From assembly GCA_022449845.1 (NCBI GenBank), contig JAKUOE010000007.1, positions 1-32,767 on the forward strand: DNA of 32,767 nt. The letters run 5' to 3'. Below are positions 1-32,767 of this stretch, piece by piece (the first letter of the stretch is position 1; each line of letters starts with the position of its first letter). The notes under the pieces were generated by a model, which saw only the letters and a list, made by a program, of their open reading frames with translations, was not told the DNA's origin and ran no database searches. The stretch is from Candidatus Thalassarchaeum sp. (GTDB lineage Archaea > Thermoplasmatota > Poseidoniia > Poseidoniales > Thalassarchaeaceae). Both the position numbers and the translations under genes were made by a program.

Positions 1-1548
1 GTTGGAGGGTTCAGCGGGTTGCATGCAGGGCTTGAAGCGCAAAGTCCGACGTTGACGAATCTCTATCCCCCCAACTTGAAATTTGGAATTTCGATGTGGG
101 CCTTTGCGTTCTTCTTGGGTGGACTAGGCGTTGCGGGACAACCACAAGTGGTGTCCAGAGTGATGACGTTGGGTTCTGATAGTGACCGAAAACAAGCCAT
201 GATCTGGTTCTTTGTTTGGCAGACTCCTTTCATTGGACTCATGCTCCTCATCGGTTTTGCGAGTCGGGTTTTGTTCGGTGGTCTCGGATTCGATCCTGAG
301 CTCGGTCTGCCGATTCTGGCGATGGGAACAATGCCTGCCGTCGGTGTGGGGATGATTCTCGCATCCATTTTCGCAGCAACGATGTCGACTGCAGATAGTC
401 AAGTCCTCGCGTGTACAGCTGCGATTACCGACGATATCAAACCGGAATGGAGAGGGGATTACAAGACGACGAAGATTGTCACACTTGTCGTGGCGGCTTT
501 CGCCACACTGATTTCTATCGGTGGACTGTACATCCCTGGTGGAGACTCTGTCTTTGCTCTGGTTGTTCTTGCAGTGTACGGACTCGGTGGTATTTTCATT
601 CCACTGTTGACGATTCGCTGGATGGGATACAAGCCGGATTCAACACATTCGATTGCCATGATGGTTGCAGCATTTGCTGGAGTCATTGGTTGGCTTCTGC
701 TTGGATTCGGTGGTGCAGATGGAATCTTCCCTTCAGTGCCCGGCATGGGTGCGGCATTCGCCACTCACTTCATCCTGAACCAAGTTCGAACCCCCGAGGT
801 CTCATCGCTTGGAAGATTCAATTGGCCAGATCAGAAAAAATTGGGTGCAATCGCAGCGGCAATCCTCATTCCATTCTGTGCCTTTGAGGTCTCATATCTC
901 GTTGCAAACCAAAATTCATCAGAGGGTGCCGGCGATTATATCGTGATTGTGCAAGAGAATTGGCATACATTGGGTGAAGGTACTGAGTACGTTTCCGATG
1001 GGGAAACGCTGACACTTGAATTCAATACTGATTCAATCGAATCATGGCCAAATGGTGACAATGTGGTGGGTGTCTGTGTTTCACTCACATATTCTGAGGA
1101 TGAAACCAGCAGCGGTTTGGGTTGCGGCGTGCTGTCAAGTGGAGATCCTGAGCCAGATACGATTACTGGGGCAATTGCGCATGGTGAATTCAATGCATCC
1201 GACTCACGAACAAATGAGGAATCTTATGGGTTAAATGTTGACATCGTTTGGTGGTATGATGGATACTGGATTGATAATATGAGTGAAATCTGGATTGAAG
1301 ATGGAGACTATTGGGTTTATTCTGTTTCAGGATATAGCGAATCAGAAATAGAAGACAAACTGGATGTTGGAGGCGTGGGCCTTGGTGACTACACAATTGA
1401 CATTACAGTCGATGTTGAAATGGGTGGAGGCACTGAGTGTACACACAATGATGATGGAGAAGAGGTGGAGTATGACATTGAAATCAAAACCATGAGTTAT
1501 ACAATCATTCCATTTGATGAATTCTTCGATGACCTCGTTTTAGGCTGA
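1..1548 (+). CDS. Sodium:solute symporter (SSF/PutP-like), 5'-truncated, with C-terminal beta-rich tail
   Basis: The reading frame is open from base 1, so the start lies outside the window and the TTG at 19 is only internal. About 300 visible residues form hydrophobic helices of the sodium:solute symporter family. They include a glycine-rich GGLGVAGQPQ segment and the FAATMSTADSQ helix typical of PutP-type transporters, which couple sodium entry to uptake of proline or other small solutes. The last membrane helix is encoded near 840-910. After it come about 210 residues that are acidic, rich in Trp, Tyr and Gly, and predicted beta, with paired cysteines and N-x-S/T sequons. That tail is not part of standard SSF proteins; its location outside the cell is inferred from its composition. 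The substrate cannot be told. The family call is confident; the tail's role is unknown. Confidence 0.88.
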   Translation, partial: VGGFSGLHAGLEAQSPTLTNLYPPNLKFGISMWAFAFFLGGLGVAGQPQVVSRVMTLGSDSDRKQAMIWFFVWQTPFIGLMLLIGFASRVLFGGLGFDPELGLPILAMGTMPAVGVGMILASIFAATMSTADSQVLACTAAITDDIKPEWRGDYKTTKIVTLVVAAFATLISIGGLYIPGGDSVFALVVLAVYGLGGIFIPLLTIRWMGYKPDSTHSIAMMVAAFAGVIGWLLLGFGGADGIFPSVPGMGAAFATHFILNQVRTPEVSSLGRFNWPDQKKLGAIAAAILIPFCAFEVSYLVANQNSSEGAGDYIVIVQENWHTLGEGTEYVSDGETLTLEFNTDSIESWPNGDNVVGVCVSLTYSEDETSSGLGCGVLSSGDPEPDTITGAIAHGEFNASDSRTNEESYGLNVDIVWWYDGYWIDNMSEIWIEDGDYWVYSVSGYSESEIEDKLDVGGVGLGDYTIDITVDVEMGGGTECTHNDDGEEVEYDIEIKTMSYTIIPFDEFFDDLVLG

Positions 1549-1570
1549 AATCCTGTTTTGTTCCTTGAGG

Positions 1571-1578
1571 CTTATACG
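1571..1578 (+). promoter_or_regulatory. Possible TATA box for the topVIB operon
   Basis: The AT-rich octamer CTTATACG lies just before an abrupt rise in GC. Archaeal TATA boxes centre about 26 bases before the transcription start, which would put the start near 1600 and give a leader of about 65 nt before the topVIB ATG. No B-recognition element is obvious. This is weak, position-based evidence. Confidence 0.3.
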
Positions 1579-1580
1579 CT

Positions 1581-1664
1581 GTCGCGTTGCCCGAGCGGTT
1601 TGCGGCCTGCTGGCCCCTCCGCATTGGGCGTAGGGAGGACCTGGAGCCGTGGAGCGCGAGGCAC
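1581..1664 (+). other. GC-rich structured leader upstream of topVIB
   Basis: This segment is far richer in GC than the flanking coding DNA. It can form TGCGG (1601-1605) with CCGCA (1619-1623), or alternatively CCTCC (1616-1620) with GGAGG (1634-1638). The two pairings share bases 1619-1620 and so exclude each other. Its first part, TGCCCGAGCGG, resembles the D-arm of class II tRNAs, and GTCGCGT (1581-1587) can nearly pair with GCGCGAG (1654-1660). There is no T-arm or credible anticodon arm. It may be a regulatory leader, a decayed tRNA or chance. Confidence 0.3.
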
Positions 1665-3785
1665 ATGGCAAGAAAGTCATCCGGAATGCAGCAGGCAAGC
1701 ATCAGTGAATTCTTTGAAAAGAACAAACACTTTCTGGGCTTCGATACGCTACCACGGTCGATTATCACAGCAGTCAAAGAATCCGTTGACAATTCATTGG
1801 ATGCGGCGGAAGAGCACCGAATTTTACCGGATCTCGACATCGAAATTCGGAAGGTCCCTGGGAAGAAAGACGAGTTGCTACTCATCACGCGGGACAATGG
1901 TCCAGGCATTACGCAGAAGGCCATCTCGAAGGTGTTCGGCTCGCTTCTCTTTGGTTCCCGATTCCATACCATTCGTCAAACGCGTGGGCAGCAGGGAATT
2001 GGAATCACGGGTGTGGTGATGTACAGTCAACTGACGACTGGGAAGCCGACGTCTGTCATCTCGAAGGTCGCCAAGGAGGCGGGGGCAGTTCGCGTCAACA
2101 TCGGGTTGGACACCAAGAAGAACAAAGCTATCATCAGTAATGAGAAGCGATTTCCAATCGAAGAAACCAATGAGGCAAAGGGGTTACACTGGATTGGGGA
2201 TCACGGCATTCGAATCGAGGCGCGGATGAAAGCGAAGTATCAACGTGGAAAACAATCGGTGCATCAATATCTCAAGATGACGAGTATTGTGAATCCACAT
2301 GCAAGTATCAGTTTCAGAGCCATCGATGAAGATGGTTCGATAATCGATGAGGCATCGTGGCCACGGGTCACCGATGAATTACCACGACCGGTCAAGGACA
2401 TCAAACCCCATCCACACGGATTGGAAATTGGAACCTTGCAGCGATTGCTCAGGGATGCGAAACCACCCACAGAAGGTGGTGGGGCGCGAACACCCTTGCG
2501 CTATTTCCTCCGAGATACCTTCTCCTCACTATCCAACACCCGCTGTGAGGAAGTGATTGAACTCGCTCAACTATCGGCAACTCGCAAACCGGGTAGTCTG
2601 AAGCCCGACGATGTCAACAATTTGCTCGCCGCTTTCAGCAAAGTCCGTCTTCCTGCCCCTCCGACAGATTGTTTGTCCCCCATCGAAGATCTCCTCATCA
2701 AGAAAGGGCTGTCAAAAGCCATCGATTCAAGATTCGTCTCGACAGTGACCAGAGAGCCCAGAGTGACCAATGGAAATCCGTTCCAAGTGGAAGTTGGGCT
2801 CATCTTTGGAGGTGACCTGCCGGGAGATCAACCGATTCAGGTCCTTCGATTCGCCAATCGAGTTCCACTGATGTATCAACAGGGTGGATGTTTACTCACG
2901 AAGGCTTTGGAATCAGTCGATTGGAAGCGATATGGGCTCGATCATCCTGGTGGTAGGGGTATTCCAAAGGGACCGGCTGCAGTGCTCATTCATCTTGCGA
3001 GTACCAATGTTCAATTTACCAGCGAAGCCAAAGAGGCGCTCGCTGACAACGTCGATGTTCATGATGAGATTCGGCTTGCGATGCTTGAAGTTGGTCGAGG
3101 ACTACGAAATCACCTCAAGAAGCAAAAGCAAAAGGCGAAGGCGCAGGAGAAATTCGAACTCGTCAACATCATTTTGCCAGAGATTCATGACAAAGCCATC
3201 GCCATTCTCGAAGAGGAACCATTGCCTCTCGCCCCTGTGATTACAAAAATCATGAATGCGGTGTTCATTGAAGAAAAGGTTGAGTGGGAAGCTGAAGGAA
3301 AATTAACCCGGGCCAGTATCGAGATCTACAACTACACGGCTCGTCCGCGCGCATACACATTATTGTCAACATGGCCAGAACGTGAAGGTGTCGAAATGGT
3401 TGACAACCCACTTGGGGGTCGCCGTGAAGCAAAGGGTCTGTGGGCATGGAAACTTGAAACAATGGAACCGGGTACATCAACGACAGTCTCGTTCGCAGTC
3501 AACGGATTATCGAAAGGAGTCTGGTCTGAGATTGACATCTTTTTCCGAGGTGCAGGGGACATCATCGGTGCAACGAAACTCGATGAAGAAATTCTCGCCG
3601 AAATGCTGCGAGAAGAAGAGGCGGGTGTCGAACATGAAGACGAGGATGATGTGGATTCTCCAGAAGTTGTGATTGATTCTGCGGCCGTAGAAGAGAGCCC
3701 AACTGTGATTGTCAATGAAGAAAATGAGGAAGCCGCCGAACCTGAACAAGGTTGGTTTGGTGTCGGCCGAGGTGAGGAAGAATGA
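1665..3785 (+). CDS. top6B: DNA topoisomerase VI subunit B
   Basis: This is the ATPase subunit of the A2B2 type IIB topoisomerase, which passes one duplex through another to relax supercoils and decatenate chromosomes. The 706-aa protein has a GHKL ATPase domain at the N-terminus, with the N-box ESVDNSLDAAEE (E39, N43), DNGPGI (residues 77-82) and RGQQGIG (107-113). A transducer domain follows, with the switch lysine near K456 in TSEAKEAL. A C-terminal Ig-like segment ends in a strongly acidic tail of about 55 residues. The ATG at 1665 was chosen because homologues begin shortly before the FEKNKHFLGF motif. An in-frame upstream extension from 1587 would translate the GC-rich leader and shows no family similarity. 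The gene overlaps top6A by 4 bases, so the two are probably translationally coupled. Confidence 0.96.
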   Translation: MARKSSGMQQASISEFFEKNKHFLGFDTLPRSIITAVKESVDNSLDAAEEHRILPDLDIEIRKVPGKKDELLLITRDNGPGITQKAISKVFGSLLFGSRFHTIRQTRGQQGIGITGVVMYSQLTTGKPTSVISKVAKEAGAVRVNIGLDTKKNKAIISNEKRFPIEETNEAKGLHWIGDHGIRIEARMKAKYQRGKQSVHQYLKMTSIVNPHASISFRAIDEDGSIIDEASWPRVTDELPRPVKDIKPHPHGLEIGTLQRLLRDAKPPTEGGGARTPLRYFLRDTFSSLSNTRCEEVIELAQLSATRKPGSLKPDDVNNLLAAFSKVRLPAPPTDCLSPIEDLLIKKGLSKAIDSRFVSTVTREPRVTNGNPFQVEVGLIFGGDLPGDQPIQVLRFANRVPLMYQQGGCLLTKALESVDWKRYGLDHPGGRGIPKGPAAVLIHLASTNVQFTSEAKEALADNVDVHDEIRLAMLEVGRGLRNHLKKQKQKAKAQEKFELVNIILPEIHDKAIAILEEEPLPLAPVITKIMNAVFIEEKVEWEAEGKLTRASIEIYNYTARPRAYTLLSTWPEREGVEMVDNPLGGRREAKGLWAWKLETMEPGTSTTVSFAVNGLSKGVWSEIDIFFRGAGDIIGATKLDEEILAEMLREEEAGVEHEDEDDVDSPEVVIDSAAVEESPTVIVNEENEEAAEPEQGWFGVGRGEEE

Positions 3786-4888
3786 GCGTAACACAACGAA
3801 AGACGACGGAAGAAGTCGTGGAGAATCTCCATGGCGTAGCCAGAGAGATGTACAAGCGAATGGCGAAGGGCGAAGCCCCTACGATGACGCTGCCAGTACG
3901 GACCAAGAACAACATCGGATTCGATAAAAAATTGGGGGTTTACAAGTATGGTAGTAAACGCTCTATTCGGGATGCTACGAGCCTGGGTAGTGCCAGACAA
4001 TTGCTCCGGGCGTTGCATATCATCGAATTCATTGAAGAAATGATTGACAGTGAAAAATCGTCCACGCTTCGTGAAATGTACTACATCTCGGAAGCATGGG
4101 GGCACGGAAAATTTGGTTCTCAAAATGAGAGCAACAATCTCGCCGAGGATCTAGAGATTGTCACGAAATGCCTGCGTGAGGATTTCAAGCTCCGCCCTGA
4201 AGAAGATGGGGCGCGAATGATTGGTAATCTCACGCTCAACGAACGGAATCGGCGAGGCGAGTGGATGCGAATCAATGCTCGTGATGATGTCGGAGATTCG
4301 GGGTATGGCGTACCCTACAATGTCGAATCAGAGAAAATCGAATTGGTGGAGCATGATATCGATTTCATCATGGCCATCGAGACCGGTGGTATGTTCGATC
4401 GATTGGTTGAGAATGGATTCGACGAAGATTTCCGTTGTGGCCTACTTCATCTGAAAGGGCAACCTGCCCGGTCAACGCGTCGGATTCTCAAGCGGATGAA
4501 TGAGGAATGGAATGTGCCAATCATTGTCTTCCTCGACGGTGATCCCTGGTCGTTCCGTATTTTCGCAAGTATTGCCTATGGTGCAATCAAGACGGCGCAT
4601 ATCTCAGAATATCTCGCGACACCCTCCGCTCAATATCTTGGAATCACTGCCGATGATATCGAAGCGTACGATCTTCCCAGCGATAAATTGTCGAGCAAGG
4701 ATGTCGAGGCACTGAAAGCCGAACTGAGTGACCCTCGATTCGCTGACGGTTGGTGGCAAGAACAGATTCAGATGATGCTCTCGTTGGATAAAAAGGCTGA
4801 ACAGCAGTCTCTCGCCAAGTATGGTCTCGATTTCGTAACCGATACCTATCTTCCCGAAAAATTGGCTGAAATTGGCCTTGGACCCTGA
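3782..4888 (+). CDS. top6A: DNA topoisomerase VI subunit A (Spo11-like)
   Basis: This is the DNA-cleaving subunit of topoisomerase VI and the archaeal relative of meiotic Spo11. It is 368 aa, the usual family length. The winged-helix CAP region carries REMYY (Y100/Y101), which contains the nucleophilic tyrosine that forms the 5'-phosphotyrosyl link. The Toprim fold supplies E200 (AIETGGM) and D252/D254 (LDGDPW) for magnesium binding. The conserved LKGQPARSTRRIL stretch lies between them. The ATG shares ATGA with the stop of subunit B, and GGTGAGG just upstream could act as a ribosome binding site. All the catalytic residues I looked for are present, so the enzyme should be active with its partner. 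Confidence 0.96.
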   Translation: MSVTQRKTTEEVVENLHGVAREMYKRMAKGEAPTMTLPVRTKNNIGFDKKLGVYKYGSKRSIRDATSLGSARQLLRALHIIEFIEEMIDSEKSSTLREMYYISEAWGHGKFGSQNESNNLAEDLEIVTKCLREDFKLRPEEDGARMIGNLTLNERNRRGEWMRINARDDVGDSGYGVPYNVESEKIELVEHDIDFIMAIETGGMFDRLVENGFDEDFRCGLLHLKGQPARSTRRILKRMNEEWNVPIIVFLDGDPWSFRIFASIAYGAIKTAHISEYLATPSAQYLGITADDIEAYDLPSDKLSSKDVEALKAELSDPRFADGWWQEQIQMMLSLDKKAEQQSLAKYGLDFVTDTYLPEKLAEIGLGP

Positions 4889-4925
4889 ACATAACAGACA
4901 TGAACGTTGACGAAGAGGCAGGACT

Positions 4926-5780
4926 GTGAGTGCAAGCAAGTGGCCGAAAAGGCTCGCTTTGACCGGGGTGGTAATGCTCGCCATATCGATGGCAGTCGTG
5001 TGGTCTGAATACGACGATATTGTCGAAATTATGGACCCTACAAATGAAAACCTGTTGGCATTGGAAGATGGTGAATCGGGTGAAGTGAACATCAGTAAAT
5101 CTCACTCCTATCTCATCTTCAGATTGAAGGACACGCCTGTGAATTGTACGATTACTGAAGTCGCCACTGGAGCTGAAGTTGACATTGATGATCCCTCGTT
5201 CATCTTCAATCGGGAAGGGACCAACGGCAAGATATACCACGCAGTCGGTTCATTTGTCCCTGAGGCTTCAGGGATGCATCTGATTGAGAATACAGGGGAA
5301 AATAATGGGACTTCGCTGTGGGTCGTGGACGAATACGAACTCGATGATGATTCGAACTCTCTGTATTTGTTCCAAGCAGGATGTTATGGATTGTTGTGTG
5401 GGGGTTGTTTACTTCCAATCTCTTTCTTGGGTTGGTTCGTGAATCGAAAGAAAGGGCAACAGCCCGGATTGGTCATGCAGACCGAAGATGGGCGGGTGGT
5501 ACCAATCGGTCCGTCTGATGCCCCGCTACAACAAAGAATTCCGACAACTGATGAGGTTTGGAGAAGTGTTCATGGTGGTGAAGTCATCGATTTGACGGTT
5601 CAACAAGCACCTCCATCAGAGCCAGAAGTTCCGGCACCCTTTGCAGATCGTCCCGACCGGGTGGGTGAATTGGCCAAGGGGGTTGATGAGATAGAAACCG
5701 TCGATGATTCGGCCCCAGAATCGAGTGACGAAGAGACCGAAACCACAGAACGCAACTGGAAGACGTGGGACGAAGGGTGA
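4926..5780 (+). CDS. Uncharacterised two-TM membrane protein
   Basis: I do not recognise this 284-aa protein. A basic N-terminus is followed by a hydrophobic helix (about residues 8-26), a beta-rich region of about 115 residues with several N-x-S/T-like sites, and a second helix (about 146-172) containing a CYGLLCGGC cluster. A hydrophilic tail of about 110 residues then becomes increasingly acidic and proline-rich. By the positive-inside rule (RKKG after the second helix), the middle region should be outside and the tail cytoplasmic. The GTG start follows a purine-rich GAAGAGG stretch. It lies 37 bases after top6A on the same strand and may be co-transcribed. No functional link to topoisomerase VI can be shown. 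Confidence 0.75.
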   Translation: MSASKWPKRLALTGVVMLAISMAVVWSEYDDIVEIMDPTNENLLALEDGESGEVNISKSHSYLIFRLKDTPVNCTITEVATGAEVDIDDPSFIFNREGTNGKIYHAVGSFVPEASGMHLIENTGENNGTSLWVVDEYELDDDSNSLYLFQAGCYGLLCGGCLLPISFLGWFVNRKKGQQPGLVMQTEDGRVVPIGPSDAPLQQRIPTTDEVWRSVHGGEVIDLTVQQAPPSEPEVPAPFADRPDRVGELAKGVDEIETVDDSAPESSDEETETTERNWKTWDEG

Positions 5781-5832
5781 TTCAGACGAGGATTCATAGG
5801 GGTCCTTTGGCTAGTTAACATCGGGTTGTGAA

Positions 5833-6585
5833 GTGGTCACCGATTTCGACACCGCGCTTTCAATACTTGAAAATGGCACGCGGCGTGCCATTCTTGAGCA
5901 TCTGGTGAGGGAGGCTCACTACCCTCTGCAATTGGCTGAATTGCTCGAAGTTTCTCAACAAGCAATCATGAAACATCTGAAAGTTCTCGAAGATGCTGGA
6001 TTCGTTGTCAGTGAGAAGGTTCCCAGTGAGAAAGGGGGTCCTCCAAAGAGAATCTACGCAATTACGCAATCCTTCTCTCTTCGACTTGATCTCGGACCCG
6101 ATTTATTCCGTGCTGAACACCGGCAATTGCCTGCAGGTGGTCCTGCTCGATTGTCAAGCCGTTTGCCCAACGATGCGTTGAGTGTGGCTGAACGTGTGGG
6201 GACGCGTCGACGTTTGCCTATGGCTGAGGCAATGAGCATGCTTTCAGAATTGAACAATGAATTAGATCGGCTCGATGCTGAACGTGATGCGCTCATCGCA
6301 CTTCATCAACAAATCAAGCAGAAAGCGAGTCGCGTTGTCGATGATACGTTTGAAATCTACGAAGAGAGGCAACTCGCTCATGTCTTGCTAGAAGCACCCC
6401 GTAGACCTGTTGATCTCGATCAATTCTGTGCTGGGATGCAGATACAACCTCAACGCGCCGAAGAGATGATGGATGCACTCCGCGGGATTATGATGCGTCA
6501 ACTCGGTGCCGAAACGGGAACCATCATCGCGGCCGAGGACGATCGATTGTTGCCCTGGTGGTTGGCCAAGGCTGACCCCAAGTGA
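5833..6585 (+). CDS. ArsR-like winged-helix transcriptional regulator
   Basis: This 250-aa protein has a clear winged helix at its N-terminus. The helices are FDTALSILENGTRRAILEHL, then the turn and recognition helix at residues 31-57 (LAELLEVSQQAIMKHLKVLE), then a wing around 60-78 with a KGGPPKRIYAIT strand. That layout is typical of ArsR-like archaeal regulators. Residues 130-170 form a heptad-like coiled coil likely to mediate dimerisation. The C-terminal 60 residues are helical with no visible ligand or metal motif. The GTG start is preferred because the HTH domain begins directly after it. It is convergent with the giant surface protein, with only 8 bases between stops. Targets and effector are unknown. 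Confidence 0.85.
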   Translation: MVTDFDTALSILENGTRRAILEHLVREAHYPLQLAELLEVSQQAIMKHLKVLEDAGFVVSEKVPSEKGGPPKRIYAITQSFSLRLDLGPDLFRAEHRQLPAGGPARLSSRLPNDALSVAERVGTRRRLPMAEAMSMLSELNNELDRLDAERDALIALHQQIKQKASRVVDDTFEIYEERQLAHVLLEAPRRPVDLDQFCAGMQIQPQRAEEMMDALRGIMMRQLGAETGTIIAAEDDRLLPWWLAKADPK

Positions 6586-6593
6586 GTCTGCAA

Positions 6594-9500
6594 TCAGAAT
6601 CGCATTTCGTCATCAATTGAAAGCATGCTCGACTGCGCATCGACGCGGGCAAGAGCTTCGCGACGGCGGGCGACCATGACCATTCCAGCAACGGCCATCA
6701 GTGCGATGGTGAGCAGTAGAATCATGGTCGGAACCGACCATTCTCCTGCGGCCTCCAATGCGACGTCGATCCAACCGTTCTCACTCGACAGTTCGCCGAG
6801 GTCCTTCCGGTTGTTCGCTTCATTCGCCTCAATGATGAGGTTGCCCGGATCAACAATCACAGACACGTCGTGGTTACCAGCCGTGACTGGGTACAACAGT
6901 GTAATCTCAACCGCTTCAGCAGAACCGCTGTCATCTGGTGGCATCAGCGCACCGATGACTTGTCGATAAGCGACATTCTCCTCTGAACAGATGTTGTTGC
7001 GGAGGTTGTCCTGAGTTTCATCCTCACAAAGTACGATATTGATGTCCGTCGCGTGAACGTTTCCGCGATTGATAATCTGGACGTTGATCGGAATCATATC
7101 CCCAACAGGAGCCTCGACGCGCACAGCTGAGACGTCGATGAGTTCGAGGTCAGGTGCGCGAAGACGGATTCGCAGAACTTGTTCATTCGTGTCACATGGG
7201 TAGACGTTGTCCACGACACCATCGTTATCCGCATCAATCGTACAACTGTCTAGCCATGATGCGGTTTCATCGGTATCACCATTGGGTGAACCGCCGTAAT
7301 TTGATAGGACCTTGATTCCAATCTCACGATTGGCCAGCATAGCTGCCGGACTGATGTCGATAATGACCATCACTTGCACGGTAGTGTACGCTGGCATCTC
7401 AGCCAAACTCCAGGTTCCATCGGCATGGAGAGCGCAGCCGTACAATGGTGCGGCCTGACCAACTCCGAGTTCTTCACAAGGAATCTCACGAGGCAGTTCT
7501 GTGTCGAAATCCTCAACCATAGCAAAGGAGACATCCCAACTCGTCAATGAACCCATGCTGGGCTGATCGTTCCAATCATTGCCACTCTTGGTGTGGTTGT
7601 GTAGCGTGGGAATATCTGGGACGTTACCATTGTTGGTCACATTCAGAAGATAACGGACTGTGCGACCGGGCGCAGTGGTCTTGATTTGACTCTCAACGGT
7701 TTCATCAAGCCAGATTTGCATGTCATGGAACTGATTCACCGTGATATCAAACAAAATCGCATCACGCTCATCAGTGCCGTCGAAATATTCCTCACTGTAT
7801 ACCTTGACAACGACCTGATAGGTGCCTGCTACAATTTGACCAGGGATGTTGAGAATCACATCAACAGTCTCCGCATTATCGCGCTCAAGCTCTGACAAGG
7901 TTGCACGGGGAATTTCGATGTCCCAGAGTAATTGTGAACCGTTGCTGTCGGTGATTGAGGCCGTACGCATATCGTAGCGATCTGGGCCGTTACCGTCGTT
8001 CGTGGTGGTCACGGGAATGACCAGTGCTTGCCCTGGGTCTACAGCGTGAGATGTCTCTTCGGCTGTCATGTCCAAATCATACACGTGAATCACATTGGTG
8101 GATAGAATCACTGAGTCTGAGACTCTAGATGCGCCCTGCAGGTGAGCCTTGACTGTGATTGCAGGACCCAACCCAGCAGTTGCGTTCAGTGGGGCACAGA
8201 CGATGACACCAACCTCTCGTGGTACATCGATAATGGACCAATGGCGTGGTTTACTCATCTCCCCTTCATTTCCACCCGGAGCATTTGAGAAATCGAGATC
8301 CACAGTCCAGTGGTCATACTGCCATTCATTCATCGGCATACCATCTGGCTTGAGTTCAGGTGCACCTGGCGTCGTGAAAATCAGGTAACCGGGTGCGAAC
8401 TTCTTGATGACATCGATTGTGTACGTGTGGCAATCACCAGGCATCACGTATTCCGATGTATCGAAAATCTCGAAGATGATGTTGCCTGTAGAACGGATAC
8501 TGACGTTGACCCACAATTCCAGAACGTCATACGTTCCTTTGTCGAGGCTCTTGACCGGTTCGCCCATCGACCATCCTTTCAGATACAACGCGAACGTACC
8601 CGGATCTTGGGTCGTCGGCACGGAAATCTCGAGGTTCTTGGTCACGGATTGTCCGGGGTCAAGGCTGACCATCAATGGGAAGTTGATTTGCCAACCCCAA
8701 GGCAATAGCCATTCTTGTTGACCCTGCAGCGTTGTGGGGTCATAGAAAGCAAAGGTGTCGAACACGTTGCCCGTATTGGTAATCGTAATCGAGAAAATCG
8801 CAGTCTCGCCTTGCTCGACATCCGATTGGTAATGGCTCGTCTCTAACTCAATGCCGTGGACCACGTCCATCAGAGTGAGTGTCAAACGGTCGCTTCGAAT
8901 CGCTGGATCCTTGTAAGATACTGCAGAGACGACGATTTGCGCCAATTCGTCCTCATTCGCCTGATAAATCGACGGGGCGCGCACACGCAGATAGACGCGG
9001 ACAGATTCCCCTCCCATCAAGAAAATGGGCGTTTCTGGGAAAATCGCAGTGTGATTGTCTGAGAAGAACAGATTGGCCGTCCAATTCACAGGCACACCGG
9101 ATAAATTCACAGCAAACGTGTCGGAGACCAAATCGATGGGGCCTGGTGTGGAGTTGTTCACAGTCAGATTGTAGATTGTCTGCTCACCCGGTTCGATGAC
9201 GTGGTAATACGTCTCATCCTCGGCCAATTCCACATCAACCTGTCCAGTCAAGACGTGGGTGTAACATAACGTGTAGGCGCCGTTATTCGAATTCTCGTTG
9301 CATTTGTTGGTATCAGACCACGCAATATGCGCACCACTTCCAAGGTCATTTGCAAACGCTGGTGGTTGCGAAAGATCGGGCGCACGGCCATTGTTTGGGC
9401 CGAGTTTGTCACTTTGCCATTCGGTGACGTCGACGCGCTCCCATGGATCTAGAACGGCAGCGGCAATGCTGTTTAGAGGCCAATCACCAACATCGTTGGT

Positions 9501-11603
9501 ATGGTTCAAGCGAGTGTACATGATGGACTCGCCCTGAGACGTGTTTGAGTTCTCAAGCCATGAAAGGTGGATGTTGTTCTGGTTGTCAGAGAGAATCTGC
9601 GGCATGTACGACGAGGCTCGCCAGGGATCATTCGGATTGACGTTGGCATATCCCTCAACATAGGAAATTCTGGTATCGACGATTTTCTTGATACCGTAAG
9701 TGGGCAGGCCACCTGAAACGCCGTCCCATTCTGCTGAACCGCGTAGGCGGAGGCGGGAATAGTAGACTTCGTAGTTGTCGTCTTTGTCAAAACCATAGTC
9801 GCGAGTGTCCATCCATGTAAGATGTGTATCTCCACTGTTGTCAATCGCGAGTGCTGGATGTAGACTGAATGCGTCATCTAGAGTAACACGGGTATCATTG
9901 ACCACAACAAGGTGACCGTAGCCATTCGAATCTTGACTTGGGCCGAGATCCTCGGTGTAGCGATTGTTGGATTCGTCGGTTCCAGATTGTCCGTAGACCC
10001 AACCAGGTGCTGGATTCTGAATCTTTGAGTATGGATCCAAGACAGTCATGTAGATTTCACGACTGTTGTTGGTTGCTAGGAAAACCATTGCCTCAACCAA
10101 TGTAGCCATGTTGTTGGCTGAAGATGCGGGGAAAGCATACACTTGTCCTCCAGCATCAGTATTTCGGGTTGTGGAACCTGGACAAATTCGCGGGTTCATA
10201 TTCACCTGCCCGTTTGGACATTGTGCGAGATCTTTCATGTGACTTGCAACTTGGTTGTTTGCGCCCCAAGATGAACCATAAATTCCCACAGGGATTACTC
10301 CTGCATCAACGCAAGCGTCGTGAGCTTCGTTGATACTGGCAATGTCATCAGATTGTTGGGGTGGGTCTCCACCCTTGGGTCCCTCGTCACTGATTGGAAT
10401 GATAATCTTGGTTGCATTTGGATTCCATTTGTGGTCGTGTGTGGTCGGTGGGTTTCCGGGGACGTTGCCCTGTGCATCTACCCAAGACAAACATGACCAA
10501 GCACTACCTGGTCCCCAATCTTCACCTTGGTAACCGCCACTTTGTGCACCACCATTGTAGATGGTTGAGTGTAGTTTGACGAGGCCGCCCGAGTCATCTC
10601 CTAGCGTAAGGTGATTGGATCTTGGGTTCTCGTGGTGAGGTGGACTAGAACATGCGCCGCTTGTTGCAGCACTTGGGAAAAATCCACCCAATGCATACAA
10701 TGTTTCGAATACCGAGATGTTCGCCTCTTCAAGCATAGGCTTGATTCCGGGGAATGTGCCGCCGTTGGACCATGAGCCGCCGTAGAAAACAACACACATG
10801 TCGGCCCATTCTGAATACATGGAACCTGATGTATCGATTGCTGAAACAATCTCCACCTTTCCACCACGGGTATCATCCCATGCAATCTGCACGAAATCAT
10901 CTGCATCGATTGCGATGTCAGGGTGGCCTTTGTGCCCAATGATGGGCGTCAATAGCGTGCTGTCAATCGCTGTGATTGCTTCACGGGATGCCTCATCGAT
11001 CTCTAGGAATTTGTAGTAAATTTGTGGTTGTTGGAAATACTTGTCGTGTCGATCGTACGAGTCTTCCCACACGATGTGGACATTGTCCTGACTGTCAACT
11101 GCGAGTGCGGGCCAATCTCGGTTCTGTTGTCGGCGTACAACTTCTGTATCATCGATAATTGAGATTGTGCTGTCATCAGCAGATGTGCCATCCTGATCGT
11201 CCAAGCTAGGGTCGAGTAGCGTGTACAGGATTTCGTGTTGGCTGGCCTTGTTGGCCCATGTGACGTGGACGCGGTCCTCTGAATCGATGTCGATATCGGG
11301 GTGCCAAGCACGATGGCCGCCGCCGTTCGAAATTTGGGTGACGTCGATGACGGTTTGAGCACGAGGATCTAGCATCGTGTAGTAGAGATGCTGTGTGTTT
11401 CGTGACCAGATGACGTGGATGTTGCCTTCGCTATCACTTGTCATCGATGCCATTCGTTCGTTGACTGCGCCACCATCGACAAGTTGCACTGCGTCAGTAA
11501 TGACCACAGATGCACCTTGAGCAGTTGGTGGTGTGTATGCAACCAATGTTGTGCTCATCAAGAAAATCATCACCATTGTGATGCTACCATATTTGTTGTT
11601 CAT
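6594..11603 (-). CDS. Giant secreted surface protein: propeller-like repeats, vWA, CARDB/NEW3-type domains, C-terminal TM anchor
   Basis: This 1669-aa protein starts with a signal peptide (residues 1-30, ending near PTAQGA). At least seven repeats of the pattern D-x2-N/D-x-H/V-x-W, such as GNIHVIW, NVHIVW and NIHLSW, suggest sialidase- or BNR-like propeller blades. Between two of them, at about residues 250-500, lies a von Willebrand A-like domain with the MIDAS motif DTSGSM (D257) and IIIPISDEGP near 395. Residues about 800-1440 hold several NEW3/CARDB-type domains with motifs such as TNTGN and TNNGN. A DADNDGVVDN calcium-type loop lies near 1455, and a final CARDB domain spans about 1480-1605. 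A membrane helix near 1620-1642 is followed by a basic stop and a short cytoplasmic tail. It should be anchored outside the cell. Adhesion, sensing or scaffolding are possible; no enzyme motif is visible. Confidence 0.88.
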   Translation of the reverse strand: MNNKYGSITMVMIFLMSTTLVAYTPPTAQGASVVITDAVQLVDGGAVNERMASMTSDSEGNIHVIWSRNTQHLYYTMLDPRAQTVIDVTQISNGGGHRAWHPDIDIDSEDRVHVTWANKASQHEILYTLLDPSLDDQDGTSADDSTISIIDDTEVVRRQQNRDWPALAVDSQDNVHIVWEDSYDRHDKYFQQPQIYYKFLEIDEASREAITAIDSTLLTPIIGHKGHPDIAIDADDFVQIAWDDTRGGKVEIVSAIDTSGSMYSEWADMCVVFYGGSWSNGGTFPGIKPMLEEANISVFETLYALGGFFPSAATSGACSSPPHHENPRSNHLTLGDDSGGLVKLHSTIYNGGAQSGGYQGEDWGPGSAWSCLSWVDAQGNVPGNPPTTHDHKWNPNATKIIIPISDEGPKGGDPPQQSDDIASINEAHDACVDAGVIPVGIYGSSWGANNQVASHMKDLAQCPNGQVNMNPRICPGSTTRNTDAGGQVYAFPASSANNMATLVEAMVFLATNNSREIYMTVLDPYSKIQNPAPGWVYGQSGTDESNNRYTEDLGPSQDSNGYGHLVVVNDTRVTLDDAFSLHPALAIDNSGDTHLTWMDTRDYGFDKDDNYEVYYSRLRLRGSAEWDGVSGGLPTYGIKKIVDTRISYVEGYANVNPNDPWRASSYMPQILSDNQNNIHLSWLENSNTSQGESIMYTRLNHTNDVGDWPLNSIAAAVLDPWERVDVTEWQSDKLGPNNGRAPDLSQPPAFANDLGSGAHIAWSDTNKCNENSNNGAYTLCYTHVLTGQVDVELAEDETYYHVIEPGEQTIYNLTVNNSTPGPIDLVSDTFAVNLSGVPVNWTANLFFSDNHTAIFPETPIFLMGGESVRVYLRVRAPSIYQANEDELAQIVVSAVSYKDPAIRSDRLTLTLMDVVHGIELETSHYQSDVEQGETAIFSITITNTGNVFDTFAFYDPTTLQGQQEWLLPWGWQINFPLMVSLDPGQSVTKNLEISVPTTQDPGTFALYLKGWSMGEPVKSLDKGTYDVLELWVNVSIRSTGNIIFEIFDTSEYVMPGDCHTYTIDVIKKFAPGYLIFTTPGAPELKPDGMPMNEWQYDHWTVDLDFSNAPGGNEGEMSKPRHWSIIDVPREVGVIVCAPLNATAGLGPAITVKAHLQGASRVSDSVILSTNVIHVYDLDMTAEETSHAVDPGQALVIPVTTTNDGNGPDRYDMRTASITDSNGSQLLWDIEIPRATLSELERDNAETVDVILNIPGQIVAGTYQVVVKVYSEEYFDGTDERDAILFDITVNQFHDMQIWLDETVESQIKTTAPGRTVRYLLNVTNNGNVPDIPTLHNHTKSGNDWNDQPSMGSLTSWDVSFAMVEDFDTELPREIPCEELGVGQAAPLYGCALHADGTWSLAEMPAYTTVQVMVIIDISPAAMLANREIGIKVLSNYGGSPNGDTDETASWLDSCTIDADNDGVVDNVYPCDTNEQVLRIRLRAPDLELIDVSAVRVEAPVGDMIPINVQIINRGNVHATDINIVLCEDETQDNLRNNICSEENVAYRQVIGALMPPDDSGSAEAVEITLLYPVTAGNHDVSVIVDPGNLIIEANEANNRKDLGELSSENGWIDVALEAAGEWSVPTMILLLTIALMAVAGMVMVARRREALARVDAQSSMLSIDDEMRF

Positions 11604-11617
11604 ATTCTTCGACCCCC

Positions 11618-11647
11618 GGAGAACATCTCCAGCGTTCTGATAACGCT
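11618..11647 (-). promoter_or_regulatory. Two adjacent perfect inverted repeats before the giant surface-protein gene
   Basis: GGAGA-ACA-TCTCC (11618-11630) and AGCGTT-CTGAT-AACGCT (11631-11647) are perfect, directly abutting inverted repeats 15 to 44 bases upstream of the ATG. They could be operators or hairpins in the mRNA leader. If transcription starts near 11635, the first lies in the 5' UTR and the second overlaps the start. Confidence 0.4.
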
Positions 11648-11656
11648 ATTTCACTC

Positions 11657-11666
11657 CTACTTAACC
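11657..11666 (-). promoter_or_regulatory. Possible TATA box for the giant surface-protein gene
   Basis: On the minus strand this reads GGTTAAGTAG, with TTTCGG before it as a possible B-recognition element. Its distance predicts a start near 11635 and a leader of about 30 nt. This is a position and composition argument only. Confidence 0.3.
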
Positions 11667-11712
11667 GAAACCCTCTGCGGTCAGTTTCGCGCAAGCGCGC
11701 GCGTGAGGGGAT

Positions 11713-12333
11713 TCAAGCCCATTCAGAGGGGTCAAAGCCAGTTCCGAAACCACCAGTTTCGTCGGTCTCAACCTCGCGTGTCGAATGGGTGGCTTCAGGC
11801 TCGGGTTGGTTGCCGCCCTTGGCCCAATCATCTACAGGGCCAGGCTTCCCAATTCCAGGACCATAGGAGAATTTGATTTCATGGATGACTGACAACTTGG
11901 ATAACCACAATCGTCGGAGTGTTTGCATCACTTCATTCTGCGTGACCCCATCGAACCATGTAGGCATTGAGAGATTGAATGCTTGCAAGGGACCTGGTTT
12001 TTCCTCTCCGTGCCCTACATGTAACACCCAATCAACATGTGATCGAGTGAGGCGGAGGCGTGTTTCATGAAGCCATTCTTCCCAACCATGGGCGTCGTCA
12101 TTCGCATGTTTGGCCATCTCATCTTGTTGTCCAGCATCGACTTGTGTGACACTGGAAATGACCAACAAATTGCGACCCTTTGGAGATAAGACATTGAACA
12201 GATGTCCATGCTTGGTTGGAGGGTATCTGACTAGAAAATGAAAGTCAGCCCGTGGGTCTTCGCGATCCCTGATTTCAAGTCCTTCACCGGACAACCATTT
12301 CCGCACATTTCCCTCGATATCCCGGGTCGCCAT
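11713..12333 (-). CDS. Conserved hypothetical protein, possibly DUF2299-like
   Basis: This is a 206-aa soluble protein. The N-terminal 130 residues (WLSGEGLEIRDRE, a beta-hairpin with FHFLVRYPP, then NVLSPKGRNLLVISS) recall small archaeal proteins of the DUF2299 type, but I hold that link only weakly. The C-terminal 50 residues are rich in Gly, Pro and acidic residues and look disordered. No catalytic motif, membrane helix or signal peptide is seen. It follows the acyltransferase gene by 21 bases on the same strand, so it may be its operon partner. The GC-rich stretch GCGCAAGCGCGCGC just after its stop can form a hairpin but has no T-run. Function unknown. Confidence 0.7.
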   Translation of the reverse strand: MATRDIEGNVRKWLSGEGLEIRDREDPRADFHFLVRYPPTKHGHLFNVLSPKGRNLLVISSVTQVDAGQQDEMAKHANDDAHGWEEWLHETRLRLTRSHVDWVLHVGHGEEKPGPLQAFNLSMPTWFDGVTQNEVMQTLRRLWLSKLSVIHEIKFSYGPGIGKPGPVDDWAKGGNQPEPEATHSTREVETDETGGFGTGFDPSEWA

Positions 12334-12354
12334 GTACGTGTGGCGGACGCCGAC

Positions 12355-13896
12355 CTATTTCAGCGCAGCGAGCAAATCGTGGATGTCCTTGAGAATCGGT
12401 ACATTGGTTGAGTTGCGGCCAAATCGATTGATGCAGCGCGCATCTCTAGAGATGATGTGTAAATCCCATGCTAGAAGGGCAATCTTGTTTGAAAGGTGGA
12501 AGGCGAATGGGAGCAATACGGTGATGAGGACAATGTGTAATGCGCTGATTGTCAAAGGTCCAAAGAATGCGTAGAGCGCGAATATCGCCATGGGGATGGG
12601 CCAAATAATCATCGGACCCAGCATCGCCGCGAGGAAATGGTAGGTGGTTCTTGCATCCAATCCTTCATCCGTATTGTCCCCTAGAATTTTCGCAATTAGA
12701 ATCATCACGCCGCTTCCATACAATGTCAATGGCGCGGCGAGTAGGGCGAGAACAATCGCAGGAAGCACAGCGAGGTGTTCCTTCATCGAAGGTGTGCGCA
12801 AACCATCGGAATCCAGTGCTCGACCATCCAGCCCTACAGAATGGAGGGCTTTGCCGACTCGATTTGCAGGTTCTTGCAATGAAATGAGATTGTTGGGTTC
12901 TAATCGAATCTCCTCCCGAATCGTGCGGGCCGCCAAGACTTCTTCGCGCCATGAATTCAATCTCTTCCCTTTGGCAATCGAGCGAAGGTGGCCAAGGACG
13001 TGCCAGGTCCGATGCTCATCCCAAGTGGATGCGTCGGGAGTCAGGGGGGTTAGATCTTCACGAACTTGGTCTCGTAGTGTGTTAACTGTGTCAGCTGGGG
13101 CTTCGACCCATTCACCTTCGAGAAGCCGCTTTCGATCTTCGACAGAATGAACCGCATCCTCAAGCGAAATCGGGTTGCCGTATTCGAACCATGCATCTGT
13201 TCTGAAGTACCATGAAACTCGGTAATGCAATCCCACTGGAAGGAGGTGAGGAGGGGGTGCGCCACGCTCTCGGGCGATGGAATTTGCAGCAATGACAGAG
13301 CGCATTGGACCGGTTCGAAGGCGGCGCATCATGGAATCTTCATGGGATGTTCCTTCTGGGAACAGGGCACTCCCATGTCCATTGGCAATACATTCTGCAA
13401 GCGTCAACATGGTCTTCGAATTGATTCTAGAGGCGGCTTCTGCCGATGCGCCACCGCGCGCGCGTTCGGCTTGCCGGATTATGGGTTGAGATCCAGAAAT
13501 GGATGCGATGTGTCCAATCAATGGGCGTGTGAGTAAATCGTGGCGGCCCCCGAACACCAACTTCTTCGGTTGTGTGACAAGAATGGTGGCTGAGTCAATC
13601 AATGCGTTTGTATGCCAAGCAACGGTGAGTACGCCCGCCTCTTCTGAGATATTTTCTTGGCCGGTGATTTCGATGGTTCTGAACTGCTGCCGAAGAGCCA
13701 ATCGACACATACCTCTGATGAGATTGTAAAACCACAGAACACCGGGGTGTTCACCTGGTTTGGAAGCATGTCTACGTCGTTTCTCAATCTTGTCGACATC
13801 AATCTGTGATGCGCTTTTGGAAAGTGGAGGAAGGATGTCGCCATGATGATCGACAGCACCATCATCGCCAGATTGAACTGTCTGCTTCGCCATCAT
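12355..13896 (-). CDS. PlsC-type 1-acyl-glycerol-phosphate acyltransferase with C-terminal membrane domain
   Basis: This 513-aa protein has the LPLAT/PlsC acyltransferase signature. HTNALID near residue 94 is the HX4D catalytic motif, and FPEGTS near residue 178 is the acyl-acceptor phosphate-binding block. Such enzymes move a fatty acyl chain onto a glycerol phosphate or a related acceptor and are normal in bacteria and eukaryotes. The domain covers about residues 70-270. A helical linker follows, then several membrane helices at about 385-470. Two adjacent ATG codons exist (13896 and 13893). A GGTGAT Shine-Dalgarno immediately upstream abuts the first and sits 3 bases from the second, so 13893 may be the real start. 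It lies 18 bases after the HIT gene. Its presence in an archaeon is notable. Confidence 0.88.
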   Translation of the reverse strand: MMAKQTVQSGDDGAVDHHGDILPPLSKSASQIDVDKIEKRRRHASKPGEHPGVLWFYNLIRGMCRLALRQQFRTIEITGQENISEEAGVLTVAWHTNALIDSATILVTQPKKLVFGGRHDLLTRPLIGHIASISGSQPIIRQAERARGGASAEAASRINSKTMLTLAECIANGHGSALFPEGTSHEDSMMRRLRTGPMRSVIAANSIARERGAPPPHLLPVGLHYRVSWYFRTDAWFEYGNPISLEDAVHSVEDRKRLLEGEWVEAPADTVNTLRDQVREDLTPLTPDASTWDEHRTWHVLGHLRSIAKGKRLNSWREEVLAARTIREEIRLEPNNLISLQEPANRVGKALHSVGLDGRALDSDGLRTPSMKEHLAVLPAIVLALLAAPLTLYGSGVMILIAKILGDNTDEGLDARTTYHFLAAMLGPMIIWPIPMAIFALYAFFGPLTISALHIVLITVLLPFAFHLSNKIALLAWDLHIISRDARCINRFGRNSTNVPILKDIHDLLAALK

Positions 13897-13902
13897 ATCA
13901 CC
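13897..13902 (-). promoter_or_regulatory. Ribosome binding site GGTGAT of the acyltransferase gene
   Basis: On the minus strand GGTGAT is a perfect match to the ATCACC at the 3' end of archaeal 16S rRNA. It favours the second of the two tandem ATG codons (spacing 3), the same spacing as at the flavoprotein gene ending at 17638. Confidence 0.55.
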
Positions 13903-13914
13903 CTATGAATCGAA

Positions 13915-14349
13915 TCAATGAGATTGTAATCGCTCGGACAATTCTGCTAACGCCGCAAAATCAGGGTCTCCACCTGGAGGCGGGGAGTCGGGCCAGCAAG
14001 CGAGTAGAGTGAGGCCTCCATCTCCAAACGTCCGCGGGCACACGTGAATGTGCACATGGGGGACTTCTTGGCCAGCGGTTGGTCCATCGTGGACCCCGAC
14101 GGAGAAATCTTGTGTGCCAAACTCTGCTGTGAGGCGTCTCTGCACTTCAACCACGCCCGCCATCAGTCCTTGCAGGCTTTCTGAAGAGAGATCGGCAAGT
14201 CGCTGGGCTTGTTCTTTGGGAACGACCAATGTGTGTCCTGCTCGACGCGGATAGATGTCCAAGAAGGCGTACCAATGATCACCTTCTGCAACCTTGGATG
14301 AGGGGATTTCACCTTGGATGATTTTTGTGAACAAAGTCGGTTCGTCCAT
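13915..14349 (-). CDS. HIT family hydrolase
   Basis: This 144-aa protein is the usual size for a histidine triad protein, a nucleotide hydrolase or transferase acting on phosphoramidate, dinucleoside polyphosphate or AMP-conjugate substrates. The N-terminus (FTKIIQGEIPSSKV, then FLDIYPRRAGHTLVVPK) matches the Hint/Fhit core. The triad is VPHVHIHVCPR, with H98, H100 and H102. H98 and H100 help bind phosphate and H102 is at the nucleophile position by family analogy. The ATG at 14349 has GAGG five bases upstream. It lies immediately before the acyltransferase gene, probably in one transcript. The precise substrate is not predictable. Confidence 0.93.
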   Translation of the reverse strand: MDEPTLFTKIIQGEIPSSKVAEGDHWYAFLDIYPRRAGHTLVVPKEQAQRLADLSSESLQGLMAGVVEVQRRLTAEFGTQDFSVGVHDGPTAGQEVPHVHIHVCPRTFGDGGLTLLACWPDSPPPGGDPDFAALAELSERLQSH

Positions 14350-14374
14350 GGTCCTCGGATGATGCTATGCATCA

Positions 14375-15994
14375 TCAATCCGACTCATGGAGACCATCGT
14401 AATTTGTGCCCAAATAGGCGGCCCAACTGAGGTGATTGGGTGTGGTCGCATTCAAATCCATTCGCGTGACTGTCCAAGATGCGGTAGTGGATGAATAACC
14501 CGTTGTTGTAGTCGCAATCAATTCCAAGTCTCCATCCTGATCCAAATCGACAATGGTGGGAGTTCCTATGCTCATCTCACTTCGATTGTAGAGTTCTGTA
14601 TTCTCAAAATTACATGAGTTGAGAATGGATGCTTGATTGTGGAAAATGTAGGCTTCATTCCCAGAAAATAGTTCACCTGCACCCCGAATCATCAGAATCT
14701 CATCTCGGCTATCTCCGTCTAAATCTGCAGCCAAGGGACTGGTGAAACTGGTGTGTTCAGTGTCCTCTATCCAAAGGATTTGGCCGGTGGCCCCATCGAC
14801 CAACAAACTCGTTGAACCGGTGTACATTGGGAAGGCACCAATGACGTAGTGCGTGAATACATCTGGAACGGCGTCATCTGTGAAGTAACCAATGGCTGGT
14901 GATGCCCAAGATTCGGCGTCTGTGACCGTTCCACCGGATGTGTGGTCTTTGACATCAATCGACCAGATTTCAGAATAATTTCGTCCATCGATTGCTAGCA
15001 ATCGACCATCAAATGTACTCACGACGAGGTCCTGAATTCCATCGAGTGTGAGGTCGGCGATGGATGGGGGAGCCATGACGCCCTTCGCCACGTTCGGGGT
15101 TGGATCAACAATTCGCTGGGCGCTGGTGAGATCACCGGCCATGATGGCGTCGATGGAGGTCGTCCAAAGTCCTCCATCCCAAGTCTCACCACCCGTCCCA
15201 AAGAGGACTTCAATTTCCATCGAGGGATGAGGGTGATAGAGGAGGGGAGACATGTATGTCTCACGACCATCAGGGGTATCGGCCACGGCAAGAAGTTCGC
15301 CGGATGCGCCTGAAATAATCATCAGATATCCGTTGTCGCGTGGAGCACTGGGTCCCTGTGTGGGGTCACCTCCGTTCGAAGTCAACCAATCCTGGATGCC
15401 GTCCTGATTCTGATCGGCAATGAAGTGACCTGTGTAGAATTGATACCATTGTTCGCGTTCATCATTGTTAGAATCGAATTGCCAGATGATGCTGCCATCG
15501 ATTCCACTGAGTGCGAACAGTTGGTGATTGCGGCCGCCTAGAATCACGTCGAGTGTGTCATCTCCATCGAGATGGGCAAATTGAGCGGAGGCAAACATCT
15601 CGCCTGAGGCATTGTTCTCCCAGAGGAGTGTACCATTCGAACCATCCAACGCGATAATGCTGCCCGTCACTTCTTCTTCGATTCCTGTGCCCACTACGAT
15701 GTCAAGGATATCGTCCCCGGTGAGATCAACAGTGTGTAGAGATGACATCATCCGATTGGATCCCGTAGCTGTCCAACTTGTTGCAAATTCTGATGAAGGT
15801 GTGGAGGAACAGGTGTGAACTGTTGCGCATTCGCTTCCCTCTGGACATGGAGGGTGGTCTGGAATCGCTAAATCTGGAACGGTTCGAGTGTCTTCATTGA
15901 CTTCCGTTGAATCAGGAATGTTGGCTACTTGGATTAGGAGAATCAAAATCACGGTTAGGATTGCAACTCCCTTGTAGTCAGAGATGGAGCGCAT
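14375..15994 (-). CDS. Secreted FG-GAP/PQQ-like beta-propeller protein
   Basis: This 539-aa protein begins with a hydrophobic signal or anchor helix (residues about 9-25) after MRSISDYKG. The body has at least seven repeats of the type DLTGDDILDIVVG, DLDGDSRDEILMI and DLDQDGDLELIAT. These are FG-GAP blades with DxDxDG-like calcium loops. They alternate with ALDGSNGTLLW-type strands typical of PQQ-like propellers, so a single 7- or 8-bladed propeller is likely. A cysteine pair near the N-terminus may form a disulfide. No hydrolase motif is seen, so a binding or structural role outside the cell is the best guess. GATAAG on the minus strand near 16018-16023 is about 26 bases before the ATG, which would fit a leaderless transcript. 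Confidence 0.88.
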   Translation of the reverse strand: MRSISDYKGVAILTVILILLIQVANIPDSTEVNEDTRTVPDLAIPDHPPCPEGSECATVHTCSSTPSSEFATSWTATGSNRMMSSLHTVDLTGDDILDIVVGTGIEEEVTGSIIALDGSNGTLLWENNASGEMFASAQFAHLDGDDTLDVILGGRNHQLFALSGIDGSIIWQFDSNNDEREQWYQFYTGHFIADQNQDGIQDWLTSNGGDPTQGPSAPRDNGYLMIISGASGELLAVADTPDGRETYMSPLLYHPHPSMEIEVLFGTGGETWDGGLWTTSIDAIMAGDLTSAQRIVDPTPNVAKGVMAPPSIADLTLDGIQDLVVSTFDGRLLAIDGRNYSEIWSIDVKDHTSGGTVTDAESWASPAIGYFTDDAVPDVFTHYVIGAFPMYTGSTSLLVDGATGQILWIEDTEHTSFTSPLAADLDGDSRDEILMIRGAGELFSGNEAYIFHNQASILNSCNFENTELYNRSEMSIGTPTIVDLDQDGDLELIATTTTGYSSTTASWTVTRMDLNATTPNHLSWAAYLGTNYDGLHESD

Positions 15995-16045
15995 GGTGCT
16001 GGGAGGGGTTCTAACCTCTTATCGTTGGTTGCTTCGGTGCGGCGT

Positions 16046-17638
16046 TTAACTGCGAAGAGTCAGTTTCGTCACAGAGCCATCATTGCCTGCGAGAGAGTGT
16101 TTGGCCTGCTTCGCATCTGTCTCAGGATGATCGGTGCGAACGTGCGTGCCCCGACTCTCTTCACGTGCCAATGCAGCAGAGACGGCTGCTGCGGCGACTG
16201 AAAGTAAACCCTGTGTTTGAAGCATAGAGACCATCTCCGTATTCATCACCGGACTCGTGTCGGTGATGCTGACTTTCATTTCCTGAAGTTCTTGAATCGT
16301 AGATGCGGCGTTCGATAGGCCTGATGCGTCACGCTCTGAACCCATGTGTGTGCGCATGGTGCTAGCCAATTTTGACTGAATGGCACCTGAACTGGCGCCA
16401 TCTGAACCAGCCTCAGTCAATATGGAATCGTGGAGATGGTGGGCATCGGTCAAGGCAACAGAAATTGCACTCGATGCTGTGTGCTTAGATGACGATGCAT
16501 GTCCTGCTGCTGAAGTTCCCGAGATCATCCCACTGCTCAATGCGCCGAGAAGGTGGTCGCCACTGTTGACTGCGGCTCCATGTAGACCTGAACAGGCTGC
16601 ATCACCTGCTGCGAAAAGTCCGGGTAGAGGGGTGTCCCAAGACCCATTGATTACGTTCCCTGATACATCAACGGGAATCCCGCCAATGGTTGATCCTGCA
16701 ATCGGCAGAAGGGGAATCAATTGCTCAGTGCAATCGATTCCACAACGAGAAGACAAGGTTGCGGCAACCCCTGCAAACCATGGTGAATCCGAACGTGGAA
16801 TGCCAGTCAGATCCAACGATGCACCACCTGCAGAGAGAATGGCTAGAGCAAGTGCATCGGGTCCGTCGTCCATGGGTAGAGGTTGGCCTTCTAGGTCACT
16901 GATTGTGCCACCGGATCCAAGAACATCAAGAGGAAGGCAAAGTGTTGTCTCAGCAACCGTCAGTGGATGCATGGACGTGAATTCAAGATTGGCCAGAGCG
17001 ATACCGGAACGTAGTGCTAGATGAGCCGATGTGCCCATTGCGATTCCATCACCGTTCCAAGCACTCTGGAATCCGGAACCTGCAAGCAGAATTGATTTGG
17101 CTTGAATTCCAAATACCTCTCCAGATTGGATATCGAGTGCAATCAGGCCGCATGCTCGACCTGTATCGATTACAAGGTCAAGAATTTCAATATCGCCGCG
17201 ACGAGGGATATTGCGCTTGATGCATTGTTCTTCAAGAATGGAGCGAACTTCGCGCAGTGTTGAGTCGCCGGTGCTCGCAGTCCGGGGGTTTGATTGTCCG
17301 GGCAATTGTCCTAGGTGGGGTGATCCGTTGCGATCGCGGCGAAGATTCAAGCCCCATCGCTCCAGTTCAGCAAGAAGTTCCACAGCTGTATTGGTTGATG
17401 CGGCAACGACATCGCTCTCGCACAAATCGGCGCCGACACGTTTTGTGTCTGCGGCATGAGTCGATGAATCGGTTTCTCCAGACGATGCAGCCAATCCGCA
17501 ACTCATTGCGTCGGCTGAGGAAGATGAGGGGGATGTTGGGCTCAATACGGTCACCGTTGCACCTTCATCAGATGCGGCAATGGCAGCACGGAGTCCGGCA
17601 ACACTGCCTCCGACGATGACGACATCCCAAGCCTGCAT
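16046..17638 (-). CDS. SdhA/FrdA/NadB-like flavoprotein lacking the catalytic residues
   Basis: This 530-aa protein has the fold of the fumarate reductase/succinate dehydrogenase flavoprotein family. The FAD-binding motif is VVIVGGSVAGLRAAIAA (residues 6-22), LPGLFAAGDAACSGLHGA lies at 338-355, and the C-terminal helical domain ends in AREESRGTHVRTDHPETD. H224 in MHPLT matches the substrate-binding His of HPTG. The catalytic arginine position is D261, the HYxMGGI histidine is G315, and the GANRLGGNSL arginine is V357. No covalent-FAD histidine motif or iron-sulfur partner gene is nearby. It probably binds FAD but should not interconvert succinate and fumarate or oxidise aspartate by the standard mechanism. 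Start chosen because GGTGAT lies 3 bases upstream. Actual substrate unknown. Confidence 0.87.
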   Translation of the reverse strand: MQAWDVVIVGGSVAGLRAAIAASDEGATVTVLSPTSPSSSSADAMSCGLAASSGETDSSTHAADTKRVGADLCESDVVAASTNTAVELLAELERWGLNLRRDRNGSPHLGQLPGQSNPRTASTGDSTLREVRSILEEQCIKRNIPRRGDIEILDLVIDTGRACGLIALDIQSGEVFGIQAKSILLAGSGFQSAWNGDGIAMGTSAHLALRSGIALANLEFTSMHPLTVAETTLCLPLDVLGSGGTISDLEGQPLPMDDGPDALALAILSAGGASLDLTGIPRSDSPWFAGVAATLSSRCGIDCTEQLIPLLPIAGSTIGGIPVDVSGNVINGSWDTPLPGLFAAGDAACSGLHGAAVNSGDHLLGALSSGMISGTSAAGHASSSKHTASSAISVALTDAHHLHDSILTEAGSDGASSGAIQSKLASTMRTHMGSERDASGLSNAASTIQELQEMKVSITDTSPVMNTEMVSMLQTQGLLSVAAAAVSAALAREESRGTHVRTDHPETDAKQAKHSLAGNDGSVTKLTLRS

Positions 17639-17641
17639 GAT

Positions 17642-17647
17642 ATCACC
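17642..17647 (-). promoter_or_regulatory. Ribosome binding site GGTGAT of the SdhA-like gene
   Basis: A perfect anti-Shine-Dalgarno complement lies three bases before the ATG at 17638 and supports that start. Confidence 0.55.
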
Positions 17648-17718
17648 GAGTGTTCTTGTCGAATTGAAGGCGCATCATAAACGCACCCCTTGTGATGCAT
17701 CCTGAATGGTCTTCGCAC

Positions 17719-19224
17719 CTACGGTGCGATAAATTTCGAGTGGTCACTATGTGCAAGTGCCTGATTCTGCCACCGTCTGGCGACCGTGCGAGCCACACCC
17801 ATTCGACGCCGTAATGATTCGCCACCACTTGAGCGAGGGTGTACTTCTGTCCAGAGTGTATGCGAACTAATCGTCTCTCCATCAACGTGGCGAATCGAGA
17901 TCCGCACGGGTCTTCGGCCCTCGATATCATCGGCCCATGCAACACCCAACCAAAGAACGTGGGCCGCACCCACCAAATTACTGAGCCAGGTCACCGCATC
18001 TTCTTCATCATTCGACCACATCGGGAGAGGATGGTTTGGAGGAGTCAAAGGAGTGGGTGTCAATCGAAAACTTTGCCGCGATGGTTGTCCATCCGGAACA
18101 TGAACCTCCAATTCAATCGGGATGGAGTCTGTTCCTAGATTGTTGACCATGACAAAGAGGTCACCCCGAGATTCGCCACAACGGAGTGGTAAGCTAGCAT
18201 CCATCCTCCAAGAATGGCCGGCAATCGATTCATTGTGATCCATGAGTCCGAATTGAAGGCGGTCTATCTGTCGGAACAGGTCACTCTGCCATGCTCGAGT
18301 GTGGCCCATCAATCTGGAAAGTGTGGGCAGATCAAGATGAGGGTTGTTGAGGATTGTCGATTCTACGTTCTTAGCGCTCACCAGTTTCTCAAATTCCTCA
18401 ACCAACTGATTGTGAGATAGCATACTTTGACCATGTAGATGGATTAAGTGGAGGGAGTGTTCAATCGCTTGCTTTGGGTTGATTCTCTTCTTGAATTTGT
18501 CCTCAAGGCTCTCCTTCCATCGTGTAAATCGGGTCGCGCTCTCCGGGTCTAAGTGAGCCAGAAGAATCTCGGTTAATGGGTCCTGTAACGTACTCTTGTG
18601 CTGACTGGGGGCGTGATGGACGAGGAATGGGAGATCGTCCGAATGATTGGGCGTGCGGCGTTCGACAAGAATTGAATGTGCAACGGCAATACTCGCGGCC
18701 AAAATACTGGAGACCAATAGCAAGCCACGTGTCTCATCACCGGCTGGGAAGCGATCCGCCAACCAAAGCAAGAATGAGAATGTCAACAAATTGATGAAGC
18801 GCATGTGTTCGTGAAGACGTGATTCAGTGAGCGTGTTGAGGATGCGTTCGATACTGCTGTCTCTCTCACCTCTTGTGCGGCCCCTAGCTCCCAGGCGGTC
18901 AAGTCCGACCCAAAGCGCGAAATTACTTGCAAGTACGGATGGGCCAAGGAAACAGATAGTGAATGCCCCTGAGATAATCGCAGCCAGTGTGGGGTCGATT
19001 GTCTCTGGAATCGCCATGACGGCAACCGCTGTCAAAATGGCCAGTGTTGGAAGGAAGTTCCGCACGAGAGTCCATGACCATGTATTGGCGAGGCGGCCCC
19101 AGAAACGTCGGCCTTTCTCCATTCGATTGAGGCGGTTGGCGATCAAATCCTCTAGGCCATCATCGAACTCAAAACCCTCCCCATAAGGGCGAGGGAGAAT
19201 CACACCACCATCGTCGCTCGCCAT
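17719..19224 (-). CDS. Uncharacterised membrane protein with four predicted TM helices
   Basis: I do not recognise this 501-aa protein. The N-terminal 50 residues are soluble and charged. Four hydrophobic helices follow at about residues 54-74, 80-107, 143-160 and 168-186, with a basic loop RGRTRGERDSS between the second and third. The remaining 300 residues are soluble. A helical part at about 200-340 contains repeated Leu and His residues, and a predicted beta domain at about 345-470 (LFVMVNNLGTDSIPIELEVHV) resembles a small immunoglobulin-like sandwich. The C-terminus is basic. The ATG begins MASDDGGVILPRPYG. It is 80 bases upstream of the SdhA-like gene on the same strand and could share its transcript. 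Function unknown. Confidence 0.75.
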   Translation of the reverse strand: MASDDGGVILPRPYGEGFEFDDGLEDLIANRLNRMEKGRRFWGRLANTWSWTLVRNFLPTLAILTAVAVMAIPETIDPTLAAIISGAFTICFLGPSVLASNFALWVGLDRLGARGRTRGERDSSIERILNTLTESRLHEHMRFINLLTFSFLLWLADRFPAGDETRGLLLVSSILAASIAVAHSILVERRTPNHSDDLPFLVHHAPSQHKSTLQDPLTEILLAHLDPESATRFTRWKESLEDKFKKRINPKQAIEHSLHLIHLHGQSMLSHNQLVEEFEKLVSAKNVESTILNNPHLDLPTLSRLMGHTRAWQSDLFRQIDRLQFGLMDHNESIAGHSWRMDASLPLRCGESRGDLFVMVNNLGTDSIPIELEVHVPDGQPSRQSFRLTPTPLTPPNHPLPMWSNDEEDAVTWLSNLVGAAHVLWLGVAWADDIEGRRPVRISIRHVDGETISSHTLWTEVHPRSSGGESLRRRMGVARTVARRWQNQALAHSDHSKFIAP

Positions 19225-19257
19225 CGTAACAGGACAGGTGAGTCAGTAATAGGTCAT

Positions 19258-19303
19258 CAGCGTGACGCTGAGCGCTGCCGCAACCTCCTTCTATGTCGGA
19301 CAT
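19258..19303 (+). other. Inverted repeats upstream of tRNA-Arg
   Basis: CAGCG-TGA-CGCTG (19258-19270) is a perfect short inverted repeat, and ATGTC-G-GACAT (19293-19303) is a second. They lie between the divergent membrane-protein gene and the tRNA, the second ending 11 bases before the tRNA. The rest of 19225-19314 shows no gene. Either could be a protein-binding site; neither has a terminator T-run. Confidence 0.3.
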
Positions 19304-19314
19304 GAGGAATGGTT

Positions 19315-19388
19315 GGGCGCGTCGCATAGCTGGATATTGCACCGGCCTCCTAAGCCGGGTTCCGTGGGTTCGAATCCTGCCGCGCCCG
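19315..19388 (+). tRNA. tRNA-Arg (CCT anticodon)
   Basis: This reads AGG codons. The cloverleaf closes fully. Acceptor GGGCGCG (19315-19321) pairs with CGCGCCC (19381-19387). Anticodon stem CCGGC/GCCGG encloses CTCCTAA with anticodon CCT at 19349-19351 and A37. T-arm GTGGG-TTCGAAT-CCTGC precedes the acceptor strand. The discriminator is G, and CCA is not encoded. No intron. It is on the strand opposite both neighbouring protein genes. Confidence 0.96.
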
Positions 19389-19393
19389 TCAAA

Positions 19394-20530
19394 TCAACTC
19401 ATGGCTAGGCCGTGGCGTCGGCCTGCATCAGACACTTGATGCAGGAAATGTTCAATCTGGATTCGAGGATGAATCGTACGTCGTAGAGATGTGTCACAAT
19501 TCGCCAAGGCATCGAGCACTTCATTTCGTAAGGAAGGAGGTAGCATGAGGCGGTTTCCGACGATCTCAGTATGGATCTGATGGATTACATCTTCAGCATC
19601 GAGCGCATGGACCCCCATCATCTCATCCAATTGACCCATGGCACCCTCAAGGGTCTTCACGTTGCGACGGCCCTGTTTCTCCCAGCGCCACTCAATCACT
19701 CGGCCCCGCAAGGCGAGTTCAATCATCCTTCGAGCGTGCTGGAGGGTGCTCTCTGATACTACATCGTAGAGGCGGTTTCTCTCACCTGTCATCTCACGTC
19801 GGGCCAATAGTTCGGTTGTGAACAATGCCTTGCGTAGGTTGCCACCCGATACATGTGCAATGTCTTCTGCTAGACCGGTGGCGAGTGTGATATTCTCAAG
19901 AAATGCAACCTTGCCAACAGTTGCGACAATTTCCTCGGATTCAATCGCAGGTATTCGGATGTGCTGCATCCGGCTTCTCAGCGCATCGATGATTCGGCTG
20001 GGGGCCCTCGCTGTGAAGATGAAGCGTGTTGTATGAGACTCCGATTCCATCATTCGACGGAGGTAGGGTTGGCGCCGCGAGCCGAGATGGTCGGCATCTT
20101 CAATGACAATCAGACGGCTGACCGGTGCGCGTCCAAATTCCATCGGTGACTCCTCTCCGCATGGGGCCTCACCGACATCTCCAGACCACATATTGCGATC
20201 AAAGGCATCGAGGCTGGTTCGACTTGCGAGCGTATCCGATGACTGAGCGCCTTCAGGTCGTAGAAAATTCTCAAATTTCTTCATTGCACCGGCTTGCCGA
20301 GAAAGGTCGCGGGCCTGGAGAACGTGGCAGGTTGCTTTCCAACCCGGACCCAGGACCTGTCGGGCGACCAAACGCCAAGCAGCGGTCTTGCCTACACCAG
20401 CAGGGCCTGTAATCAGCAAATGGGGAGGATTGCCGGAAGAACTGGCTCGGATGAATTGTTCACGAACAGGCCCGGGCACGGCCAACGCATCAAACCGCTT
20501 GGGTGCGTGAGTGGAAAGCCAGGAGGCCAT
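19394..20530 (-). CDS. Divergent replication factor C (clamp loader) small-subunit-like ATPase
   Basis: This 378-aa AAA+ protein resembles archaeal RFC small subunits, which load the PCNA clamp onto primed DNA. Walker A is GPAGVGKT (residues 42-49), Walker B is IVIEDAD (141-147), and an RFC-like sensor/arginine-finger region RFIFTARAPSRIIDALRSRM lies at 169-188. The C-terminal helical collar includes SGGNLRKAL. Compared with typical RfcS, the usual WxEKYRP start is altered to WLSTHAPKRF. The DEAD box reads EDAD, the sensor-1 asparagine is missing (TAR) and SRC is SRM. About 50 extra residues sit between Walker A and B. It is therefore likely a paralogue, such as a second small subunit. The ATG at 20530 is preferred over a TTG one codon earlier. 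rpo12 lies 40 bases upstream. Confidence 0.88.
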   Translation of the reverse strand: MASWLSTHAPKRFDALAVPGPVREQFIRASSSGNPPHLLITGPAGVGKTAAWRLVARQVLGPGWKATCHVLQARDLSRQAGAMKKFENFLRPEGAQSSDTLASRTSLDAFDRNMWSGDVGEAPCGEESPMEFGRAPVSRLIVIEDADHLGSRRQPYLRRMMESESHTTRFIFTARAPSRIIDALRSRMQHIRIPAIESEEIVATVGKVAFLENITLATGLAEDIAHVSGGNLRKALFTTELLARREMTGERNRLYDVVSESTLQHARRMIELALRGRVIEWRWEKQGRRNVKTLEGAMGQLDEMMGVHALDAEDVIHQIHTEIVGNRLMLPPSLRNEVLDALANCDTSLRRTIHPRIQIEHFLHQVSDAGRRHGLAMS

Positions 20531-20570
20531 CAACGATTGCGGGGGTGTCGCAGTCTTTCAACAAAACGTT

Positions 20571-20717
20571 TCAGATGGCATCCAAGGTCTTGTGACCCTG
20601 GCGGCGCGGCTTGACAAAAATACGGAAGCCACAAGCCTTGCAGGCAATTCCGGTTCGTGTACCTTCAAACTCATCGAGGTGACCACAGCGTAGACACTTG
20701 TACGTAACCCTAGGCAT
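20571..20717 (-). CDS. rpo12: DNA-directed RNA polymerase subunit Rpo12 (RpoP)
   Basis: This 48-aa protein is the small zinc-ribbon subunit of archaeal RNA polymerase, the counterpart of eukaryotic Rpb12. It begins MPRVTYKCLRCGHLDEF, and the second half carries GIACKACGFRIFVKPR. The CxxC pairs (C8/C11 and C26/C29) should bind one zinc ion and help assemble the Rpo3-Rpo10-Rpo11 platform. Length and the basic C-terminus fit the family. Its ATG at 20717 follows a GAGGGG stretch in the minus-strand mRNA. It lies between the GMP synthase amidotransferase gene and the RFC-like gene on the same strand. Zinc-ribbon proteins of this size are easily missed. Confidence 0.93.
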   Translation of the reverse strand: MPRVTYKCLRCGHLDEFEGTRTGIACKACGFRIFVKPRRQGHKTLDAI

Positions 20718-20784
20718 CGATTGGGCCGCCCTGCCCCTCCCATTTGAAGCCGTCGCCTACGATGGTGTGCCAATTGGGGGCCGT

Positions 20785-21378
20785 TCAGGGTGCTTGGCGG
20801 TATTCTCGACAGATTTCAATGAAATTCTGGAACATGTTTTGACCATATTCGGAATCATTCACCTCGGGATGAAATTGGAGGCCGAATCGATCTCCTGTTT
20901 CATTTTCCATTCCTTGGACACGGCAAGAGGAGCTGCTCGCTGTGATGAAGAAGCCGTCGGGCATAGCACTGACTTCATCATTGTGTGATTCCCAAACGAT
21001 TTGAGAATCCGGAGTACCGACGAAAATCTTCCCGCCTCCGTTGACGAGTTGGATACTTGCGGCTCCAAATTCTGGTTCTGGGGCTTCAGCCGCTCCACCT
21101 CCATAGTAGCCAGCCATGAATTGGTGTCCAGCACAAATGCCCAATATTGGGATTTCAAGTTCAAGATAAGCGCCGCAGTTGCCGAGTTCTCCAGTCAACC
21201 CTACACGGGCTGCGCCACCTGAGAGAATGAGGCCATCCAATTCACGAAGTTCTGAGACTGGAGTCATGTTGTCGATGATTTGAGTGTCCACCCCGAGGTA
21301 CCGTAACATTCTCCATTCTCGATGGGTCCACTGACCGCCATTATCGACGACATCGATGACCAATGGAGTGTCACTCAT
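20785..21378 (-). CDS. guaAA: GMP synthase, glutamine amidotransferase subunit
   Basis: This is the stand-alone class I glutamine amidotransferase subunit of two-part archaeal GMP synthase. It releases ammonia from glutamine for amination of XMP to GMP by the separate ATP-pyrophosphatase subunit, which is not in this window. It is 197 aa. The nucleophile is C82 in LGICAGHQ, and H170 and E172 in LQFHPEV complete the triad. VVDNGGQWTHR at the N-terminus, the oxyanion-strand LSGGAARVG and the SHNDEV motif are typical of the subunit rather than of other amidotransferases. The ATG at 21378 was chosen over a TTG 30 bases upstream because homologues start just before the DNGGQ strand. It follows the aldolase-like gene by 41 bases. 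Confidence 0.93.
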   Translation of the reverse strand: MSDTPLVIDVVDNGGQWTHREWRMLRYLGVDTQIIDNMTPVSELRELDGLILSGGAARVGLTGELGNCGAYLELEIPILGICAGHQFMAGYYGGGAAEAPEPEFGAASIQLVNGGGKIFVGTPDSQIVWESHNDEVSAMPDGFFITASSSSCRVQGMENETGDRFGLQFHPEVNDSEYGQNMFQNFIEICREYRQAP

Positions 21379-21419
21379 TGGTCTGTCGCGAGGTTGGCGC
21401 TCAATCAAGGTGGCGGCAC

Positions 21420-22448
21420 TCAGAGGTCCGCGAGTTCGCTGAGGTAGAGAATTCGCATGCTGTGCTCAAAGGCTGCAGCATGGCCCCAGGCCTCCAGCAA
21501 ATCAGCGCCCAGAGCGTACACTCCATGTCCGCGAGCGACGAACAATTTGTTCCCCGTCTGTTTGAGCGCCTCTGTAATCTCAACCAGATAGCCTTCCATG
21601 TCATCGTACTGAACATCGACAATCGTCGCACGACCGAAATTCGAACGGCCTTCGAAATCTGTGGGGACCAAAGCGTATCGATCCTTCTCGAGACTCAGAG
21701 TTGTGGTGTACGGTGCAGCGACATGAACACATGCGCCACGACCCTCGTGCTCAAGGCTGGCAATCGACAAGGCCACACTGTGAATCTGCCAATCCTCGTT
21801 TGCGCTGTTTGGCGCGGCATCTCCGAGGCGGCCAGTGATTAGATCCTTCTCATTCATCAGACCCAATGCAGCACCTTGGCGTGTCGTGTGAATCAGACCG
21901 GGTGAAGTGGTCGAGAGGAGGCTGAATGAACCCGATGTTCCATGAAGAAGGCGCTCTTTGTGCAACTGGCGACCCAATGTTGCAAACATGGAAACGACCT
22001 CTCCGGGGACCACGTAACCATCACCGACAATGGGGGGCATGGGTGGGTTTTCAACCTCTTGAATCACTTCACCTGCCGCGGCCATTCCTTGCTTGAGGGT
22101 TGCATTCTCTTCCCGCAATTGTTCCAATTCCACCTTCTCATCGCCATCAACCGTACGCTTGACTGTCTCGATTTTTTCCTGTCCGGCTTCAATCACGATT
22201 GAGGAGCCGCTGTGCATTGTCTGAGCACCGGTGGGGGCTGATGGTGCGGAAGAAGGCGGGCCGGTTGGAGGTGTCGAACCGCCACCGAACATCGCACGCC
22301 CTCCGGAACCTTTGCCGGGCGGGCCACTTGGTGGTCCGCTGGGTGGACCTGAGGGGGGTCCTGATGGAGGGCCTGATGGGGGTGCGCCAGTCACCTTTTC
22401 GAGCATCTCATCTGAGCCGTCATCTTCGTCAACAACCTCATCGCTCAC
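21420..22448 (-). CDS. Class II aldolase/adducin-like protein with PPSG-repeat and coiled-coil N-terminus
   Basis: The C-terminal 200 residues resemble the class II aldolase/adducin fold: HGTSGSFSLLS, CVHVAAPYTTTLS and RGHGVYALGADLLEAW. Comparing with E. coli FucA, the zinc-ligand region HNH becomes HVA, so the second histidine (H94) is alanine, and the catalytic E73 position in NEDWQ is aspartate. The histidines equivalent to H92 and H155 remain. The N-terminal half has an acidic start, a run of about five PPSG repeats, a Gly/Pro-rich linker and a heptad coiled coil (EKVELEQLREENATL). The GTG at 22448 was chosen because a longer frame would run through tRNA-Asp. Start uncertain; a TTG lies nearby at 22460. 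Substrate unknown; a non-enzymatic adducin-like role is possible. Confidence 0.82.
   Translation of the reverse strand: MSDEVVDEDDGSDEMLEKVTGAPPSGPPSGPPSGPPSGPPSGPPGKGSGGRAMFGGGSTPPTGPPSSAPSAPTGAQTMHSGSSIVIEAGQEKIETVKRTVDGDEKVELEQLREENATLKQGMAAAGEVIQEVENPPMPPIVGDGYVVPGEVVSMFATLGRQLHKERLLHGTSGSFSLLSTTSPGLIHTTRQGAALGLMNEKDLITGRLGDAAPNSANEDWQIHSVALSIASLEHEGRGACVHVAAPYTTTLSLEKDRYALVPTDFEGRSNFGRATIVDVQYDDMEGYLVEITEALKQTGNKLFVARGHGVYALGADLLEAWGHAAAFEHSMRILYLSELADL
22317..22382 (-). repeat. In-frame 12-base tandem repeat encoding PPSG units
   Basis: About five and a half imperfect 12-bp units of the type CCACCATCAGGC encode consecutive Pro-Pro-Ser-Gly. It is low-complexity and the unit number may vary between strains. 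It lies inside the aldolase-like gene, between the acidic start and the coiled coil. Confidence 0.85.
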
Positions 22449-22479
22449 GGTCGCACCCAAACGGCGGAACAAGTACCGA

Positions 22480-22487
22480 TTAAATAC
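22480..22487 (+). promoter_or_regulatory. TATA box of tRNA-Asp, possibly shared with the divergent gene
   Basis: TTAAATA at 22480-22486 lies 27-33 bases before tRNA-Asp, the expected archaeal TATA spacing. Read on the minus strand it is TATTTAA, about 32 bases before the GTG of the aldolase-like gene. One element could thus serve both directions. Confidence 0.55.
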
Positions 22488-22512
22488 AGGTCCGATGTCG
22501 CTTGTCCGCCCA

Positions 22513-22588
22513 GCCCCTGTAGTGTAGTGGCCTATCATGGAGCCCTGTCGAGGCTCCGACCCGGGTTCAAATCCCGGCGGGGGCGCCA
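22513..22588 (+). tRNA. tRNA-Asp (GTC anticodon), CCA encoded
   Basis: Acceptor GCCCCTG (22513-22519) pairs with CGGGGGC (22578-22584). Anticodon stem GAGCC/GGCTC encloses CTGTCGA, giving anticodon GTC and G37. The T-arm is CCGGG-TTCAAAT-CCCGG. The discriminator G at 22585 is followed by an encoded CCA. It reads GAC/GAT. No intron. It sits between trm5 and the aldolase-like gene, on the opposite strand. Confidence 0.96.
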
Positions 22589-22599
22589 ACAAGTGCCTA

Positions 22600-23646
22600 T
22601 TATGTGGCCTTACGAGCATCCAATCGGCAAAGATCTGCAGAGGCCGAATAGGAGCGTCGGCGTTCAAGTTCAGCTTCTGGCCCGAGAATGTCACGGACAC
22701 GGACTTGAGCATCTTGGAATTCTGAGTGCTCTATGATGGCCCATCCACGAACCAACCCTCCTGGCCGAATCAATGGGAGTAGTTCGGGTAGGTGTTCCAA
22801 CGTGTCGTGAGGAATGTTCACTAGGAGGATGTCGAATTTCTCGCACATTTCTGGACGTTCTTTGAGTAATCGGGCATCCGCACATTCGATGGTTGCCGAA
22901 GGGTGTTGGATATTCTCTCGAAGGAACTCCGCGGCAGATGGATTCAGGTCACCTGCAAACAATTCCTCAATCAAATCAGGTTCGGATATCAAAGGTAGGA
23001 GCGAGGGTCCGACACCTGCGTATGGGGCACAGATGATCAAGGGGCGACCCAATTCTTCACGGAGATTCAGGGCGGTGGCGAGAGTACCTTCTCGTTCGTG
23101 AGAAAGTCTGGACGAGTAGTATACCGTTGTGGGATCCGTCCACAGATAATTCTCATTCTCAAGAATACGGGTGCGTGTCGTCGATTCATGACCATCGCGA
23201 ACGGCCAATAGATTGAGGTCGCGCACGCGAAAGTCTCCGATGACTCCACCATCTTCGAATACCGCTCGTGTGCGCGAGTGTTGGCGAAGGAGTGCTTCGC
23301 CAATGGCATCTCCATGTGGCCTTTGTTCATCATTCAGTTTAATGAGAATCAAGTCACCGATGAACTCATGGCGGCGCGGCCATTCAACCGATTCGACAAT
23401 GTCTGTGGGAAGAATATCGACAAGATGGTCGCGGTATGTCCGGGGTGTTTGGGTATCCACTTCAATGTCTACAATCGGGTAGTGTGCAGCAACCGAGGGT
23501 GTAGGATTGTCAATGAATGGGATTAGGCGGCGTTCAGAATCAGATGGATCTGTTTGCACCCGCGCACCCTCGGGCAGAGCGGATTCAGCCCGGAGTTGCT
23601 GGAGAATACGGTCCGTATCTGGGCTCGGCACGCTCAAATGAAGCAT
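22600..23646 (-). CDS. trm5: tRNA (guanine-37-N1)-methyltransferase, Trm5-like
   Basis: This 348-aa SAM-dependent enzyme makes m1G37 next to the anticodon, which prevents +1 frameshifting. It has the features of archaeal Trm5. HEFIGDLILIKL is the D2 start. The FEDGGVIGDFRVRDL and ENENYLWTDPTTVYYSSRLSHER-type region, split here as ENENYLW and VYYSSRLSHER, precedes the Rossmann domain. SAM motif I is CAPYAGVGPS (near 205-215), then GDLNPSAAEFLRENI and the catalytic-motif equivalent NIPHDT. The usual NLP is NIP. The ATG at 23646 has GAGTGAT upstream in the mRNA. It ends 11 bases from the opposite-strand tRNA-Asp, which carries a G37. It is divergent from dphB by 54 bases. Confidence 0.9.
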   Translation of the reverse strand: MLHLSVPSPDTDRILQQLRAESALPEGARVQTDPSDSERRLIPFIDNPTPSVAAHYPIVDIEVDTQTPRTYRDHLVDILPTDIVESVEWPRRHEFIGDLILIKLNDEQRPHGDAIGEALLRQHSRTRAVFEDGGVIGDFRVRDLNLLAVRDGHESTTRTRILENENYLWTDPTTVYYSSRLSHEREGTLATALNLREELGRPLIICAPYAGVGPSLLPLISEPDLIEELFAGDLNPSAAEFLRENIQHPSATIECADARLLKERPEMCEKFDILLVNIPHDTLEHLPELLPLIRPGGLVRGWAIIEHSEFQDAQVRVRDILGPEAELERRRSYSASADLCRLDARKAT

Positions 23647-23689
23647 ATCACTCGATGGTGTCGACGGGGCTGCCCCGCTTGACGATGAC

Positions 23690-23699
23690 GGAGGGAGAC
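23690..23699 (+). promoter_or_regulatory. Strong Shine-Dalgarno before dphB
   Basis: GACGGAGGGAGACG ends immediately before the dphB ATG at 23701. GGAGG at 23691-23695 is a strong anti-SD match at normal spacing and supports that start. Confidence 0.55.
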
Positions 23700-23700
23700 G

Positions 23701-24474
23701 ATGGGTGAAAATGGTCTCTGGTTAATCGGATTAGGTCCTGGTGATTTGCAACAAATGACGGTTGCAGCACTGGATGCTGCCCGCTCCGCAGATCACCGAT
23801 TTCTCGAGGGTTACACCGCTCTATTGCCTCCAGATGAGTTGGACTGCATGGAGGCGTTGATTGGGTCATGGGAAATGAGAATGAGATCGGCGGTTGAAAC
23901 CCCCGATGACTTACTCTCTCTGGCCCAATCCTCGAAAGTCGCCCTCCTGGTCGTCGGAGATCCGCTTCAAGCAACGACACATGTGGATTTGCAAATTCGC
24001 TGTGAAGAATTGGGTGTTCCATGTCACATCGAACATGGTATTTCGATTACAACCATCGTCACAGGTGCCGTGGGGTTGCAGTCGTATCGATTTGGGCGAC
24101 AATGCACCTTTGCCTATCCATACGGAGAATATCTCCCCACATCTCCGCTAGAAATTATTCTCGCCAATCGCGAACGAGATTTACACACACTGGCACTTCT
24201 CGATTTGGACCCAACTGGGATGGGGGAAGGTGAACAACACCCCATGACGCCAGAAATTGCCGTCGAGGTTCTTCGCAGAATGGCGAAGGCATTGGAGGGC
24301 GATGTCGAGAGTTGGACTCTGGTCCTCTGCTCCGACATGGGAACAGATGATGCGCGCATTTCAGTGGGTTCGCCTGTCGAAATCTCAGGGATTAAAGGGG
24401 GGCGCCTCCATTGTCTCATTGTGCCTGCAAAACTTCACGATGTTGAAGCCGCTGCGCTGAAAAGGTGGGATTGA
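23701..24474 (+). CDS. dphB: Diphthine synthase
   Basis: This 257-aa SAM-dependent methyltransferase (Dph5/DphB) trimethylates the modified histidine of elongation factor 2 in diphthamide synthesis. It has the family blocks in order: LWLIGLGPGDLQQMTV at the N-terminus, FLEGYTALL, VVGDPLQATTH for SAM binding, HGISITTIVTGAVGLQ-type region, YRFGRQCT, LPTSPLEIILANRERDLHTL-type helix and ALLDLD. The start is fixed by a strong ribosome binding site. The gene is 3 bases ahead of the following unknown gene and therefore probably co-translated with it. It lies divergent to trm5, another RNA/translation-factor modification gene. The call is confident because the Dph5-specific blocks outweigh general tetrapyrrole-methylase similarity. 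Confidence 0.93.
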   Translation: MGENGLWLIGLGPGDLQQMTVAALDAARSADHRFLEGYTALLPPDELDCMEALIGSWEMRMRSAVETPDDLLSLAQSSKVALLVVGDPLQATTHVDLQIRCEELGVPCHIEHGISITTIVTGAVGLQSYRFGRQCTFAYPYGEYLPTSPLEIILANRERDLHTLALLDLDPTGMGEGEQHPMTPEIAVEVLRRMAKALEGDVESWTLVLCSDMGTDDARISVGSPVEISGIKGGRLHCLIVPAKLHDVEAAALKRWD

Positions 24475-24477
24475 GAT

Positions 24478-26154
24478 ATGGCCGGGCCAAGTAAAGTCGA
24501 ATTCCCTGGCCAAAAGAAACAGCGAATGCGTGCCAGAGGGACGAAACGTGCCTCTGCAGGGGTTCTAAAGCGGCTCGAGAAGAATCTGGCTGACCTGTTG
24601 GAGGACCCCCACTCAAAGATTCCAATCGTTGCCTATACTGTAAAACGCGCACGGAAAGATCCTGTGCAGAAATCTCTGAAAGAATGCGCGAAGGTGATCT
24701 CCAAAAAGAACGATCGCAAATGGTTGGGCAAGCGCATGGTGAAGCGGCGAGGAGATGCTGTTGCCCGTGGACTTGCAGGCTCATTGCATGCAGCTCATGA
24801 TGATGAGCGCAGTATGGTTGCAGTTTTCGAACACCCCATCTTCGGCACTTCCTCATTTGTCCGGCGCGGTGTCGCCAAACCCACACATCTCGTCTCATTC
24901 CAAAATCATGGACATCCGCGCCAACGATTGCTAGCATGGGAAGAGCATGCGAAGAAAGGATGGTGGTTCTTCTCAATGGAAGATGGTGGAATCATCTGCA
25001 CTGGAAGTGAGGCAAATCCACCTGAAGGTTGGCTAGAGGGTGGTCTTGCCGAAGCCCCTATGAAATTCACACAGAAAGGTGGTGTTCATTGTTCTCCATC
25101 GGCCACACCTGAACAAATGGATGGTGTTCACCTCAAAGTGGGGGAAACTGTTGTCATTTTGGACGAGAAAGATTTGGCGAGTGTTGGTGAAGAGGAATCC
25201 GTGCCTCGTTCAGTTGCATTCCGAATGATGCCCCCGCGATTGGTCGATTTTGCCGATGTCGAATGGAATTGGCGTCCAGAAGGGTGGCCTGAAGACAAAG
25301 CGTTGCCAGCGGTGGCTCAGGAAAGGGTGGATGAAGTCATTGAAGCGTGGCTCAACCTCTCTGTCACCGATTCGCAACTTACGCGAGCCTTGCGCAGAGC
25401 ACTGTGTCTCAACATGAACGAAGGGTGCATCATCGGAGAACGCTGGTGGGCCATGGATGACAGAGCATCGATGATTGAAGCAATCAATGGATCTCCACCT
25501 GAGAAGGCTGCGCTTGAACTCATCTTTTCAGAGGCGTTGGAAGAGGGTGGTCTCCACGTTCGAGGTGATGGGACATTTGAGGAACTTGACGACGATGTGC
25601 TGAGACTTGAGGAAACATCCTGTCATGCAAACCTCGTCGCGCTGTGGCCCCAGTGGGGTGAACTTGTGCTTGAGGAAATCTATGGAATCACTGGAGATGA
25701 TGCTGAGGCAATCATCGAGAAGCAAGTCAAGAGAAAGCAAGGGTTCGGTGCATTCCTCAAGAAGATGGAAGCTGAACGCGCTGAACACCTCATGCTATCC
25801 AGATTCCCATGGAATGAAGGAGACATGGACGGATTGTGTGGACGTGCCGATTCACTTGTGCGCAAGGCGCGAATCGATGGTGTGGGCAGTACAATCACCA
25901 TGGCCAAGAAGGGAAAGACTCCCACCGACGAAGCCATCGGTTGGGCCTGGATTAATGTTCATGAAAGATCCGAATCCGAAGGTTGGCACTTCGGCTCGGA
26001 TGCGCGCGATAAGGGTGGAGACTGGGTGCCTGCGCTGAAGGCGTTGTATGAAGCCAGTGCTGTGCTCGCGGAAGGTGGTTCGTCAGATGATTACATCGAA
26101 GCGATGCGGGCATTTGCTGCGCGAAGTGGTGCATCTGACTTCATAGAAGTGTAA
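24478..26154 (+). CDS. Uncharacterised 558-aa protein coupled to dphB
   Basis: I do not recognise this protein. Its first 100 residues are strongly basic (KKQRMRARGTKRAS, VKRARKDP, KKNDRKWLGKRMVKRRGD), suggesting nucleic-acid or ribosome contact. The next 180 residues look mixed alpha/beta and Trp-rich (AKKGWWFFSMEDGG, WNWRPEGW). The remaining 280 are mainly helical and acidic, ending DFIEV. No signal peptide, membrane helix, P-loop or metal motif is visible. Starting only 3 bases after the dphB stop implies translational coupling, so a role in translation or EF-2 modification is conceivable. That is inference from position. The ATG at 24478 gives the MAGPSKVEF start. Confidence 0.8.
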   Translation: MAGPSKVEFPGQKKQRMRARGTKRASAGVLKRLEKNLADLLEDPHSKIPIVAYTVKRARKDPVQKSLKECAKVISKKNDRKWLGKRMVKRRGDAVARGLAGSLHAAHDDERSMVAVFEHPIFGTSSFVRRGVAKPTHLVSFQNHGHPRQRLLAWEEHAKKGWWFFSMEDGGIICTGSEANPPEGWLEGGLAEAPMKFTQKGGVHCSPSATPEQMDGVHLKVGETVVILDEKDLASVGEEESVPRSVAFRMMPPRLVDFADVEWNWRPEGWPEDKALPAVAQERVDEVIEAWLNLSVTDSQLTRALRRALCLNMNEGCIIGERWWAMDDRASMIEAINGSPPEKAALELIFSEALEEGGLHVRGDGTFEELDDDVLRLEETSCHANLVALWPQWGELVLEEIYGITGDDAEAIIEKQVKRKQGFGAFLKKMEAERAEHLMLSRFPWNEGDMDGLCGRADSLVRKARIDGVGSTITMAKKGKTPTDEAIGWAWINVHERSESEGWHFGSDARDKGGDWVPALKALYEASAVLAEGGSSDDYIEAMRAFAARSGASDFIEV

Positions 26155-26195
26155 TCTCCTTGGCCGGGAATTTGTTTATGGGCCATTCCAGTGGT

Positions 26196-26201
26196 GGTGA
26201 T
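26196..26201 (+). promoter_or_regulatory. Ribosome binding site GGTGAT before the small membrane protein
   Basis: GGTGAT lies 5 bases before the ATG at 26207. GTTTATG at 26174-26180 is a possible TATA box, but its spacing would place the start close to the RBS, so the two readings conflict. Confidence 0.4.
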
Positions 26202-26206
26202 TCATA

Positions 26207-26584
26207 ATGGAAGAGTCGCAAATTGCAGGTATCCCCTCAAAGATTCCCGACTACGAAGAATCTGAAAATGTGAAATTTATTCAACATAAGGGAGAATGGA
26301 TTGCAATTGAAGTCGAGCCCTTTATTTGGCGATGGTTTTTCTTTGGTTTGTGGATGTCAGCGTTCTGGGTTATACCCTCGACGGCGTCAATAGAGGGTTT
26401 TTGGTACGGGCCTGAGTATAGTGAAATTGGTGTAATGATTTGCTGGCTTTGGCCACTCACTGCAGTGGTGACTTCAATTTGTGGACTCGGGCTTGGAAAC
26501 AAGGCACTAATGACTGGAGCACTTGTGGGAATGGCAATCAGTCCACTACTCTGGTTCATGGGATGTATGGTAGTGGCGCCATGA
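26207..26584 (+). CDS. Small membrane protein, three predicted TM helices
   Basis: This 125-aa protein is not recognised. Residues 1-40 are soluble and acidic. Three hydrophobic segments follow: WRWFFFGLWMSAFWVIP, a helix at about 75-95 (EIGVMICWLWPLTAVV), and a glycine-rich pair from about 93 to the end (SICGLGLGNKALMTGALVGMAISPLLW). The C-terminus is short and likely near the membrane. It follows the dphB-coupled gene by 52 bases and is probably a separate unit. It is convergent with the PLP-enzyme gene, with 24 bases between the stops. Function unknown. Confidence 0.7.
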   Translation: MEESQIAGIPSKIPDYEESENVKFIQHKGEWIAIEVEPFIWRWFFFGLWMSAFWVIPSTASIEGFWYGPEYSEIGVMICWLWPLTAVVTSICGLGLGNKALMTGALVGMAISPLLWFMGCMVVAP

Positions 26585-26608
26585 GTAATCAGGCATTGGG
26601 ATGTTGAC

Positions 26609-27781
26609 CTAACCAAGGGCCTGTGAGATATCTTCCCAAAGATCGTCAACGTCTTCGATGCCAATACTCACTCGTACAAAGCCTGGGACAACTCCTGCGG
26701 CCATTCGGATTTCTTCTGGAACAGACATGTGACTCGTGTTGAATGGGCATTCGATTAGGCTCTCAACCCCACCCAAACTCGTGGCTTCAAAGAAAATCTT
26801 CAGTTTGCGCATGAAGCCCAATGCAGCAGCGTCTCCACCGTCAATGACGAATGCAAGCATCCCAGTTCCCTTGGGCATAATCCGCTGACCGACCTCATAA
26901 TCAGGGTGGCTCGCCAAAGAAGGATGGATGACATTGGATATCTTCGGGTGGGCTTCCAATCGCTTGGCAATCTCTGCCGCGTTGGCGCAATGAATGGGCA
27001 TGCGGGCGCTCAGTGTGCGCATGCCTCGCTCAAGCAGGTAGCAGGCGTGTGGGTCGGGTGAGCCACCAAAGTGGACCTTCTTGGGGAACAATTCTGCGAT
27101 GAGATCCTTGCGTCCAACAACCGCTCCACCAACAATATCTGAATGGCCACCGAGATACTTGGTGGTTGAATGAATGACAAGGTCGCATCCCATTTCGACC
27201 GGTTGGCAACCCCATGGTGTGGTGAATGTGTTGTCGATGACCAACAGAAGGTCGTGGGCTCGAGCAATGGCGGCCATGGCTTCGATGTCGCAGACCTTCA
27301 AAACGGGATTGGATAGGCTCTCGATGTAGAGCATTTTGGTATTCTCTTGGATCGCGGCCTCATAGGATTCAGGGTCGCGCATATCGGCCATACCGACCTC
27401 AATGCCGAATCGGGGAAGTTCCTCAGTCATCAGCCCGTATGTTCCACCGTAAATGTCTGGATTCGCTACAACGTGATCGCCTTTGGAAAGTAAGCCCATC
27501 AAGACGGTGGAAATCGCCGCCATTCCACTCGCGAAAAGTTCGCCGTCCTCGGCACCTTCCATCGCACAAATCTTCGCAACGCACGCCTCGGAATTCACAC
27601 TAGAGAGTCTGGAATAGATGAGGGTGTGCTGAGCTCCATCAGCCCACCCTGCGTAGCGCTCATCGGTCAGATAGTAGGTGGATGATTGGAAAATGGGGGT
27701 ATTCACGGCACCCTCGATATGTTGTGTACCTGAATGGACTGAGCGGGTTGCGAACCGTTTGTCCGCATCCTCGTCGGCCAT
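26609..27781 (-). CDS. Cys/Met metabolism PLP-dependent enzyme (cystathionine gamma-synthase/lyase-like)
   Basis: This 390-aa enzyme belongs to the cystathionine gamma-synthase / beta-lyase / methionine gamma-lyase family of transsulfuration and sulfhydrylation enzymes. The PLP Schiff-base lysine is K208 in STTKYLGGHSD. The cofactor phosphate region LFASGMAAISTVL, the tyrosine in YGGTYGL, and IESLSNP and VIDNTFTTPWG are the usual motifs. SLGGVESLIECP near the C-terminus is typical of gamma-synthases and gamma-lyases. Which reaction it catalyses cannot be told. The ATG at 27781 was chosen because homologues begin just before RFATRSVHSG; an earlier in-frame start would add ten unconserved residues. 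cutA lies 47 bases upstream on the same strand. Confidence 0.92.
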   Translation of the reverse strand: MADEDADKRFATRSVHSGTQHIEGAVNTPIFQSSTYYLTDERYAGWADGAQHTLIYSRLSSVNSEACVAKICAMEGAEDGELFASGMAAISTVLMGLLSKGDHVVANPDIYGGTYGLMTEELPRFGIEVGMADMRDPESYEAAIQENTKMLYIESLSNPVLKVCDIEAMAAIARAHDLLLVIDNTFTTPWGCQPVEMGCDLVIHSTTKYLGGHSDIVGGAVVGRKDLIAELFPKKVHFGGSPDPHACYLLERGMRTLSARMPIHCANAAEIAKRLEAHPKISNVIHPSLASHPDYEVGQRIMPKGTGMLAFVIDGGDAAALGFMRKLKIFFEATSLGGVESLIECPFNTSHMSVPEEIRMAAGVVPGFVRVSIGIEDVDDLWEDISQALG

Positions 27782-27828
27782 GTTACGGGTGCGGCTTATC
27801 CAGCATTTCAATCACGCGCTCTGAGCCT

Positions 27829-28143
27829 CTAGTCAGAATCGACCCAATCCGCGTATTCTTGTGTTGAATCAGCAGCCCAATGGATGATTTGTGGAACTTC
27901 ATATGGATGAGATTCCTTCAATGCAGACAACACCGACTCAAGGCGGGATTGAGAGGTCTTCAACTGTAAACGCCACTCGGAAGACGATTCGATTTTACCT
28001 TCCCATTTGTATGTAGATTGGATTGTTGAATGTTGCACGCAAGCCGCACCGGCTTCCAACAACATCTGAGAAAATGATCCAATTTCCGCCTCAATCCATG
28101 TACCGGGGAGGGTTGTTTGGACAATGTGAATTCTTGAGGTCAT
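27829..28143 (-). CDS. cutA: CutA1-like divalent cation tolerance protein
   Basis: This 104-aa protein matches CutA1, a small trimeric protein with a ferredoxin-like fold, associated with copper tolerance or signalling but without a proven enzyme activity. Signature segments are AGAACVQHSTIQSTYKWEGK, then LKTSQSRLE, then the near-C-terminal HPYEVPQIIHW. The ATG at 28143 gives MTSRIHIVQTT. It is upstream of the PLP enzyme, probably in one transcript. Its start faces that of the geranylgeranyl-reductase-like gene with only 9 bases between the two ATGs. Confidence 0.92.
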   Translation of the reverse strand: MTSRIHIVQTTLPGTWIEAEIGSFSQMLLEAGAACVQHSTIQSTYKWEGKIESSSEWRLQLKTSQSRLESVLSALKESHPYEVPQIIHWAADSTQEYADWVDSD

Positions 28144-28152
28144 GGTTCTGGG

Positions 28153-29553
28153 ATGGGGGCAATGGCCATGAAATCAACGCCCCAACGCTTGAAGACCGTA
28201 TGGCTCAGCCTACGGCTGGGTGTGAGAATGGATTGGGAATCGCCGATTGATTCTGGACCCGTTCCTGAAGATGGTTCCACGTTCGATGTAATCGTCGTGG
28301 GAGGTGGGCCTGGTGGAAGCGGTGCGGCCGGGTACATGGCGATGAAGGGACACAAAGTTCTGCTATTGGAGAAAGCTGTTTGGCCTCGTGACAAGACCTG
28401 CGGGGATGCTGTTGGTGGGAAATCGCTCAAGCATGTGGAAGAGTTGGGTGTGAAACTGACGCTGGAAAAAACACCTCATTTCAGGGTTGATTCAATCATC
28501 TTCGGTGGCCCAAATGGGAAAGAGGTGCGGATTGCCCTCCCTGAAGATGAGGTTGAAAATCGAGAGGCTGGATACAGCCTGCCCCGCCGGCAATTCGATA
28601 CGTTGCTATTTCAAAATGCCAATGAAAAAGTGTTGGAATCCGGCGGCTCAGTAATCCAGAATTTTTCAGTCAAGGAAGTCCACATCGAAGATGGTGTTGT
28701 GAAGGGAATCTCCGGAGTTGTTGGTGGTGAAAGCCTGCATTACAGTGCACCGCTCACGATTGGAGCTGGAGGTTACAACTGTCCTGTATCTCGGGCTGTT
28801 ACGGCCCACCATGAAGAGCCAATGGTTGACAAAGCACACTACTGCGGTGCATTTCGAGAGTATTGGACAGGTGTAGAAGGATGTGGTGATTGGTCGGGTG
28901 CGATTGAAATTCATTTCATTGAAGGGGTTCTTCCTGGATATTTCTGGATCTTCCCCGTTGGCGATGGAGTGGTCAATGTGGGCATCGGCATGGTCATGAC
29001 AGAAATGGACAAACAGTCGGTGAAACTTCGTGGGTTACAAGATTGGGTCATCAATGAATCTCCAAAATTCAAGAAACGATTTGCGAACGCGAAAAAGGTG
29101 GAAAAATCGGGCAAAGGTAGCATGTTGCCATTCGGTAGTCCGCGGAAAAAACCACCATCATTCCAGCCCCGACGGGTCGCGATGGCTGGGGCGATGTGCA
29201 TCGGTGATGCGGCTTCGTTGGTCGATCCGTTCACCGGGGAAGGCATTGGGAATGCATTGCTTTCTGCTAAGTTGGCCTCGACCATTTTTGATCTAGAAAA
29301 ACACAAGGAAGGATTTACTTCAGAATCCGCGGAAGAATATCAAGTTAAGTTGTGGGATGAACTCTCTGCGGAATTAACAAACTCATACAAACTACAGCGT
29401 TTAGTCAAGAAAAAGCGGCTGATGAATTTCTTCATTGGGAGGGCTGTGAAGAAAGTCGAGTTGCAACGCGCCCTGACTGACATGATTGCTTCCAAGGAAG
29501 CGCAAGGCCAATTCCACTCGAAATGGTGGATGTTCAAGACCCTATTTTTCTGA
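28153..29553 (+). CDS. Geranylgeranyl reductase family FAD protein
   Basis: This 466-aa flavoprotein belongs to the family that saturates geranylgeranyl chains of archaeal ether lipids (digeranylgeranylglycerophospholipid reductase) or of related isoprenoids. The FAD motif is VIVVGGGPGGSGAAGY (about residues 47-62). KTCGD lies near residue 79, the family motif PGYFWIFP at 261-268 contacts the isoprenoid, and GDAASLVDPFTGEGIGNAL near 353 binds FAD. The C-terminal 90 residues are basic and helical. Three starts are possible: 28153, 28162 and 28228. The first two add a basic amphipathic N-terminus absent from most homologues, while 28228 would leave room for a promoter. The HAD gene follows by 9 bases. 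Confidence 0.9.
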   Translation: MGAMAMKSTPQRLKTVWLSLRLGVRMDWESPIDSGPVPEDGSTFDVIVVGGGPGGSGAAGYMAMKGHKVLLLEKAVWPRDKTCGDAVGGKSLKHVEELGVKLTLEKTPHFRVDSIIFGGPNGKEVRIALPEDEVENREAGYSLPRRQFDTLLFQNANEKVLESGGSVIQNFSVKEVHIEDGVVKGISGVVGGESLHYSAPLTIGAGGYNCPVSRAVTAHHEEPMVDKAHYCGAFREYWTGVEGCGDWSGAIEIHFIEGVLPGYFWIFPVGDGVVNVGIGMVMTEMDKQSVKLRGLQDWVINESPKFKKRFANAKKVEKSGKGSMLPFGSPRKKPPSFQPRRVAMAGAMCIGDAASLVDPFTGEGIGNALLSAKLASTIFDLEKHKEGFTSESAEEYQVKLWDELSAELTNSYKLQRLVKKKRLMNFFIGRAVKKVELQRALTDMIASKEAQGQFHSKWWMFKTLFF

Positions 29554-29562
29554 TGTGATACG

Positions 29563-30351
29563 ATGGATGCTACCTTGAATGATATCGATGCGGTCTTCCT
29601 TGATTTAGATGGTACGATGTATCTCGGTTCTGATTTAATTCCCGGGGCGATTGATTTTCTTGATCGCTGTTCTGAACGGGGGGTTCAACGGTTTTTCTTG
29701 TCCAATAATAGCAGCCGATCTGTATCTCAATACCTCAAGAAATTGGACGGATTTGGAATCCCTGCGACAGCAGATGATGTGCTTCTTTCTACGCATGATT
29801 TGATTTCTTGGTTGCATGGTTTCGATTATGATCGCGTCTACCTGGTCGGTACTGAAGGGATGCGACAAATGTTGGAAGATGAAGGATTGACAATGGATGC
29901 GGAGAATCCTGAGATTGTCGTACTTGGCTATGATACAGAAATCACATACGAAAAAATCTCAACCGCATCGATACACATGCACAAAGGTGTTCCAATGGTT
30001 GTGAGTCATCCCGATGTTGTTTGTCCTTCACCCGATGGTGGGTTGCCGGATACAGGTGCTTTCATGGCCATGTTTGAGGCGACGACTGGAGTCAAGCCCA
30101 TTCATGTCTGTGGGAAGCCAGAGCCTGGGATGATTCTGCATCGAATCAAGTCGTTGGGTTTGGATCCGGCTCGCTGTGCGATGGTCGGGGATCGGCTCTA
30201 CACCGACATGGCGATGGCGACTCGAGCGGGTGTCAAGGGGATTCTCGTTCTGTCTGGAGAGGCGACGATGGAGGATGTCGAGGCATTGCCTAACGGGGCA
30301 GAACAACAACCCAGCCTCATCGTCGAATCTGTGGATGATTTGCTGCGCTGA
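29563..30351 (+). CDS. HAD-IIA (NagD-like) phosphatase
   Basis: This 262-aa enzyme is a haloacid-dehalogenase superfamily hydrolase of subclass IIA, similar to NagD, phosphoglycolate and para-nitrophenyl phosphatases. Motif I is FLDLDGTMYLG, with nucleophile D14 and acid D16. Motif II is FFLSNNSS, motif III is CGKPEPGMI and motif IV is MVGDRLYTDM. The alpha/beta cap sits between II and III. It hydrolyses a phosphomonoester through an aspartyl-phosphate. The substrate is not evident; glycerol-1-phosphate or 2-phosphoglycolate are plausible family substrates. It begins 9 bases after the geranylgeranyl-reductase-like gene, so the two are almost certainly in one operon and could both act in lipid metabolism. 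Confidence 0.92.
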   Translation: MDATLNDIDAVFLDLDGTMYLGSDLIPGAIDFLDRCSERGVQRFFLSNNSSRSVSQYLKKLDGFGIPATADDVLLSTHDLISWLHGFDYDRVYLVGTEGMRQMLEDEGLTMDAENPEIVVLGYDTEITYEKISTASIHMHKGVPMVVSHPDVVCPSPDGGLPDTGAFMAMFEATTGVKPIHVCGKPEPGMILHRIKSLGLDPARCAMVGDRLYTDMAMATRAGVKGILVLSGEATMEDVEALPNGAEQQPSLIVESVDDLLR

Positions 30352-30402
30352 CGGCGATGTCGTAAGGGTCCGAAAATCAATGTTGTTGGCCCTTAGAGTA
30401 GC

Positions 30403-31872
30403 GTGGACTTCAAGTGCCCATTTGCAAATTCGCGGCGCGTGAGTGCGAATCCGCCGTTGTCTGGTGCACCCTCATGTGACGTGAGTGCGCTGCCTCTGGT
30501 GGAGGATTGGCCGCTTCTTCCAAATCATGAGACGCACATGACTCGTCTTGCGCAATTTGGAGTCATCGAATTGGAAGAGGTATTGGACGCCATGCGGCAG
30601 TGTCCACGAGGATTGCATGCGTTGTCATTCCCATTGGGTGAAGAAGTTACGAATTTGGAAGCCTCCAGTCTCAGAATCCCATGGTGGACGGGGAAAATGC
30701 ACCATTCCTTGCTCCCTGGATTGTTTGAAACGTGTCAAATCATGCAACTTCTCCAAATAGAGAAAGGCGACTGTGTGCTGTTAATCGGGCCCCGTGGAAA
30801 TTGGTGGACTGAGTTACTGATGTATATTGGCGCCGAGAGGATTGTGGTCCTTGAGCCTGATGAAGTTCGTCGTGAAGTGTTGATTGAACGGTGGGGTGAA
30901 TTGCGACTGGATGTTGTCGCCAAGGCCTTTGATTGCGAAATCGACATGATCGGGGTGGATCAACTGGATGACTACACACCGCAGGATGGTTTTGATCGTG
31001 TACTCTCAACTGGAATGTTTCCCTCTTTGCCCCTCAGTATCATGATGCGGGTCCAAGACCAGGGATACGCGGTGTTACCCATAGAGAATGAGGGGCGTAG
31101 CATGTTGCAACTCATACAGCACCACGGCAAGGGTGAACTGATGGCGCAATCGGTTGCCTGTTGGGATGTTGATCCATGGCCAGATGAAATTCTAATCGCC
31201 TTTGAAACGGGTGCTGCAATCGAACGAGGAGATGAGTTTGATGAGACTCGTATGGCTGTTGAACGGGCTTGGTGTGAGGCCAATATGATGCCCACGCGCG
31301 ATCGATTTGGGCCGGCTCGGATGTTGGACATGGTCGAGCGGGTCTGGTATTCCATTGACCCTGTACATTCGGATGTTCTGGATGGTGAATCTGGAGGATT
31401 GCGTGAACTGGTGTCTGATGATATGTTCCGAATGGGTCATGTTCTGTTACAGATGGGAATTTTTGAGTTGGCTTCGGAACATCAAGGTGAGGCGTTCAGA
31501 TTGGCGCCGACTGCGGAATCTGCGACCTTCCTCGGTTGGGCTCTTTCAGAGATGGATGATTCGTGGGGTGCGTTGGGCTGGTGCCGCAAAGCCATCGAGA
31601 CCGATGATCGGTTGGGCAATCCATGGAATGATATTGGGGCCATTCTACTACAGATGGAGCAGCCCACGGCTGCAATCCCATGGCTGGCGGCAGCGACGCG
31701 GGCTCAACGGTATGATGCGCCTGGACACCCCTGGTCCAATCTCGCACGCGCGCACGATACCCTCGGGAATCGAATGGCTGCCTTTGATGCGGCGCGAACT
31801 GCACTGGAACATGCACCGAACGATGAAAACTGTTTGAGAATCATCGATGATCTCAGTGGGTTCCTACTCTGA
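30403..31872 (+). CDS. PCMT-like methyltransferase-fold protein fused to TPR repeats
   Basis: Up to 489 aa. Residues about 46-290 match protein-L-isoaspartate O-methyltransferase in layout: RLAQFGVIELEEVLDAMRQ, then a Rossmann region with LLIGPRGNW, ERIVVLEPDE and FDRVLSTG. SAM motif I would normally be GxGxGY, but here it is GPRGNWW, and the family's catalytic Ser/Thr region is not clear, so activity is doubtful. Residues about 330-480 form four or five TPR-like helical pairs (MGHVLLQMGIFELASEH, LGWALSEMDD, WNDIGAILLQMEQP, NLARAHDTLGN), a protein-binding surface. The start is uncertain: GTG at 30403 gives the longest form, and ATG at 30538 begins exactly at the methyltransferase-like region. 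It overlaps the next gene's end by 9 bases. Confidence 0.8.
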   Translation: MDFKCPFANSRRVSANPPLSGAPSCDVSALPLVEDWPLLPNHETHMTRLAQFGVIELEEVLDAMRQCPRGLHALSFPLGEEVTNLEASSLRIPWWTGKMHHSLLPGLFETCQIMQLLQIEKGDCVLLIGPRGNWWTELLMYIGAERIVVLEPDEVRREVLIERWGELRLDVVAKAFDCEIDMIGVDQLDDYTPQDGFDRVLSTGMFPSLPLSIMMRVQDQGYAVLPIENEGRSMLQLIQHHGKGELMAQSVACWDVDPWPDEILIAFETGAAIERGDEFDETRMAVERAWCEANMMPTRDRFGPARMLDMVERVWYSIDPVHSDVLDGESGGLRELVSDDMFRMGHVLLQMGIFELASEHQGEAFRLAPTAESATFLGWALSEMDDSWGALGWCRKAIETDDRLGNPWNDIGAILLQMEQPTAAIPWLAAATRAQRYDAPGHPWSNLARAHDTLGNRMAAFDAARTALEHAPNDENCLRIIDDLSGFLL

Positions 31873-32767
31873 TGATTGCGGAGTGATGAGCACGTTGCTT
31901 CCGTCGCGGTCAATGATTGGAAGTTCGAGTGTTGAAGAGGATGGTAGTACGTGAACTGTGCAGGCGTTACCGCAGGCTGGTGCAAGGTAGTCTTCTCCTT
32001 GTTCTGACATGATGAAGGTGAGGCCGTGGCCCGCAGGTAGTATTGCGTCAATCGCTTGAAATTCCATCATCATGGTTACAACCACTCCTGGAATGACGGT
32101 CTGCGCATCGTAACCACCTGCGTGATATCGAATGTCCATCGTCGCGTGACCGAGTCGAAGGCCTGTTTCCGCATCTTGCATTTCGATGAAGACTTGCCCG
32201 CCATCAAAGGTAGGAACCGCTTGCAAGTGAAGCGATACTAGGCCTGCGATGTGCAAATCTGTATCACTCATTGCTGGGCACTCAACTGTGACCACTTGGC
32301 CGCCACCGACCACCGGTGCGCCACCGCCAAGGCAGGCGCCATCATTGCTGCATTCACTCATGTCTAGCGACAGGCGCTCAACGTCGAGAGGGGGCCATGT
32401 TTCCTCAATACGCCACTCACCATCGTTGCGCTGAACTTGAGCGTGTAGTGCTGGTGCTGGACCGATGCCCTTGAGGTAGTACTCCATCCATTCGAACAAG
32501 TCCTGGGCCCAATCCCAGCGAGTCATGTTGTGGATGGCTTCGCCGCCGTAGCCTGAATCCTGATTGTTGTGTTTTGTCCATTGATCTGGGTAGTTGTGTT
32601 CCCATTGACCAATCATTCCGGCAACTTCGTAGCCGTTGTCGATGTATTCCTGATACCAATTCACACCAGGGGGTCCGCCAAACACTTGGTGAGGGTCGAC
32701 GTTCCAATCTTGCAATCCTTGGACCCAGTAGATGCTGCCATTGTATGTACCGAGGGCTTTGTCGATA
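31864..32767 (-). CDS. S15/CocE-type peptidase or esterase, 5'-truncated, secreted-type C-terminus
   Basis: The frame is open to the window edge, so the start and the nucleophile serine lie outside. The visible 300 residues match the C-terminal half of X-Pro dipeptidyl-peptidase/CocE hydrolases. YWVQGLQDWNVDP carries the catalytic Asp (codon 32707-32709), and IGQWEHNYPDQ carries the catalytic His (codon 32596-32598). A beta-rich PepX_C-like domain follows, with a cysteine pair (ECSNDGAC) and CGNAC at the end. The acidic, cysteine-bearing composition suggests export, like other surface proteins here. Substrate (X-Pro peptide or acyl ester) is not predictable. The gene ends 9 bases inside the convergent PCMT-like gene. 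Confidence 0.85.
   Translation of the reverse strand, partial: IDKALGTYNGSIYWVQGLQDWNVDPHQVFGGPPGVNWYQEYIDNGYEVAGMIGQWEHNYPDQWTKHNNQDSGYGGEAIHNMTRWDWAQDLFEWMEYYLKGIGPAPALHAQVQRNDGEWRIEETWPPLDVERLSLDMSECSNDGACLGGGAPVVGGGQVVTVECPAMSDTDLHIAGLVSLHLQAVPTFDGGQVFIEMQDAETGLRLGHATMDIRYHAGGYDAQTVIPGVVVTMMMEFQAIDAILPAGHGLTFIMSEQGEDYLAPACGNACTVHVLPSSSTLELPIIDRDGSNVLITPQSSE

Follow-up and report, generated by a model that had tools for sequence, protein, structure and literature searches.

Few archaea of the surface ocean are as abundant as those of the uncultured Marine Group II (MGII). Homologues of PlsC, the lysophosphatidate sn-2 acyltransferase, have been reported in MGII by Villanueva et al. (2017), as cited in PMC6962369, and PlsC and PlsY are listed together for Marine Groups II/III, DPANN, and Asgard archaea (PMC6431249). 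An earlier note on the locus described here also mentioned that PlsC-like genes of marine euryarchaea were already on record. The absence of G1PDH, the presence of G3PDH and PlsC homologues, and the idea of mixed membranes have also been published (PMC6461757; PMC6962369; PMC6431249; PMC7852524).

Related enzymes are known from fungi and bacteria. Among the acyltransferases compared in PMC4207751, the HX5D motif is confined to fungal GPATs. The fGPAT-B signature in Table 1 of that study consists of HxNxphi-phi-D, FPEG[T/G/I]S[H/Y], and phi-phi-P[V/C/T], with 36-40 residues between motifs I and II, 21-104 between II and III, and 29-35 between III and IV (PMC4207751). Sct1 and Gpt2 of yeast are GPATs that carry HX5D and cross the membrane several times (PMC7613133). 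In marine roseobacters, the HX5D enzyme SalA is required for a sulfur-containing aminolipid; for PlsC, the same paper states that the phosphate of the acceptor is believed to be held by an Arg (Arg159 of the solved enzyme) (PMC8319176).

Motifs and fold of the window acyltransferase

The window, meaning the whole analysed stretch of 32,767 nucleotides, is a contig (G000:C201) of a 1.65-Mb MAG of Candidatus Thalassarchaeum sp. that is 81% complete. The host is archaeal, as the window carries topoisomerase VI A and B, archaeal GMP synthase subunit A, and diphthine synthase. Its gene content, its lack of G1PDH, and its relatives point to Poseidoniales, the order that corresponds to MGII. The acyltransferase ORF (Table 1) is intact, and its product is assigned to the PF01553 acyltransferase superfamily (LPLAT) by a Pfam match of 41.1 bits (cut-off, 23; E-value, 1.9e-10). 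The assignment is beyond chance, since the score is well above the cut-off, H95, D101, P180, E181, and G182 are invariant in a 42-sequence alignment, and homologues of the long classes C or B defined below occur in 259 of the 293 genomes of the class, including 34 of the 38 high-quality ones.

Table 1 Features of the window discussed in the text
Feature	Position	Strand	Remark
DUF2299 protein, conserved downstream neighbour	11713..12333	-	
Class C long acyltransferase	12355..13896	-	513 aa, HX5D type, C-terminal membrane helices
Three hydrophobic segments, residues 375-393, 421-439, 448-466; predicted membrane anchor	12499..12774	-	
Motif IV, LLPVG, residues 218-222	13231..13245	-	
Motif III, FPEGTSH, residues 179-185	13342..13362	-	Without the Arg of PlsC FPEGTR
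Motif II, QPIIR, residues 137-141	13474..13488	-	P138 and R141 invariant
Motif I, HTNALID, residues 95-101	13594..13614	-	HX5D catalytic motif
HIT-family protein, conserved upstream neighbour	13915..14349	-	
FAD_binding_2/Succ_DH_flav_C flavoprotein, in the conserved block	16046..17638	-	
Replication factor C-like subunit	19394..20533	-	Archaeal anchor of the conserved block
Geranylgeranyl reductase family flavoprotein	28153..29553	+	TIGR02032

The earlier note had described a bacterial-type PlsC with intact HX4D and FPEGTS motifs, and this interpretation as a whole is partly supported. The ORF, the FPEGTS residues (within motif III), and a geranylgeranyl reductase (GGR)-family gene in the same window are present. 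A bacterial-derived, glycerolipid-type acyltransferase is likewise upheld, and the tree presented below puts it within a bacterial family. Motif I, in contrast, reads H95-TNALI-D101 and is HX5D rather than HX4D, a form also found in all 37 class C and all 20 class B homologues examined. The motifs likewise speak against the PlsC subfamily, as does the NCBIfam model for AGP acyltransferases, TIGR00530, for which the window protein scores 33.4 bits, under the cut-off of 102.95; a class A protein, at 66 bits, misses this cut-off too.

Compared with the published motif table, the window protein agrees with fGPAT-B in motifs I, III, and IV and in the II-III and III-IV spacings (34 and 31 residues). 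In motif II, P-phi-x-R of the fungal phi-P-phi-x-R is present but the leading Q is not hydrophobic, and the I-II spacing of 35 residues is one short. HxNxphi-phi-D occurs in 34 and FPEG[T/G/I]S[H/Y] in 30 of the 37 class C proteins. By this comparison, which uses the motif table alone, class C matches most of the Sct1/Gpt2-type GPAT signature. It also shares with these PF01553 enzymes several membrane helices, and differs in the leading residue of motif II and in its archaeal host.

With PlsC, such as that of Thermotoga maritima (5kym), the window protein has the PF01553 fold, the His/Asp catalytic pair, and the FPEG motif in common. PlsC, however, carries HX4D and FPEGTR with a phosphate-binding Arg, is about 250 aa long, and lacks the long C-terminal membrane part. 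Arg159 of the solved enzyme is taken to be the Arg of FPEGTR, a place at which the window protein reads FPEGTSH. SalA, set beside the window protein by its published description, resembles it in HX5D, LPLAT family, and marine source. SalA is HX5D yet serves aminolipid synthesis, so the acceptor cannot be read from HX5D alone.

An AlphaFold2 model built from the alignment reached a pLDDT of 90.9 and a pTM of 0.88. The best E-values of a Foldseek search against the PDB were those of human GPAT1 (8e4y, 8.3e-7) and PlsC (5kym, 2.3e-5), followed by algal and squash GPATs. The fold match backs the superfamily and not the substrate, since the TM-scores, at 0.26-0.33 by query length, are low and GPAT is not separated from PlsC. 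A profile search against the PDB returned PlsC 5kym weakly (E-value, 0.0035), and phmmer with the single window protein gave no useful match there.

Acyltransferase classes, bacterial relatives, and gene order

PF01553 proteins were detected by family search in all 59 relatives and fall into three classes in Poseidoniales. Class A proteins are short (about 260 aa), of PlsC type, with HX4D and FPEGTRS; classes B (about 540 aa) and C are long HX5D proteins with C-terminal membrane helices, and the window gene belongs to class C. Class A was seen only in relatives and was not found in the source MAG, at its 81% completeness. Homologues of C or B are present in about 258 of 272 genomes of the two Poseidoniales families and in one of about 21 genomes of the third family of the class, which has two or three short acyltransferases in their place. 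Outside the class, matches were obtained in 13 genomes of the phylum sample. In other Thermoplasmatota (G303, G345, G321, and G379), PF01553 domains lie in open frames of 842-957 aa, which are possibly fusions.

One bacterial relative of the window protein was recovered by tblastn against plasmids, in Gemmatirosa, with 25.7% identity. This sequence served as the lead for a bacterial set made up of its 80 best matches; the set is a biased sample, because it was chosen by matching to a single bacterial sequence. These best 80 homologues come mostly from Gemmatimonadota, Myxococcota, Acidobacteriota, and Planctomycetota, and all 80 contain HxNxphi-phi-D. Like class C, they have FPEGxSH and are long (mostly 410-560 aa), and they are the nearest relatives of B and C in the tree; identity to class C is about 20-26% where compared. 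In a 61-row tree rooted on class A, classes B and C make up a single clade (100/98; UFBoot, 100) within the bacterial rows, comprising a class C clade (100/100) and a class B clade (100/99), with class C well apart from class A. A 141-row tree agrees. A single transfer from bacteria, with a duplication before Poseidoniales radiated, would explain this most simply. The stem branch of class C is long (1.41), which is compatible with a changed function.

The gene order replication factor C (RFC), membrane protein, flavoprotein, HIT, class C, DUF2299, and a 1669-aa protein is kept in 29 loci across Poseidoniales, including a one-contig genome (G002), within the stretch compared per locus. The last of these genes (6594-11603 in the window) encodes a putative secreted protein and is found just past DUF2299 throughout the order. 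A contig joining archaeal and bacterial DNA, named in the earlier note as a possible refutation, could be suspected because the relatives of the gene outside the order are bacterial. Such a chimera is ruled out by the order-wide synteny and is hardly conceivable in view of the even GC across the gene and the breadth of its homologues in the class. Elsewhere in the window, a called ORF (21420-22712) overlaps a tRNA-Asp gene on the opposite strand (22513-22588), and its true start probably lies further in.

Lipid pathway genes of the window and its relatives

The protein of the GGR-family gene scores 168 bits with TIGR02032 (cut-off, 158.8) and 112.5 bits with the DGGGPL-reductase equivalog, under the cut-off of 580. 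The gene had been regarded as a hallmark of ether lipids; its presence holds, but alone it is no proof of such lipids. Stronger evidence comes from GGGPS and CarS, which occur in 44 and 57 of the 59 relatives. G1PDH, PlsY (PF02660), and PlsX (PF02504), which the earlier note had suggested looking for, each exceeded the cut-off of the family search in none of the 59 relatives, and GpsA was found in 54. In one locus (L062; G047:C16), the GpsA domain lies in a 1136-aa open frame with a score far above all others, which may represent a fusion or a contaminant contig.

A bacterial-type CdsA, a strong PF01148 protein distinct from CarS, is restricted to the window's genus: 16 of its 17 genomes have it, against none of the other 42. 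It carries S-x-[LI]-KR-x4-KD-x-S-x2-LPGHGG-[IL]-LDR-[VI]-D in the six loci checked, which we take to be the CDP-DAG synthase signature. Its best NCBIfam match is phosphatidate cytidylyltransferase, under the cut-off. CarS reportedly prefers archaeal and CdsA bacterial substrates (PMC9385802). Some of the loci with this CdsA-like protein (L064, L086, and L092-L095) show, by eye, a Trm5-type methyltransferase-like gene beside it.

The source genome also contains a predicted multidomain fatty-acid or polyketide synthase cluster (L090:3074-12614; G000:C179), in which a PPTase, a 2038-aa AT-KS-ACP-KR-DH protein, a stand-alone ketoacyl synthase, and a FabI-like reductase are adjacent. Some genera with class C have no strong ketoacyl synthase, so acyl chains there would come from elsewhere. 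Class B is missing from the genera in which a strong ketoacyl synthase is missing too (g3, g4, g7, and g10), and most genera with such a synthase possess class B, g16 being an exception. A functional link between class B and the ketoacyl synthase is possible, and the pattern is blurred by incomplete genomes.

Candidate role in the first acylation and alternative readings

Judging from sequence, we hold with middling confidence that the window protein performs the first acylation of glycerol phosphate. The gene would encode a membrane-bound, Sct1/Gpt2-like HX5D acyltransferase that the ancestor of Poseidoniales gained from bacteria. We infer its catalysis, acyl acceptor, acylation position, and step order as follows. 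GpsA would supply glycerol 3-phosphate as the acceptor, the His95-Asp101 pair would activate its hydroxyl, and acyl-ACP or acyl-CoA would donate a fatty acyl chain to it, giving lysophosphatidic acid. The enzyme would thereby stand in for the missing PlsX/PlsY step, class A would add the second chain, and in the window's genus the bacterial-type CdsA could activate the resulting phosphatidic acid. A first-step role fits because PlsX and PlsY are missing while GpsA and PF01553 proteins are present in nearly all and all relatives, respectively. The HX5D motif of classes B and C as opposed to HX4D in class A, the agreement with the fGPAT-B signature, the fold search led by human GPAT1, the CdsA of the genus, and the FAS cluster of the source genome also speak for it. 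Lipidomics of MGII-rich waters revealed no abundant unusual lipids (PMC6962369), which counts against a first acylation, as do the SalA precedent, the leading Q of motif II and the short I-II spacing, the low TM-scores, the long stem of class C, the failure to find class A in the source MAG, and the genera that have class C but no strong ketoacyl synthase.

It is rather unlikely that class C instead adds the second chain to a mono-isoprenoid ether (GGGP-like, on G3P), producing hybrid lipids with an isoprenoid ether and a fatty ester. GGGPS, CarS, and GpsA without a G1PDH among the relatives would suit this pathway, hybrids have been proposed for MGII (PMC6962369), and PlsC of bacteria can use either stereo-form of glycerol phosphate (PMC13400652). 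However, the second step falls naturally to class A, with its HX4D and FPEGTRS motifs, class C is devoid of the acceptor-phosphate Arg of PlsC, and fully acyl lipids need a first-step enzyme, for which no other candidate was found. An acceptor other than glycerol phosphate, such as a lyso-aminolipid, a glycolipid, or another lipid alcohol, as with SalA, also appears improbable. The closeness of motifs I, III, and IV to fungal GPATs argues against it, and the near-universal presence in the order together with the missing PlsX/PlsY fits a core step; on the other side stand the HX5D motif of SalA, which makes a sulfur-containing aminolipid (PMC8319176), the strong divergence of class C from its bacterial relatives, and the conserved neighbours HIT, DUF2299, and RFC, which are not lipid genes. 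That the protein is an ordinary PlsC is very unlikely: the superfamily match, the structural similarity to 5kym, and the earlier annotation of MGII proteins as PlsC (PMC6431249; PMC6962369) speak for it, but HX5D, the missing FPEGTR Arg, the length of 513 aa with C-terminal membrane helices, the low TIGR00530 score, and the tree position well apart from class A disfavour it.

The MGII/MGIII homologues reported previously belong to the same superfamily and the same group of organisms. Those reports (PMC6431249; Villanueva et al., 2017, via PMC6962369) name PlsC (and PlsY) only; in the present analysis three classes were separated and PlsY was not detected in the 59 relatives. The literature covered, which leaves out many subscription papers, yielded no account of either HX5D acyltransferases or CdsA for Poseidoniales. 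New here are the correction to HX5D, the division into three classes, the bacterial source family, the order-wide synteny, and the genus-restricted CdsA.

When earlier work named PlsC, genomes lacking PlsX and PlsY still had no enzyme assigned to the first acylation. It is the resemblance to a first-step, yeast-type enzyme, rather than to the second-step PlsC, that makes the old question of membrane composition easier to test; with a specific candidate, a second-step partner, and a CdsA confined to one genus, the mixed-membrane question could be reduced to a few heterologous assays. For the window's genus it may tentatively be proposed, more as a possibility than as an expectation, that fatty acids from the FAS, first acylation by the HX5D enzyme, second acylation by class A, and activation by CdsA yield complete bacterial-type phospholipids alongside isoprenoid lipids on the same G3P backbone. 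If true, an archaeon would naturally have a mixed, possibly single-handed membrane, with a yeast-type enzyme in place of PlsX/PlsY.
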